Positions 1 through 64,000 of a stretch of 64,000 bases of DNA are shown here, in pieces; the stretch's first letter is position 1; the number at the start of each line of letters is the position of its first letter. The stretch comes from Pseudoalteromonas sp. UG3-2 (lineage in GTDB: Bacteria; Pseudomonadota; Gammaproteobacteria; Enterobacterales; Alteromonadaceae): contig NZ_JAWLJU010000001.1 in NCBI RefSeq assembly GCF_037120705.1, positions 248,001 to 312,000 of the forward strand, in the 5' to 3' direction. Both the position numbers and the translations under genes were made by a program. The notes under the pieces were generated by a model. The model was given only the letters and a program-made list of their open reading frames with translations, had not been told where the DNA came from and made no database searches.

Positions 1-759
1 GTCGTATTACACGTCGACCTCGACAAAGCAAAAGAGCTCACTGATCATCAAGTTTTGCAGCGGTGGAGCTACTGTTACCAAAGCTGTGAAACCGTTAATA
101 AGTTATTGTCTGGTCAGAGACTGCTCGAACACGAACAATTTAAAATCAAAACAAAGGCCAAAGAAATAAGAAGCCGACTAACTGACATTAGCTGGTTTAT
201 GCGTTCGCTAAATGAATACATCGCCAGAAAAGCCAATATTGAAGATCAGTGTACAGGCCGGTTCTGGGAGGGAAGGTTTAAGTCTCAGGCCTTACTAGAC
301 GAAGCAGCACTACTCGCATGCATGGCTTATGTCGATCTAAACCCAGTTCGGGCGAAAGAAGCTAAAACATTAGAAGGTTCTAATTTCACCAGCATTAAAA
401 AGCGTCTTTTTCATGCCGATCCTGATGATCAACCACAGGGTTTATTGCCTTTTGCCACTGACCAAGAACATAGGTCTTTGCAGCAACAATTCTTGCCCAT
501 CAGCTTAGAAGCCTATATCGACTTAGTCAAAGTCACAGGGCAATGTATTCGCAGTGACAAACCTGGCCTCTTGCCAAAAGATTCTACCCTATTGAAGCGT
601 TTAAAAATAAAGGCCATAGCCTGGATGAAAATGACAAAAGGGTTTGAGCATATCTTCCACGGTGCTGTAGGAAGGTCAAACTCTAAACGACGATTTTGCA
701 GGGCTCTATGCTTCAAACGCCTCTCAGGTATCACCAGTTGCGCTCTATTACTTGGCTAG
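1..759 (+). CDS. REP-associated tyrosine transposase (RAYT), 5' end outside window
   Basis: The reading frame is open from base 1 (it begins with residues VVLHVDLDKAKEL), so the gene starts upstream of the window and the TTG at 55 is not its start. The protein matches the complete RAYT at 61559-62530 along most of its length: both contain ISWFMR-LNE, GRFWEGRFKSQALLDEAAL, AYVDLNP and FHGA-GR. The HxH metal-binding segment of this Y1-transposase-like family would lie just before base 1 and cannot be checked. The extreme C-terminus diverges from the second copy and may be altered. RAYTs are single-copy HUH-type enzymes linked to REP palindromes, which are abundant in this window. Two GGGTGTC motifs follow it at 973 and 1074. 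Confidence 0.85.
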   Translation, partial: VVLHVDLDKAKELTDHQVLQRWSYCYQSCETVNKLLSGQRLLEHEQFKIKTKAKEIRSRLTDISWFMRSLNEYIARKANIEDQCTGRFWEGRFKSQALLDEAALLACMAYVDLNPVRAKEAKTLEGSNFTSIKKRLFHADPDDQPQGLLPFATDQEHRSLQQQFLPISLEAYIDLVKVTGQCIRSDKPGLLPKDSTLLKRLKIKAIAWMKMTKGFEHIFHGAVGRSNSKRRFCRALCFKRLSGITSCALLLG

Positions 760-1194
760 CAAGTTTTCATATTAACCATGTACTTATACAGTTAATGCGG
801 CTGGCTTATTCATAGATTCCTCTACTGACTGCAAATGACCAATAAGGCTTATCTAAAGTAAACGATTCCCTAGCAATGACTATTGAATTAGCGTAGATCT
901 AAAGAGTTTTCAATCCATAGAAACCTCCCACTCAATATATAAACCTTAAGGTGGCTGTCTACTAATTACATTGGGTGTCAGCTTAGTTCCTAGCCGGATC
1001 GACTACTTAGTCTCACTGTAAATTTGTCACCGAAAAGACAAGTTGTCACAACAAAAGTACCAACAATTTGAATGGGTGTCTTGTATAGACCTCTTGTATA
1101 GACCTTGTATAAACCTTGGCTACCTCGGACTTTTCTGTGCTTATCTCCATAGTTAAATTGCATGGCTGTCTACGTTTTATCGCACACCATAAAT
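760..1194. other. Intergenic region with two GGGTGTC motifs
   Basis: No convincing gene is seen between the RAYT stop and the terminator of the TonB receptor. Exact GGGTGTC motifs occur at 973-979 and 1074-1080, both in the sense orientation of the upstream RAYT. The second is followed by three near-repeats of a TTGTATAGACC/TTGTATAAACC phrase. Confidence 0.5.
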
Positions 1195-1218
1195 AAAAAA
1201 GCCGCTCAAAGAGCGGCT
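1195..1218 (-). terminator. Intrinsic terminator of the GH16/TonB receptor unit
   Basis: Stem GCCGCTC (1201-1207), AAA loop and GAGCGGC (1211-1217), followed on the minus strand by a run of six T (complement of 1195-1200). It lies 17 bp beyond the receptor stop codon. Confidence 0.9.
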
Positions 1219-1234
1219 TGCTTATAAAGTATAA

Positions 1235-4200
1235 TTAATTACCCATGCTGTATCTAAAACCAATGGAGTATCTTGGTCCATATTGTGCAGCGCTTAAGAA
1301 TTGACTTTCAAAGCGGCTGAATGAACGCTCAGTCTCATTGGTTAAGTTAACCCCTTCAAAAAACACGGTTGTGCGTTCATTGATGTCATAGTTAACACTC
1401 AAATCCCATTGCAAGTATTCTTCCGCGTATTGTGGTGGCGCACTTGCACCCGAATCAGGAAGCCCTTGAGCAATTAGGTATTGGTCACGCCACGCCCCTG
1501 TTACTTTTACAGACAGCCCATCTTTCTCGTAAAAGACCTGTACGTTTGCCGAGTCACTCAGTCCGGCCAACACAGCTTGTGAAGCTAAGACATAGTTATC
1601 GTACTCAACATCGCCATCCACCATAGTGGCGTTGAAACCAGCACCAAAGCCAGAATCACCAAACAGATGTTGCACCGCAACTTCAACACCATTTACTTTA
1701 CGAGAGCCGACGTTTTCCGGTGAGTTAATGGTCCATTCGATCAGCGGATCGGTGGCAGGATCGGGAAGAATACGGTTGTTCTCTCCAATTCCTACGCCAT
1801 TGGCCACTATCTCATTGTAAATAGCGGCATCGGTTGCTTGCTCACCACGTGCTTCAATAGCAGCAACCGCGTCGTTCCAACGTTGTCCTTGGTAAACATC
1901 GTGCAAGCCATCAAACGTCGTTTTCACTTGGCTGTTATCAATCCAGTTATCAACGTCTTTCCAGAAAAGACCTACCGAGGCATAACTTCCCTCTTCATAG
2001 TAGTACTCTAAGCTAAGGTCGAAGTTAGTCGACTTAAACGGCTCCAAGTTTGGATTGCCTCGACTACCACTGCGCGAGTTCAACTTAGGTGATGGTGTCA
2101 GGCTTAAGTTGCCAAGCATATCGCCCAAAGTAGGTCGTGTTATGCTTTGGCCCCACGAAGCTCGGGTAACGAGATCTTCAGTAAGGTCCACTTTAATATC
2201 AACCATTGGCAACAAGAGGTCGTAATTACCTTCGTACTCAACCTCCACTAATTCACCGCCACTGGCAAATTGAGTCAGCCATTCAGAACCACCAGCCCAG
2301 TATACTTGCTCAGCTACACGGCTTTTTGCAGGGCTGACCACATCGGTTTCTTCGTAGCGCAAGCCAAGATTTACATAGACTTCATAGTCGCTCACCTCAA
2401 ACATCCAGTTGCTAGAAAGGTAAACACTAATAGTTTCTTCTTCTACCTTATTAACCGGAAATCCATCAAAGCTACCAATCTCATATACATCACTGCCAAT
2501 AACGTCTTCTGTGAGATACGCCTCTTGGCGAGCAAAGGCTTCATCAAGATCGAAAATATAAGTATAGCCCGGAGCCACGCCATTTTGACCGAACGCGAAT
2601 TCATCTAAAAAGTTATTTAGATCAACACGTTCAAACATCGCATCTGGGAATATTTCAGCAAAGGTACCATTGTTAAAACCAGGCGCGTTGGCATTATTTG
2701 AGCCACCCCAGCCACTTAAGGTTTGCTTTGTATAGGCCGCACCAAATTTCACCGTTTCCAAGCCAATGTCAGTGTAAGTAAATAACTGACCATCCAGTTG
2801 TACTTGTGACACCTCAGACTCGCCTGGGGTTCTGGTAAAGATGCTGAAGTTTGAGCCAATTTCAGCTGGCTGAACTTCATTTGTGCCGTTATCCCAGTTA
2901 ATATTGTAGCCAGGAACGTCACCTTCTCTAAAGAAGTATTCTTTCGTTGTCAACGCAGCAGAGCCAAGGATCACCCTAGCATTAGCATTTAACCCAGAGT
3001 CCATACCATTATCTGTGGTGGTTTTTGAGTTATGCGCATCTAGAGTAAAGCTAAGGTTCTCGCTCGCCTGCCAATCAATATTAAGGCCAGTGGCTTTTGA
3101 GTCTACTTCAGTGGTTTCACGAAATGCGGTAAACGAAGCATCATCGCCTGCCGAGTTATAGTAAATGGCAGTACCGTTCTCATCGAGCTCATAAGCGTTA
3201 CCATTGCCACCAAAGGAGCCATTCCAAATACCCCAAGAGAAAGAGTTATTGCCCGTGACCGCATTTGAAATGGTGTGATCTAGAGTGATCACTAAGTCAT
3301 CGGTGGGTGCATATTGCAATGTCGCCTGAGCGTTTAGGCGCTCACGTTTGACATCGTCTTTAGAAAAGCTCACTTCTTGCGGGAAAAATGCCGCAGACAC
3401 ATACTCGCCATTCTCTCCAGCGCTGGGATCAAAGAACTGCTTAGCAGGCATGCCATCCTCGTCCATAGGGCGGTTATCAACAATATTTTCTGCATCCACA
3501 GATAGGGTTGGGTTGACCAACCACGATCTCACATTCGCAGCTTGACGTTGAAAATCACGACGGTGGTAGGAGAAGTTAGCCGAAACCCCAAAGGTATCAT
3601 CCGCAAACGTATTACTGTATATACCGGCAATCTCAGGAGTTACCTCATCACCCTCTTCCACTGAAGAGTCGTGAATGCCTTTGGCCATAAAAGAATAACG
3701 CTCACCAGAACTTTGTAATGGCTTGGCCGTCACAATATTAACGGTTGAACCCAATCCACCTGTAGGCGACTCTGCGCGCGCGGTCTTCATTATCTCAAGA
3801 GCACTCACGCCCTCAGAGGAAAGGTTTTCAAAGTTAAAAGAGCGGGTAAAACCTGTACCGGCCATTTGCCGGCCATTAAGTGTAACCAGGTTAAAAGAAG
3901 GCCCAAAACCACGAACTGTAATTTGGCTACCTTCACCATTTGAGCGACTTACCGACACCCCGGTAATACGCTGCAATGATTCCGCTAAGTTGGTGTCTGG
4001 GAACTTACCCATTTCCTCAGCAGAAATGGCATCCATTACACCTGGTGATGAACGTTTCAGGTCCATTGAGCGGATCAAACTACCTCGGATCCCTTTAACT
4101 TCAATGACCTCAACTTTCTCTGCTGATTCTTGTTGCTCTGTTTCTTCTGCTTGCGCCACTGCAATTAAACCGGCATTGGCGGCCATGGCTAATGACAGTT

Positions 4201-4240
4201 GGATAGCAAGCTTGCTTTTATTGAATTTTTTAGTATTCAT
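1235..4240 (-). CDS. TonB-dependent outer-membrane receptor (probable beta-glucan oligosaccharide uptake)
   Basis: A 1001-residue protein with a Sec signal peptide (cleavage after about residue 31, AVAQA/EE), a TonB-box-like VEVIEVKG segment, a plug domain at roughly 55-170 (MGKFPDTNLAESLQRITGVSVSR, then ITVRGFGPSFNLVTLNGR), and a long beta-barrel with repeated aromatic strand motifs ending in YSIGFRYSMGN. The length and plug type are those of Alteromonadales carbohydrate receptors, longer than most siderophore receptors. It follows the GH16 laminarinase gene with a 65-bp gap and no separate promoter is obvious, so the two probably form a laminarin uptake and degradation unit. Substrate assignment rests on this linkage. 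The last residue is Asn rather than the usual terminal aromatic. Confidence 0.9.
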   Translation of the reverse strand: MNTKKFNKSKLAIQLSLAMAANAGLIAVAQAEETEQQESAEKVEVIEVKGIRGSLIRSMDLKRSSPGVMDAISAEEMGKFPDTNLAESLQRITGVSVSRSNGEGSQITVRGFGPSFNLVTLNGRQMAGTGFTRSFNFENLSSEGVSALEIMKTARAESPTGGLGSTVNIVTAKPLQSSGERYSFMAKGIHDSSVEEGDEVTPEIAGIYSNTFADDTFGVSANFSYHRRDFQRQAANVRSWLVNPTLSVDAENIVDNRPMDEDGMPAKQFFDPSAGENGEYVSAAFFPQEVSFSKDDVKRERLNAQATLQYAPTDDLVITLDHTISNAVTGNNSFSWGIWNGSFGGNGNAYELDENGTAIYYNSAGDDASFTAFRETTEVDSKATGLNIDWQASENLSFTLDAHNSKTTTDNGMDSGLNANARVILGSAALTTKEYFFREGDVPGYNINWDNGTNEVQPAEIGSNFSIFTRTPGESEVSQVQLDGQLFTYTDIGLETVKFGAAYTKQTLSGWGGSNNANAPGFNNGTFAEIFPDAMFERVDLNNFLDEFAFGQNGVAPGYTYIFDLDEAFARQEAYLTEDVIGSDVYEIGSFDGFPVNKVEEETISVYLSSNWMFEVSDYEVYVNLGLRYEETDVVSPAKSRVAEQVYWAGGSEWLTQFASGGELVEVEYEGNYDLLLPMVDIKVDLTEDLVTRASWGQSITRPTLGDMLGNLSLTPSPKLNSRSGSRGNPNLEPFKSTNFDLSLEYYYEEGSYASVGLFWKDVDNWIDNSQVKTTFDGLHDVYQGQRWNDAVAAIEARGEQATDAAIYNEIVANGVGIGENNRILPDPATDPLIEWTINSPENVGSRKVNGVEVAVQHLFGDSGFGAGFNATMVDGDVEYDNYVLASQAVLAGLSDSANVQVFYEKDGLSVKVTGAWRDQYLIAQGLPDSGASAPPQYAEEYLQWDLSVNYDINERTTVFFEGVNLTNETERSFSRFESQFLSAAQYGPRYSIGFRYSMGN

Positions 4241-4270
4241 GATTGCCCTGCGACTCTATTCTTGCTGCAC

Positions 4271-4295
4271 GCTACCGAGCTTAAGGCTCGGTAGC
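4271..4295 (-). other. Intercistronic hairpin between GH16 and TonB receptor genes
   Basis: Perfect 10-bp inverted repeat GCTACCGAGC (4271-4280) and GCTCGGTAGC (4286-4295) with a 5-nt loop. No T run follows in the minus direction, so it does not look like a terminator. Such hairpins between co-transcribed genes can act in mRNA processing or differential stability. Confidence 0.7.
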
Positions 4296-4305
4296 AGCCG
4301 GTTAA

Positions 4306-6960
4306 TTACTGGTTATCTATTTCAACATTATCTAAGCGGTAAACTGCGCCTTCTCCTAAGCCCCAGCTTGGGAATACCATCACCACGTCAATCGCGCTAA
4401 TATCTAAACCAGCGTCATACAGTGCTTGTAATGAGAAGGTATAGGTTTGCCACTCACCAGCTTTTGGAGCTTGACCTTCAATGCTATCGGCCAAGGCGAG
4501 TTCAACCGCAGCGCTTGCATCGTTCGATTCGATTTTAAATAACCACTGCGCATCGGGGTTAGATGGCGCAGAAGTGATTTTCATATCAAACCTGACAACT
4601 CCAGACTCTAATAAATGTGAAGCATCGTAATAAACACCATCGTCAGCCAAGAAGCCCATTACAGTAGGTGTAGAGCCAATCACAAATTGTGCAACTTTAC
4701 CGTGTGCAGCATCTTCATCCGTTTCGACTGTTGGCGTTGAGCCACCACAGCAATCCCAAATTTGCCACTGCTCAGCCGCTTCTTCTTTGAATAAGCTCAA
4801 GCCGCTGGCCGATTTGTTCGCCTCAGGATGGTAGATTTTAGCATTATCAACTCGATACACCGCACCGTTGCCCGTTCCCCACGCTGGGAAAATCATCACT
4901 ACGTCGATGGCACTTGGGTCTAAGCCTGCTTGTGCCAAAGTGTTTAAGTTGAATGTGTACGTTTGCCACTCACCTGCTTGAGGTGTGTGTCCTTCATTGG
5001 CTGTTGAAAGATCCACTTCTACAGCACTCGCTGCGTTGTCGGATTCTACTTTCAGTTTCCAAGTTGCAGCAGGGTCGTTTGGCATGCTGACGACTTTCAT
5101 TTCAAACTGCAGCACGCCACCGTCTAACAGAGCACTGGCATCGAAAGGTTTACCTGCGCCGCCAACATCTGTACGAGTAGAGAAACCCATAACGGTTGGT
5201 GCTTCGCCAATAGCAAACTCAGCAACAATGCCATGCTCGGCATCATCCGACACCTCTACTGGCGTTGATCCACCACAGCAGTCCCATAGTGGCCAATCTG
5301 CATTCACTGAATCTTGGAATAAGGTTAGCTCTGGAAGCGACGTATCTTGCGCAATTTCAACGTCATCAACAAGATAAACCGCGCCATTACCCATGCCCCA
5401 AGCAGGGAAAATCATCAGCACATCAATGGCTGAAATATCTAAGCCTGCGTCGGCCAGTTGTTGTAAAGTAAATGTATAGGTTTGCCATTCACCTGCAACC
5501 GGTGCAGCACCTTCACTGCTTGCCGTTAAATCAAGTTCAACAGCCGTCGCTGCGCCCTCACTTTCAATCTTAAATTTCCATGGTGCAGATGGGTCAGAAG
5601 GGAGCGAGGTCACTTTCATGTCAAAGCGAACATACCCAGACTCTAACATGCCAGAAGCATCAAATGGGCTTGGCTGTGCTTGAGGATCGGTTAAGAACTC
5701 TGCACGGCTAATAAAACCATTAACCGTAGGCGCTTCACCCACTAAAAACTCCATTACGTTGCCACGCTCAGGGTCTTCGACTAGTCCAGGAGTTGAACCA
5801 CCGCAGCAATCCCAAGCCGCCCAATTTACATTGAGCTCATTGTCGAAAATGGTTAAATTTTTAGCAGCACCTGATGATGGTGGCGCCGGTACTGGCGCTT
5901 CGCCTTCAACGAGAGCATCGTCTAAATCATCATAGCCAGGACGCACTGTTTCACAACCGCGACCAGTGTCTGGGTTAGACGCACATTCATACACTCTAAC
6001 GTAATCCACTACAAAAGATTGACCTGCAGCAAAAGCACCTGCGTCAATACCAGTATTGTTTACGTTTTCAGGCCAGTCACCACCAACAGCTAAATTCAGG
6101 ATTAAATGAAACTGTTGATCAAATGGCGCAGTATCCCAATGGGTAACCAGTTCACCCGAGCCTTGCTCGAAATATTCGGCAAACCAACCTCGGTGTTTAA
6201 GGCCAACGGCCTCATCTTTGGAGTTGTAGCGAACCTCAGACTGACGCTGCGTTGCATACAGGTAACCATCCATATACCAACGGATCTCTCCTTCTTGCCA
6301 TTCAATGGCATAGGTGTGGAAATCATCAGCTGGGTTTACACCATCCGGTAGTGCGTAAGCTTTACCTGAGCTGACGTTGTTAGGCCAGTCTCGGCCGTAA
6401 TGAAGTGTGCCATGAATATTGGATTCAACACTGCCGTCTTCATTTGCTACTTTTAAGTTGACGGCCTCCACAATATCGATTTCACCCGACTTAGGCCAGC
6501 CACCGTAAACCTCATCGGTCGGTAGCATCCAAAATGCAGGCCAACTGCCTTGACCGCTTGGTAATTTAGCTCGCATTTCTATGCGACCATATTTAAAGTC
6601 AGCTTTGTATTTTGTATTCAGTCTAGCTGAGGTATATGGCTTTTCAGCGCCCTCTGCGGCAGGCAAAGCAACGATGTTTAACATGCCGTCTGAGATAAAG
6701 GCATTTTCATCGCTGTCGGTATAACATTGCTTTTCGTTATTACCGCCTCCAGCACAATTGACCTCTTTGGTCCAATTGCTTGAATCAATGTTGTCAGCAT
6801 CAAACTCGTCGCTCCAAACTAGCTGCCAGTCTGCCACTGGCGCTGTGGTGTCAACAGATTGATGATTTGTTTCGGTCTCGGCGCTGCCGCCACAACCAGC
6901 TAGTAGTGCTACTGACATAGCACTCACTAGTTTACTGAAATTTATTGCTGCACTCTTCAT
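4306..6960 (-). CDS. GH16 endo-beta-1,3-glucanase (laminarinase-like) lipoprotein with three C-terminal repeat modules
   Basis: An 884-residue exported lipoprotein with lipobox LLAGC at 20-24. The GH16 domain covers about 45-325 and has the diagnostic motif GEIDIVE, giving nucleophile E160, D162 and acid/base E165; this ExDxxE spacing is typical of laminarinases. A linker rich in Pro, Glu and Asp (about 340-365) leads to three homologous modules at about 369-538, 546-711 and 722-882. Each starts with a W-x-x-WDCCGGSTP motif and ends with DVxMxFPxWG-x-G-GAVYxxDN. They look like galactose-binding-fold carbohydrate-binding modules, possibly related to the ExoP C-terminal domain; that is inference. 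The enzyme probably works at the cell surface and feeds the downstream TonB receptor. Two LacI-type operators lie upstream. Confidence 0.9.
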   Translation of the reverse strand: MKSAAINFSKLVSAMSVALLAGCGGSAETETNHQSVDTTAPVADWQLVWSDEFDADNIDSSNWTKEVNCAGGGNNEKQCYTDSDENAFISDGMLNIVALPAAEGAEKPYTSARLNTKYKADFKYGRIEMRAKLPSGQGSWPAFWMLPTDEVYGGWPKSGEIDIVEAVNLKVANEDGSVESNIHGTLHYGRDWPNNVSSGKAYALPDGVNPADDFHTYAIEWQEGEIRWYMDGYLYATQRQSEVRYNSKDEAVGLKHRGWFAEYFEQGSGELVTHWDTAPFDQQFHLILNLAVGGDWPENVNNTGIDAGAFAAGQSFVVDYVRVYECASNPDTGRGCETVRPGYDDLDDALVEGEAPVPAPPSSGAAKNLTIFDNELNVNWAAWDCCGGSTPGLVEDPERGNVMEFLVGEAPTVNGFISRAEFLTDPQAQPSPFDASGMLESGYVRFDMKVTSLPSDPSAPWKFKIESEGAATAVELDLTASSEGAAPVAGEWQTYTFTLQQLADAGLDISAIDVLMIFPAWGMGNGAVYLVDDVEIAQDTSLPELTLFQDSVNADWPLWDCCGGSTPVEVSDDAEHGIVAEFAIGEAPTVMGFSTRTDVGGAGKPFDASALLDGGVLQFEMKVVSMPNDPAATWKLKVESDNAASAVEVDLSTANEGHTPQAGEWQTYTFNLNTLAQAGLDPSAIDVVMIFPAWGTGNGAVYRVDNAKIYHPEANKSASGLSLFKEEAAEQWQIWDCCGGSTPTVETDEDAAHGKVAQFVIGSTPTVMGFLADDGVYYDASHLLESGVVRFDMKITSAPSNPDAQWLFKIESNDASAAVELALADSIEGQAPKAGEWQTYTFSLQALYDAGLDISAIDVVMVFPSWGLGEGAVYRLDNVEIDNQ

Positions 6961-7066
6961 CAGTTACCCCGATGCAATACTTTGTTGTCAAATAATTGAT
7001 AGCTAAGAACTTTATTTTTATCAAGCCGCTCAAGATTTACTTGCTTAAAGCGTCCCCTTAGCAACA

Positions 7067-7080
7067 TGTAAGCGCTTACA
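7067..7080. promoter_or_regulatory. LacI-family operator, perfect palindrome (site 1)
   Basis: TGTAAGCGCTTACA is a perfect 14-bp palindrome with the central CG typical of LacI/GalR-family operators, 107 bp upstream of the GH16 start. No LacI-family regulator is encoded in the window. Confidence 0.75.
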
Positions 7081-7107
7081 AAAACATTCAAAAAAACACG
7101 CGTTTTA

Positions 7108-7121
7108 TGTAAGCGCTTTCA
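7108..7121. promoter_or_regulatory. LacI-family operator (site 2)
   Basis: TGTAAGCGCTTTCA matches site 1 at 13 of 14 bases. The two centres are 41 bp apart, about four helical turns, which would put two dimers on the same DNA face. A weaker half-site TGTAAGC follows near 7135. Confidence 0.7.
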
Positions 7122-7276
7122 CAAAAGTAAACTATGTAAGCATCTTCGTCAATAAATATACTTAAAACGGTAATAATTAATTACCAAAAAGTTGCACCTT
7201 AATTAGACACAACGCACTTTTTACGCCTTACGCCCTGAGGCTTTGAAATGACTAATAAGCAGACACAAAAATAACA

Positions 7277-7456
7277 GACACCCACCCTATTTTTTATTTC
7301 TTCACTCACTAAGAAAAATAACAGACACCCATCTATTGTTACCCTCACTGCTTCTCATCTATACACCTCAAGCTTGATAATCACCCCAATATTAATGAAC
7401 AAGACACCCACCTTATTTTTGGTTTTTTCACTCACTCAGTAATTAACAAGACACCC
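7277..7456 (+). repeat. Four degenerate GACACCC-containing repeats
   Basis: GACACCC occurs at 7277, 7324, 7403 and 7450. Three copies share an extended context: AACAAGACACCCACC or a close variant, then a T-rich tract and a TTCTTCA-TTCACTCA phrase. The stretch 7318-7385 resembles 10225-10295 on the far side of the insertion sequence, so this is a local repeat family. The remaining bases of the gap from 6961 to 7493 hold the operators and no gene. Confidence 0.7.
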
Positions 7457-7570
7457 ACCCTACTTTTGATTTCTTCATTCACTCAGTGTCTATTGTAGTG
7501 GCATAGTTAATTTGGCCACCCATTAAGAAAGAAATGTTATGCTAATAAGCATACAAATTTGGGTGAAAAA

Positions 7571-8730
<1,160 letters not shown>

Positions 8731-9783
8731 ATGAATCGCAATGACATTTCTAACAATTTAACATTAGGTGTCGATACTCATTTAGATAACCATGTTGCTG
8801 TACTCGTTAATGATATTGGTCAAGTTGTCGACACCCAAGAGTTTACTGTAAATTCAACCGGCTATAGCCAACTGTACAAATGGTGCAAATCATTTGGAAA
8901 GGTGACCCAAGCAGGATTAGAAGGAACAGGCACCTATGGTGCTGGCTTATGTAAGTTCTTACAAGAGAAAAAGATTAGTGTTTTTGAAGTTAACCGCCCT
9001 AACCGCGCAGTAAGAAGGTTAAGAGGTAAATCGGATCCAACGGATGCTGAAAATGCGGCTCGTTCTGTATTAGCCAAAGAGTCTACGGCAATCCCTAAAT
9101 CTCATGATGGCATAGTTGAAGCAATGAGGTTTTTAGTGGTCGCACGGAAAAGCTCTGTAAAATCTAAGACACAAGCAATAAATCAAATTCGAGCTTTACT
9201 TGTGACAGCACCAGAGCATATTCGTCAACAGTGTTATGTTCCTTCAAGTTACCGCTGCATTGTTGCTTGTAAAGCATTAGAAATGAATTCCGAAAACATA
9301 CTTGAAGAAACATTAATATCAATGTTAAAGCTGCTAGCAGAGCAATGGGTAATGCTGTCACAAGAGCTAAAAACAATTGATAAGAAACTTAAAGCATTAA
9401 CCAACTCAGCAGCTTCAACGTTACTAGAACAGTATGGCATTGGAAGCTATGTCGCAGCTACACTACTTGTGGCTGCTGGTGACAACCCTGAGCGACTCAA
9501 GAAGGAATCATCATTTGCAGCCTTATGTGGAGTTAGCCCCTTAGATGCATCCTCCGGTAAAAAGCAACGTCATAGGTTAAACAGAGGCGGTGCAAGAGAT
9601 GCAAATAATGCACTTTGGACTGTAGCTTTAATTCGAATGCGTAATGATTTCAGAACTAGGAAATATGTAGAGAAGCGTTCATCAGAAGGGAAATCAAATA
9701 AGGAGATCCAGCGCTGTTTAAAACGTTACATTGCAAGAGAGTTATACCCAATTATAGTTTCTGATTTATCAAAGCTAACGTGA
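8731..9783 (+). CDS. IS110-family DEDD transposase/recombinase
   Basis: A 350-residue recombinase from the ATG at 8731 (a GTG at 8692 is in frame, but family members usually start shortly before the LGVDTHLD motif). The RuvC-like DEDD domain shows LGVDTH (first Asp), GLEGTGTYG (Glu) and KSDPTDAENAA (Asp pair). The C-terminal Transposase_20 domain has YGIGSYVAATLL and SFAALCGVSPLDASSGKKQRH; the serine in ASSGK fits the catalytic Ser described for IS110 recombinases. The protein looks full length, so the element may be active. It lies in the same direction as the split IS3 transposase. Confidence 0.9.
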   Translation: MNRNDISNNLTLGVDTHLDNHVAVLVNDIGQVVDTQEFTVNSTGYSQLYKWCKSFGKVTQAGLEGTGTYGAGLCKFLQEKKISVFEVNRPNRAVRRLRGKSDPTDAENAARSVLAKESTAIPKSHDGIVEAMRFLVVARKSSVKSKTQAINQIRALLVTAPEHIRQQCYVPSSYRCIVACKALEMNSENILEETLISMLKLLAEQWVMLSQELKTIDKKLKALTNSAASTLLEQYGIGSYVAATLLVAAGDNPERLKKESSFAALCGVSPLDASSGKKQRHRLNRGGARDANNALWTVALIRMRNDFRTRKYVEKRSSEGKSNKEIQRCLKRYIARELYPIIVSDLSKLT

Positions 9784-9789
9784 CCTTGA

Positions 9790-10014
<225 letters not shown>

Positions 10015-10022
10015 CCACTACA

Positions 10023-10441
10023 CTATAAAGTTCACTGTCGTGAATCTCTATCACCCCTGGCCATCGTGTTAAAGAGAAAAAGATACAAGACACCCATCCT
10101 ATTCTTCATTTCTTCATTTCTTCATTTCTTCATTTCTTCATTCACTCAGTGTCCATAAAGTTCACTGTGGTGAATCACAATTACCCTTGGTCATATACTC
10201 TATAAAATGCTTAAGAAATGATATTAGTAAGACACCCAGCCATTGTTACCACCACAACTTCACGGCGATACATCTTAAGCTTTGGTAATCGAATAGCAGA
10301 CAGCCATATTATTGAACCCTGCTACACAAGAGGTAACAGATAGCTAATTACTGATCACTAAAGCTACTCAGCTTTGTGCAATTTTGTACAAGACTTTCAT
10401 CGGTAGTAGCGATACTCTGATAAAGATTGGAAGGAGGGATT
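10023..10441. repeat. Intergenic repeats with an 8-bp microsatellite
   Basis: The gap holds GACACCC motifs at 10089 and 10231 and a tandem TTCATTTC repeat with four full units plus a partial one at 10105-10142. The left side of the IS3 element carries the same context with a single TTCTTCA unit (about 7470). It also holds the paralogous copy of the IS3 target (CAGTGTCCATAAAGTTCAC). No gene is seen. Confidence 0.75.
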
Positions 10442-11242
10442 ATGCAACAAGCAAAGTTTACTGTTCACCGTGACTTAGGGGATCTTGAGGTATTGCATAC
10501 TATTGATAAGCAAAATGATTTTGGCAAGCATAACCATAGTGGTTACACACTTGCTTTGGTTGATAATGGCGCTCAGCGCTTTTATCGCTCTGGAGCACAG
10601 CATTTTGCCCCAACTGGCAGTGTTATTTTAATTAATGCAGAGCAAATACATGATTGCAGAAAAGCCTGCGATGGGGTAGCGTCTTATCGCTCACTTTACC
10701 CAACACCCGAGCTTTACAATAACATCATGGGCTCACAGCAATCCCTGTCACCTTTTTTTAAGCAAGCAGTCATTAACGATAAAACAATAGCTCAATCAAT
10801 GCATAGCACTTTTACCGCTTTAGAGCAGTCGGAATCGTTACTGCTAAAACAATCGATGCTGATCGAGCTATTTTCTCACCTTTGCCAAAGGTCAGGAAAT
10901 GTAAGCTTTAAAAGCAATGAGTTAAGTGCTAAAACACGAATTTCTTCAGCTACAAACTGGTTGCTTGAAAACCTGTACAAAGATATGTCGGTGTCGGAGC
11001 TTGCAGCTAAAGCGAATATGAGCTCTTTTCAGTTTATTAGACAATTTAAGCAGCACGTGGGCCTTACTCCACATGCCTTTCAAATACAGCATCGACTTAA
11101 TAACGCTAAGGCACTAATCAGAAAAGGACTATCAATAACCGAGGTGGCAACAGTCGTGGGCTTTTATGATCAAAGCCACTTTAATCGACATTTCAAGCGC
11201 AATATGGGGATCACCCCTAACCAATATAAGCGGGCCTGCTAA
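10442..11242 (+). CDS. AraC-family transcriptional regulator of the azlCD genes
   Basis: A 266-residue regulator. The ATG at 10442 is chosen because GGAAGGA sits at the proper distance; an upstream TTG at 10427 overlaps it. The N-terminal half is a cupin-like sensor domain of the AraC_binding type (HNHSGYTLALVDNGAQRFY, then PTGSVILINAEQIHDC). The C-terminal half has the two HTH motifs of AraC/XylS proteins (MSVSELAAKANMSSFQFIRQFKQHVGLTPHAF and SITEVATVVGFYDQSHFNRHFKRNMGITP). Its stop overlaps the azlC start by one base, so it probably controls this operon in response to an amino acid or related ligand. Confidence 0.93.
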   Translation: MQQAKFTVHRDLGDLEVLHTIDKQNDFGKHNHSGYTLALVDNGAQRFYRSGAQHFAPTGSVILINAEQIHDCRKACDGVASYRSLYPTPELYNNIMGSQQSLSPFFKQAVINDKTIAQSMHSTFTALEQSESLLLKQSMLIELFSHLCQRSGNVSFKSNELSAKTRISSATNWLLENLYKDMSVSELAAKANMSSFQFIRQFKQHVGLTPHAFQIQHRLNNAKALIRKGLSITEVATVVGFYDQSHFNRHFKRNMGITPNQYKRAC

Positions 11243-11928
11243 TGATCAAAGTTGCTTTTTCAAAAGGCTTTTGGGACATGCTGCCACTGAATTTAGCGGT
11301 ACTACCATGGGGTATCTTGTGCGGCTCTCTCGCTATTCAAAATGGCTTTACACCACTGGAAACTCAGCTTATGTCCCTGCTCGTTTTTGCAGGCTCGGCG
11401 CAATTAGTGGCTATTGAGCTAATTGCAAAAGACACCTCACTGATTACTTTACTCGTCACCACATTTATCATCAGTGCCAGACACCTCCTTTATGGTTTGG
11501 CAATTCGTAATAAAGTCATCGAGCAACCTTTGCGATGGCGCGGACCGATTGCCTTTTTGTTGACTGACGAACTGTTTGCTTTTTCTCATCATCCTAGAGC
11601 CTATCGCAGCAAATTGCGCCTCTATTATGCACTTTTTGCCGGTGGTAGCTTTTACGTTGCCTGGAATCTGTGGACGTTTATTGGGATCAGTGCAGGTCAG
11701 TTCTTACCGGATCTAAGCAACCTTGGACTGGACTTTGCCATAGCCGCAATTTTTATCGCACTGGTTATTCCAAACATAACCAACCTCGCTGTTTTACTAG
11801 CTTGTGTAACCACTGCAACAAGCATGATTTTCTTTAAAATCATAGAATTCGAATTCGGCCTTATCGCCGCCGCATTGCTTGGAATGTTTGTTGGCTATTA
11901 TATTCAAGGTTTTAAGGAGCGCGCATGA
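11242..11928 (+). CDS. azlC: AzlC-family branched-chain amino acid exporter subunit
   Basis: A 228-residue inner-membrane protein with five to six hydrophobic segments. It has the AzlC family pattern near the N-terminus (FWDMLPLNLAVLPWGILCGSLAIQNG) and the GSAQLVAIEL and SARHLLYGLAI motifs. AzlC with AzlD forms a bipartite exporter of branched-chain and related amino acids. The start overlaps the araC stop (TAATG) and the end overlaps azlD (ATGA), so the three genes should be translationally coupled. Confidence 0.92.
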   Translation: MIKVAFSKGFWDMLPLNLAVLPWGILCGSLAIQNGFTPLETQLMSLLVFAGSAQLVAIELIAKDTSLITLLVTTFIISARHLLYGLAIRNKVIEQPLRWRGPIAFLLTDELFAFSHHPRAYRSKLRLYYALFAGGSFYVAWNLWTFIGISAGQFLPDLSNLGLDFAIAAIFIALVIPNITNLAVLLACVTTATSMIFFKIIEFEFGLIAAALLGMFVGYYIQGFKERA

Positions 11929-12224
11929 TTATAACCATACTCGCCATGGCATGCGTGACTTTTGCCACTCGCTATGTTTTTTTAGCAAGAAAGCTCCCCT
12001 TTACCATTGGCGCAAAGATGCAACGCTTACTTAGTTATAGTGCTCCCTGCGTGTTAACAGCCATTTGGGTGCCTATCGTTTTTCTTAAAGAGGAACGTTT
12101 GGCAATCAATACCGAAAACCCTTATTTAATTGCTGCGACGGTTGCTGTTTTATTGGCATATAAGTTTAAAAATTTATACATTACAACGCTTGGCAGTTTA
12201 GCCGTATTCTACGTTTTCTTCTGA
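11925..12224 (+). CDS. azlD: AzlD-family branched-chain amino acid transport subunit
   Basis: A 99-residue protein with three to four membrane segments, typical in size for the small AzlD subunit. Visible family features are the TFATRYVFLARKLPF start and the SYSAPCVLTAIWVPIVF segment. It begins within the last codons of azlC. Its 3' end overlaps the convergent DUF4920-like gene by 27 bp, which leaves no room for a terminator between them. Confidence 0.9.
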   Translation: MIITILAMACVTFATRYVFLARKLPFTIGAKMQRLLSYSAPCVLTAIWVPIVFLKEERLAINTENPYLIAATVAVLLAYKFKNLYITTLGSLAVFYVFF

Positions 12225-12671
12225 ACCCGCACAGGCTGATATAGTGACCGATAACGGTAATAACCAGGCATACGGTTTATGAGGCTCAATCGACCATGCT
12301 TGGAGTTGCTGTGTAAGACCACTAGCAGAGACTTTATCTGCTGTATTTTTCAGTAAGCCAGTAACATACGCTTTTCTGCCGATGGCATTCACGGGAAATA
12401 CCATATTACCTACGTCGGTATACACCAACAGCTCTAAATCACTTGAAACAACAAGCTTCATCCAACAGCCCAGCTTTCGACACACATCCACTATCTCGCC
12501 ACTGATGGTGATATTATCGTGATTTATTGCCAAAAGGCTCTTTTCGATTTCGCTTGGTGTTAACAAACTAGACATGTCTGCGCCCCCCGCGAATTTTAGG
12601 GGTTGGGTGAAGTTGTGCTTTGAGAACAGAGCCATCGAAAGCGCTGTTAACATTGTAGAATCCTGCATCAT
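12198..12671 (-). CDS. DUF4920-like protein
   Basis: A 157-residue protein preceded by a GGGAG ribosome-binding site. The core ITISGEIVDVCRKLGCWMKLVV fits the DUF4920 pattern of a C-x4-CWM motif within a small beta-rich domain. The N-terminus (MLTALSMALFSKH) is weakly hydrophobic without a clear signal peptide, whereas many relatives are exported. The function is unknown. It is convergent with azlD and overlaps it by 27 bp. Confidence 0.65.
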   Translation of the reverse strand: MMQDSTMLTALSMALFSKHNFTQPLKFAGGADMSSLLTPSEIEKSLLAINHDNITISGEIVDVCRKLGCWMKLVVSSDLELLVYTDVGNMVFPVNAIGRKAYVTGLLKNTADKVSASGLTQQLQAWSIEPHKPYAWLLPLSVTISACAGSEENVEYG

Positions 12672-13132
12672 TTAAGCTCCCTGCCACACTTCAATAACAA
12701 AAATATAACAATAAAAAAATTGAAAACACAACTAAAAAGCAGTAAACAGTTAAAAAACAGTAAATTATTATGAGATCTATCTCTCGCTTCAGCGCCTTAA
12801 CAAAAAATCAAAACGCGAATTATTGAAAACGCTTAACTAATAGCAATTGCACACACTCTTCAGCCAGTTTATGTGGCTGGATACCCCGTTCGCTACATTG
12901 AAAGTTCCGTAATTAAAGCAACCATCTAGCGAAATTTTTACCATCTTTGCATAAATAAATGAAAGTAGCCTAGGCTAAGGCTTACTTCGAAAACGATGTA
13001 AAGCCATACCCCAGTGCAAAACAGACATCTTGCTCAATAACACTGGCATAGTGAATTTTGTACCTAAAGCGATCGTATTTTTTTACTTCTGCGTTTATTA
13101 CTTTATACCATTTACAACGCCAGAGATATTTA
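12672..13132. other. AT-rich intergenic region before azurin gene
   Basis: AT-rich DNA between two outward-facing genes. No ORF with a plausible ribosome-binding site, no repeat motif and no terminator were seen. A Fur-like site follows at 13133-13147. Confidence 0.5.
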
Positions 13133-13147
13133 TGATAATGATTTTTA
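13133..13147. promoter_or_regulatory. Fur-box-like site upstream of azurin
   Basis: TGATAATGATTTTTA matches the 7-1-7 Fur consensus TGATAATNATTATCA at 13 of 15 positions and lies 22 bp before the azurin start. This suggests iron- or redox-linked control shared with the PepSY operon downstream. Confidence 0.5.
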
Positions 13148-13169
13148 TTTATGTTCAAGAGGTAATAAA

Positions 13170-13625
13170 ATGCGCAATCTAATCACGTCAGTCTTAACCA
13201 TCGTTGGCCTCAGCCTTTTTAGTGGTAACGCCAAAGCTAATGAGTGTGAACTCACCATTGAAGCAAACGATATGATGCAATTTTCAACTAAAACTTTATC
13301 TGCCCCTAAAAGTTGTGAAGAAGTGACAGTCACTCTTAAGCACACTGGCAAACTCGCGGCGACAACCATGGGACATAACTGGGTACTAACGAAAAGCGAA
13401 GATGTGAAAGCCGTTGCCACAGATGGCATGTCAGCCGGTGCGCAAAATAGCTATGTAAAACCAAATGACAATCGCGTCATTGCGTTTTCAGAAGTCATTG
13501 GTGGTGGCGAGCAAACCAGTGTGACTTTCAGCACCAAAGGAATGAGCGATTCACAGTCATACAGCTTCTTTTGCTCCTTCCCTGGACACTTTTCAATAAT
13601 GCAAGGAACATTTAGCCTTAAGTAA
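13170..13625 (+). CDS. azu: Azurin (blue copper electron-transfer protein)
   Basis: A 151-residue periplasmic cupredoxin with a signal peptide cleaved after about residue 23 (AKA/NE). The type-1 copper ligands are visible: H69 in TMGHNW, then C135, H140 and M144 in FFCSFPGHFSIM. C26 and C49 correspond to the azurin disulfide. The mature length of about 128 residues is the family norm. Azurins shuttle electrons in respiration or to peroxidases; the nearby katG is separate and cytoplasmic, so the partner is unknown. A Fur-like site lies in the promoter and a hairpin follows the gene. Confidence 0.95.
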   Translation: MRNLITSVLTIVGLSLFSGNAKANECELTIEANDMMQFSTKTLSAPKSCEEVTVTLKHTGKLAATTMGHNWVLTKSEDVKAVATDGMSAGAQNSYVKPNDNRVIAFSEVIGGGEQTSVTFSTKGMSDSQSYSFFCSFPGHFSIMQGTFSLK

Positions 13626-13633
13626 CCAACCTA

Positions 13634-13664
13634 CGACTGCTGAAGTTACCGGCTTCGGCAGTCG
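13634..13664 (+). terminator. Hairpin downstream of azurin
   Basis: Stem CGACTGCTGAAG (13634-13645) and CTTCGGCAGTCG (13653-13664), 12 bp with one T-G pair and a 7-nt loop. No T run follows, so termination would be inefficient or factor-dependent. Confidence 0.5.
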
Positions 13665-13684
13665 CTCCCCCTGAATTTAAAACA

Positions 13685-13743
13685 GACACCCATTAAAAGA
13701 TTTAAAGCAGACACCCACCTAAAAAGCAATTAAACAGACACCC
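13685..13743 (+). repeat. Three closely spaced GACACCCA motifs
   Basis: GACACCC occurs at 13685, 13710 and 13737, each in the context AAACAGACACCCA or AAAGCAGACACCCA and separated by 25-27 bp. This is the tightest cluster in the window. Confidence 0.75.
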
Positions 13744-13917
13744 ACTTTAAAAACCAAATAACACTTCAAAGCATCAAAGCAACAAACCACCAGAGCTTGC
13801 ATGGCCATCACTTCAGCGGTTATACAGTGGTCGCAGCCATTCAGTCGCTAAAAGGCATAAAATCACCACATTTTACAGCAAAATACCGCTACTGTCTGAC
13901 TAGCGATGTAGAAGCCC

Positions 13918-13970
13918 TTGAATAAAATCCCTAAAATGATTACAATTTTTGTAAATAATAATGATTATCA
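13918..13970 (+). promoter_or_regulatory. Sigma70-like promoter with Fur box for the PepSY operon
   Basis: TTGAAT (13918-13923) and TACAAT (13941-13946) are separated by 17 bp. TAATAATGATTATCA at 13956-13970 matches the Fur consensus at 14 of 15 positions and would cover the transcription start. The in-frame ATG at 13961 lies inside this box, which argues for translation from the ATG at 13976. Confidence 0.75.
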
Positions 13971-13975
13971 CCCTC

Positions 13976-14296
13976 ATGAGCTTCTTTGTACTTATTCCTG
14001 TTTGGTTTGCAGTTACCGCCTTATACGCTAGTAGCCCAAAACAAATCATACTGCAGCAACCACTCTCTAAAAGCGTTTCGTATTCATTAACCTTGCCACT
14101 TACTGTGCTGGCAGTGGTGCTTTTATCTTTTGAATTTGATTGGGTGTCTGCTGTTTTAGCTATCTTAGTCATGACCATGGCGTTTGGGGTGGCTGTCACC
14201 CTTATTTGTGGCTACTCCAAAAAACGTTATACCGTGGCATCATCGCTACTAATTACATCAGCTTTGCTGATAGGAGGGCTGCAGCATGTGGTCTAA
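13976..14296 (+). CDS. Small membrane protein of iron-linked PepSY operon
   Basis: A hydrophobic protein of about 106 residues with three predicted membrane segments. The start at 13976 is preferred because the upstream ATG at 13961 lies within the Fur box. It overlaps the next gene by 11 bp. Small membrane proteins of this type (DUF3325/DUF3649-like) accompany PepSY membrane proteins in iron-uptake clusters of Alteromonadales. The exact family is not certain and the molecular function is unknown. Confidence 0.75.
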   Translation: MSFFVLIPVWFAVTALYASSPKQIILQQPLSKSVSYSLTLPLTVLAVVLLSFEFDWVSAVLAILVMTMAFGVAVTLICGYSKKRYTVASSLLITSALLIGGLQHVV

Positions 14297-14540
14297 AACA
14301 TGGCTAGGCTTTTTTGTTGGCTTATTATTGTCCATTTCTGTCGTATTAAACTTAAATCTACTGCTGCCCTTCTCTGAAGCGAGCTTGCTGATGCTTGGAC
14401 TTATTTTGGCATTTCCCATTTGGGCCGCCGTGTTGCTTTGGAGTTATAGCCACAACAGCGTTAAAACCGCCTGCAAACCCATACTGGCGGTACTGTTGCC
14501 GTCTGTTGCGTTAAATATCACGTTAGTATTAATGGCCTAG
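14286..14540 (+). CDS. Small membrane protein of iron-linked PepSY operon
   Basis: An 84-residue membrane protein with two to three hydrophobic segments (WLGFFVGLLLSISVVLNLNLLLPF, LLMLGLILAFPIWAAVLLW and a C-terminal segment). It overlaps its predecessor by 11 bp and is followed after 9 bp by the PepSY gene, so all three genes are one transcriptional unit. DUF3649-like by size and position only; the function is unknown. Confidence 0.75.
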   Translation: MWSKTWLGFFVGLLLSISVVLNLNLLLPFSEASLLMLGLILAFPIWAAVLLWSYSHNSVKTACKPILAVLLPSVALNITLVLMA

Positions 14541-14549
14541 GGAGAGACC

Positions 14550-16148
14550 ATGAAAAACCAAACCATAAAGTCGTTAACAGAAGCCCATGCGTGGATTGGC
14601 GTTATCATTTCCACGGTGTTATTTGTTGTTTTTATTGCCGGCTCGTTCAGTTTATTCAGAGATAATATCAGTAGTTGGGAGCGTGCAGAGCTGGCTAAAC
14701 AAGTGGGGGAATTTAGCGGCGCCATATCTTACGACAAAGCCATTGCAACCATTGCACACCAATATGATGTCGACACCGATCACGGCTTTTTTATGCTTGA
14801 GCCAAGCGCGCACAACCCCTTTATCGAAGTCTATTTTGCCACGCATTTAGAGGCCCCCGATCCTATAAGCGGTGAAGACCATCAAGATCAACACTTATTG
14901 CTCTCCCCCACCAGCGGCAAAATCTTAGCCGATGCCAACCGCTTTGAATTTGCTACTTTTTTGTACGAGCTTCATTATGATCTTGGCTTAGGTAAGTTCG
15001 GGCTCTACTTTGTGGGTGTCATCACCTTGTTCTTTTTTGTCGCCATTTTAAGCGGCATTTGCATCCATTGGCGTAAGCTAGCAAAAAACTTTTTTCAATA
15101 CCGAGCCCATAGCAGCAAAGACAGCAAGCTCGATGCTCACAATCTGATTGGCACCATGGGACTCCCCATACACCTAATGTATGCGTTTACTGGGCTGGTG
15201 TTTAATCTAGTGATTATTTATCAAATATCCTACGCAGTGTTGCTTTATGGCGGCGATCAAACCGCACTCCTGCAAGCCGCAGGATTCAATGAGCCCAAAG
15301 TCACCGCCGCGCAACAACCTATGGCAATGACCGGGGTAGATGCGTTGCGCACCCGCGCTGTAAATACCTTTGAAAACGCAGAAATAAACGTGGTAGAAAT
15401 CACCCACTTTGGCGACAAAAACGCCGTGGTCAGTTTCACAGCAAAAAGTAACGACACCTTCTCAAACCTCAACGAAGTGCAGTACAGCCTGTTTAATCAA
15501 GCACAAATTTATCTCACCCAAGATAACTACGACAACGCGGTGCGAGCCGGGCTTGCAACCATTGCCAGTCTGCATTTTGGCGATTTTGCAGGCTACGGCA
15601 TGCGCATTGCATTTTTGCTGCTGGCATTGGCAACCGCTTACGTGATTGTCACCGGCAACTTAATGTGGATTGCTAAACGCAGCAAACAGCGCCATTACAT
15701 TGCCGGCAAAGTGCGCTTTGTAAAACACCTCAGTGCCGGAGCCTTTACGGGTGTGTTGTTAGCTATCGCCAACGGCTTTTTGGCCACGGCCCTAATAGAA
15801 AGTAGTTACAGCGAAAAGCTAACGCTAATAAAGTATTGTGTCTTTGCCAGTTTTGCTTTTGCGCTAATCAGCACTCAGCTGGTAACCAAGTTATTCTCCT
15901 ACACTAAAACTCTACTTGGGCTCACCGCCTTGAGCTTTATAAGTAGCATTGTCATTATTTTGGTAGCCCTTGTTTGCCAGTTCAATCAACTGCCTTGGCA
16001 AACTCGCCTTGATCATTGCATAGTCATCGCACTACTGGCCTTATTTGCGTTTATTTGTAGCCAAGCAATTAAACAGCTCAACCAAGCAGAGCACGTCAGC
16101 CAGGCTAAAACTGTCTCAGAGTATCAATTAACTAGCCAAACACAATAA
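14550..16148 (+). CDS. PepSY-associated membrane protein (probable iron-siderophore-linked reductase)
   Basis: A 532-residue inner-membrane protein with the PepSY-associated membrane-helix pattern: an N-terminal EAHAWIGVIISTVLFVVFIAGSFSLF helix, periplasmic PepSY segments with LLLSPTSGKILADAN, the central LHYDLGLGKFGLYFVG motif, GICIHWRKL, and several more helices at the C-terminus. Relatives are annotated as iron-regulated membrane proteins and some reduce ferric siderophores. The Fur-box promoter ahead of the operon supports an iron role. Start by ATG with GGGAGAG at good spacing. Confidence 0.88.
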   Translation: MKNQTIKSLTEAHAWIGVIISTVLFVVFIAGSFSLFRDNISSWERAELAKQVGEFSGAISYDKAIATIAHQYDVDTDHGFFMLEPSAHNPFIEVYFATHLEAPDPISGEDHQDQHLLLSPTSGKILADANRFEFATFLYELHYDLGLGKFGLYFVGVITLFFFVAILSGICIHWRKLAKNFFQYRAHSSKDSKLDAHNLIGTMGLPIHLMYAFTGLVFNLVIIYQISYAVLLYGGDQTALLQAAGFNEPKVTAAQQPMAMTGVDALRTRAVNTFENAEINVVEITHFGDKNAVVSFTAKSNDTFSNLNEVQYSLFNQAQIYLTQDNYDNAVRAGLATIASLHFGDFAGYGMRIAFLLLALATAYVIVTGNLMWIAKRSKQRHYIAGKVRFVKHLSAGAFTGVLLAIANGFLATALIESSYSEKLTLIKYCVFASFAFALISTQLVTKLFSYTKTLLGLTALSFISSIVIILVALVCQFNQLPWQTRLDHCIVIALLALFAFICSQAIKQLNQAEHVSQAKTVSEYQLTSQTQ

Positions 16149-16159
16149 TACTGTCTCTT

Positions 16160-16188
16160 AGGCCCAAATGGATAATAATTGGGCCTTT
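16160..16188 (+). terminator. Probable terminator of the PepSY operon
   Basis: Stem AGGCCCAA (16160-16167) and TTGGGCCT (16179-16186) with an 11-nt loop, followed by a short TTCT tract. It lies 12 bp after the PepSY stop. Confidence 0.6.
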
Positions 16189-16338
16189 CTCCTGCGCTTA
16201 TCAAAAGTGGCAGAGGCCACCTTTAGCAGCTACTTTTACTTATCAGTAGGCTTTAACTCACGCAAAGCAGCTCACCCACCCCGGTTGAAATTTGCAATGG
16301 TCGCACAGAGGTCATTGTTATACACATTTCACTGTTAA

Positions 16339-18567
<2,229 letters not shown>

Positions 18568-18587
18568 CCAGCACTAAGCAATACTCT

Positions 18588-18623
18588 AGGCCTACTGTTT
18601 CTTATTAACAGTAGGCCTTTTTT
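18588..18623 (+). terminator. Intrinsic terminator of katG
   Basis: Perfect 12-bp stem AGGCCTACTGTT (18588-18599) and AACAGTAGGCCT (18607-18618) with a 7-nt loop and a T run. Confidence 0.95.
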
Positions 18624-18835
18624 ATCAATCAGTTAGAAAGTGCTTGATTACTGCTCATTTATCCCTAACCTAGAAATGTCATCACCACTCGAGCTGAGCT
18701 CATAAGTGGTTTTTATAATTATCAATGATGACAAACAGGTACCTAGGGTGTTAAAGCTTGGGTCAGGCTGATGTGAAATACGCCGCTCATGTTTGAAATA
18801 TCTGGGTTTACAATAATAACAAAGGGAAAGGATTT

Positions 18836-20743
18836 ATGTTAAAACACACCCTAATTGCATGTGGGCTAATAGCCACTTTAAGCGCATGCAGCCAATATCA
18901 GGGGCAAACATCAACCAGCACGCAACAACAAGTCGCTGATTTTGAAACCTACTCAGCTCAAGACTTTTATGACACCACCAGTATTTCTGGTTCAGCATTT
19001 AGCCCCGATGGCAGCAAAATATTAGTCACTTCTGACGAGTCTGGCATTTTTAACCTCTATGCCATCGATGTGGCTAGCGGCAACAAAACACAGCTTACCA
19101 AGGCCACAGACTCTACTTACCCTGTGCGTTACTTTCCAAACGACGAGCGCATACTTTTCACCCGCGACAGTGGCGGTAATGAGCGCTTTCATTTGTATGT
19201 TCGGCTCGAAAATGGTGAAGTAAAAGATTTAACGCCTGGAGACAACACCCGCGCCAGCTTTGCCGGATTTAGCCAAGATGAAAAGAGCTTTTACATTCTC
19301 AGCAATCAGCGCGACGAACGTTTTATGGATCTATATAAAGTTGACGCGCAAAGCTATGAGTCAACGCTTTTCTACAAAAACGACAACAACCTAAACGTAC
19401 AGCAGGTAAGTAATACCGATCGTTACGTGGCGCTGATCCGCGCTCAAGGCAACAAAGACAGCGACCTGTTTTTACTTGATTTAACCGCACCCGAACAACC
19501 ACTGATAGAAATATCAAACGTTGAGCATGCGGCTAACTTTTCCGCGTCTGCATTTTCAAAAGACGATAACTACCTCTATTACGGCACCGATGCCCATGGC
19601 GAGTTTTACCAAAATTGGCGCTACAACATAAACACGGGTGAGCATACCCCCTACGTTAAAAAGTCTTGGGATGTGCGCTTTTTATACTTTTCAGAGTCAG
19701 ACCGCTACCGTGTTGTTGGTGTCAATGAAGATGCCAGCATTAAAGTCACCGTTACCGACTTAAAAACCCAACAAACGCTTGAACTGCCAGCGCTGCCTGA
19801 AGGCAGTATCAAAGGGGTCAACTTTTCCAAAGATGAAAGCCAAATGGCGTTTTATCTAAACTCCGACACCTCACCAAACAACCTCTATGTTTGGCAAGTA
19901 GGTAGCGATAAGGTAAAGCAACTCACTGAAACATTAAACGATGAAATCAACCCCAAACACTTGGTTGAAAGCAGCATCGTACGCTTTAATAGCTTCGACG
20001 GCCTCGAAATACCGGGTGTACTTTATAAGCCAAAACAAGCCAGCAGCAACAACCCCGTTCCTGCCATTGTGTATGTTCATGGCGGGCCTGGAGGCCAGAG
20101 CATGACCGGTTACAGCCCAAGAGTGCAGCATTTAGTGAACCATGGCTATGCCATTTTTGCTGTCAACAACCGCGGTAGCTCCGGCTATGGTAAAACCTTC
20201 TTCCATCTGGATGATAAGCGCCACGGTGAAGACGACTTGCAAGACATAGTCTGGGGTAAAAAGCACTTACAAACTCTAGACTGGGTAGACCCTGAACGCA
20301 TTGGCATTATGGGTGGCAGCTATGGCGGCTACATGACAGCCGCCGCTTTAGCGTTCCAACCAGACGAGTTTGAGGTTGGGATCAATGTCTTTGGTGTCAC
20401 GAACTGGGTAAGAACCTTGGAGTCTATTCCACCTTGGTGGGAAGCCTACCGCCAATCACTGTATGACGAGTTAGGCGATCCCGCTACCGACAAAGAACGT
20501 TTGACCCGTATTTCGCCTCTGTTTCATGTCAGCAACATTAAAAAGCCGTTAATGGTGGTGCAAGGGGCCAATGATCCGCGTGTACTGCAAGTGGAAAGCG
20601 ATGAGCTAGTAGAAGCCGTTCGTGCCAACGGTGTACCCGTAGAATATGTGCTATTTGAGGATGAAGGCCATGGTTTTAGCAAAAAAGAGAACCGTATTGA
20701 AGCCTCACAAGCCTATTTAGAGTTCTTAAATACGTACTTATAA
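18836..20743 (+). CDS. S9-family prolyl oligopeptidase-like lipoprotein
   Basis: A 635-residue lipoprotein with lipobox LSAC at residues 15-18. Residues about 45-380 form a beta-propeller (repeats such as SGSAFSPDGSKILVTSD). Residues 385-635 form the alpha/beta-hydrolase domain with GGSYGG nucleophile S495, D580 in QGANDPRV and H612 in DEGHGFSK. This is the acylaminoacyl-peptidase/dipeptidyl-peptidase type of the S9 family, probably removing short peptides in the periplasm. The gene stands alone between katG and the convergent lodB and is closed by its own terminator. Confidence 0.93.
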   Translation: MLKHTLIACGLIATLSACSQYQGQTSTSTQQQVADFETYSAQDFYDTTSISGSAFSPDGSKILVTSDESGIFNLYAIDVASGNKTQLTKATDSTYPVRYFPNDERILFTRDSGGNERFHLYVRLENGEVKDLTPGDNTRASFAGFSQDEKSFYILSNQRDERFMDLYKVDAQSYESTLFYKNDNNLNVQQVSNTDRYVALIRAQGNKDSDLFLLDLTAPEQPLIEISNVEHAANFSASAFSKDDNYLYYGTDAHGEFYQNWRYNINTGEHTPYVKKSWDVRFLYFSESDRYRVVGVNEDASIKVTVTDLKTQQTLELPALPEGSIKGVNFSKDESQMAFYLNSDTSPNNLYVWQVGSDKVKQLTETLNDEINPKHLVESSIVRFNSFDGLEIPGVLYKPKQASSNNPVPAIVYVHGGPGGQSMTGYSPRVQHLVNHGYAIFAVNNRGSSGYGKTFFHLDDKRHGEDDLQDIVWGKKHLQTLDWVDPERIGIMGGSYGGYMTAAALAFQPDEFEVGINVFGVTNWVRTLESIPPWWEAYRQSLYDELGDPATDKERLTRISPLFHVSNIKKPLMVVQGANDPRVLQVESDELVEAVRANGVPVEYVLFEDEGHGFSKKENRIEASQAYLEFLNTYL

Positions 20744-20755
20744 ACCCCAAATAAG

Positions 20756-20784
20756 CCGCGATAGTCCGTTATCGCGGTTTTTTT
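20756..20784 (+). terminator. Intrinsic terminator of the S9 peptidase gene
   Basis: Stem CCGCGATA (20756-20763) and TATCGCGG (20770-20777) followed by seven T. It lies in the 43-bp gap to the convergent lodB and may act on both strands. Confidence 0.93.
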
Positions 20785-20786
20785 AT

Positions 20787-21920
20787 TTAGGCCACCGCTG
20801 GCGCGGCATGTTGGCGACGCTGCCAAAAAGCAGAATGCGGCCAACGTTTTTCTTTGCCATAAAACAGCTGCTTTAACGCACTGTATTGCTGATACTGTTG
20901 CGCAATATCCTGTTGATAGCTCAGCTGAGTTGCAGCACTTAATCCGCTATCCGCCTCATTAGCAATGAGCCTAGCCGCTTGGCAGCCCGAGGTCATGGCA
21001 AAGCCGAGCCCCATCGAAGAAATGGGATCAAACGCACAGGCGGCATCGCCAACCGGCAGATAGTTTGCCACTTGAGCAAATTGCGTCGACTGACTGTGCG
21101 CAGGACGCAGCCACAGCTTATTGCCAATCATGCTAAGCCCGGCTAAGCGCTTTGCCATCACCTGAGTATGACTTAACTGTTGCTGCCATTGCGACACTCG
21201 GTTTAAACGCATCTCAGACAACTGCTCGGCATCACTGAAATAAGTGGCAACGAGCGTGGTGTTATTAAGCGCGGCGCTATACCACCAGCCGTTTTCATCG
21301 CTTTCTAACAGCTGCAATTGCTCCAACTCCGTATGCTGTGGCGAATGAAAAAACGCACCAACCCCCATCAGCTGATCGAATTGCGTTACCTGAGCGCCAA
21401 CCAGGTTCGCAATGGTGCCGCTGCGACCCGAGGCATCGATAATAAAACGTGCAAGCAGGGTTCGTTCACCGAACTCTGGATGATATGCCGTCACTTGCCA
21501 CTGTTTATCACTGCGCTGCTTTACTTGTTTACACTTGCAGCGCGGAAGTATGCTGCCACCGCGATTATCCACCGCCTCAAGTAGAGTTAAATCAAACACC
21601 TCGCGGTCAACTTGGAAGGTGGCTCGGTCGGGAGCAAAAATAGCATGGCGATTGGCCGCGGTGTCGCTGCCCCAATAGGCGCTGCTGCCTTGCGTTGCGC
21701 TAAAGCACTCTGGCGCAAAGCTTTGCCGTGGCAACTGCAGGTAATCCAGTGTTGCAAACAGGCTGCTTGATACGCTCTCTCCTACGCGCATTTTCTGCAG
21801 ATCAGACTGTTCCAATACAGTGACCGATAAATTGCTGTGATTAAGCAAGGTAAGTGCGGCGCTGGCCCCGCCGGGGCCGGCACCGATAACCAGCACATCA
21901 CATTGATGAGCCGCAGTCAT
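20787..21920 (-). CDS. lodB: LodB-like FAD-dependent maturase of the quinoprotein oxidase
   Basis: A flavoprotein of 377 residues from the ATG at 21920, chosen because AGAAGG precedes it; an in-frame GTG at 21947 would overlap lodA. It has an N-terminal FAD-binding GAGPGGASAAL motif, a GESVSSSLF segment like that of flavin-dependent tryptophan halogenases, and the FAD-binding GDAACAFDPISSMGLGFAMTSG motif. LodB proteins are needed to form the cysteine tryptophylquinone cofactor of their LodA partner. It lies 4 bp after lodA on the same strand and is almost certainly co-expressed with it. Confidence 0.88.
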   Translation of the reverse strand: MTAAHQCDVLVIGAGPGGASAALTLLNHSNLSVTVLEQSDLQKMRVGESVSSSLFATLDYLQLPRQSFAPECFSATQGSSAYWGSDTAANRHAIFAPDRATFQVDREVFDLTLLEAVDNRGGSILPRCKCKQVKQRSDKQWQVTAYHPEFGERTLLARFIIDASGRSGTIANLVGAQVTQFDQLMGVGAFFHSPQHTELEQLQLLESDENGWWYSAALNNTTLVATYFSDAEQLSEMRLNRVSQWQQQLSHTQVMAKRLAGLSMIGNKLWLRPAHSQSTQFAQVANYLPVGDAACAFDPISSMGLGFAMTSGCQAARLIANEADSGLSAATQLSYQQDIAQQYQQYSALKQLFYGKEKRWPHSAFWQRRQHAAPAVA

Positions 21921-21924
21921 AACG

Positions 21925-24036
21925 CTACCTTCTAGTTCGAGTACCACTGCGTGGCACTTTTTTCGCTGCAGGTTTGGCCTTAATTGGCGCCGCCATTTTT
22001 TGCTCTAACCCTTTGAGCAACATTTTTGCTTTATCGCAGCCCGACGATAAATGGCTTTTAACGTCGTCTGGAATATAAAACACCGGAATATCGGTGCCAT
22101 CGTCCGCCTGATTGCCAGTAATGTCCGACACTGGAACATCTTTATAAGCAAACAGTTGATGATTGCGCTCGGTTTCCGTAAAAAATGGAAAGGCAGGAGC
22201 ATCGACATTTTGGTTACGAATAAACGCCAATGCCGACCAATGCTCAACCATTTGCACAAAGCTATTGATCCCTCGCGCATAATTCACTTGTTGCCCGGCA
22301 GGCAGATGGGTCGCTGCCTGATCGTCAATTTGGTTGGTTAACACATCCCATGGACTTTGTGGCGGCCACCAGTAGCTATAGTAGCTCGGTGGAGCGGGCA
22401 CCATGTGTGGATCGGTGCTGCTTCCTTGGTTGATTTTATTAACGGTGGGATCGGTAAAGTTAACGTTTTGAATGGTGCAGTTAAAAAAGTCCGCTTGCCA
22501 CGGGCAGGCCATGCGCTTAGTTAGGTCTCCCGGTTGGCAACCACCGCCCTCACATTCATCGCGGTCTGGGTCTAACCCACATGGAAATCCTTGGCCATGA
22601 CTTTGGTCTTTAATCATATAAGGCGCGGCATAAACCACTGGGTTTTGCATGCTCCACGTCACCTCAATCCCCGGACACATAGGTAAGCCAACACAATTAC
22701 CGACACTGGCTTGATCGGCATAATGAATACCAAAAGCATCTTTGCCGCTTGGGTTTAGCGGTGCAGCTTCGGCGCTAAAGTGCCCTGCCGCCCACTGGCT
22801 TAATAAAAAGTACTGGGTTTGGGTTAGGGTTAAGAATTTATCGACAATATTATCTTCCGCGTTACTCACAGAATTACTGCCTGAGTTCAGTGGCATTAAC
22901 GGTAAGTGGCCCTCAGTACCGTGTTCAAATAGTTGCTGATTGGTTTGCTGTTCAGGTGGCGTTTGCTGCACGGTGGCAGGGTCTTCTGGTTGCCTAAAGT
23001 AGCTAAAGTAAGCCTCGCGATTCGCCTTGTTGGCTTCAGAATTGTCTTTAAAGTCAAAAATATTAGCAAAAAACGCCGACATCGACTGCACGTTAGCCAC
23101 CCATTGATAGCCTCTGATCCGTGCAATAATCGGCGCAATATCACGGTCATAATTGGCTACAAAACTGCTTTGAAACTCACCATTGCTATAAAGCTCAGGG
23201 CAAAGGTTTTGCTCTCGCACGGCAACATCAAACATGGTATCGCTGAGGTTAGAAATATTGACAATTTCTGGGGCAAAATCTGGCGAGCCCACCACAATCC
23301 AAGATGACAAGTTCACTTTGCTGCCGTCGTTGAATTCCACAGTGCAATACACAGTGCCATCGGCAATGTCGTCATGCCAAGTATCGGCACCGCCGTACGA
23401 CTCCAGCGGTTCATTGCCTCCCGCAGCCCCTTTGCCACCTATAATCACCAAACGGCCTTCATCGTCGGTAAGCATTTCACCAAGGGATGTCACTAACTCA
23501 CCTTGAAATGGGCAATGTTGGCCAGGGCGGGGATCGTCTTTCGTGGGAAAGCTTACCGGATAGTTTGCCGGCGCACTGGCTTTATCGAATATTGCCTTGG
23601 CATTGGCGCCAGAGATGGTGCGCGGGCCCGGGTCGATGATGAGATTTTGACGCTCTTCAGACCAGGCATTGCGCTTGGGGGTTTGACGATTGTGATAGCT
23701 ATTGTCTTCACCGTACAGCAAGTTTCCTTGCAACTCATTAAATGCATACCACGCTGCTTTTTTGTTGGCCACGTGCGCTGTCCAAGTAATGCTTTTAACG
23801 TTATCACTGGCCAAGGTGATTTCTTGGTTGTTTTCATCGAGAATTTTAAACGGCTGGCCTTGCTTACGGATCCGGCCTTGATCATCTTTAAACTGATAAA
23901 CCGGGTGATCGATTTTATTGCCGCGTGCATCCGCTTCAAATGGCAAGCCACCAATCTTATCGGGGCTTAAATAAAATTGACCGTCACTATTGCCTAAGCG
24001 CGCAACACCAACGCTGGGGTGAAGTGTGTAGTTCAT
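21925..24036 (-). CDS. lodA: LodA-like quinoprotein amino-acid oxidase
   Basis: A 703-residue protein starting MNYTLHPSVGVARLGNS, a signature of the LodA/GoxA family, whose members oxidise lysine (marinocine), glycine or other amino acids and release hydrogen peroxide. The cysteine tryptophylquinone residues seem present: C511 in ACPWQADFFNC, and W556 or W557 in SYYSYWWPPQSP. The length lies between the known LodA (about 726) and GoxA (about 687) proteins. There is no Sec signal, as in known members, which are nonetheless found outside the cell. Substrate specificity cannot be read from the sequence. The last 20 residues are rich in Lys, Arg and Ala. Ribosome-binding site AAGGA; transcribed divergently from the phospholipase-like gene. 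Confidence 0.92.
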   Translation of the reverse strand: MNYTLHPSVGVARLGNSDGQFYLSPDKIGGLPFEADARGNKIDHPVYQFKDDQGRIRKQGQPFKILDENNQEITLASDNVKSITWTAHVANKKAAWYAFNELQGNLLYGEDNSYHNRQTPKRNAWSEERQNLIIDPGPRTISGANAKAIFDKASAPANYPVSFPTKDDPRPGQHCPFQGELVTSLGEMLTDDEGRLVIIGGKGAAGGNEPLESYGGADTWHDDIADGTVYCTVEFNDGSKVNLSSWIVVGSPDFAPEIVNISNLSDTMFDVAVREQNLCPELYSNGEFQSSFVANYDRDIAPIIARIRGYQWVANVQSMSAFFANIFDFKDNSEANKANREAYFSYFRQPEDPATVQQTPPEQQTNQQLFEHGTEGHLPLMPLNSGSNSVSNAEDNIVDKFLTLTQTQYFLLSQWAAGHFSAEAAPLNPSGKDAFGIHYADQASVGNCVGLPMCPGIEVTWSMQNPVVYAAPYMIKDQSHGQGFPCGLDPDRDECEGGGCQPGDLTKRMACPWQADFFNCTIQNVNFTDPTVNKINQGSSTDPHMVPAPPSYYSYWWPPQSPWDVLTNQIDDQAATHLPAGQQVNYARGINSFVQMVEHWSALAFIRNQNVDAPAFPFFTETERNHQLFAYKDVPVSDITGNQADDGTDIPVFYIPDDVKSHLSSGCDKAKMLLKGLEQKMAAPIKAKPAAKKVPRSGTRTRR

Positions 24037-24534
24037 GATTGTATCCTTTTGCTTTTAATAACAATGCAACCTTGGTGCTTGAGCTATGCAGAGCCAGTCC
24101 AGACTTAAGCCGAGTTGCAGCCTTACATTTAAACGCGCCTTCTAGTTGGTAACGGCTGAATTGCCAGTGCACAGTGAGCAACAGCCAAGCATTGACAACG
24201 CAATTACCTCAAAGCCACGATAAATGTAAATAAAAAGTAGAATAAAAGTTTATTTGCTGCAATTACGGCCAATTACAAGCAAGCAAAATTAATAAAGACA
24301 CCCAAATAAAATACTTGCAACTACCTGTTATTATTGACTATTTAAAACCACAGCGAATCACTTCTAATACACAACGATTACACTCAATCACTGTAACATT
24401 CATATTTTCCCATATATTTCAACAGCTTTATTTTTAATTACTATGTTGAAACATTTATTTCACAAACTATAATCTTGCGTTCCTTTTTTAGTGCATTAGC
24501 ACTAGTCAGTACCTTTAATTTTCTAGGAGTAAAC
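24037..24534. other. Divergent promoter region between lodA and the phospholipase-like gene
   Basis: A long AT-rich intergenic region with both promoters, containing one GACACCC motif at 24297-24303. No small gene was recognised. No regulator-binding palindrome was identified by eye. Confidence 0.5.
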
Positions 24535-26226
24535 ATGAAATTAAAGCATCTATGCCTCGCCATTTCGCTCAGTAGTAGCGCTTCTGTTACAGCCTTTACC
24601 CAATGGGGTGGTCAAGGTGTCACTCCCATGGGCCATGAATGGCTTACTCGTACCGCCGCACTGGAAGTGCTTGATGCCGAGCACATTATTAATGCCGATC
24701 CCAACGATCCTAGGCTGTCTTGGCAACACGGCTTAGCCAAAGATACTCGCCTCAACACCGCGCTCGAGGAAGTGGCTAAAATTCAAGCGCAAGAAATCGA
24801 CAACTCGCTCTATGAGCCCAGATATGACAGCATCCACTCAGCCATTATTGGCGAGCGCTGGGTTGATATAGCGGGTTTTAATGTGGCTAAAGCCAGCACC
24901 GATCCAAGCGGCCCAGACTGCTTCAGTGCAGTGTCACAGGAGCCAGCCGACATTCAACTAGACCACTTTATGCGCCGTTATGACGACGTTGGCGGCCAGG
25001 GCGGTGTCGATGCAGCTTACCGTTCACAACAGCGCTTTATCGATCACTTTGTCACGGCAGCCACCGCATCAGAGAAACGCATGAAAGTATGGGACGGCGG
25101 GGGTTATTCAACGCTTACGGAAGTGGATCACAACTACTTTTTATTTGGTCGAGCCGTGCACTTATTCCAAGATTCATTCAGCCCAGAGCACACCGTGCGG
25201 TTACCTGAGGACAATTATGAGTCTATTTGGCAGGTAAAAGCATACCTTTGCTCTGAAGGAGCTGAGCAGCACACCCACGATACCAAAGACGTGTTAAGCT
25301 TTTCCAGCGGTGATGTGATTTGGCAGCCAGACACGCGGCTTGAATCCGGTTGGTCGTCGTATCAGGTGAGCAGTATGAAACCGGTGGCATTAGTAGCACT
25401 GGAGGCCAGTAAAGATCTTTGGGCCGCCTTTATTCGCACCATGGCACTACCACCGTCACAGCGACGCCAAGCTGCCGAGCAAGAAGCACAGCAACTGGTC
25501 GACAACTGGTTATCGTTTGATGAGCAAGCCATGTTGCAATGGTACAAAGACGAAAACAAACGTGACCATACCTATGTGTTGGCCCCCAATGACAGCGGCA
25601 AAGGTAAAACACTCAGCCAATGCATGGCAGGGCTGAATGTGGGCACCACCAGCCAAAGCGAACGAGTAGCGCAACTGGAAGCAGAGCGTAGACAATGTTT
25701 ATATAACATTGAAGCCGAGCCCGGCTACGAAGACTTAAACGACCCTCACTTAGATATTCCGTACAACTGGCGCTGGAAATCAGCCACTTGGCAAACTCCA
25801 CCAAGCGATTGGCAATACCCACAACGCCAAGCCGATACCGGCAAGCACGTAACCATTCAATCGGCAGTAAATAACCAATTCCTAAGCGCCGAGACAATTA
25901 ACAAAGACACCCACCTTAAAATAGCCAATGTGCCACTGCCGTTAATACAGGTGAGCAATGCCCAAGGGCAGCAGTATTTTCGAGCGCAACAAAATCCCGA
26001 GCTATTTGTAGGAGTAAGCACTAGCTTTTCTGGTTATTTGCAACTGCTCGACTCGCCCAAACGTGCCAGCTACACCCTGATTAATAACGGTGGTATTTGG
26101 AATATTAAAAATGACTACTGGCAGCAATACGTGTGGTTCAATCAAGATAAGCAGCGCCCAGAAGTAAACCGCCATGGCAAACCAAACACCCTGGCCGCCA
26201 AGTGGATTATCACTGAGCAAGAGTAA
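24535..26226 (+). CDS. Secreted zinc-dependent phospholipase C-like protein with beta-trefoil-like C-terminus
   Basis: The ATG at 24535 is preferred over an upstream start at 24475 because AGGAG precedes it and a signal peptide begins there (cleavage near SVTA/FTQW). The mature N-terminal region (GHEWLTRTAAL), LDHFMRRYDD and FGRAVHLFQDSFSPEHTVR carry His/Asp/Glu patterns of the zinc-dependent phospholipase C/P1-nuclease fold. The last 120 residues (HVTIQSAVNNQFLSAE onward) resemble a fascin- or ricin-type beta-trefoil and could bind glycans or lipids. It is divergent from lodA. The assignment is from motifs only. Residues INKDTHLKI are encoded by a copy of the GACACCCACC repeat seen in intergenic DNA. 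Confidence 0.7.
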   Translation: MKLKHLCLAISLSSSASVTAFTQWGGQGVTPMGHEWLTRTAALEVLDAEHIINADPNDPRLSWQHGLAKDTRLNTALEEVAKIQAQEIDNSLYEPRYDSIHSAIIGERWVDIAGFNVAKASTDPSGPDCFSAVSQEPADIQLDHFMRRYDDVGGQGGVDAAYRSQQRFIDHFVTAATASEKRMKVWDGGGYSTLTEVDHNYFLFGRAVHLFQDSFSPEHTVRLPEDNYESIWQVKAYLCSEGAEQHTHDTKDVLSFSSGDVIWQPDTRLESGWSSYQVSSMKPVALVALEASKDLWAAFIRTMALPPSQRRQAAEQEAQQLVDNWLSFDEQAMLQWYKDENKRDHTYVLAPNDSGKGKTLSQCMAGLNVGTTSQSERVAQLEAERRQCLYNIEAEPGYEDLNDPHLDIPYNWRWKSATWQTPPSDWQYPQRQADTGKHVTIQSAVNNQFLSAETINKDTHLKIANVPLPLIQVSNAQGQQYFRAQQNPELFVGVSTSFSGYLQLLDSPKRASYTLINNGGIWNIKNDYWQQYVWFNQDKQRPEVNRHGKPNTLAAKWIITEQE

Positions 26227-26240
26227 CAGCCACCCTTTTA

Positions 26241-26727
26241 TAGGCGCGGTTTTATATCGCGCTTGTTTTTATGGTTTATATCGCGCTAAAAGATCCCGGC
26301 GTAAAGCCGGACCCACATTTCGGTTGTGCACCTAAGCGCGCGGAATCAATCCGCGCCTACAAGGTGAAGGTGTTATTTGAATCGTTTCTGCCAAACACAT
26401 ACCCCCCTTTTATAGGCGCGATTTTACATCGCGCTTGTTTTTATGGTTTATATCGCGCTAACAGATCCCGGCGTAAAGCCGGTCCCACATTTCTGTTTTG
26501 CACCTAAGCGCGCGGAATGAATCCGCAGCTACATAAGGTGGGCGGTGTTATTTGAATCGTTTCTGCCAAACACATACCCCCTTTTGTAGGCGCGATTTTA
26601 TATCGCGCTTGTTTTTATGGTTTATATCGCGCTAACAGATCCCGGCGTAAAGCCGGTCCCATATTTCGGTTTTGCACCTAAGCGCGCGGAATCAATCCGC
26701 GCCTACAAGGTGGAGGTGTTTTTACCA
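26241..26727 (+). repeat. Tandem array of three composite REP units of about 172 bp
   Basis: Units start at 26241, 26413 and 26587 (periods 172 and 174). Each contains a hairpin TAGGCGCG-ATTTTA-TATCGCGC, a second TATATCGCGC, an inverted hairpin GATCCCGGCGTAAAGCCGG then TCCCA, and an inverted hairpin GCGCGGAATCAATCCGCGC then CTAC. Read outward, the hairpins begin with GTAGG or GTGGG, like the conserved tetranucleotide of REP sequences. A spacer ATTTGAATCGTTTCTGCC links the units. ORFs here are repeat artefacts. Confidence 0.9.
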
Positions 26728-28392
26728 TTAATTCAGCTTCTTAATGGTGGTAATAACTTCCTCTATTGATTGTTCGAATTTATTCAGCTTAGCTCGTAGT
26801 GGAGCAAGAATTTTCTTGCGTTTGCGCTTATTCGTTACGATGTAAATACTTCCTTGAACAGCCCAAATTGCACTCAATAGTGCAAATACAGCCAGAGGAA
26901 CGTTTTCAATAATCCATGGCACTTGGTACACAGGATCTAATATTGGGTGATACAAGGTGTTTAATAGTCCCGCGTAATCAGGTAGCGTCAGCACAAAGTT
27001 ACTAACCAATGCAACCACCGCTAGAGTGAACCACACGCCAAGACTTGCAGTAAAGCTATGGTGTATAAAGCTGTTGGTACTACAGTGCTGTTCTTTGCTG
27101 ATGTTGTAGATATACTCGCGACATAACCTCGAGTCGTGGTTTAGTTGCGGTGTCGCGTAAGCAAACACAACCCAATCACCAATATCACACACACCGATGA
27201 CATCTTCTGCAAAAGTGAATTCGGCAATTTCATCACCAGCAATTTGCACCATCAGTTGTCCACTGATGTTTGAGTCGCGTTGACGATGCCGCTCCGTTTC
27301 GGTTTCATAACTTGAGTGATTAAAATATCCACCGCGATAATGATCAGTTCTGATGGTTGTAGTAGTGAGGGTCTCAACATCTGAAACGTTAGCATCTAGC
27401 GGTTTGGCAACGACTCGACCCAAAAACATACGGCAAAGAACATCTCCTTTACTATTGCTATACAGCGCATTACGGTGAACATAAGGCTCATCATACGCCA
27501 TTGAAAACTGCTCCATCAGCTTCTGCTCTAACTCTTTAGCATTGCCTGCATCTCGGCTGTTCGCTATGGACTCTCCGCAACCTGGGCAAAAACTCAACGT
27601 ATCGGGTATACGCTTATGGCAAGAGAAACAAAAGATATCAGATTCTGCTACCGACCTGTGCGCCAAATGATAACCAAGCTCATCGCGACTCACTTGTAAC
27701 ATTTGGCTGAGTGAGTCGACTAAAGCGTTATATTTTTCAACGCGCTTTTGATAGCTTTTCTTGCGGCTATTGCTTTCAAATAGATAAACCCCTACGGCGC
27801 AAACCGCAGACAGAATGGCGGCAAGTTGAGGCGCCAATAAGCCTGTTCCATAGAGGCAAAAAAACATAATACCAGACAATAATAACCATAAAAACGAAGT
27901 GCTTTGAGGTTCAGGCTGGAAAGCACTTTGCAATTGATATTTCTGCATCTCTTCCATGTGATTAATCACAGCGCCCGGAGAAGAGGAGTTATTTACCGTA
28001 GTTTGCGCCTGCTTACCAACGACAGGGTAGTTTAAACTATAAGGAGCTGGCTGAACCAAGGTCAATACATCTCCGCGCTTTATATCGCGGAAAAATTCAT
28101 CCTCGGCGCTAACAGAGGTGTGATATCGCAATCCCTCGCGGTCTTCTAACTCCACCCACCAATAACTATAAGTCAGGTCATTATTGCCATTGGTATACCG
28201 CCTTTTATACAAATAAGTAGACAACACAGTGCCAGTTATAGACTGAAAATCAGGATAATAGCCCTTAATATTCTTAATTACTTCTGGAAGCAACTCAGCG
28301 ACCGAAGTGAGCTTTATCTCCTCCGGTAAAGTTTCTCCGCAGTGGCCACAATAACTCTCGTTAATGTAAATTGGTGCATTACAATGATTCAT
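26728..28392 (-). CDS. Zinc-ribbon membrane protein, last gene of a GDPD-PEGA operon
   Basis: A 554-residue protein of unknown function. An N-terminal zinc-ribbon-like motif (C4, then C15-x-x-C18, YCGHCGE) is followed by a beta-rich domain (about 45-110, YSYWWVELEDREGLRYHTSV). There are two membrane helices at about 165-205, then a complete zinc ribbon FCFSCHKR-CPGCGES near 250-275. A second soluble domain follows, and two more helices lie at about 450-525. An in-frame stop just upstream confirms the start, and AGGGAA serves as ribosome-binding site. It starts 9 bp after the PEGA gene. Zinc ribbons in membrane proteins often mediate protein contacts; no function is proposed. Confidence 0.75.
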   Translation of the reverse strand: MNHCNAPIYINESYCGHCGETLPEEIKLTSVAELLPEVIKNIKGYYPDFQSITGTVLSTYLYKRRYTNGNNDLTYSYWWVELEDREGLRYHTSVSAEDEFFRDIKRGDVLTLVQPAPYSLNYPVVGKQAQTTVNNSSSPGAVINHMEEMQKYQLQSAFQPEPQSTSFLWLLLSGIMFFCLYGTGLLAPQLAAILSAVCAVGVYLFESNSRKKSYQKRVEKYNALVDSLSQMLQVSRDELGYHLAHRSVAESDIFCFSCHKRIPDTLSFCPGCGESIANSRDAGNAKELEQKLMEQFSMAYDEPYVHRNALYSNSKGDVLCRMFLGRVVAKPLDANVSDVETLTTTTIRTDHYRGGYFNHSSYETETERHRQRDSNISGQLMVQIAGDEIAEFTFAEDVIGVCDIGDWVVFAYATPQLNHDSRLCREYIYNISKEQHCSTNSFIHHSFTASLGVWFTLAVVALVSNFVLTLPDYAGLLNTLYHPILDPVYQVPWIIENVPLAVFALLSAIWAVQGSIYIVTNKRKRKKILAPLRAKLNKFEQSIEEVITTIKKLN

Positions 28393-28401
28393 TGGTTCCC
28401 T

Positions 28402-30717
28402 TTATCGTTTCTTCAGTTCTATGTTTATGCTCTGCTTCCCAGCTAACACGCGGTGCCAGCGGCGGTAAGTTTGATACCCATCTGCGCTTACTTGAATATC
28501 ATAGTTACCCGGTTTTAGGCGTATGTTGTGATGGTATTTAGGCTTTATATTCATAATCCGGATCGTAGCACCAGATACATTACTGCTAATGTTCAATGTA
28601 GCCTGATTATTGAATACCTTATTCACCTGCTGACGAGGATTATCCTCACTTGTATAGGCAGTTAACTGCGTGTCGAACTGCGCCATAAAGTGAGTTAGAG
28701 GTTCTAAAGAGCGATAAATGCCACTATGCTGCTCTAGTTTAAGCCCTAAAGGATGCAAAATAGGTTGCACATGTAAGGTCCAGCGTAAAGCAAAGGAAAA
28801 CATCGGATTACTGGCTTGCTCCACCTTACCGAGAAAATAGTTCACAGGACTTTGCTGATGGTGAGTAAATTGGCTCTTTACCAGTAACACTGGTAATACA
28901 ATCAGTAGCAAAACCGGCGCAACTTTGGTTGCAAACGTTGCCCACCGAGGTAAATAAGCTGACCAGCTTGGCTTGATCACTTCTACCGCTTTTAGAGGGA
29001 GTTTAATCAGCGTTAAACAAATTAAAAATAAACTCAATGACATTGAAATGGGCGGGATCACCACCGATCTAAGTGCTTGCTTGCCCGCCTCTGCATATTT
29101 TCCACCTTCTTCGAAATGCACTCTAGCGTTATTGAGCATATTGAGATATTGCTGAGTGCGGCGCTCAATATTGACGTCTAGCACATAGCGTTTAAAGTTT
29201 GCCTTGTTCCAATCTGCACGCACATTTTTTACGTACATATCCCCCATCTGTTGCGCGATTTTTTGTTGAATGCTGGGATGCAATTGAAATGATTGCCAGT
29301 CTAAATTAATCGGTAAGTCTAAGCCTTTTTGCTGCATGGCAGCCTGCCAGCGTTCATCGGCATCGTGCTTTACCTTGTTAGCGACCGCGCGGGCAAACTG
29401 TTGTCGTTGATCAATATGCCACTTAGCAGGCAAGAGCAGCCCTTTATTATGCAGTGTTTGTCTTAACCGCGCTTGGGTACTATCATGACGTCGGAACTCA
29501 CTCAATTCAGTGATGTTCATAGGGTAGCCGGTTTCTTTCTCAAACTGCTTTTGAAAGTTCGGGTGAGCCAGGATCCGATGTTGATAATGATTTGGGTCAT
29601 CAGTGTATTTATAGCGCTTATCCTTAATACCACCGTCACCACCAGTGGCAAAACTTAACACTTGCAACGCAGTAGAAACGCCACCGGTTAGCACCCCGGC
29701 TAACACTGTATTGGCCGCATTCTCAGCTCCACTGATCTCCTCAACAATCAACCAATAGTCAGGTGGAATATAGCCAAGCCCTGCTTTATCGATTTGCGTT
29801 TTGTAGCGGGCATGAAGACGCTCTATGCATTTTGCCTTACGTTCGCGTTCAGAGTATTTGTCGTAGCGCTCTTGGCAACGATTAGTCGCCTTGTGATATT
29901 GATAAATTTTGGGCCCATATTCTTGTGCTCGTGCCTCAGCTCGAGCAATATACTTCTTTTGCGCTTGCAAGTAGCGCTGCCAACCCTGATTAACCTCTTG
30001 CTCAATTTGTTGCCAATACTCTTGCTCACGAGCAGGAATGTCGGCAAGCGTTTGATTATATTGATTTGATCCCTTAGCGTACTCGCTGTAACTGTTCGAT
30101 AACCGTGCGTACAAACTAGAAAAGTCTCGATAATGCTGGTCAAAATCTTGATAGGCACGTTTTTGTACAAATTGTTTAATGATCTCGCGCTTATGACTTT
30201 CTAAGTTACTGGCCAGTTGATCATCGGCGTATAATAATCCGCCAAACAACGCTAAAAAGGTTAAATTCTCAGAACTTTTGAGCGCATCGGCATCATATTC
30301 TAGCCCGGAAACTTCCACTGCATTGATGGCCAACGCATCACGAAACGCCGCGCTTAACACCGCATGCTCTCGCTGCTGTGCCGAAGAAGGCTCAATTAAA
30401 AAGCGCTCTACCAGCACTTTTTGACCAAAATACACCGTTGGCCAAACCAAGCTGGTCAGTGTCAGTAAGCTCAGCGCTCCGCGGAACAGGGTTTGATAAA
30501 ATCTCGCAGGTAGTAGGTCAGCCAACAGTAAGGTAACCCCGATACCAGAAATGGCTCGTCCATAGATTTCCAGTTGCTCAAGGGCTAATTCATCAGGCGT
30601 GCCTAAGCCAACTAATGAGACCAACTGCGCATTAAAAATGGCTTCCGGAATAAGATACGCCAAGCTCATAATAAACAATAGAGCTCGCCAAAATACAGGT
30701 TTATGATCGCGTTTCAC
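28402..30717 (-). CDS. Large membrane protein with C-terminal PEGA domain
   Basis: A 771-residue protein of unknown function. Three membrane helices lie in the first 100 residues and two at about 565-630. Between them is a long charged, helical, partly coiled-coil region (about 120-560) with many Gln, Lys, Tyr and Arg. A C-terminal PEGA-type beta domain covers about 705-771 (GATIRIMNIKPKYHHNIRLKPGNYDIQVSADGYQTY). PEGA domains are small extracytoplasmic beta modules often found in surface proteins. The GTG start overlaps the last base of the GDPD stop (TAGTG), so translation is coupled. No close named family was recognised. Confidence 0.75.
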   Translation of the reverse strand: MKRDHKPVFWRALLFIMSLAYLIPEAIFNAQLVSLVGLGTPDELALEQLEIYGRAISGIGVTLLLADLLPARFYQTLFRGALSLLTLTSLVWPTVYFGQKVLVERFLIEPSSAQQREHAVLSAAFRDALAINAVEVSGLEYDADALKSSENLTFLALFGGLLYADDQLASNLESHKREIIKQFVQKRAYQDFDQHYRDFSSLYARLSNSYSEYAKGSNQYNQTLADIPAREQEYWQQIEQEVNQGWQRYLQAQKKYIARAEARAQEYGPKIYQYHKATNRCQERYDKYSERERKAKCIERLHARYKTQIDKAGLGYIPPDYWLIVEEISGAENAANTVLAGVLTGGVSTALQVLSFATGGDGGIKDKRYKYTDDPNHYQHRILAHPNFQKQFEKETGYPMNITELSEFRRHDSTQARLRQTLHNKGLLLPAKWHIDQRQQFARAVANKVKHDADERWQAAMQQKGLDLPINLDWQSFQLHPSIQQKIAQQMGDMYVKNVRADWNKANFKRYVLDVNIERRTQQYLNMLNNARVHFEEGGKYAEAGKQALRSVVIPPISMSLSLFLICLTLIKLPLKAVEVIKPSWSAYLPRWATFATKVAPVLLLIVLPVLLVKSQFTHHQQSPVNYFLGKVEQASNPMFSFALRWTLHVQPILHPLGLKLEQHSGIYRSLEPLTHFMAQFDTQLTAYTSEDNPRQQVNKVFNNQATLNISSNVSGATIRIMNIKPKYHHNIRLKPGNYDIQVSADGYQTYRRWHRVLAGKQSINIELKKR

Positions 30718-32105
30718 TATTTACCCTTTCTTAATTCAACTTTAATGGCTTGTTGAGTCTTAAGTTCAATGGCGGTTTCCGGTTGTTTTTCTCCTGCCTT
30801 GGGGTCTAGCAGCAGCGGGGTATAATTATGGTCAGATAGGCTTCCATGGATAGACTTCAACAGCCCTCCTAAAGCTGGATATAGGCCGTTGCCATAGTAA
30901 GTATTGACCTCAGTTAACCTTTCTAAATCTAAATCGTAAGGCAGCTCAGCTAAACGACGAGTAAAATGAGTAGTGCCAGTGTACGGTTTCATTTTTGGCA
31001 CGCCATACTGACTACAAAACCCATATACGGTGTCGTCAATAATCACAGAAGTGGGCCGCTGTGACACTGGCAAATTAAATAAAGCCTTAGCATGGAAGGC
31101 CTGACCATTTATTGAATAGGTAGCTAACGGCAGCTGATAAATACTGGCCCACTTTTTAAAGCGCGATGGGGAGGCTGCAAATTGCCTGATATCAACGGCC
31201 CAACCATAGTTATGAATTAGACTCTTTTTTAGTCTCTGCATCGCCTGCTGATTATCATAACGCTTTTCTCGATAACGCTTTGAGGCATACCCTGTTAGGC
31301 TATCAATACGACTTTTATTGCGCTTATAGATATTATCTCCGGCGGCTCCTTGCTCCAGCTTAGCTTGAAGCAATCTCACCGAGCGTTTTGCAGGTCTTTG
31401 AATAAAAGACAAAAATACATTAGAGTTAATGTCTCTCATCCGTTCCAAATTAGTTAGAGACAGGCTTGAGTAAAAATACCGCCCAGCGCCAATTATCTTA
31501 AAGGCCAAATAATCTAACATCTCTAGATCACCCTTTGAGGCGTTGGATTTGATTTCAATATTTAACCGTTGTTGCCCTGTTGCATGCTTAGAAAAGGCAC
31601 TGGCAAGCTGGCGAAAGTTTGCTGGCATAGAGTCGAGCAACTTGCCAGAGTGTTGGTCCCGAGTACGCAAATACCCCCATTCACGCTGGTAGTTGAGGGA
31701 CTCAATTTTGCGTCGTTTATTATCTATGGTACCGCTTTCTCTACCTGTGTATTTATCGTGATGTATCACCCACACATCATCAGAGGTTACGCGGACATCC
31801 ACCTCAACCACATCAAAGTCATTGTCTAAGGAATCGATCACTGCAGCCACAGAGTTTTCAGGATACTTAATAGAGCCACGATGGCTTTGTAGCTGATAAT
31901 TGCTACATTGGCGCGAGTTTAAGTAATTAATATTACCTAAAGCGCTACGATAAAAGCCACGAGCAGCAAAAGCCTGACTAAGCGCCTCCTGCTCCACCGT
32001 CTGTTGATTTTGCTTTAAATTTGCCGTGGAGTCCGGTGAGCTTTTACAGCCGGATAATGCCACCAAGACACACGTTAAAAAGAGCAGAAAACCCCGAAAA
32101 GACAT
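30717..32105 (-). CDS. Glycerophosphodiester phosphodiesterase-family lipoprotein
   Basis: A 462-residue lipoprotein with lipobox LSGC near residue 20. The GDPD TIM-barrel starts at about residue 73: SHRGSIKYPENSVAAV provides the first catalytic His and the Arg/Glu metal-site pattern, then VVEVDVRVTSDDVWVIHHDKYTGRESG provides the Glu-x-Asp and the second His. The middle contains LNIEIKS, another conserved segment of this fold. The C-terminal 100 residues are unlike ordinary GDPDs. As first gene of a coupled three-gene unit it probably acts on phospholipid headgroups or a polymer at the membrane; the substrate is not known. Confidence 0.85.
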   Translation of the reverse strand: MSFRGFLLFLTCVLVALSGCKSSPDSTANLKQNQQTVEQEALSQAFAARGFYRSALGNINYLNSRQCSNYQLQSHRGSIKYPENSVAAVIDSLDNDFDVVEVDVRVTSDDVWVIHHDKYTGRESGTIDNKRRKIESLNYQREWGYLRTRDQHSGKLLDSMPANFRQLASAFSKHATGQQRLNIEIKSNASKGDLEMLDYLAFKIIGAGRYFYSSLSLTNLERMRDINSNVFLSFIQRPAKRSVRLLQAKLEQGAAGDNIYKRNKSRIDSLTGYASKRYREKRYDNQQAMQRLKKSLIHNYGWAVDIRQFAASPSRFKKWASIYQLPLATYSINGQAFHAKALFNLPVSQRPTSVIIDDTVYGFCSQYGVPKMKPYTGTTHFTRRLAELPYDLDLERLTEVNTYYGNGLYPALGGLLKSIHGSLSDHNYTPLLLDPKAGEKQPETAIELKTQQAIKVELRKGK

Positions 32106-32502
32106 CCGTATAATCCCTTAACATCAAGTTACACAGCTCAAATTAGAATTGAATTATCCTTTCAAGTCAACAAGATAGTAAAAATCTTGACCGCCGATGG
32201 TTTTTTCAACCAAAAGCTTACAGCCCAATTACAATGATTCAACAAAAAAGCTTAGAGATTCAAACTAGTATGCTCGCAAGATTTATCTCAGTATAAAACC
32301 GCTTTCCCTTATTGAGTTTGGTTTTGCTACTCCAAGACACACCAGCGCTACCGTCATTTTGTATCAACGTATGCGTAAATAATATTGTAACCGGAATTTT
32401 ATATCGCGATGGTTTTACGGCGGCACAACTTCATCTATTGGGTCACGGAATGAATCCGCCGCTATGGGATTGGCGTGGTGCTTAAGAGCAGCCACCCTTT
32501 TG
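32106..32502. repeat. Intergenic DNA leading into a REP region, with degenerate units
   Basis: From 32106 to about 32390 no gene or repeat is seen; it should hold the promoter of the GDPD operon. From about 32395 decayed REP fragments appear (TTTTATATCGCGATGG, CGGAATGAATCCGCCG). Confidence 0.6.
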
Positions 32503-32650
32503 TAGGCGCGATTTTATATCGCGATAAAAGATCCCGGCATAAAGCCGGTCCCACATTTCGGTTTTGCACCTAGGTCGCGGAATCAATCCGCGCCTGCAAA
32601 AGGTGGGCGGTGTTATTTGAATCGTGTCTTCCAAACACACGACCCTTTTG
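32503..32650 (+). repeat. Composite REP unit of the type found at 26241-26727
   Basis: A unit starting TAGGCGCG at 32503. It lacks the GTTTTTATGGTTTATA segment but keeps the inverted hairpins GATCCCGGCATAAAGCCGG and CGCGGAATCAATCCGCG and the ATTTGAATCGTG spacer. Confidence 0.85.
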
Positions 32651-33120
32651 TAGGCGCGATTTTACATCGCGGTTGTTTTTATGGTTTATATCGCGACAAA
32701 AGATCCCGGCGGAAAACCGCTCCCACATTTCGGTTTTGCACCTAGGTCGCGGAATCAATCCGCGCCTACAGAATTTGTGTTATTTGAATCTGTGACTCCA
32801 AAAAAGCACGCCACTTTCGTAGCAACGATTTTACATCGCGATGTTTTTAAGACGATAACATTTCGTATCTGCTGTAGGCGCGATTTTACATCGCGCTTGT
32901 TTTTATGGTTTATATCGCGACAAAAGATCCCGGCGGAAAACCGCTCCCACATTTCGGTTTTGCACCTAGGTCGCGGAATCAATCCGCGCCTACAGAATTT
33001 GTGTTATTTGAATCTGTGACTCCAAAAAAGCACGCCACTTTCGTAGCAGCGATTTTACATCGCGATGTTTTTAAGACGGTAACATTTCGTATCTGCTGTA
33101 GGCGCGATTTTATTTCGCGG
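32651..33120 (+). repeat. Near-perfect 224-bp tandem duplication of an extended REP unit
   Basis: Copies at 32651-32874 and 32875-33098 differ at only about three positions (visible at 32671/32895, 32824/33048 and 32854/33078), and a truncated third copy runs to 33120. Each contains the TAGGCGCG hairpin, inverted hairpins ending in TCCCAC and GCGCCTAC, a TTCGTAGCA-CGATTTTACATCGCG hairpin and an ATCTGCTG spacer. The two long frames read through it are repeat artefacts. Confidence 0.93.
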
Positions 33121-33152
33121 TGGTGTTATTTCTTATCGAAGCTGGCTAGTAA

Positions 33153-34409
33153 TTACTCCTTTTTACGCAACCAAAACAAACTTCCCTCAACACTAAGCCA
33201 GGCTTTTTTACCGCCGTTAGTAATATACATGATCACTTCTTCTTTAGAGCCTCGAGAATACATGTACACAGGCCCTTCTTTGTACTTTTCTTGGCCTGTC
33301 AGTATTCTAATAAAATGCTTGTTACTTTGCTTTAATTCACTTTTGAGCGCTTTTAACTCTTCACTGGATCTTTGCTGGGCATAAAACATCAAGGCTTTTG
33401 CACCAAGCATAGACAAACTCGGCTCATCAAACTCTTCTAATAACGCTTCTAGTTTTTGCCACTGCTGCAAAATAACCAAACAGTTCGCATACATATAACG
33501 GCAACCCTGGTTATCGCTGGGGTTTAATCGCAATAATTCTTCAAGTTCCTTGCTGGCCATTTCTATTTTATCGGCATTAAAATAAATCATGGCTTTGTGA
33601 TGCCGTACCAGCATGTATGGCCGAGTTTCGTGCATCAACCAAAATACTCCCTCGTTCTCCCTTTTAAAAGCAGGGGTGACAATATTTTGTTCTTCCTCGG
33701 CAATAAACGCATCTAACCTTGGGATTGACGCTACTCCTTCAAGCATCAGCAGCTCATCAACCAGCTCTTCTCTTTGTGCCTGCTCAAACTCACTTAGACC
33801 GTCAACGTAATCATTAGCAAGTAGCTCGGCATCTAGCAGCGCTTCGTCGTCCTCTTCCCCCCAGCTTAACGCGTCTTTCAAAGCAAATAGCTCCACTTTC
33901 AAAGAACGCTTTAGTTGCTGCATATGCTGTTCAAAACTATAAACTGGCTCCATGCCTTGGTAGCTTTCGCGCGCAGCAGCCAAGCTAGTAAAACTATGGA
34001 ATAGATCTCTGACGTTGTTCACATTATGTCTGGTTAAGGTAGGAAGATCAGTGGTATCGGCTATATCAAACGCCGCCACGACCCCCTGGCAAAAGCTCGG
34101 TAAGGGTTGCTCTTTCGCTAACACTGGCTCTATTTCTTTTTTCGGTAAAACACACGCTTTGGGTAGCTGATACTCTTCTTCTGTGACTAGGGTATAAGCC
34201 TCTTCACACATAAAAAGAAGTGTTTCTAGTTGAATTTTATGAATAGATTGATAATTACCAAACAAGGTTTGCAGCAGATAATCTGCCCGAAGCACGTTTT
34301 GAGTGGCAGCTAAGCCCACCAAAAAACCTTCTATTACATATTGATTAGGCTGCTTTTCGGTGGTTTCAGTAAAAGCAATAAGTGCCTTTTTCATTGCAGC
34401 AGGTAGCAT
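33153..34409 (-). CDS. UPF0149/YecA-like protein with TPR-like C-terminus
   Basis: A protein of about 418 residues from the ATG at 34409, which has an AAAAAAGGA ribosome-binding site; upstream in-frame codons give an unlikely Cys-rich leader. The N-terminal part (about 1-120, FVIGFLVGL-like NQYVIEGFLVGLAAT, LPSFCQGVVAAFD) resembles UPF0149/YecA proteins. The C-terminal part (about 255-375, MIYFNADKIEMASKELEELLRLNPSDNQGCRYMYANCLV) is TPR-like and matches proteins of the ST7-like group. The cytoplasmic function is unknown. The gene ends next to the REP array. Confidence 0.65.
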   Translation of the reverse strand: MLPAAMKKALIAFTETTEKQPNQYVIEGFLVGLAATQNVLRADYLLQTLFGNYQSIHKIQLETLLFMCEEAYTLVTEEEYQLPKACVLPKKEIEPVLAKEQPLPSFCQGVVAAFDIADTTDLPTLTRHNVNNVRDLFHSFTSLAAARESYQGMEPVYSFEQHMQQLKRSLKVELFALKDALSWGEEDDEALLDAELLANDYVDGLSEFEQAQREELVDELLMLEGVASIPRLDAFIAEEEQNIVTPAFKRENEGVFWLMHETRPYMLVRHHKAMIYFNADKIEMASKELEELLRLNPSDNQGCRYMYANCLVILQQWQKLEALLEEFDEPSLSMLGAKALMFYAQQRSSEELKALKSELKQSNKHFIRILTGQEKYKEGPVYMYSRGSKEEVIMYITNGGKKAWLSVEGSLFWLRKKE

Positions 34410-34545
34410 AAAATTCCTTTTTTCAAATTGGTTACAAGATACAAATTGACATGATACACAGCGAGAGCAAATTACTAGCCCGGCCGTGCTACATATTTTA
34501 TAAAGATGGCTAGAGAAAACAGGGTAAGTTAGAGCAACTAGGCGA

Positions 34546-34899
34546 TTACTGCGCACGCCATTTATGCCAGGCCGCACACATCCCTAAACTAAAGACCCCG
34601 CTGGCATAAGTAATGTACAAAGGCACCGAGCTGCCTTCGTCTTCAGCATACATAAACACACTCGACATAATGCCCGCCGCCACCGCGCCAATAAGTAACC
34701 ACACCGCGGCGCTAAATAACTTGTAGTTAGGGGCACTGACATAGCCTGCAAACACCACACAGGCCGCCGCCACCGAGCCAATCACTGGCTTTTTCCACCA
34801 GCCAATGTAGTCTGCCAACATCCCCGCCGCCGTTGCCGACACCACAAAGGCAACCACCACAATAACAGCCGAAAGCGCAAAACCAAGAACCTGCTGCAT
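34546..34899 (-). CDS. Small integral membrane protein
   Basis: A hydrophobic protein of 117 residues from the ATG at 34899 (GAGG ribosome-binding site; the longer frame to 34968 has no such site). Four membrane segments are likely. No family was recognised. It lies between the UPF0149-like gene and the divergent methyltransferase. Confidence 0.65.
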   Translation of the reverse strand: MQQVLGFALSAVIVVVAFVVSATAAGMLADYIGWWKKPVIGSVAAACVVFAGYVSAPNYKLFSAAVWLLIGAVAAGIMSSVFMYAEDEGSSVPLYITYASGVFSLGMCAAWHKWRAQ

Positions 34900-34952
34900 A
34901 GTAACCTCATCTAAAAAAGCCAAACAAAGCACGACTACTTTTCTGCGCCCCT

Positions 34953-35555
34953 TTGTATATAAACCCATTTTTAGTTAACTTTACAAGTATTGCTTTACAA
35001 ATTCATGGTGCAGCTATCCCTTTTGCAATTGAAATCGCCTTTGTCGTCATCGCCTTGCTGATAGCCAGCTCTATTGTGTGGAGCACGATCCGCGTGGGGA
35101 TCTCCCCTATGCCTAGCTCAAACAAAGCGCGTAATGCCATCATAAAACTCGCCGAAAATACCGGAACCGGCCCTATTTACGACTTAGGCAGCGGTTGGGG
35201 AGGCTTAGCCGTGCAACTCGCCAAACAATATCCTCAGCGCCAAATAGTGGGGTATGAAGCTTCATTACTACCTTGGCTGGTGTCGGTGTGGTATAAGAAC
35301 CTCGCAGGGCTTAACAACCTCACCTTCAAAAAACAAAACTTTCTTGAAGTTGAGTTTGCCAGCGCCGATCTGCTCGTTTGCTATTTACACCCTCAAGGCA
35401 TGGCTGAAATTGCACAAAAGCTGAGCCACCAAGGCAACTTCGCTGGTTTCTTAATCAGCCATAACTTTGCCCTACCCAGCACATCACCCGAACACACACT
35501 CACCGTAGCAGACTTTTATCGCTCACCGGTGTATCGCTATCGGTTAACTATTTAG
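34953..35555 (+). CDS. Membrane-anchored class I SAM methyltransferase
   Basis: About 200 residues from a TTG at 34953; no ATG or GTG is in frame before the membrane helix, so the start is uncertain. An N-terminal helix (FAIEIAFVVIALLIASSIVW) precedes a class I methyltransferase fold with motif I YDLGSGWGGLAVQLA, acidic motif II VGYEAS, and LVCYLHPQGM as the motif IV region. The substrate is unknown. It is monocistronic, with the VOC gene about 90 bp downstream on the same strand. Confidence 0.75.
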   Translation: MYINPFLVNFTSIALQIHGAAIPFAIEIAFVVIALLIASSIVWSTIRVGISPMPSSNKARNAIIKLAENTGTGPIYDLGSGWGGLAVQLAKQYPQRQIVGYEASLLPWLVSVWYKNLAGLNNLTFKKQNFLEVEFASADLLVCYLHPQGMAEIAQKLSHQGNFAGFLISHNFALPSTSPEHTLTVADFYRSPVYRYRLTI

Positions 35556-35646
35556 CTAGAGCAATTACCACGCCCAAGCAAATTACTCTGTTAATGCCAT
35601 TGCGTTTAATGCAAAGTAATAAAAACCTTAAAAAGGAACAACGCAG

Positions 35647-36012
35647 ATGTATTTAGGCAAAGCTATTCCGCAACTCCCCTCTGGCAACCTTGAGGTGACG
35701 GCAGCATTTATGGCTAAACGACTTGGCTTTAACATTGAGTTAATACTGCCAGAGCATGGCCTCTTGATTGTGGTAAGAGACGACGCTGAAATCCACTTTT
35801 GGCAAGCCCAAAGCGAAGAACAAGCCAAAACGCTTGGCAGCTGTAGCAGCTGCTATATCAGAGTTAAAAACATCGAAGCTTTATACACACAACTGCAAGC
35901 ACTAAACGCCCCATTTAGATACGAGCTGACCACACAACCCTGGGGGATGAAAGAAATGCAAATCGACGACCCCTATGGCAACGCCATTCGCTTTGGCCAA
36001 CCTGTGAGGTAG
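35647..36012 (+). CDS. VOC-superfamily protein (bleomycin-resistance-like)
   Basis: A 121-residue protein with the paired beta-alpha-beta-beta-beta modules of the glyoxalase/bleomycin-binding fold (IPQLPSGNLEVTAAFMAKRLGF, then ILPEHGLLIVVRDDAEIHFWQ, and the C-terminal WGMKEMQIDDPYGNAIRFGQP). The short size and IHFWQA segment are those of drug-binding BLMA-type proteins rather than metal-dependent glyoxalase I. Ligand unknown. Ribosome-binding site AAGGA. Confidence 0.85.
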   Translation: MYLGKAIPQLPSGNLEVTAAFMAKRLGFNIELILPEHGLLIVVRDDAEIHFWQAQSEEQAKTLGSCSSCYIRVKNIEALYTQLQALNAPFRYELTTQPWGMKEMQIDDPYGNAIRFGQPVR

Positions 36013-36081
36013 GAGCATGACTATTAGAAATGTATGGCCAGAAGCTATTAAACTTTTTAGGCTAAGTGAAAGATAAATAAG

Positions 36082-36106
36082 GTCGGAGCCGCTTTACGCG
36101 GCGATC
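36082..36106 (-). repeat. Isolated REP-type hairpin (GTCGGAGCC class)
   Basis: GTCGGAGCCGCTTTACGCGG followed by CGATC, the reverse orientation of the hairpins at 41-46 kb. It lies downstream of both the VOC gene and the convergent helicase gene. Confidence 0.85.
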
Positions 36107-36204
36107 TGTTTCGGTTAAGCACAATTTAGTACTGAAAAGCCATATCCTTAGCCTGCCAAACCAATAGGGAAAAGCATCTCACTAGACGCCAAATCCACTT
36201 ATGG

Positions 36205-39138
36205 TTAACCCAGAATACTTTTCAATCGTGCAAACGTCACAAACTCATCACTGGCTTCCATTACTGCATAATCAGGGTTCCTTGCCACAAGCAAGTAAGT
36301 GACTTCACCTTGCTCATTAACCTGCTTTTTTACATCTCGTAATAGAAACTGTTCGTCGCCAGCTGTATCAAATTGCTCAATAGCAATAGTCGTATTAGTA
36401 ATTGAACCGGCATTATTAGCAGTGATCCGCTCAAGCAAAAGCAAATCCCCATCAAGTATTGGGTTCTTTCCACCGTTCATGGAATTGCCACTCGCATGAG
36501 CTAAGAAATGCTTTTCCGGGTCAACTTTACCGCAGCCAGATGGAACAGGAACGTACGTCATATCGCTACTGTCACCGGTTTTAAAATGACCACAGGCAAC
36601 TTTTAGGTTTGGAAAGTATGGGAGCTTCTGAGTTTCTTCGTTTTCTTCGCTGTAAAGAGGAGTAACAGTGTCCTTAGTTTGCTCTTCTTGTCTTGTATTA
36701 TGCATTTGCGCTTGCACTGATGGCCGCTGGCTGTACTTTGCCAATGCATAATCCACTAATTCCAATACCGCAGAATTTAAGCTTTCAACTTGCTCAGTTG
36801 GCACATCAAAATTCGCTTTGAACTTGTCCCCTTCAAGCAAAAACCACTGGCTGCCATCTTTGTTTTTACTACTAAAGTGGCGAATTGGATTTCGACACCA
36901 GTAGGCAATCCAAGCTTTTGACTCTGGCTGCAGTGACATCTCTTTTTGCCCAAGGTCGTGCTGTTTTAAATTTGGGTAGCGCGATAGTATTTTTGCACTG
37001 AGCACTGCTAAGTCAGTAATTGTCGGCGGCTTTAAAAAACCATCCAATTGCACAAACGCTTGCAATAGAATTGCCTTAAAGCACTTGGTCATCGAAGTCG
37101 TTTGCACGCCCTTATTTAAGAAGTCATAAAATGGCCTGAGCTGTTCAGCGGCGTTGTGTTTATCATCATCTAAGTCAGATGTTTGGGCTATTAAATCAAA
37201 CCAACCATTGTGCTGCTTGTTCACCTTGGTTAACTCACCGTAATGGCGATAGAACTCACTTATAGTGGGCAAGTGCCCTAGCTGCTCGGCAAGCTCAGTC
37301 ACATCTTCAAGTGCTGTAGTACGCTGAGCTTTTGCGAGTTTTTGCCAAAAATCAGTGACCGCTAAATCGATATTTACATAGCAGCCATCTGGTAGGTTTG
37401 GCTTGCGTAACTTTCTTACAACGCCGGTTGCTGAGTTCTCTTGCAATAGCGCAAAAGGCTTGTTTAAAAAGCTATGGTGGTTGCCGATAAAATCCAATAC
37501 CACAAGGTGATCTTTGCCTTCATGGCGTCGCAGACCACGGCCCAGCTGCTGTAGAAAGAGAATTTTAGACTCACTCGGGCGCAACATTAATATGGTATCT
37601 ATGCTGGGTAAATCCGTACCTTCATTAAATAAATCAACGGTAAATAATACTTCAACGCGCCGATTGTCGAGCATTCTTAATGCTTCATTTCTTCTTACTT
37701 TTGACTGGCTGTGTACAGACAGAGCTTTAACCCCTGCTTTTTCAAAAGCGTTGGCCATGTAATCCGCATGTTTTGTCGACACGCAAAAGGCTAATGTGCG
37801 AGATTGCCTGTGTTTGCGCCACTGCGTTAACGCATGAGTGGCTCGTTTATTGGTGGCAAAGGTGTATTCAAGGGCATGTGGATCAAAACGACCATTGCGC
37901 CACGGGATCTCTTTATAGTTTACGTTTTCGTCCCAAATCCCGTAATAATGAAACGGCACTAAGGTGTTACTATCAATGCCTTGAGTTAAGTTGCGTTCAA
38001 AAACCAAGTTATTATCACAAAGCCCAAGAATGTCCGCTTGATCGGTTCGTTCTGGCGTTGCAGTCAAACCAAGTAGAAACTCGGGTTCAAAGTAATCCAA
38101 TAACAGCCGATAGCCAGGCGCACTGGCATGATGAAACTCATCCACAATAATATAATCGAAACAATTTTTGCTAAATTGCTGGATGTGTTCAGACCGACCA
38201 ATTGTTTGAATAGACGCAAATAAACACTCAGCATCGAACTCTTTTTGATTGCCGTTAAAGAACCCTGTTGAGTGGTTAAGTAACCTAGCAAAGGTGCGCT
38301 GCGCCTGTAATAGTATTTCTTCGCGGTGAGCAACAAATAGCACACGCTTGGCTTTAAATTGCTTGATATCAAACGCACTTAACCAGGTTTTGCCCATGCC
38401 TGTAGCCAACACTACTAAACCACGCTTAAAGCCTGCTTCTCGTGTTTTGTTAAGCGCTTCTAGTGCGTGAATTTGCTCTGGCTGTGGTGACGGAGTTTCA
38501 GTTTGCTCATCCGAAAGCTCTGGTGCCACTGCTATAAACTTTTGTTGCTTGCGTCTTTTTATATATTGGGTGATCCAGTCGTGGGTCAGTGTGACTACAT
38601 TGGGGTGCTTAAACACCTCATGAAACGCCAGTCGAATGTTGTTGAACTCTTTTGCTGCTGGGCTCGTTTCTGGGGCACCATAATCATGCCTAAAGTTCCA
38701 CTCAAAGCCACTGGTTAAGGCGCTTTTACTGATATTACTAGATCCAACAAAAGCACAACCCGACACCAACTCACCTTGCTTACTGTTCTTTACGAAGATA
38801 TATGACTTCATATGAAAGCTTTGATTAGACTGAGTTTGATAAATGCGAATATCAGCGCCTCTATCGACCAGTGCCATCAGCTCCCGCAAAGCACTAGGGT
38901 GGCTAATATCTAAATAATCAGATGTCAGTAGCTTTAACTGCGCGCCATTTGCCAACGCTTCAGAAAAAGAATCAAACAACAATGCCAAGCCACTCGGCTG
39001 AATAAAAGAAACTGTTACTTCAATCTCGTCAGCATGGTTAATTGCATGCAGTAAATGAGGTAATAACGGATCTTCGCCGCCACACGTCAGCTGTTTAGCC
39101 TCTAACTGTAATTGCATTTCTTGTTGTTTTGTCGCCAT
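36205..39138 (-). CDS. PLD-nuclease / SF2 helicase / S24 peptidase fusion (DUF3427-type helicase), probable defence protein
   Basis: A 977-residue multidomain protein. Residues about 25-180 form a phospholipase-D-like nuclease domain (FHMKSYIF and GSSNIS, the HxK and GSxN parts of the HKD motif). Residues about 225-600 form an SF2 helicase: Walker A ATGMGKTW, DEFHH box, SAT-like LGLTATPERTD, and motifs V-VI FNEGTDLPSIDT and QQLGRGLRRHEGKDH. A helical DUF3427-like middle follows. The last 137 residues are a LexA/UmuD-type S24 peptidase domain with candidate Ser886 in ASGNSMNGG and Lys937/938 in LLRDVKKQ. The gene starts 9 bp after a methyltransferase gene. It probably acts on foreign or damaged DNA. 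Confidence 0.88.
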   Translation of the reverse strand: MATKQQEMQLQLEAKQLTCGGEDPLLPHLLHAINHADEIEVTVSFIQPSGLALLFDSFSEALANGAQLKLLTSDYLDISHPSALRELMALVDRGADIRIYQTQSNQSFHMKSYIFVKNSKQGELVSGCAFVGSSNISKSALTSGFEWNFRHDYGAPETSPAAKEFNNIRLAFHEVFKHPNVVTLTHDWITQYIKRRKQQKFIAVAPELSDEQTETPSPQPEQIHALEALNKTREAGFKRGLVVLATGMGKTWLSAFDIKQFKAKRVLFVAHREEILLQAQRTFARLLNHSTGFFNGNQKEFDAECLFASIQTIGRSEHIQQFSKNCFDYIIVDEFHHASAPGYRLLLDYFEPEFLLGLTATPERTDQADILGLCDNNLVFERNLTQGIDSNTLVPFHYYGIWDENVNYKEIPWRNGRFDPHALEYTFATNKRATHALTQWRKHRQSRTLAFCVSTKHADYMANAFEKAGVKALSVHSQSKVRRNEALRMLDNRRVEVLFTVDLFNEGTDLPSIDTILMLRPSESKILFLQQLGRGLRRHEGKDHLVVLDFIGNHHSFLNKPFALLQENSATGVVRKLRKPNLPDGCYVNIDLAVTDFWQKLAKAQRTTALEDVTELAEQLGHLPTISEFYRHYGELTKVNKQHNGWFDLIAQTSDLDDDKHNAAEQLRPFYDFLNKGVQTTSMTKCFKAILLQAFVQLDGFLKPPTITDLAVLSAKILSRYPNLKQHDLGQKEMSLQPESKAWIAYWCRNPIRHFSSKNKDGSQWFLLEGDKFKANFDVPTEQVESLNSAVLELVDYALAKYSQRPSVQAQMHNTRQEEQTKDTVTPLYSEENEETQKLPYFPNLKVACGHFKTGDSSDMTYVPVPSGCGKVDPEKHFLAHASGNSMNGGKNPILDGDLLLLERITANNAGSITNTTIAIEQFDTAGDEQFLLRDVKKQVNEQGEVTYLLVARNPDYAVMEASDEFVTFARLKSILG

Positions 39139-39147
39139 TGGTTACTC

Positions 39148-39738
39148 TTAACGTCTCTTTAGCAGCGCATTTAACCACAGCTCATGTTCTCTGCCGGGCC
39201 GTTGATCGCAAGTTTGCCAAACTTCGAAGACCTCAAGCCATTGCTGCTTAGCCACAAGCTCGGCTAAACCACTCTCATTTAGATCCGTAAAATGCCTACC
39301 TTGTGCATTACGCTCCGCGTCACCGTATTTAAAGCTGACATAAAGGGTACCGCCGGACTTTAATGCTGTTGTTAAATTTTGAAAGGCGCTAGGTAATTCC
39401 TCTTGTTTTACATGCAACAAACTGGCGCAGCACCATATGCCATCGTATTGCTGATTTTCAGACAACTCTGCAAAGGTTTTAACCTGTACTTTTTCGCCAA
39501 GTAAGTTACTGGCAAAAGCAGCCAACTCAGGGCAAGCGTCAAAAGCACTGACCTTAAAGCCCACTTTTTTAAAATGCAGCGCGTCCCGCCCTGAGCCGCA
39601 GCCAGCATCTAAAATATGACCACCAGCGGGAATATTGGGGAGAAAGCGCTGATATAAGGGGCTCATGTCAACATTTAAAGTCGACTCAGTAAAAGATTGA
39701 CTGTTCTTACGATAAAACTCAACAGTTGCGTTTGGCAT
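39148..39738 (-). CDS. Class I SAM methyltransferase (TehB-like) coupled to the helicase
   Basis: A 196-residue class I methyltransferase with motif I ILDAGCGSGRDALHFKKVG, VSAFDACPELA and IWCCASLLHVKQEELP, the pattern of TehB/UbiE-like small-molecule methyltransferases. No DNA-methylase motif (DPPY or PCQ) is visible, so it is unlikely to be an ordinary modification enzyme. It lies directly upstream of the PLD-helicase gene with a 9-bp gap on the same strand. Its role in the pair is unknown. Confidence 0.85.
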   Translation of the reverse strand: MPNATVEFYRKNSQSFTESTLNVDMSPLYQRFLPNIPAGGHILDAGCGSGRDALHFKKVGFKVSAFDACPELAAFASNLLGEKVQVKTFAELSENQQYDGIWCCASLLHVKQEELPSAFQNLTTALKSGGTLYVSFKYGDAERNAQGRHFTDLNESGLAELVAKQQWLEVFEVWQTCDQRPGREHELWLNALLKRR

Positions 39739-39901
39739 GCTTTACCTTTTGTTTTTTCGGCAAAATTTAAATCCTTTCTAAGTTAATATTAAACCTGAAA
39801 ATGAGCTAATTTCATAGTAAACATGCTTAGATACCTCGGTTTACATCAATGAAACAATCACATACATTGGATGTTAGGCATTGACGAAGCGAGGAAGCGC
39901 C

Positions 39902-41425
39902 ATGCATTTCAAACATAAAATCACCAATGAACGGCCTTATAACACCGGTGGAAATGAGGCCAGTAGCCTAGAGAGTGATCGGGGTCGTATCATCAACAGT
40001 GCGGCGCTTCGGCGGTTGCAGCAAAAAACTCAGGTGTTTCCGCTGGAGCGCAATGCGGCGGTGCGTTCGCGGTTAACCCATTCCCTTGAGGTGCAGCAAA
40101 ATGGTCGTTTTATTGCCAAGAAAATTGTCGCTGAACTGCAAAAGCAAGGTCGTGGTGAGTTATTAAAGTATCAAGATAAGAACGGCCATGAAGTGGATCT
40201 AGGCGAATGCTTGGTAACGCTGTCGGAAATGGCGTGTTTGCTGCACGACATTGGTAATCCGGCCTTTGGCCATTTTGGCGAAGCGGCGATTAATGACTGG
40301 TTTAAGCGTTACCTAAGTGCCGAACCTCGTTTTGCCAACAGCACTAAAACGGCGCTTAGTTTTGGTCAACAAACGCCGCAAGAATCGGATTTAGCGGTAT
40401 TAACCCCAGAAATGGAATTGCTGCTGGATATTTGTAGTTTTGAGGGCAATGCGCAAGCCATTCGGGTTATTCATACCTTGTCTGAGCTTAATCTCACCTA
40501 TTCGCAAACCGCCACCATTTTAAAATATACCCGCGCGGCGACAACGCCTAAGTCTACGGTGGCCGATGCCTTTAGTACGCTGCAAAAGAAAGTAGGATAT
40601 TACTACAGCGAGAGCGAGTTTATTTCGGAGCTGTGCGACAAGCTGCAAATGCCGCTGGGTCATCGCCATCCTGTGGCTTATATTATGGAAGCGGCTGATG
40701 ACATCGCTTATTGCCTTGCCGATATGGAAGATGCGGTAGAAAAAGGTATTTTAGGGGTCGATGAGCTCACCGCCCTGTTAATTGAAGAATATCAGACCAT
40801 TGCCACCCGCTTTGGGATCAGTGACGACAAGCACTTGGAGCTGATGAGTAAAAAGCTTCATTATGCTAACGATAAGGCCAGTAAGCACCCGGATAACTTT
40901 GAAAACGAGTTCTTTATTTGGTTGCGGGTGGGGTTGTTGCATCCTTTGGTTGAGCATGCCAAAGACCGCTTTATTACTAATCTTGAGGCCGTATACGACG
41001 GCAGCTTTAATGGGGCTTTGCTAGAAGACAAAAGTCACCTGCACGCCATTGCCAAAGCGTTAAAAGTGGTGGCGGCGAAACGGGTGTTTTCTGATAAGGA
41101 AGTTGAGCAGCTAGAGCTGCAGGGATACAAGATCACCAGTGGTATTTTAAATGAATACCAACGGGTGTTGGATTTGGATGAGTCGGCCTTTCAAGCTGCG
41201 CTTGCTGGTGATAATGGTTTTGCTGTGGAGTCGCGGTTATTAAATCGCATTTCGAAAAAGTATGTTGCCGTGTATCGGGCTGCGGTTGCCGAGTTGAGCG
41301 AGTCGCAGCGTGAGCAGGCTGTTTATGAGTTTTATTATCGCTGCCGCTTGTTGCAAGACTTTATTAGCGGCATGACTGACCAATTTGCTTACGATACCTA
41401 TCGGGTGTTGACTGCGATTGATTAG
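39902..41425 (+). CDS. dgt: Deoxyguanosinetriphosphate triphosphohydrolase (dGTPase)
   Basis: A 507-residue HD-domain enzyme from the ATG at 39902, preceded by GAGGA; an upstream TTG is in frame. It follows E. coli Dgt closely in the region SDRGRIINSAALRRLQQKTQVFPLERNAAVRSRLTHSLEVQQ (residues about 25-66). The HD metal site includes H60, H115-D116 in CLLHDIGNPAFGHFGE and a later Asp in MEAADDIAYCLADMEDA. It hydrolyses dGTP to deoxyguanosine and triphosphate. It is a chromosomal nucleotide-pool enzyme, but dGTPases also restrict phages, and it stands divergently next to the helicase-methyltransferase pair. Confidence 0.95.
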   Translation: MHFKHKITNERPYNTGGNEASSLESDRGRIINSAALRRLQQKTQVFPLERNAAVRSRLTHSLEVQQNGRFIAKKIVAELQKQGRGELLKYQDKNGHEVDLGECLVTLSEMACLLHDIGNPAFGHFGEAAINDWFKRYLSAEPRFANSTKTALSFGQQTPQESDLAVLTPEMELLLDICSFEGNAQAIRVIHTLSELNLTYSQTATILKYTRAATTPKSTVADAFSTLQKKVGYYYSESEFISELCDKLQMPLGHRHPVAYIMEAADDIAYCLADMEDAVEKGILGVDELTALLIEEYQTIATRFGISDDKHLELMSKKLHYANDKASKHPDNFENEFFIWLRVGLLHPLVEHAKDRFITNLEAVYDGSFNGALLEDKSHLHAIAKALKVVAAKRVFSDKEVEQLELQGYKITSGILNEYQRVLDLDESAFQAALAGDNGFAVESRLLNRISKKYVAVYRAAVAELSESQREQAVYEFYYRCRLLQDFISGMTDQFAYDTYRVLTAID

Positions 41426-41837
41426 GTTTTATCGCCGCGTAAAGCGGCGCCTACCTTCTTCTGTTGCCCTCATTATTTTCTGGTGGCTTTGTAGTCACTC
41501 TTTTCGCTTTCGCTTGTGGACCCTGAATTAAGTTCAGGGCGACGGTGTTTTTTAGTTTAGAGTGGGTGTCCTTATAACGCTTTGCTTCCTGATAACGCTG
41601 TGCTCTATAAAAGATCGCCGCGTAAAGCGGCTCCTACCATCACCTGTTGCTTTCGTTGTTTTGGGCTTGATGCGGAGTCACTCTTTTCGCTTTCGCTTAT
41701 GGACCCTGAATCAAGTTCAGGGTGACGGTGTTTTTTCAGGTTTTAGTTGGTTTATTTAAGGTGATAGTTGTTAATACGGAATGGCCTTGCAAGCTATAAA
41801 GATCGCAGTGTTAAGCGGCTCCTACCCTGCTTTTTTA
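41426..41837 (+). repeat. Composite intergenic repeat block (REP hairpins, GGGTGTC and CCCTGAA palindromes)
   Basis: Contains REP-type hairpins ATCGCCGCGTAAAGCGG then CGCCTAC at 41431-41454, a second at 41613-41637 and a decayed one at 41801-41825; the GGGTGTC motif at 41564; and palindromes CCCTGAATTAAGTTCAGGG (41521-41539) and CCCTGAATCAAGTTCAGGG (41704-41722). The order repeats with a period near 180 bp. No real gene is present. Confidence 0.9.
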
Positions 41838-42248
41838 TTAATTGCTTTGTGAATTGAGAATTTGTTTTATATAAAGCTCAAAGTCGCCCAAATGATGTTT
41901 AACCACCGCAATAACAATGTCGATGTTGAGTGCCTGATAATCATGGACGGCAATGTTTCTTAGGCCGACCATTTTTTGTAAGTTTTGGGCCACGGTGGCA
42001 TCGATAAAGTTACCTGTCTCTATTAGTTCGAAACAATGTCTTGAAGATTGTGGAATGCCAAGCTGGTGCTGTTTTATTAATACATTAGCGATATCGATTG
42101 CCGCCTCACAGGCGCGCTGGAGGTTTAGAATAACAGAGTCTTGCTTGGTAAAGTTGGTTTTAAACTCAGCTTCATCGCTAAACTCTTCGTTTATGCGTGT
42201 TAAACAGCGTTTAATGTTGGCTATTTTATTGAGGATGACATCATTCAT
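41838..42248 (-). CDS. hepT: HepT-like HEPN ribonuclease toxin
   Basis: A 136-residue HEPN-domain (DUF86) protein from the ATG at 42248. The active-site motif R97-x4-H102-x-Y104 (RNIAVHDY) is complete; in the MntA-HepT systems H and R form the RNase site and the Tyr is AMPylated by the antitoxin. The start overlaps the MntA stop by 8 bp, the usual coupled arrangement. It would cleave RNA and arrest growth when released. The longer frame to 42359 lies inside mntA and is not used. Confidence 0.93.
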   Translation of the reverse strand: MNDVILNKIANIKRCLTRINEEFSDEAEFKTNFTKQDSVILNLQRACEAAIDIANVLIKQHQLGIPQSSRHCFELIETGNFIDATVAQNLQKMVGLRNIAVHDYQALNIDIVIAVVKHHLGDFELYIKQILNSQSN

Positions 42249-42636
42249 CTTTAACACCTTGAATGTATGCATCAACCACATCGCGACGCTGCTCTTGCAA
42301 ATGCGCATACATTGAATAAGCTGCGGCACTGAATGTATCGTCTTCGATCTTCTCGCCAAATAGTAGCCTTCCTGTACTTGCGACCTGCATTTTTAGCACC
42401 GTACTTGCCTGGCGTAAATCGACTAAGTCAACATCGCAGTCTAGTCTAATGGCGAGCTCTTGAGCAATTGTGAACCTTTGATAGTTATCAAGTGGTTGGC
42501 TGGTTAATATTGCCACGTCGTAGTCGCTTTTAGTGGTGTTAGAGCCATCAGCGCGAGAGCCAAATAAATACACCAAAGTCAGTGTGGGGATCTTTTCGCG
42601 TAAGCACTGAACAATGATTTTTTCTTTTTCTATCAT
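42241..42636 (-). CDS. mntA: MntA-like nucleotidyltransferase antitoxin
   Basis: A 131-residue minimal nucleotidyltransferase from the ATG at 42636; the frame extends upstream but without homology or a ribosome-binding site. The GSRADGSNTTKSDYD motif (G26-S27, D38, D40) is the NTase active site. MntA antitoxins oligo-AMPylate the Tyr of the HEPN toxin. It overlaps hepT by 8 bp. It lies in the same gene neighbourhood as the helicase and dGTPase genes, surrounded by repeat DNA. Confidence 0.93.
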   Translation of the reverse strand: MIEKEKIIVQCLREKIPTLTLVYLFGSRADGSNTTKSDYDVAILTSQPLDNYQRFTIAQELAIRLDCDVDLVDLRQASTVLKMQVASTGRLLFGEKIEDDTFSAAAYSMYAHLQEQRRDVVDAYIQGVKDE

Positions 42637-43107
42637 AGCCTTCACTTTTGCTCGTTTACTTTGGTAAGTATACCGCTTTTTGCTAAAAAGATAAGCCTTG
42701 TTAGGAGTTCGGTCAGATAGTGATTTTGTGGCTTTTAGTTTTTGGAAGCGATTTATGAAAACAATGTCCATTTTAGGTTTGGTTATGATTGCTTGTTTAT
42801 AGGTAGCACCTTGATTGATAGCTGGTTTCACCAGGTGAAGCGGTGCAAAATTGGGGTTTTTAATACTTGGTTAAAAGTGGGTGTCTTGATAACGCTTTGC
42901 TCTATAAAAGATCGCCGCGTAAAGCATCGCCTTCTTTACAGTTTGGTGCTTAGCTTTTAACGGGTGTCCTGACAGTTTATTCTAAAGCTGCCACTTCAAG
43001 TGGGTGTCCTGATAAAATCATCCCTGACTATAAAAGCTCGCCGCATAAAGCGGCGCCTACCTTGCAGTTATGGTAATTAGCTTTTGATGATGTCCTGGCA
43101 ATTAGCT
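42637..43107 (+). repeat. Intergenic repeat block downstream of DKNYY gene
   Basis: GGGTGTC motifs at 42879, 42962 and 43002, a decayed REP-type hairpin at 42909-42933 and an intact one (TCGCCGCATAAAGCGGCGCC then TAC) at about 43038-43060. The MntA promoter should lie at the left end. No gene is seen. Confidence 0.8.
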
Positions 43108-44565
43108 TTAAGGTTTCACAGACTCCAAGTGAACTTTTAAGTCATCTCGAATATACTCATAGTCCAGTGCGCCATTTTTGGCTTGTGCAACATAAACCGG
43201 TAATCCAAACTTGTCATAAACTGAAACTTGAACACTCTGGCTTTGTTTTGCATTTAAAGTGCGCTTTATCCATACACCGTTCTCAAACTCAATATTGTAT
43301 TGAGTGCGGCGAGTGCTAGTTTCTCCTGACGGAAACCGTCTTGTTATATTTTCAGTACATTTACCCAGCTGAAATCGGCACTTACTGCCCTTATGTGTAT
43401 TATTAACATATGTACTTAAAATTTTACTGGGCTCAGAAATTTGCTTACCTGATGCCGTAAATTCAGCTTTCATTACTGCATAAACATCAGGGTGAAAAAC
43501 ATTATAAGTAATTAGTTCATCGCCTTGCTGTGCAAGTACATAAGTGTAGCCTTTTGAAAATAGCCCAGTTGGAGATAAAACAAAACTTTTGGGTAAACCG
43601 GGTTGTGTAAGATTTATGTCTTTCACTGATTTAGGGCTGAGTAAATTGTCACCTAAATAAGACACTGCTTGAGACAACAAGTATGCTTGATTTTCAAGTG
43701 ATGCTTTGCGTATCACTCGGTTTTGTATTAACCACTTAGCAGCCAGTTTCGAGGCAGCTTCATCAAGCTCAGCTTTGGATTTATATTTTTTTGCCGTTGG
43801 TTTATTTGGCATTGGGTTATCACAATCAACCTTTTGCTCTTTTATATAGCAATGGTTATTGTCTTTCGCATCTATTTTACTCCAACCGCTTAATGTGCTG
43901 AACGAAGATGGATCAGATCCAACAATCAATTTATCTTCATAAAAAGCGTGATTATTATCGATACCGTAGTTTAAGTTTAGTACTTCGAAAGAATCAGGAT
44001 CTGCATCATCAACTTTTTTACCCTGATAATGTACACATAATTTATCTTTTGACCAGCCATAAGAGGGATCACCATCGTATTCGTAAGCAACAGATAATGA
44101 GTCAAGGTCGCATGCATAAAACTGAACTGCGTTTATATAAGCGAATTGGTTATCTTTTCCAAGCGAGTCACCGTATAAAGGATGCCCACCTACAAATTGG
44201 AAAGTACTGGCCTTTGCACCCTTTACGACTTTTCCGTCATGAAAAACATGCTTATCATCAGCGTAAAATTCACCACCAAGATGCTTAAAACTCTTGCCAT
44301 CTGCAAAAGGTATCGGTACACCAGAATAATATGCATGAGCGTTATCTTTCGCAAACTTTGGATCTGTCATAACTTGAAAAGACTTAACATCGGCACCATA
44401 AATTTCTTGGGTAACTACTTTATTATTCATAAAGCGCGCTGGCTTTACCCAATAAGCCTTGTGTTCGTCAACTTTGTAGACATAAGCACTATTTGATTTG
44501 CAGCCTGCGATAAATAAAAAGAGCAAGGTTAGCATTAAGGCCAGGATATGATTCTTGTTTGTCAT
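43108..44565 (-). CDS. DKNYY-repeat lipoprotein
   Basis: A 485-residue lipoprotein with lipobox IAGC near residue 22. Residues about 30-260 hold repeated segments of the DKNYY family: D-x-x-x-A/V-F/Y-Y/H followed by GADxxSFxxL (for example AKDNAHAYYSGVPIPFADGKSFKHLGG and IDNNHAFYEDKLIVGSDPSSF). The C-terminal half has no recognised domain but contains TPRxLEVSVYDKFG-like beta strands. The function of DKNYY proteins is unknown; they are thought to be surface or periplasmic. It is monocistronic and surrounded by repeats. Confidence 0.8.
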   Translation of the reverse strand: MTNKNHILALMLTLLFLFIAGCKSNSAYVYKVDEHKAYWVKPARFMNNKVVTQEIYGADVKSFQVMTDPKFAKDNAHAYYSGVPIPFADGKSFKHLGGEFYADDKHVFHDGKVVKGAKASTFQFVGGHPLYGDSLGKDNQFAYINAVQFYACDLDSLSVAYEYDGDPSYGWSKDKLCVHYQGKKVDDADPDSFEVLNLNYGIDNNHAFYEDKLIVGSDPSSFSTLSGWSKIDAKDNNHCYIKEQKVDCDNPMPNKPTAKKYKSKAELDEAASKLAAKWLIQNRVIRKASLENQAYLLSQAVSYLGDNLLSPKSVKDINLTQPGLPKSFVLSPTGLFSKGYTYVLAQQGDELITYNVFHPDVYAVMKAEFTASGKQISEPSKILSTYVNNTHKGSKCRFQLGKCTENITRRFPSGETSTRRTQYNIEFENGVWIKRTLNAKQSQSVQVSVYDKFGLPVYVAQAKNGALDYEYIRDDLKVHLESVKP

Positions 44566-45060
44566 GTAGGTTTAATCCAGAGTTGTAAATGAATTATCGG
44601 CTTATTCAAATAAGCACTTCAAGCAAATATATAATTGAAGGAAATAGGAGCTGGTGAGGTTACAGTAGAGGCACCACTTTTTAGGTACATATCATATCAA
44701 CTAACCACCACACTATCAATTATGTGGTGAACCTTGTTAGAAGGTGTTATGACACGTAAACAAGTTGGCGACATCAGCACAAAGCTAAAGGTTACTTCAG
44801 TCTTAAATTTCGCTTGTAGCTCTTAACAGGCGTCCATTCAGAGCTCCATCTCTCAGAGCCCCAGATAGGCTATTTATATCAAGATTTAAACGATTCGATA
44901 AATCTAAAGACCACACAGGAAAGTTTTCCTCTTAATAGATGTACTTTTGATATTTGCAGTTTTCGTCATTTCAAACGTACTCTTAGGCTTAGATATTAAC
45001 AATAAAGCTCGGCGCTCCGCACTTAATTTGCATAATAGAGCTCATGTGCTTCTGAGCATC
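44566..45060. other. Intergenic region upstream of the DKNYY gene
   Basis: AT-rich DNA with the DKNYY promoter at the left end. A 7-bp hairpin CACCACA-TGTGGTG lies near 44704-44727, followed by a short frame (MTRKQVGDIS, about 25 codons) that has a possible ribosome-binding site but no recognised homology. No confident gene is seen. Confidence 0.4.
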
Positions 45061-45573
45061 TGAATCAAGTTCAGGGTGACGGTGGTGGTTTTATAACTGG
45101 CGTGAAGTTGATGGTTTTTAGTGGGTGTCTTAATAAAAGCATCGCTAGCTTTAAGAGAGCGGCGCATAAAGCGGCGCCTACGTTGCAGTTTGGTGCTTAG
45201 CTTTCGATGGGTGTCCTATCAATTCGTCCTTTGCTCTATAAAAGATCGCCGCATAAAGCGGCTCCTACCATTACCTGTTACTTTCGTTATTCTGGGCTTG
45301 CTCCGGAGCCAAACTTTTCGCTTTCGCTTATGGACCCTGAATCAAGTTCAGGGTGACGGTGGTTTTTGATTTTAAGTAGGTGTCTTGATAACGCTTTGCT
45401 CAGTAAAAGATCGCCGCGTAAAGCGGCTCCTACGTTGCAGTTTGGTGCTTAGTTTTCGATGGGTGTCCTATCAATTCGTCCTATCAATTAATTCTAAAAC
45501 CACCACCTCAAGTGGGTGTCCTGTTAAAAACGCCCTCTGTAAAAGATCGCCGCGTAAAGCGGCTCCTACTCCT
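45061..45573 (+). repeat. Composite intergenic repeat block related to 41426-41837
   Basis: REP-type hairpins at about 45158-45181, 45244-45268, 45409-45433 and 45545-45569; GGGTGTC at 45123, 45209, 45461 and 45514; a CCCTGAATCAAGTTCAGGG palindrome at 45335-45353 and a truncated one at 45061. The stretch 45250-45360 is closely similar to 41622-41735, including a TTTTCGCTTTCGCTTATGGA segment. ORFs in this block are repeat artefacts. Confidence 0.92.
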
Positions 45574-45710
45574 TTGGCTGGTATTATGTTTTTTTGGTTT
45601 AGGTTTTGTTAGTTGCAGAGGTTGCTGGTAGAACGCTGAATGTCTGCGCTAAATCAATGCAATGCTGGTGAGGTTTGCTATATTTTTTGGTAAAAAATAA
45701 GGGATTGAGT

Positions 45711-46601
45711 ATGGCTTCTATTGTGGCGGCATTGCCAAGTACACGTCCGCCGTTTTTAGTTTTGGCGCCGCTTTGCGTTTGTTTGGGTACGGCGGTGGCT
45801 CATTATCATGGTTTAAGCTTTAACCTACTGCACTTTGTGCTGGCGGTGGTGGGGGCAACGCTGTCGGCGGTGGCGGTGAACACGCTTAATGAGTACCAAG
45901 ATTTTCATAGCGGTTTAGATTTAGTGACTCAGCGCACGCCTTTTAGTGGCGGCAGTGGGCTGTTAAAAGAGCAAGGGGAATTGTCGCAGGCGGTGTTGCG
46001 TTTATTTCAAGGCTCACTGGTTGGTGTCATAGTCATTGGCCTCTATTTTGTCAGCCAATACGGTGTTGCTATGGCGGCCATTGGTTTGCTCGGTTTAGCG
46101 GTTGTGGTGAGTTACACCCAATACCTCAATCGCAGGCCCTGGATCTGTTTTATTTCGCCGGGGCTTGGCTTTGGTTTACTCATGGTGCTAGGAAGTTATT
46201 TGGTGCAAGGTGGTGAGCTTAACGGCGCGGTGTTTCTGATTGCCCTGATCCCCTTTTTCACTATCAATAACTTACTGTTGGTGAATCAACTCCCCGATAT
46301 TCAGGCCGATAAACAAGTTGGTCGTAATCACCTTGCAATCGCTTATGGCGTCAATACTGCGGTGATCACCTTTGTTGTCAGCGCGGTTTTGGCAATCAAT
46401 GCTTTGCTTGGGGCCGTGGTGGTTAAGGTATTGCCACTTAGCGCGTTGATTGTGTTTCCGGTGTTGTTGCTCAGTTTTGCGGCCATACCTAAGCTCCGTG
46501 ACCTGGGCGCAAATATCGCCGAGCACCCACCTAGCATGGCGGTTAATGCCGTTGTTGCCAATGTCGCGCCGCTTTTATTAACTATCAGCTTAGTGCTTTA
46601 A
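45711..46601 (+). CDS. UbiA-family prenyltransferase (MenA-like)
   Basis: A 296-residue membrane protein from the ATG at 45711 (AAGGGATTGAG precedes it). About eight helices and both Asp-rich motifs of UbiA enzymes are visible: NTLNEYQDFHSGLD and NQLPDIQADKQVG. The SGGSGLLKEQGELS segment and overall pattern are closest to MenA-like 1,4-dihydroxy-2-naphthoate prenyltransferases, but no other menaquinone genes are in the window, so the acceptor is unproven. It is convergent with the chemotaxis receptor gene. Confidence 0.87.
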   Translation: MASIVAALPSTRPPFLVLAPLCVCLGTAVAHYHGLSFNLLHFVLAVVGATLSAVAVNTLNEYQDFHSGLDLVTQRTPFSGGSGLLKEQGELSQAVLRLFQGSLVGVIVIGLYFVSQYGVAMAAIGLLGLAVVVSYTQYLNRRPWICFISPGLGFGLLMVLGSYLVQGGELNGAVFLIALIPFFTINNLLLVNQLPDIQADKQVGRNHLAIAYGVNTAVITFVVSAVLAINALLGAVVVKVLPLSALIVFPVLLLSFAAIPKLRDLGANIAEHPPSMAVNAVVANVAPLLLTISLVL

Positions 46602-46629
46602 CACCAGATTACTTCACTTCGCGAGCAGA

Positions 46630-48375
46630 TTAAACGGTAAACTCTCTGGCGTTTTCGTTTAGTCGCTCGCTGGTTTGTTCCAGTTGCTCAACAATGGTCA
46701 TAAACTCGTTCATGCGTTTTACCACCTCTTTTGAGATGTCACTGAGCCCGGTAATGTTGGCATTAATATCTTCCGTTACTGAGAGTTGCTGCTGTGAGGC
46801 GGTGGCAATCCCTTGTGTAAGATCTTTAATTTTGCTCACCGCTTCAAAAATGCTGTCTAACACCTCTGCCGATACCATTACTTGCTCTTTGGTGGCTTCA
46901 ACTTGTTGCTGGCTCTGTTGAATGGCGTTATTGGCCCCTCCCGCTTTGCTTTGCAGCAACTGGATAATGTCGCGAATTTCTTCGGTTGATTGCTGAGTGC
47001 GCTGTGCTAAGGTTCTTACTTCGTCGGCAACCACGGCAAAACCACGACCTTGCTCACCTGCCCTGGCCGCTTCAATGGCTGCGTTTAAGGCCAGCAAGTT
47101 GGTTTGCTCGGCAATGGCTTGGATCACACTCACCACATTAGAGACCTGATCGCTTTGTTGGGTTAACTCTGAAATGATATTGGCCGTGTCATCAAAGCGC
47201 TCCGACAAGTCATTAAACTGCTCGCTGGTTTGCGCCATAACCTCCATGCCACGCTGTGCTTCTTGCTCTACCTGATTGGCATAGTCTGCCGTGCTCACGG
47301 TGTTTTCAGTTACTTCGTTGAGGGTGACGGTCATCTGCTCCGCAGCGGTGGCAATGGTATCTAAGCGGGTATTTTGCTCTTCGCTGATCTCTTTATTACT
47401 GCGAATAAAGTGCGCCACTTCTTGCGACGATTGCGACATCTGCCCGCCCGCGGCACCTATGTTCGAGACCGTATTTTTAAAGCTTCCTAGCATGCGGTTC
47501 ACTATGCTGGCTACGCTTTTAATTTCAATGGCGCCGCTTTCATCCACGGTTTTGCGTAAATCGTTGCTGTTGCCAATTTCTTCAAAAGCATGCCCTAACA
47601 CTTCAATGGGTTTAACAATGCGGCGGCGTACCAAATACACCCCAAATAAACTAAAACATACAGTGCCCACCAGCATGATCACCACCCAAGTTAAATTGCT
47701 TTCTACTGCTTTGTGGGCGTTTAACACGTTTTGCTGAGTACGTTGCTCGAGCTCAGAGAAAAAAGCATCCACTGGCTTCATAATATTGGCTTTATAACGG
47801 TGGTAAGCCTCACTGTGAGTGAGTTGAATGGCTTTGTTGAGGTCGGGTTGTCCTTGCACTGTGTAGTTGCCGGCGCTGTCTTTAAATTTACCTTTTACGG
47901 CGTTCATGGCCTCTACTTCTAATGCCACAAGGCCATCTGAGTTGGCTTGCGCTTTGGCTAATAGCTGTAACTCTTTTTGGCTAAAACCTGCGGCTTTCAT
48001 GGCCTCCAGCAGCTCCACCTTTCGGCCATTGGGTTTGGGTTGATCGCCATATTCCAACACCAGATCCCAGTAAACTTTGTGATAGCCCTCTGGCCGTGGC
48101 TTTTCACCATTGCGAATGGCCAATACATCCATGTACATCTTTTCGTATTTGTCTTTGCCTGTCACGGCGTAGGTTCTGCCTAAACGGGTAAGGTCGTCTG
48201 AGCTTTGTCTTAGCTCATCAGCAAGTTGATAGGCTTGATAGCGATTATCGGCCATTTTCTCTACTTGCAGCAGTGCGTTATACATATTAATAACGAGTAT
48301 GGTGACAATCACCACAAACACGATAATGCCACCAAACACGGCGGTCATTAGAGCACGGATGGAGTTTAGCTTCAT
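46630..48375 (-). CDS. Methyl-accepting chemotaxis protein (membrane-bound)
   Basis: A 581-residue receptor. TM1 is at about 10-32, a periplasmic helical sensor domain at about 33-230 (contains [20 protein letters not shown]), TM2 at about 232-252, then HAMP ([19 protein letters not shown]) and a signalling domain with the hairpin tip [34 protein letters not shown]. No C-terminal CheB/CheR-binding pentapeptide is visible. The ligand is unknown. It is monocistronic. Confidence 0.93.
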
Positions 48376-48416
48376 TGTTAACGCCTTTTTTCAGCATTTC
48401 ACAATAAAGGGTAGTG

Positions 48417-48466
48417 CAAAAATGACCATTGGGCTATAAAATATCTCGCCGCAGCCAAATGGTCAT
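48417..48466 (-). terminator. Probable terminator of the second GDPD gene
   Basis: Stem ATGACCATT (48422-48430) and AATGGTCAT (48458-48466) with a long 27-nt loop, followed on the minus strand by five T. It lies just beyond the GDPD stop. Confidence 0.55.
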
Positions 48467-48476
48467 AGGGAAAAGC

Positions 48477-49865
48477 TTAAATACTTGCGGGCAGCCCCAT
48501 ACAGCTGGCGTAGTAAGTGGTGGTAGCAGGCCAATCAGAGAACACACCAATTACTCCTACGTCTTGAGCAAGTACATGTAAGAGTTCAAAGGCATCGCCC
48601 TCTTTGCTAATGACATTATCGCCACCCAGGGTGCCGTTTAGGCTTTGATAATACCAGCCGCCGCCCTCCACTAAGTGACCAGAACGCTCTAATGTCCAAG
48701 TAATAATATCCAGCCCAGCTGCTTTTGCCGCTGTGGCGTAAGGTGACGGGATTATTTTGTTATTATCAACAGTTACCAACATCCATAACGGTGGCGCTAT
48801 AACATTAACGCCAGCCGCCTTTAACTCGGCCATGGTGGGTTTAAGCAGCTCGGGGTTGTGAATGATTTGCTCTGCTGCTAAGGCGTTTTCAGCACTGGCT
48901 GATTGGTTGCTGTATCTATCGTCGAGGTAAACCGCTTGTTGGCCAAATTCCGGCGTTTGGTTTATCCAATATTTTACATCGGCCAAGTTAAAGGATTGCG
49001 GCCACACCTGCGACGGCGATACGCCCGCGGCTTTGTATTCATCTATCATTTTTTGGGCGTAATCTTGTTGGCTAAAGCCATCAAATGGCATGCTAACCGC
49101 GGGGGTTTTTAGCTCCGGCGTCATTTTCACACCTAGCTGTTTAAATAACTCGATGCTCTCGCTGTGGGTCATCAAAGTGCCCCGACTGGCGTACAGATCA
49201 GTGCGCCAATCTGCGGTGCCTTGCATGTACTCTGCTACCGTGGTGGCATTGGGGTTGGCGGCATCCATTTTTCCTTGCAAGGTTTTAAACTCGGCCAAAG
49301 TAATATCGCTGGTGCAACACTGCGCCTGCGCCGCTACGCCATTGTCAGGGTCGGCTGGCACAAAGGGAGTGCTGCATTTTTCTGCTAAGTCTGTGGCCAA
49401 TATGTTAGTGGTGGTATGAAGGTCGCATTGCGAGTGACGACACACCAGCTCTTTGTCTTTGGTGAAGGCAACATCGCATTCCACAATACCTGCGCCCATT
49501 TTGGCTGCCGCCACATACGACTCTTTAGTGTGCTCAGGAAATTGTAACGGCGCGCCGCGGTGGCCAATTGAAAAGTCGGTTTTGTAGAGATTATTGTTGC
49601 TACACTCGGCTAAGGTATTTTTAAGCGCGCTGTCAGCCATGTCGGCAATTAAAAACTGCGGTCGCGCGCCAACCTGCATGGTACTTGCACTGCCAGCGGG
49701 CACTTCTACAATTACTGGCACTTCCACTACTTGTGTCTTAGTTTCAGTGATCACCACCGGCTTTTCAACGCTCACCAGTTCGACGCTATCATCATCACAG
49801 CCCATCAGTAATATGGCTGCACTTAGGGCTGTTACAATGCTTACTTTATTCATCTTAATAACCAT
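48477..49865 (-). CDS. Secreted glycerophosphodiester phosphodiesterase (lipoprotein)
   Basis: A 462-residue lipoprotein with lipobox LLMGC; the start may be the ATG at 49865 or 49853. An acidic and Val-rich linker is followed by a GDPD domain: [19 protein letters not shown] (first catalytic His and Arg-Glu pair), [27 protein letters not shown] (metal-binding Glu and Asp, second His) and LKTPA. Relatives are GlpQ-like and hydrolyse glycerophosphodiesters to glycerol-3-phosphate. Several Cys pairs (CST, CCTSD) suggest disulfides. It is a distinct family member from the GDPD of the PEGA operon. Confidence 0.88.
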
Positions 49866-49967
49866 GGTCCTTGCATTGGGTGGTAAAGGTTACTGAATTT
49901 TAATCAGTATAGGGGCCAAGGATGATAACTTGGTGACAAAGGGGTAATTAATATTAACTCGTCCGTG

Positions 49968-49998
49968 AATTCAGGCCCACATTGCGCAGGCCTGAATT
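49968..49998. other. Hairpin between CHRD and GDPD genes
   Basis: Inverted repeat AATTCAGGCC (49968-49977) and GGCCTGAATT (49989-49998) with an 11-nt loop, 8 bp beyond the CHRD stop. No T run follows on the minus strand, so terminator function is uncertain. Confidence 0.5.
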
Positions 49999-50005
49999 TG
50001 GTGTT

Positions 50006-52282
50006 TTATTGAATTTGCCCGCGCAGCTCACCGCTTGGGTTGGCTGGGGTGTGAACGTTAACGTAATGACCGCCACTGGCAAGTACAGCAAAAATTTCTG
50101 CCGTTAATGCCGCATCAGCAGGTGCCATCCAGCGGTTAACATCACTTTGGCTTTGCTCTAGCCCCAACAATACCGGGCCATTTTCCCCGGCAAAGCCGGT
50201 ATGAATATGTGCCATGGTAGCGTCTTCGACTCCTGACGTAAGTACCTGTAACTCTAGGGCAAAGTCGTTACGATTAACTAATGCATAGCCACTGCCCATG
50301 GCGGTGGTGGTTACCGCAGGCACTTCTTGTTCGCCACTTAAAGGAAACGCCACCAGGGTGTAGTTGTCGGTTAAAATCTGCCCACGCAGTTCACCACCGG
50401 TGTGTGCAGGAGTATGGACATTAACATAATGGCCACCGGATGCGAGCACCGCAAAGGTTTCAGCGTCAATGGTTAAGTTCTCTGGACTCATCCAGACATT
50501 CATGTCGTCACTGCTTTGCTCTAAACCAACCAGCACATCACCGTTCATGCCAATACGGCCGGTGTGTATGTGTGCTGCCGTGGCATCTTCCACACCCGAG
50601 GTGACTACGCGTAGCTCAACACCGTAGTTAGTTGTATTCACCAAGGCATAGCCATCGCCCGATCCCATGGTAGACACTGCAGGCACTTCTTGCTGGCCCG
50701 ACAGCTTAAACGTGGCTAAGGCATAATTGTCGGTTAAGATTTGTCCGCGCAGCTCACCACTTGAGTTAGCTGGAGTATGCACATTAACGTAATGTCCGCC
50801 AGAGGCCAGCACTGCAAAGGTTTCAGCGTCAATGGTTAAGTTCTCTGGGCTCATCCAGACATTCATGTCCTCGCTGCTTTGCTCTAAGCCCACCAGTACA
50901 TCGCCGTTCATGCCAATACGGCCGGTGTGTATGTGGGCTGCCGTGGCATCTTCTACACCCGAGGTCACTACACGTAATTCAATGCCATAGTTATTGGTGT
51001 TAACCAGTGCGTACCCATCGCCAGAAGCAGAAGTGCTCACCGCAGGGACTTCTTGGTCGCCGGCCAGCTTGAATGTAGCTAAGGCATAATTATCAGTTAA
51101 GATTTGTCCACGTAGCTCACCACTTGAGTTTGCTGGAGTATGCACGTTAACGTAATGTCCGCCAGAGGCAAGCACTGAGAACGTCTCAGCGTCAATCATG
51201 GTATTCTCTGGTGTCATCCAGACATTCATGTCGTCCATGCTTTGCTCCAGCGCAACCAGCACATCGCCGTTCATACCTACACGGCCAGTGTGAATATGAG
51301 CAGCAGACGCGTCTTCAACTCCCGAGGTGTTTACTCTTAGCTCTACTTCATAATCGTCGGTATTTACCAGTGCATAGCCTTCACCAGAGGCCATGGTGTT
51401 TATAGCTGGCACTTCTTGCTCGCCTGAGAGCTTAAAGGTTGCTAGAGCATAGTTATCGGTAACAATTTGGCCGCGTATTTCACCGTCTGGAAATTCTGGA
51501 GAATGAACGTTGACATAATGCCCTCCGGAAAGCAGCACGTTTAATGTCTCTTCATCAATCATGGTGCCTTCTGGTGTTACCCAGTCCGACATGACTTGGT
51601 CGTCTTGCTCTAGCACCACCAGCACATCACCGTTGGCGCCAATACGGCCAGTGTGAATGTGCGCTGCGCTGGCATCGTCCACTCCTGAAGTGACCGCACG
51701 AAGATATAACTCGCCACTAGTGCTGTCGTAGGCGGCATAGCCATCCCCCATGGCACTGGATTGGTTCATCGGCACTTGCTGCGCGGCGTTTAATTTAAAG
51801 GTAATAATGCTCGTGGTGTCTGGCACAATTTGTGCGCGTAGCTCACCATTTGGGAAGCGCTCGGTGTGTAGGTTAATGTACCAATCACCGTCTAACATAT
51901 CTGCCATTAGCGCTTCTGAAAGCTCAGTTTCAGGAATGCTCACTTGGTTCTCACTGGCCGCTTCAAAAGCAAACGCCACATCACCATTTTCGCCTAGGTC
52001 GCCATCATGAATGTGTGCAGCACTAAAACCTTCCACACCATCGTAATCCAAAGTAGCGCGGAACTGCATTAAGTTCTCGTCCAGCTCAACGCTGGCAGTG
52101 GCCGTTTGCATGGAATCGTTCATGGGTACTTCTTGCTTGCCGCTTAGGGTTAGCTCGAAGGTTTTAGTCGCTGAAAACTCAGGGGCCGGTGGCGGCGTTG
52201 GTGGGGTTACGGTTACGTCGTCATCGCTATCACTGCATGCTGCTAGCAGCATCAGGCTAGCGCTTACTATATACTTTTTCAT
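50006..52282 (-). CDS. Lipoprotein with six CHRD domains
   Basis: A 758-residue lipoprotein from the ATG at 52282, spaced properly from AGGATGA; lipobox LLAAC near residue 17. A short DSDDD/Pro-rich linker precedes six CHRD domains, each about 121 residues with the pattern LSGxQEVPA...AHIHTGxxGxNGDVLVxLEQ...GGHYVNVHTPxxxxGELRGQI. Domains 3-5 are so similar that their DNA repeats with an exact 363-bp period (the phrase CAGCGTCAAT at 50461, 50824 and 51187). CHRD domains occur in secreted and surface proteins of unknown function. It lies downstream of tpm but behind a terminator. Confidence 0.92.
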   Translation of the reverse strand: MKKYIVSASLMLLAACSDSDDDVTVTPPTPPPAPEFSATKTFELTLSGKQEVPMNDSMQTATASVELDENLMQFRATLDYDGVEGFSAAHIHDGDLGENGDVAFAFEAASENQVSIPETELSEALMADMLDGDWYINLHTERFPNGELRAQIVPDTTSIITFKLNAAQQVPMNQSSAMGDGYAAYDSTSGELYLRAVTSGVDDASAAHIHTGRIGANGDVLVVLEQDDQVMSDWVTPEGTMIDEETLNVLLSGGHYVNVHSPEFPDGEIRGQIVTDNYALATFKLSGEQEVPAINTMASGEGYALVNTDDYEVELRVNTSGVEDASAAHIHTGRVGMNGDVLVALEQSMDDMNVWMTPENTMIDAETFSVLASGGHYVNVHTPANSSGELRGQILTDNYALATFKLAGDQEVPAVSTSASGDGYALVNTNNYGIELRVVTSGVEDATAAHIHTGRIGMNGDVLVGLEQSSEDMNVWMSPENLTIDAETFAVLASGGHYVNVHTPANSSGELRGQILTDNYALATFKLSGQQEVPAVSTMGSGDGYALVNTTNYGVELRVVTSGVEDATAAHIHTGRIGMNGDVLVGLEQSSDDMNVWMSPENLTIDAETFAVLASGGHYVNVHTPAHTGGELRGQILTDNYTLVAFPLSGEQEVPAVTTTAMGSGYALVNRNDFALELQVLTSGVEDATMAHIHTGFAGENGPVLLGLEQSQSDVNRWMAPADAALTAEIFAVLASGGHYVNVHTPANPSGELRGQIQ

Positions 52283-52305
52283 TATACTCATCCTGTAGAT
52301 TCGAT

Positions 52306-52332
52306 TAAAAAGGATGACTTTTTAGTCATCCT
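52306..52332 (-). terminator. Intrinsic terminator of the tpm gene
   Basis: Perfect stem AGGATGAC (52311-52318) and GTCATCCT (52325-52332), followed on the minus strand by five T. It separates tpm from the CHRD gene. Confidence 0.88.
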
Positions 52333-52400
52333 CTCAAACCCTACGGGAGGTAATGAACAAAAGTTCATCAAAATAATAATAAATTTTATTACCACTTTAA

Positions 52401-53045
52401 TTATTTTGTTGCTGGGCTCAGCAGCCAAACACTTTCCTCAGCCTCTTTTAATCCTTTAAGGCCACCTTCTACCGGAGCTCGGGCCAATAAGTCTAGCTGG
52501 TAATGGGGGTGATAGTAGTCCGTCACCATGCTCGGCATAATGGCAAAAGGAGGACCCGACATGGCGGTTTGATCATATTCAAAGCAAATCAGCAGTTGCT
52601 TTGCGTTATTGCTTAACCGCATTAACTGTTTGCTGTAAGCCGCTCTCATGGTGTCGGGTAATGCCACCAGCGCCGCCCTATCGTAAATCGCGTCTATGGA
52701 CTGAATTTGCTCGGGGGTTAAGGTAAAGAGATCGCCCACAAAAACACACAGATTGCCGTATTGGTATTGTTTATGTTCGCCACAGGTGGTGACGTGGGGA
52801 TTGAGTCCTAACTCTTGAAATAACGCCACTATAGCCGACTCGTTCAGCTCGACGCCCACGACCTCATGACCTCGAGATAAGAACCAGCTTATATCTAGGC
52901 TTTTACCACATAATGGCACCAATATTCTGCTATTTGCTGCTAAGTTTAACTTTTCACCAAAACTGGCCAGCATTCGATTTACCTTGCCTTCGTGGAAACC
53001 TATGTCGCCCTTTTCCCACATTTGATGCCAAAACTCTGCTTCCAT
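52401..53045 (-). CDS. tpm: Thiopurine S-methyltransferase family protein
   Basis: A 214-residue enzyme from the ATG at 53045; AAAGGAGAAAAA precedes it, and the longer frame to 53090 lacks support. Typical TPMT features are the N-terminal EFWHQMWEKGDIGFHEGKVN, motif I ILVPLCGKSLDISWFLSRGHEVVGVELNE, and IYDRAALVALPDTMR. Bacterial members methylate thiopurines and also selenium or tellurium compounds. It is a soluble cytoplasmic enzyme with its own terminator. Confidence 0.93.
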   Translation of the reverse strand: MEAEFWHQMWEKGDIGFHEGKVNRMLASFGEKLNLAANSRILVPLCGKSLDISWFLSRGHEVVGVELNESAIVALFQELGLNPHVTTCGEHKQYQYGNLCVFVGDLFTLTPEQIQSIDAIYDRAALVALPDTMRAAYSKQLMRLSNNAKQLLICFEYDQTAMSGPPFAIMPSMVTDYYHPHYQLDLLARAPVEGGLKGLKEAEESVWLLSPATK

Positions 53046-53213
53046 CTTTTTCTCCTTTAACGTTTCTGAACCAGCACTGTAAAACCTCAAGCTTACTATA
53101 GGTCAAGTGGGTATTTTCAAATTCTCGCAATAATTTTGACAACTTGCTGCCACATCAAAGTCATCTCAATGTGATTAAGTACCAGCAACGATAATAATAT
53201 GCAGGAAATCACC

Positions 53214-55070
53214 ATGTTTAAACATTCAGTTATTGCTTTAGCGCTGTCTTCTTTATTAGTGGGTTGTTCACTGGACGGAGACGATGGCGCTCCAGGACCG
53301 CAAGGGCCTCAAGGTAATGCCGGCGTCGATGGCAGCAATGGCCAAAATGGCGTTGATGGCCAAAACGGCAGCGATGGTGCCGACGGTCAAGATGGTCAGG
53401 ACGGCGTTGATGGCAAAGATGCCAACAGCCGATTGAATATCAACCTTATTGGTCGCGCCGTATTAAACGCACAAAGCCCTGAAGGCGCAGCAGAAATTGT
53501 CGCTTATCAGGCTTCTAAGCAGTGGATATATGCCATTAATAGCTCTGGCGATGCCGCAGTGGTGGATATTATCCCGGCGACAAGCTTTGATAGCGCCGCC
53601 TTGGTGAAAAACAATCAAGGGGTGATCACAGCAACCAACCTCAACTCAGCCATCACCCTTGAGCTCAACGCCAACACGCCCGGAGAGGCCAACAGCATCG
53701 CCATTGATGAAAATAACCAATTACTAGCGGTGGCCATGGCGGCAAAAACCACAGGTGAAAATGGCCAGATTGCGTTTTACGACATCTCAGGCGAAACGCC
53801 TAGCTTTATTAAAAACGTTATGGTTGGCGCTTTGCCAGATATGGTGACCTTTAGCCACGATGGCAACAAGGTGGTCGTGGCTAACGAGGGCGAGCCTGCA
53901 GGGGATTACAGTGTTGACCCCGAAGGCAGCATCAGTGTTATTGATATCAATAATGGTGTTATTAGCAATACTGCCATCCAAATCGATTTTACCGTTTTTA
54001 ATGGCCAACAAGCTGAACTAGAAGCAAAAGGCATGGTGTTTGCCAATCCGACCGGCCGCACCATTAATGGCAAGCTTATCAATACCACGGTGGCGATGGA
54101 CCTTGAACCTGAGTACGTCAGTATTTCTAAAGATAACCGCTATGCTTACGTTTCTATTCAAGAAAACAATGGCCTAGCAGTAGTTGATTTAAGCGATAAC
54201 AGCCTCTCTTTAATGGGTCTTGGCTTTAAAGATTGGTCCAATTTAGTGATGGATGCGTCTGACAAAGACGGTAAAATAAACCTCAAACAATACCCTGGTC
54301 TGTACGGCATGTATCAGCCCGATACGATTTCAAGTTACACCTGGAAAGGTGCAAACTTTATTGTGACGGCAAACGAAGGGGACGGTCGCGAGTACTTTTT
54401 CGACGCCACAGATGCAGCTGATTGTACAGCCAAAGGCGGCCTTGACTATGATGCAGACGATGGCTGTCTTGCTTATATTGATGAGTCACGCACTGAAGAT
54501 TTAACTCTTGCCAGCAATTTCGCTTATTTGAACAATGATGACGACGACATTGGTCGCTTAAAAGTCACCACTGTAAAGGGGGATGACAATAATGATGGCC
54601 AATATGAAACACTATATACCTATGGCGCGCGTTCTTTCACTATTTGGGATAGCAATGGCTTAGTGGTATTCGACTCCGGTGATGACATGGAGCGCATCAC
54701 GGCATCCGTGCACGGTGCCAGCTTCAATAACGACGAAGATGAAAACGAAGGCGACACTCGCTCAGACGCGAAAGGCCCAGAGCCTGAAGCATTAGCACTC
54801 GGTGAAGTTGGCGACCGTACGTTTGCCTTTATTGGTCTTGAGCGAATGGGTGGGATCATGGTGTATGACATTACCAACCCTTATGATGTTCAGTTTGAAG
54901 ATTACTTTTATAACCGTGGGGTGATTGAGGGCGAAGACATTAGCGGAGACCTAGCCCCAGAAGGGATGCGCTTTATCCCCGCCGCACAAAGTGCCACCGG
55001 CGAAGCGTTATTGGTGATCGGAAATGAAATTTCCGGCTCTGTTGCCGTGTGGCAAATCGCAGAAAAATAA
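53214..55070 (+). CDS. Choice-of-anchor-I beta-propeller lipoprotein with collagen-like segment
   Basis: A 618-residue lipoprotein from the ATG at 53214 (CAGGAA upstream); lipobox LLVGC. Directly after the acyl-Cys comes a collagen-like Gly-x-y stretch of about 15 triplets rich in Asp and Asn (GAPGPQGPQGNAGVDG and following). The rest is a beta-propeller of the choice-of-anchor-I family (LPDMVTFSHDGNKVVVANEGEP, then IEGEDISGDLAPEGMRFIPA). Relatives are often called alkaline-phosphatase-like because of similarity to a mesenchyme-specific cell-surface glycoprotein. It is probably a stalked surface protein; function unknown. Confidence 0.88.
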   Translation: MFKHSVIALALSSLLVGCSLDGDDGAPGPQGPQGNAGVDGSNGQNGVDGQNGSDGADGQDGQDGVDGKDANSRLNINLIGRAVLNAQSPEGAAEIVAYQASKQWIYAINSSGDAAVVDIIPATSFDSAALVKNNQGVITATNLNSAITLELNANTPGEANSIAIDENNQLLAVAMAAKTTGENGQIAFYDISGETPSFIKNVMVGALPDMVTFSHDGNKVVVANEGEPAGDYSVDPEGSISVIDINNGVISNTAIQIDFTVFNGQQAELEAKGMVFANPTGRTINGKLINTTVAMDLEPEYVSISKDNRYAYVSIQENNGLAVVDLSDNSLSLMGLGFKDWSNLVMDASDKDGKINLKQYPGLYGMYQPDTISSYTWKGANFIVTANEGDGREYFFDATDAADCTAKGGLDYDADDGCLAYIDESRTEDLTLASNFAYLNNDDDDIGRLKVTTVKGDDNNDGQYETLYTYGARSFTIWDSNGLVVFDSGDDMERITASVHGASFNNDEDENEGDTRSDAKGPEPEALALGEVGDRTFAFIGLERMGGIMVYDITNPYDVQFEDYFYNRGVIEGEDISGDLAPEGMRFIPAAQSATGEALLVIGNEISGSVAVWQIAEK

Positions 55071-55086
55071 TCATTATCGAACCCTA

Positions 55087-55117
55087 TGTGGCGCGAAGCA
55101 ATTTGCGCCACACTTTT
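55087..55117. terminator. Terminator hairpin between convergent genes
   Basis: Stem TGTGGCGC (55087-55094) and GCGCCACA (55105-55112) with a 10-nt loop, then CTTTTA on the plus strand. It probably serves the lipoprotein gene. Confidence 0.55.
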
Positions 55118-55146
55118 ATCAAGCCACACCTTAATCAATTGATGAT

Positions 55147-56448
55147 TTAGCGCTCTAGTAAGGTCCGTATTGTGTCTGAAAGCTGCTCAGCGCTGGTTCT
55201 TATCTCGGTCATCACATCACTTACTGCGTGAATATTTTCTAAGCCGTGCTCTGTACTTTCCGATACCAACTTCATCATGTCATTCACTTGATTAGTCAGT
55301 ACTTCGTTGTTCTTGACGACCTCATTAATTTCATCGGTTGAGGTTGTTGTTCTAGCCGCAAGGTTTCTAACCTCATCTGCTACCACCGCAAAACCGCGAC
55401 CTTGTTCCCCTGCTCTTGCCGCTTCAATTGCTGCATTAAGAGCTAACAAATTGGTTTGCTCCGCGATAGCACTGATAGTAGATACGATTGCAGAGATCTC
55501 TTTTGATTGCTCGTTGAGCTGCATTATTAGGTTAGAGGCATCGAGCACCTTTTTACTGGTCGTGCTTGCTTCATCCACAGCATCAGCTAATTGTATTACC
55601 GCGTCTTTTGCAGTCTCTTCAGTCTTTTCTGATGTTTGTTGGGCAATCAATGTTGCCTCTTTGATTTGCTCGGCATTTTCAACACGTGATGTTATATCGG
55701 TTGCAAATTTGATGACTTTTTCAACTCGCCCATCACTGTCAAAAATAGGGTTGTATGTGGCTTCTATCCAGGCGTCACTGCCGTTTTTACATACTCTTTG
55801 AAAACGGCCAGACTTATGCTCGCCACGCGCTAGCTCTTGCCAAAAGTTGGGATGTTGCTGATAAAAGGATTCTGTGCAGAATATTTTATGATGTTGCCCT
55901 TTGACTTCTTGCTCGGTGTAACCCATCAGGTTAAGAAAGTTTTGATTCGCAGTTACGATTGTACCATCTGGCATAAACTCAATAGTGGCCATTGATTTAT
56001 CTAACGCTTTTGCCAACGCTTGTTGCGCTGCTAACTGCTGCTTTTCTTTAGTAATATCCGAAGCTATCTTTACTACTTTGGTAACAATGCCATTTTCTGC
56101 TATTGGGAAATAGGTAGCGTCGAGCCATATGACCTCGCCATCCTGTTTTATACGCTCAAAATGACCAAACTTCGCTGTGCCTTTTTTGAGGTCTTGCCAA
56201 AAGGCGCGATACTCTGCCGTCTTGGCGTAACTGGGTAGACAAAAAATACGATGATGCTGACCAAGCACTTGTTCTTGGCGATAGCCCACCGCAGCTAAAA
56301 ATAAGTCATTCACGGCGATGATTTCACCATCTGGTGTAAACTCAATCTTCGCAACGCAATTTTCAACAGCTTTAATAAATGCTTTTGCATCATTTAACTC
56401 TTTGACTAGCGCCTGTGTTTCAAGGGGCTGCTTTCTAAATATGTTCAC
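55147..56448 (-). CDS. Soluble PAS-PAS methyl-accepting chemotaxis protein
   Basis: A 433-residue protein without membrane helices. Two PAS domains lie at about 25-140 and 147-262, near-duplicates of each other ([56 protein letters not shown]). A short MCP signalling domain has the tip [34 protein letters not shown]. No HAMP domain is present. Cytoplasmic double-PAS MCPs sense redox or energy signals through bound cofactors in some relatives; the cofactor here cannot be told. Confidence 0.92.
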
Positions 56449-56839
56449 ACGCTATCCCAACGTAAAATTACGAAAAAAGTATTACACACAAACTAGCCAT
56501 CAGCAACTAATTATAGATAAAACCCAGAATTAAAGCGTTATTTTTCACAAGTAGTTAGGTCAATTCCGAGCCATTTTGAATAAGCTTGATAGAAGAGATA
56601 AAAGACACCCACTTTAAAGTGCTGGCAAAGAATAAAAGAAGAGTTAAAGATAGAAAATTTAATAAGACACTGACCTCGAGTTTAGGTTCGAGTTAAATAA
56701 GTTAGGAAGACAACCACCTCCCCCCTCATCGAATAAAAAAACTGCAATTAAGACAAATACCAAAAATAAATGTTTACAACTGATAAACAATAAATTAGCA
56801 TTGTTTTGTTCCATTGAGACAATCCCTGATTGGATATTT
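56449..56839. other. Intergenic region with GACACCC motif
   Basis: Divergent upstream region of the PAS chemotaxis gene with one GACACCC motif at 56604. An inverted repeat TGTTTA-N7-TAAACA lies at 56771-56789. No gene is seen. Confidence 0.5.
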
Positions 56840-56842
56840 AAC

Positions 56843-56964
56843 CGTCACAATTGGACTCCCGAGAAGTAGAGCTTGCTGACTAGGATGTTGGCATTATTGG
56901 GATTTCCTTGGCACGGCTTGTTGCTATTGGAGTTTTTATGCAGGCCAGGTTGGCCTGCTTTTTT
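56843..56964 (+). ncRNA. Candidate small RNA ending in an orphan terminator
   Basis: A strong plus-strand intrinsic terminator ends this stretch, but no plus-strand ORF lies upstream within 500 bp. A TTGAGA (56814) with a weak downstream -10 could give a transcript of about 120 nt. The stretch has several GGA triplets (near 56851, 56883, 56900 and 56930), and an inverted repeat lies upstream at 56771-56789. This is loosely like CsrB/RsmY-type RNAs, but no fold or homology was tested. Confidence 0.35.
56940..56964 (+). terminator. Orphan intrinsic terminator
   Basis: Perfect stem GCAGGCCA (56940-56947) and TGGCCTGC (56951-56958) with loop GGT and six T. No plus-strand gene precedes it. Confidence 0.92.
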
Positions 56965-57049
56965 CGTTGTTGATGACATTGGATAAGGCTTGCTCAGCAC
57001 TAACGACCTAGTTACACTTGTACCTGCGTTTCTTAAACTTAAGTGAATA

Positions 57050-57508
57050 ATGTCTGTACTAAGAAAACCTTTCTCAGTCCTCGTTGTTATTTATAATGAC
57101 GCAGGACGATTTCTATTGCTGCAGCGGGCCGACGACCCAAACTTTTGGCAATCGGTAACAGGAGGAATAGACGAAGGTGAAACACCGTTACAAACGGCTT
57201 ATCGAGAGCTGAAGGAAGAAACGGGTATTGACTGCCATGCTCTAAACCTATCGCTCACGGATCATCAAAGAACGCACCATTATGAAATTCGCCCACAATG
57301 GCGACATCGTTATCAACCAGGGAGTTTGATAAACACCGAACATGTTTTTAGCGTTAAGGTGCCCAATTCAATCACCATCACGCTAGCAGCTGCTGAACAC
57401 CTCCAATTTGAATGGTTAAGCGCCGCTGAAGCTCATCAACGCGCATGGTCGGACAGTAATAAAATGGAAATTATGCAGTTATCTTCTGGCTTATTTATAG
57501 CTGAGTAG
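57050..57508 (+). CDS. nudB: Dihydroneopterin triphosphate diphosphatase
   Basis: A 152-residue Nudix hydrolase that follows E. coli NudB in layout: KPFSVLVVIYNDAGRFLLLQRADDPNFWQSVTGG, the Nudix box GGIDEGETPLQTAYRELKEETGI, HRYQPGSLINTEHVF and the late EHLQFEWL. It removes pyrophosphate from dihydroneopterin triphosphate in folate synthesis. It is not next to ruvC/yebC/aspS as in enterobacteria; here it precedes a PLP-enzyme gene by 30 bp. Confidence 0.9.
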   Translation: MSVLRKPFSVLVVIYNDAGRFLLLQRADDPNFWQSVTGGIDEGETPLQTAYRELKEETGIDCHALNLSLTDHQRTHHYEIRPQWRHRYQPGSLINTEHVFSVKVPNSITITLAAAEHLQFEWLSAAEAHQRAWSDSNKMEIMQLSSGLFIAE

Positions 57509-57538
57509 ATTTCAATTTATTATGACAGGAGAAATACA

Positions 57539-58657
57539 ATGCTCCCCACCTTTCAAACGCTTGAGACGCCCTGTTTACTGGTAGATAAGGTCGCTTTTTT
57601 ACATAACATATCAATGCTGGAGTCACACTTGGACCACTTTGAGGTCGCCTTTCGCCCACACCTTAAAACCGTCAAATCCATCGATGCCGCCAGCTATATC
57701 ACACAGCCTAACGGTGGCTGTACCGTTTCTACCTTAAAAGAAGCTGAAGTATTTTCCGCAGCTGGATATAAGGATTTCACTTATGCAGTTGGTATTACTG
57801 AAGATAAATTACCTCGTGTGCTCGACCTAATTAATCAAGGTAGCCGAGTGACCATTTTGCTCGATAGCCTTGCACAAGCTCAATTTATGCACCGTTTTTG
57901 TGAGCAACAAGACTGCACAATCCCATGCTTAATAGAAATAGACTGTGACGGTAAACGCGCGGGGCTGAATGCCAGTGATAAGAGTCTTATTGCGATTGCA
58001 AAAATACTTGCAAACAAAGGGTTATATCAAGGTTTACTCACACATGCTGGCGGCGCTTATAGCTGTACCAGTAAAGAAGAAGTAGCACAATTTGCTGAAC
58101 GCGAGCGCAGTGCTGTAGCAACTGCGGCCAAACTGCTTGAAAATGCCGGCATAGCCACCTCGATTACCAGTATTGGTTCTACCCCAACCGCCCTTTGCAC
58201 AGAAAACCTCGACGGTATTTCTGAGGTTCGAGCCGGTGTCTATCCGTTTTTTGATTTGGTGATGGCTGGAGTGGGTGTCTGTGATATTGAAGATATTGCG
58301 TTATCGGTGTTAACTCGCGTAACTGGGGTGCATAGCCAAGATAAGCGTTTGTTTATTGATGCCGGTTGGATGGCTCTTTCTCGAGACCGTGGTACGGCGT
58401 CACAACAATACGATTGTGGCTATGGCCTAGTATGTGACGCGCAAGGTACTCTTATTCCAGGTTTAAAGGTAGTTAGTGCGAGTCAAGAACATGGCATTAT
58501 AGAGTGCGAGCCTGGTTTTCCATTACCCGATATTCAACACGGAGAGTTGCTGCGGATATTGCCAAACCACGCCTGTGCAACCGCCGCTCAGCACCAAGGT
58601 TACCATGTTTATAGTCACGATGAAGTGACATATTGGCCACGATTTACCGGCTGGTAA
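57539..58657 (+). CDS. DSD1/D-threonine aldolase-type PLP enzyme
   Basis: A 372-residue fold-type III PLP enzyme (alanine racemase N-terminal barrel plus D-Ser dehydratase-like C-terminal domain). The PLP lysine is in RPHLKTVKS (near residue 41), followed by the barrel motifs EIDCDGKRAGL, LLTHAGGAYSC and SIGSTPT and the metal-binding PNHACATAAQH (His and Cys) near 347-349. The family includes D-threonine aldolase, D-serine dehydratase and related enzymes acting on D-3-hydroxy amino acids. CAGGAG precedes the ATG. The 30-bp gap suggests co-transcription with nudB. Confidence 0.87.
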   Translation: MLPTFQTLETPCLLVDKVAFLHNISMLESHLDHFEVAFRPHLKTVKSIDAASYITQPNGGCTVSTLKEAEVFSAAGYKDFTYAVGITEDKLPRVLDLINQGSRVTILLDSLAQAQFMHRFCEQQDCTIPCLIEIDCDGKRAGLNASDKSLIAIAKILANKGLYQGLLTHAGGAYSCTSKEEVAQFAERERSAVATAAKLLENAGIATSITSIGSTPTALCTENLDGISEVRAGVYPFFDLVMAGVGVCDIEDIALSVLTRVTGVHSQDKRLFIDAGWMALSRDRGTASQQYDCGYGLVCDAQGTLIPGLKVVSASQEHGIIECEPGFPLPDIQHGELLRILPNHACATAAQHQGYHVYSHDEVTYWPRFTGW

Positions 58658-58737
58658 CAGCATTGAGTAATACTTTAGCCAGCTGTGGGAGAAAAGCTGT
58701 AAACACATTAAACCTGCAGTTTTTTCTTAAGTAAGCA

Positions 58738-59628
58738 TTAATTACTCAGCTTTAAAGATGAGATAGTCTGCTTTATTAGTTGTTTAATTTGCGGATGATC
58801 TTGCTCTGGTAAAAAATTCAGGTGCGCATTTAAAAACTCAGGTTGTTGATACAGCTTATTGAGGGCAACATTTATGCTCCTTAAAAACGCTTCGCTGTGA
58901 CTATGCTTGTTGCACATGAGATGGCCAATGCTGGACTTTGGCGCACCAGCCACCGTGTAGGCTTGGTACATAGCTTGATTATTTTTGCCATAACGCAACA
59001 CTTCCACGGGAAAAGCCAAGATAAAATCCACTCTTCGCGATTCAAACATACGATGGGTGGTTTCGTAGTAACTGCTTCCACCTCTGAAAGTTTTATTTTT
59101 GCTATCGAGTGCCGCTAGAGCTTGATCATAAAAAACTCCATACGAGATAGTGTCGGAGATCACCAGTAGTTTGTCCGGATAAGCTTGAAAAAGCTTTTCG
59201 AGAGAAATGATTTCGCCGTCTTCATTTAGCACCTCCTTTGATAGGGGCGGTAAGCTTGCGTGTTGGTATAGCCGCCTGCTTATATATATATTTACTGGTT
59301 GACTGAACATATACTTTGCTTCCCGCTGGGTGTTTTTCACTTTGTTTAAGGTACACGCAGCGAAGCGACTAGAGTCTAAAGCTATCAAGGTACGATTATA
59401 ACTGCCACCAATGAATTCGATATCAACGCTGTTTAACCTTGAGAAAAGTAAATAGTTGGTCGCCGCAGCAATATTTTGTGGCTGAGCCTTATTGGAGAGC
59501 ACCGCAAGATCCTCCTCATCATCCAAGTAAATACGGATCGAAATGGGCTCAGCGTATACCGACCAAGCAGTAAGACAATATAGTGACACTATCCATGTTA
59601 TACGAAGAACGTATTTTATAGTAGACAC
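58738..59628 (-). CDS. Periplasmic solute-binding-like protein (SBP_bac_3/TIGR02285-like)
   Basis: A 296-residue exported protein with a signal peptide cleaved near residue 26 (SVYA/EP). The pattern of a two-lobed type-2 periplasmic binding protein is visible (RTLIALDSSRFAACTLNKVKNTQREAKYMFSQPV, then LLVISDTISYGVFYDQAL and a helix near HRMFESRRVDFILAF). No transport genes are near, so it may be an orphan sensor or binding protein. The ligand is unknown. Confidence 0.7.
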   Translation of the reverse strand: MSTIKYVLRITWIVSLYCLTAWSVYAEPISIRIYLDDEEDLAVLSNKAQPQNIAAATNYLLFSRLNSVDIEFIGGSYNRTLIALDSSRFAACTLNKVKNTQREAKYMFSQPVNIYISRRLYQHASLPPLSKEVLNEDGEIISLEKLFQAYPDKLLVISDTISYGVFYDQALAALDSKNKTFRGGSSYYETTHRMFESRRVDFILAFPVEVLRYGKNNQAMYQAYTVAGAPKSSIGHLMCNKHSHSEAFLRSINVALNKLYQQPEFLNAHLNFLPEQDHPQIKQLIKQTISSLKLSN

Positions 59629-59825
59629 ATTGGAGCCGCTGACTTTGCTAAATATTAACTAAAATTTAGTTCAATGCTGGTTGCTTGTAAAAGTTCGCAG
59701 CATTATTGGCCTGATAGGATGGTTTTAGAAAATACTAACCGTCTGGTTACGATAGCTTTTTTATATTGATTATTCTATATTAGGAACGGGCAAAAAATTA
59801 TGCCTTGTATTTTAGGAGTTTTAAC

Positions 59826-60776
59826 ATGGATCCAGTCACACTTATTTTTCAATACTTGCTCACTATTGAAGCCTTCTTATTGGTTTTAGTTATTGTCACA
59901 TTAAAAGGCAGTATCAAGTTTGTGCCGCAAAACCGCGCATGGCTAATAGAGCGCTTTGGCAAATATCAATCGACCAAAGAAGCGGGTTTAAACTTTATTG
60001 TTCCTTTTATCGATCGCGTAGCAGCTGATCGCAGCCTTAAAGAGCAGGCGGTAGATGTGCCATCGCAGTCGGCCATCACCAAAGATAACATTTCGCTGAT
60101 AGTCGATGGCGTATTGTATTTTCGTGTTATGGATCCCTACAAGGCCACTTATGGCGTCGACGATTACATCTTTGCCGTAACACAGTTGGCGCAAACCACC
60201 ATGCGTAGTGAACTTGGCAAGATGGAGCTCGATAAGACCTTTGAAGAGCGTGACCTGCTAAACACCAACATTGTGACGGCCATCAATGCTGCTTCTGATC
60301 CCTGGGGGATCCAGGTACTGCGTTATGAGATCAAAGACATAGTGCCTCCTAATTCTGTAATGGAAGCCATGGAAGCGCAAATGAAAGCCGAGCGGGTAAA
60401 ACGTGCACAAATTCTTGAGTCTGAAGGTGATCGTCAAGCTGCCATCAATGTTGCCGAAGGTAAAAAGCAAGCACAAGTCCTTGCCGCTGAAGCGGAGAAA
60501 GCGGAGCAAATCCTAAGCGCTGAAGGTGAAGCAAAAGCCATTTTAGCAGTTGCAGAAGCCCAAGCAGACGCCTTGCGCAAGGTAGGTGAAGCGGCTAATA
60601 CCGAAGAAGGCCAAAAAGCCATTCAATTGGATTTGGCCACCAAAGCAATAACGGCCAAAGAAGCCATCGCCAAAGAGTCTTCTGTGGTCCTGCTACCAGA
60701 AAATGGCACCGATCCAAGTTCTTTAGTAGCGCAGGGGATGTCTATCATTAATTCGCTGAATAAAAAACAAGGCTAG
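59826..60776 (+). CDS. qmcA: SPFH/band-7 membrane protein QmcA (paraslipin)
   Basis: A 316-residue protein from the ATG at 59826, with AGGAG in position. An N-terminal membrane helix (about 5-27) is followed by the SPFH domain (VPQNRAWLIERFGKYQST, SLKEQAVDVPSQSAITKDNISLIVDGVLYFRV) and an Ala/Glu-rich coiled coil (about 190-270, AAINVAEGKKQAQVLAAEAEKAEQI). It forms part of membrane microdomain scaffolds that affect proteolysis and stress responses. It is followed after 5 bp by nfeD, the usual partner. Confidence 0.94.
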   Translation: MDPVTLIFQYLLTIEAFLLVLVIVTLKGSIKFVPQNRAWLIERFGKYQSTKEAGLNFIVPFIDRVAADRSLKEQAVDVPSQSAITKDNISLIVDGVLYFRVMDPYKATYGVDDYIFAVTQLAQTTMRSELGKMELDKTFEERDLLNTNIVTAINAASDPWGIQVLRYEIKDIVPPNSVMEAMEAQMKAERVKRAQILESEGDRQAAINVAEGKKQAQVLAAEAEKAEQILSAEGEAKAILAVAEAQADALRKVGEAANTEEGQKAIQLDLATKAITAKEAIAKESSVVLLPENGTDPSSLVAQGMSIINSLNKKQG

Positions 60777-60781
60777 TCACC

Positions 60782-61234
60782 ATGGAACTACTACTCGATT
60801 ATTTACCGCAAACCCTTGTCGTGCTGGGTATTGCCTGCTTAATTGTTGAAGTGGTGGTTCTTGGCTTTGCCACCTTTGTGTTATTTTTCCTGGGGATGTC
60901 ATTGGTGATCAGTGGCGGCCTCATGTACGCAGATGTCCTTGAGGCATCATGGCTAACCGCTTTGTGGTTTAATGCGCTCGTCACCACTTTATTGGCAGTA
61001 TTTCTTTGGAAGCCCTTAAAGCGCACGCAAGAAACCTCTGATAATAAAGAAGTTCACAGTGACTTTGCCGAACTGACGTTTACTCTTGAAAAAGATCTTA
61101 ATGCCGATAGCCGCACCTTTCATAGTTACTCTGGTGTTGCTTGGCAACTAAAAAGTAAACAGCCAATTGCTGCAGGTACAGAGGTCAAAGTAGTAAAAAA
61201 AGAAGTCGGAGCCTTTTGGGTAGAGCCTGTATGA
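60782..61234 (+). CDS. NfeD-family membrane protein
   Basis: A 150-residue short NfeD with two to three membrane segments (about 10-75) and a C-terminal OB-fold domain (GVAWQLKSKQPIAAGTEVKVVKKEVGAFWVEP). It is the partner of the upstream SPFH protein (E. coli ybbK type), 5 bp away. The ATG overlaps a CACCATGG context and has no strong ribosome-binding site, which suggests translational coupling. Confidence 0.92.
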   Translation: MELLLDYLPQTLVVLGIACLIVEVVVLGFATFVLFFLGMSLVISGGLMYADVLEASWLTALWFNALVTTLLAVFLWKPLKRTQETSDNKEVHSDFAELTFTLEKDLNADSRTFHSYSGVAWQLKSKQPIAAGTEVKVVKKEVGAFWVEPV

Positions 61235-61558
61235 GGTAATAACACTGTTGCAGGGATTAGTTAACGACTTCCTAAAAAAGGTGCTATACCTTCCAAAGTT
61301 ATATAGACACCCACTGCAAATAATGGAAATAAAAATCAACTTCCTAGAATTTCGACTTAGCAAAAGTTATCTGGACACCCACTACAAGCAACACTAATTT
61401 GCAAAGTAAGTTGGTTTAACAATTAGTTTTGTCGAAAAATATAGCCATTACATATAGAAAGTAACTTGCACACTACCCAAACAGTACTTCTTTGATTAGT
61501 AGATACTTAGGGTGTGAGTAATCTAGCCACAGACTGTAAACTGAGTATGCTTGGCTTG
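61235..61558. repeat. Intergenic region with two GACACCCACT motifs flanking the RAYT gene
   Basis: GACACCC at 61306-61312 and 61374-61380, both followed by ACT and then GCAAA or ACAAG. They lie downstream of the RAYT gene. No gene or terminator is seen. Confidence 0.65.
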
Positions 61559-62530
61559 TTATGCAAGTAGACGTTCAGAGTTTTTAATATCTTTTCGTCG
61601 TTTTTTACTCATGGTTTCGCAATAGCTGGTGATTGCTTGTGGCCGGCCTGCAGCGCCATGAAATACATGGGAAAACTGCGTTGTGAGTTTAGCCCAATTC
61701 TCGGGTTCAATGTTTAACCTTGCAAGAATGGGTTGTGTTTCGTCGATGTACCCGGCTTTATCGCTCCGTATGCTTTGCCCTGTTAATTCAATTAGCTCCA
61801 AGTAATACTCGAATTCAAAGGGAATTCCTTTCGTCATGTGTTTTTTAGGGTTTCCGGCAAAACGCAATAAACTGCTTGGCTGCTTACCATGCTTTGCATG
61901 CTCGATGCGTTTTTTAATGCTGGTGTAATCTGAAGTTTCAGGTGTTTTGGCCATGTCAGCACGAATAGGATTCAAGTCTACATATGCCATACAAGCGGCA
62001 AGTGCGGCTTCATCGAGTAATGCTTGTGACTTAAATCGCCCTTCCCAAAAGCGCCCTTTACAGCCATCTTCTTTATTTGCTCTTCGAGCAATGTCTTCAT
62101 TGAGTACACGCATAAACCAACTGATACTCGCCAGCCTTTCCCTGTATTGACTGATTTGCACAGCAAGCATGACGCGCTCTGACTCATTGAGAGCCTCACC
62201 ATTGATAAACTTGTTCGTGAGCCAACTTCCTTTATATAGCTTATGCCAACGCATAACTATGGCCCTATCTGACAAGCGTTTTGCTTTGTTATCATCGACA
62301 TACAGAACAATATGAGTGTGGTTGCTCATCACGGCATAAGCACAAACATCAATGCAAAAAGCATTGGCCAGAAGTAAGAGCTTTTGTTCCACCCAATTGC
62401 GGCGGTGCTCATAAGATTTGCCAGTGACCATGTCTTTACCACACAAGTAGGCTTGCCTTACGCAGCGAGAAATACAGTGGTAGTACTTGGTATCGGCTAA
62501 ACTGATCTGTCTTTTTCTGGCTGTTGCCAT
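61559..62530 (-). CDS. REP-associated tyrosine transposase (RAYT), complete
   Basis: A 323-residue Y1-transposase-like protein with the metal-binding HxH motif (H71 and H73 in [15 protein letters not shown]) and the family motifs [38 protein letters not shown] and [17 protein letters not shown] precedes the start. It is homologous to the partial RAYT at 1-759. RAYTs are domesticated relatives of IS200/IS605 transposases that act on REP hairpins with a 5' GTAG-like tetranucleotide, as found in this window. GACACCCAC motifs flank the gene in inverted orientation. Confidence 0.93.
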   Translation of the reverse strand: [323 protein letters not shown]

Positions 62531-62602
62531 GGTGATGTCTCCTCAATCCTTGAGTACATAGCTAACAGTAGACAAGTTTTCGAAAAGGAACAAATTAGAG
62601 GT

Positions 62603-62609
62603 GGGTGTC
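62603..62609. repeat. GTGGGTGTC motif upstream of the RAYT gene
   Basis: GAGGTGGGTGTCTAAATAAAA lies 73 bp before the RAYT start, inverted relative to the two copies downstream of the gene. Confidence 0.65.
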
Positions 62610-62649
62610 TAAATAAAAGCTTTTCAACTTAACGCTAAACATAACAAGT

Positions 62650-62677
62650 AAAAAAAGCCACGCATTTGCGTGGCTTT
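62650..62677 (-). terminator. Intrinsic terminator of ahpF
   Basis: Stem AAAGCCACGCA (62654-62664) and TGCGTGGCTTT (62667-62677) followed by a T run on the minus strand. Confidence 0.93.
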
Positions 62678-62746
62678 GGAGCATTGCATGGGTGTATTAT
62701 CAAATGGCTCGCATTTGATGTTGCAATGATTCTTTCCGTTAATGAG

Positions 62747-64000
62747 TTAAGCGGCTTGCTCGTCTTCTTGTCCTGAGCGGATCAAGTGGTCAAAAGCACC
62801 TAGGCTTGCCGTTGCTCCAGCCCCCATTGCAATAATAATTTGCTTAAATGGTGTGGTAGTGGCATCTCCGGCGGCAAACACGCCTGGAACATTGGTGGCG
62901 CCTTTGTCATCAATTTCTATTTCACCAAAGCGGTTTAATGTCACAGCGCTTTCTTTTAACCACTCTGTGTTTGGTACTAAGCCAATTTGAACAAAAATGC
63001 CAGCAAGCGTTAGTGACTTTGCCTTGCCTGTCACACGGTCAGTGTAATTAAGCCCGGTGACTTTATTGCCATCCCCTACCACTTCTGTGGTTTGGGCATT
63101 TTTAATAATCGTCACATTGGCAAGGCTCTTAGCTTTTTTGATCAAGACTTCATCGGCTCTTAAGCTGTCAGCAAACTCCAATACCGTAACGTGCTCAACA
63201 ATGTTCGCAAGGTCTATGGCCGCCTCAATTCCTGAGTTACCACCGCCAATCACTGCAACCGGCTTGCCTTTAAATAACGGGCCATCGCAATGTGGGCAAT
63301 AAGCAACGCCGCGACCTTTGTATTCAGCCTCGCCTGGCACATTCATGCTTCTCCAGCGAGCGCCGGTGGCTAATACCACCGATTTGGCTTTGAGAACTGC
63401 GCCGTTTTCCAGTGTAATGTCTAGGGTGTCCCCTTTGGTAATACCAGCAGCGCGCTGGTTTTTCATTACATCGACCTGATACTCATTAACATGCTCTTCA
63501 AGCTGAGCGACAAGCTTAGGCCCTTCGGTTTTCTGCACTGAAATAAAGTTTTCAATTCCGAGTGTATCGGCTACTTGACCACCAAAACGATCAGCCACTA
63601 CCCCAGTATTCAATCCCTTACGAGCGGAATAAATTGCAGCGGAAGCGCCAGCGGGCCCGCCTCCCACAACCAGAACGTCGAACACGTCTTTGTCATTAAG
63701 TTTGGCCGCTTGCTTTTCGCCCGCTTTACTGTCTAATTTAAGGAGGATGTCCGCCAATGTTACCGCGCCTTGACTAAACTGCTCGCCATTAAGATACACC
63801 GTTGGCACAGCCATGATATTGCGCTCATCCACTTCTTGCTGGAACAAAGCACCATCAATCATAGTGGCTTTAACATTAGGGTTTAGCGCCGCCATGAGGT
63901 TTAGCGCCTGCACCACTTGCGGGCAAGTTTGGCAACTTAATGATATATAAACCTCGAAATTAAGCGGCCTATCGATAGTGGCAATTTGCTCAAGCTCATC
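62747..64000 (-). CDS. ahpF: Alkyl hydroperoxide reductase subunit F, 5' end outside window
   Basis: The minus-strand frame is open to base 64000, so the gene starts beyond the window and the ATG near 63916 is internal. The visible part begins in the N-terminal thioredoxin-fold domain ([16 protein letters not shown], with its CxxC). It continues through the FAD domain ([19 protein letters not shown]) and the thioredoxin-reductase-like CxxC ([13 protein letters not shown]), to the FAD-binding [16 protein letters not shown]. AhpF passes electrons from NADH to the peroxidase AhpC, whose gene is expected upstream, off the window. Confidence 0.95.

Follow-up and report, generated by a model that had tools for sequence, protein, structure and literature searches.

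The methyltransferase and PLD-SF2-S24 genes

The window (the whole 64-kb stretch of DNA that we analysed) exhibits, on its reverse strand, a gene for a small class I methyltransferase followed closely by an ORF of 977 aa (Table 1). This ORF contains, in this order, matches to PLDc_2, ResIII, Helicase_C and Peptidase_S24, all of them above the Pfam cut-offs. The original prediction of a PLD nuclease, an SF2 helicase and an S24 domain in one polypeptide is thus borne out. Promoter and terminator scans gave results at chance level, and the neighbours within the 64-kb window form no clear defence island. A dGTPase gene (39881-41425, +; above the PRK04926 cut-off) is divergent from the methyltransferase gene; its product passes the general PRK04926 model and not the anti-phage model (164 vs 400 bits). 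Beyond it lies a HepT/MntA type VII toxin-antitoxin pair (41838-42831, -), both members of which exceed the NCBIfam cut-offs. Downstream of the unit are genes for a second small methyltransferase (34953-35555, +) and a glyoxalase/bleomycin-resistance-fold protein (35647-36012, +), each below the NCBIfam cut-off. Finally, the region 32681-33384 (+) contains two overlapping ORFs that open with a near-identical long peptide, which indicates a DNA repeat at a distance of about 224 bp.

Table 1. Features of the two-gene unit (positions in the window; residues in the respective protein)
Feature	Position	Strand	Basis
Class I SAM-dependent methyltransferase, first gene of the unit, 196 aa	39148..39738	-	Motif I, W102 and S106-L107-L108-H109 invariant in 92 rows
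9-bp gap, methyltransferase stop to helicase start	39139..39147	-	
PLD-SF2-S24 protein, 977 aa (coordinates with stop codon)	36205..39138	-	
PLD-type nuclease domain, residues 30-167	38638..39051	-	Pfam PLDc_2, E 2.3e-10
His109, aligned with SauUSI H119	38812..38814	-	Sequence alignment
SF2 RecA-like domain 1 (ResIII), residues 217-364; Walker A TGMGKT 246-251, DEFH 333-336	38047..38490	-	Pfam, E 1.2e-39
SF2 RecA-like domain 2 (Helicase_C), residues 438-538	37525..37827	-	Pfam, E 1.8e-13
Helical coupler-like region and linker, residues ~560-829	36652..37461	-	Helices in model; SauUSI match to model residue 812
S24/LexA-fold C-terminal domain, residues 830-977	36208..36651	-	Pfam and structure model
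A848-C849-G850, place of LexA/UmuD cleavage site	36589..36597	-	Invariant 80/80
S886, place of S24 nucleophile	36481..36483	-	121/121 and 80/80 rows
R934, place of S24 general-base lysine (LexA Lys156)	36337..36339	-	Arg in 121/121 and 80/80 rows
K938, conserved lysine 4 residues past R934, same predicted strand 929-940	36325..36327	-	121/121; 76/80

The PLD-SF2 engine

The closest characterised protein to the effector is SauUSI, an ATP-dependent type IV restriction nuclease (PDB 7clg), which matches its first 812 residues. Residues H109, K111, N135 and E146 are invariant in 32 rows, and the Walker A and DEFH motifs of the SF2 domain are invariant or nearly so among relatives. According to the SauUSI report (PMC7913695), the H119A form of that enzyme serves as its non-cutting version, and its coupler is followed by an SRA domain. 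The PLD domain with its catalytic histidine, the SF2 motor and the helical coupler of a SauUSI-type enzyme are all present in the window protein, which, as judged by sequence, is a SauUSI-like machine. The C-terminal SRA-fold target-recognition domain is absent: the protein exhibits no DUF3427 or SRA match in Pfam and has an S24 fold at its C-terminus instead.

A second PLD-SF2 protein is encoded close by in some of the related loci (our locus and genome designations begin with L and G, respectively), namely L003, L004, L012 and L072, as well as L150 and L151; the one in L004 has DUF3427 at its end. In L044, L063, L071, L074 and L079, the vicinity of the PLD-SF2 gene includes a very long gene (L044: 1727 aa) that combines DEAD/Helicase_C with UvrD-type helicase parts (by clustering; Pfam on L044).

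The C-terminal S24/LexA-fold domain

We considered whether the S24-like region might fold as an unrelated domain, and found a well-modelled LexA/CI fold. In the model, the alignment with LexA and CI begins at residue 8-9 and so takes in the cleavage-site region; the nearest solved sequence is UmuD (E 4e-4).

The domain might act as SRA does, in DNA binding and site choice for the nuclease. It comes after the coupler, which is the place of the SRA domain in SauUSI according to PMC7913695; DUF3427 is lacking in the window protein; and the HNH-S24 and SF2-S24 proteins that we scanned (see below) likewise end with the S24 domain. However, S24 and DUF3427 occur together in some relatives (shown in L022, L033 and L063), which rules out S24 as a simple replacement of SRA, and the proteins of L016, L048 and L052 end after the coupler with neither domain. 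An SRA-like role thus appears somewhat unlikely.

In the original prediction the domain was a working autoprotease that, upon formation of RecA filaments, would be cut (at C849-G850 in our alignment) and might switch the nuclease on or off, with S886 and K937/K938 as candidate dyad residues. We compared 80 family rows, including the near-duplicates L009/L136 and L060/L121, with 27 ordinary S24 domains recovered from 32 control loci, the other five not being matched by the search pattern. The serine of the dyad is confirmed by its invariance (Table 1). The putative scissile Ala-Cys-Gly is likewise invariant; its place is occupied by Ala-Gly in 25 of the 27 controls and by Thr-Gly in one, one being not aligned. 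The lysine of the dyad is not confirmed: K937/K938 is ruled out as the dyad partner by R934, which the sequence alignment puts at the place of LexA Lys156, with arginine in all 80 family rows against lysine in 27/27 controls. The fold, the nucleophile and the Ala/Cys-Gly bond of a LexA/UmuD-type autoprotease are thus found, and the general-base lysine is replaced. The Lys156-to-Arg mutant of LexA is reported to cleave, only much more slowly. Control by SOS through a LexA box was also rejected: the window contains 19 sites with at most one mismatch where 22.9 are expected, and none upstream of the methyltransferase gene that heads the operon. The RecA-dependent switch is therefore not borne out. 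From these sequence features classical RecA-triggered self-cleavage appears doubtful, and we regard the working autoprotease as unlikely. Since S886 and the Ala-Cys-Gly bond are kept, a slow or differently triggered cleavage may nevertheless occur.

The methyltransferase

The motif IV region of the methyltransferase is of the form WxCASLLH, the tryptophan and the SLLH of which are among the invariant residues of Table 1. Neither a DPPY/NPPY nor a PC-type motif IV, which we take to be the motif types of DNA methyltransferases, is seen in the 92-row alignment, and a protein of 196 aa leaves no room for a target-recognition domain. The usual partner of the effector is thus, as judged by sequence, a methyltransferase lacking the hallmarks of DNA methyltransferases. 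The original prediction had doubted a classical restriction-modification pair, and rightly so, as the cognate DNA methyltransferase with a DNA-type motif IV is missing. An unusual pair, with DNA modification by the small methyltransferase serving self-protection, would suit the gene order (M then R), the gene fusions described below and the matches of 23/23 scanned methyltransferases to the mad2 profile of MADS (best E 2.4e-17; five window proteins were covered by the PADLOC scan for MADS). Besides the motif and size arguments, the structural relatives speak against such a pair: the nearest one in the PDB is an uncharacterised protein (3e23), and later matches include small-molecule methyltransferases. 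Relatives of the methyltransferase also precede genes of Hachiman and Wadjet (see below), systems that are not known to require self-methylation. We therefore hold DNA modification for self-protection to be quite unlikely.

Coupling of the methyltransferase to the helicase

A profile search with the helicase yielded 80 loci, which are the best 80 of at least 458 relatives and not a random sample. In 66 of these 80, a related methyltransferase is either fused to the helicase (30) or encoded directly upstream (36). The fusions, all N-terminal, comprise 28 loci plus L018 and L055, which are cut by a contig edge and whose frames were checked. The upstream genes are on the same strand as the helicase; four of their products are only 25-27% identical (L033, L034, L057 and L066), and the one in L044 is fragmented. 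Among the 14 remaining loci, L059 and L080 are at contig edges, L047 has a distant methyltransferase in convergent orientation and L064 has a distant one directly upstream, detected only by profile. No methyltransferase was found in the truncated L063, nor in L020, L053 and L056, which are 3 of the 63 S24-bearing loci and in which the gene is not cut off. The same holds beside the helicase of the six loci with an N-terminally fused HIT domain (L070, L071, L074, L075, L077 and L078). Conversely, the methyltransferase is present in L016, L021, L044, L048, L052 and L122, where S24 is absent.

In a family-level sample of 147 genomes, the methyltransferase is found in 26 (E≤1e-30) and the S24 subfamily in 15 (E≤1e-20), with both in 14 (Fisher p 1e-11); the fifteenth S24 genome, G024, has a distant methyltransferase directly upstream. 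The upstream methyltransferase at its 9-bp gap had been proposed to form a two-gene unit with the helicase. The survey supports a genuine unit of methyltransferase and nuclease, often a single gene, and the coupling is stronger than had been claimed.

The HIT domain occupies the N-terminal place of the methyltransferase in a more distant clade (L071, ORF 7572-11141, residues 12-104). A NUDIX-type gene lies near three loci (by clustering; Pfam-confirmed for L025).

Interchangeable effectors

We inspected the neighbourhoods in all 26 methyltransferase-bearing genomes of the family sample. Besides PLD-SF2 proteins, the methyltransferase adjoins SF2 proteins without a PLD match, either with S24 (L105, L109, L110) or without (L104, L111), and HNH proteins, again with S24 (L106, L107, L108) or without (L112, L113, L114, L116, L117, L118, L133). 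In L115 the HNH gene lies on the other side of the methyltransferase. L116 and L118 have HNH matches below the Pfam cut-off; their proteins are 56-57% identical to that of L115, which is above it. The N-terminal ~250 residues of the SF2-type effectors (L104, L105, L110, L109, L111) exhibit no Pfam match. The HNH proteins of L107, with S24, and L114, without, share 78.5% identity over ~334 residues, and this close kinship indicates that S24 can be gained or lost while the nuclease is unchanged. In the S24 tree, the domains from SF2 and HNH proteins branch among the ones from PLD proteins (4 changes), and the methyltransferase tree requires 12 effector changes. In L119 (3134-9005) the methyltransferase domain makes up the C-terminal part of a protein of 508 aa, the gene of which is next to those for DUF4007 and SspC in a defence cluster of the phosphorothioation type.

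A class-level sample of 369 genomes contains the methyltransferase in 7 of them, at 8 places in all. Three or four of these are PLD-SF2 cases: the window, G341, G467 C26 and G452, the last divided among contigs, where a 142-aa ORF separates the methyltransferase from a nuclease fragment. In one genome (G348; L129, 4144-8171) the methyltransferase, a shorter form matching residues 7-162 only, lies 2 bp before the HamA-HamB pair of Hachiman. In another single genome (G467; L126, 6-5403, -) it lies upstream of JetA and JetC of Wadjet by at least ~130 bp, at a contig end. At two of the 8 places (G342 and G344) no nuclease is seen nearby. The best reading of all these data is that the methyltransferase is associated with defence and that its nucleases can be exchanged, with S24 as a module that may be present or absent. 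The original prediction contained neither the kinship with SauUSI nor the fusions, nor the methyltransferase before HNH, other SF2, Hachiman and Wadjet proteins.

Distribution and the choice between defence and repair

In a sample of the genus, which the closest named relatives of the window indicate to be Pseudoalteromonas, the helicase is present in 13 of 60 genomes, and the methyltransferase lies beside it in 8/8 genomes inspected among the 12 other than the window's. Two of the genus genomes (L144, L145) have the pair at the same dGTPase flank as the window; another two (L142, L143) lack the pair but possess the dGTPase. The genomic contexts of the pair differ within the genus, and one copy is plasmid-borne, beside an ABC-three-component system. 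A phage-borne origin was considered and rejected: among the matches listed (10 of 182), none of the phage records reaches 80% coverage of the query at a single place, and in the 80 viral-contig loci kept (out of 98 relatives) the match does not extend beyond residue 699.

Given the patchy presence, the changing contexts, the kinship with SauUSI, the Hachiman, Wadjet and Ssp neighbours and the plasmid-borne copy, we favour defence over repair. A repair enzyme for unusual DNA ends is improbable, since the first four of these points and the repeated swapping of nucleases argue against it, but the HIT (6/80 loci) and NUDIX-type (three loci) companions would also fit DNA-end repair and thus leave it some probability, and the structural matches of the SF2 motor include RadD and XPB.

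Proposed function

We predict, with a probability of roughly 55%, that the locus encodes a two-gene DNA-targeting nuclease unit, most likely for defence against phages or other foreign DNA. Counted against this are the HIT loci and L020, L053 and L056 without a methyltransferase, the absence of a nuclease near G342 and G344, the short form in G348 and the lack of a clear defence island. As to phage defence, the substrate of the methyltransferase and the function of S24, we infer the following. By analogy with SauUSI, the engine would load on DNA, its motor would translocate and a PLD dimer would cut. The S24-like domain, in which Ser886 and Ala-Cys-Gly are kept with an arginine for the catalytic lysine, would not be a fast SOS autoprotease. 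As an optional module, it may serve in docking or sensing and hold the nuclease or set it free; slow or ligand-gated cleavage might be part of this. The methyltransferase would be a restraint or licensing factor, because it persists in the absence of S24 and alongside nucleases of other families, and because it lacks the hallmarks of DNA methyltransferases; its target may be the effector protein, a nucleotide or, less likely, DNA.

A broader and more tentative reading is that of a methyltransferase-centred class of DNA defence. One family without DNA-methyltransferase hallmarks might be paired with or fused to interchangeable effectors (PLD-SF2, SF2, several HNH types, sometimes Hachiman or Wadjet) and act as their restraint. 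The LexA-fold pseudo-protease with its invariant Ser-Arg pair would then be a portable control module that senses a signal of phage or damage with no need of classical self-cleavage.

If our prediction is right, one unit joins a nuclease motor resembling those of type IV enzymes with a control domain of LexA fold and a small methyltransferase. That a single methyltransferase family precedes so many kinds of nuclease suggests a control step common to them in the DNA defence of bacteria, and the Lys-to-Arg change offers a clean test case for signalling by an S24 domain in the absence of self-cleavage.

Comparison with known systems

The methyltransferase had been called TehB-like. It passes the Pfam TehB model (PF03848; 34.9 bits, cut-off 20.4) but falls far short of the NCBIfam equivalog cut-off (36.9 vs 218 bits), and its genomic partner is a nuclease, so that the label is a loose one. 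Its catalytic region matches positions 288-428 of the PADLOC mad2 model (E 3.8e-14), but with 196 aa it is much shorter than this 492-position model of the MADS protein Mad2, and no MADS gene set is seen among the five window proteins scanned with PADLOC. A relative of the methyltransferase lies beside Hachiman, Wadjet or Ssp genes in three genomes (G348, G467 and G111), whereas the effector in the window belongs to none of these systems. The S24-like domain differs from those of LexA, UmuD and lambda CI by its attachment to a nuclease, by the arginine at the general-base place in all 80 family rows, and by a 4-residue insertion before that place relative to most controls. SauUSI shares with the window protein the identical order of PLD nuclease, SF2 motor and coupler, and its catalytic histidine is aligned; in contrast to SauUSI, the window protein carries the S24-like domain in the absence of a DUF3427/SRA match and is partnered by a methyltransferase.
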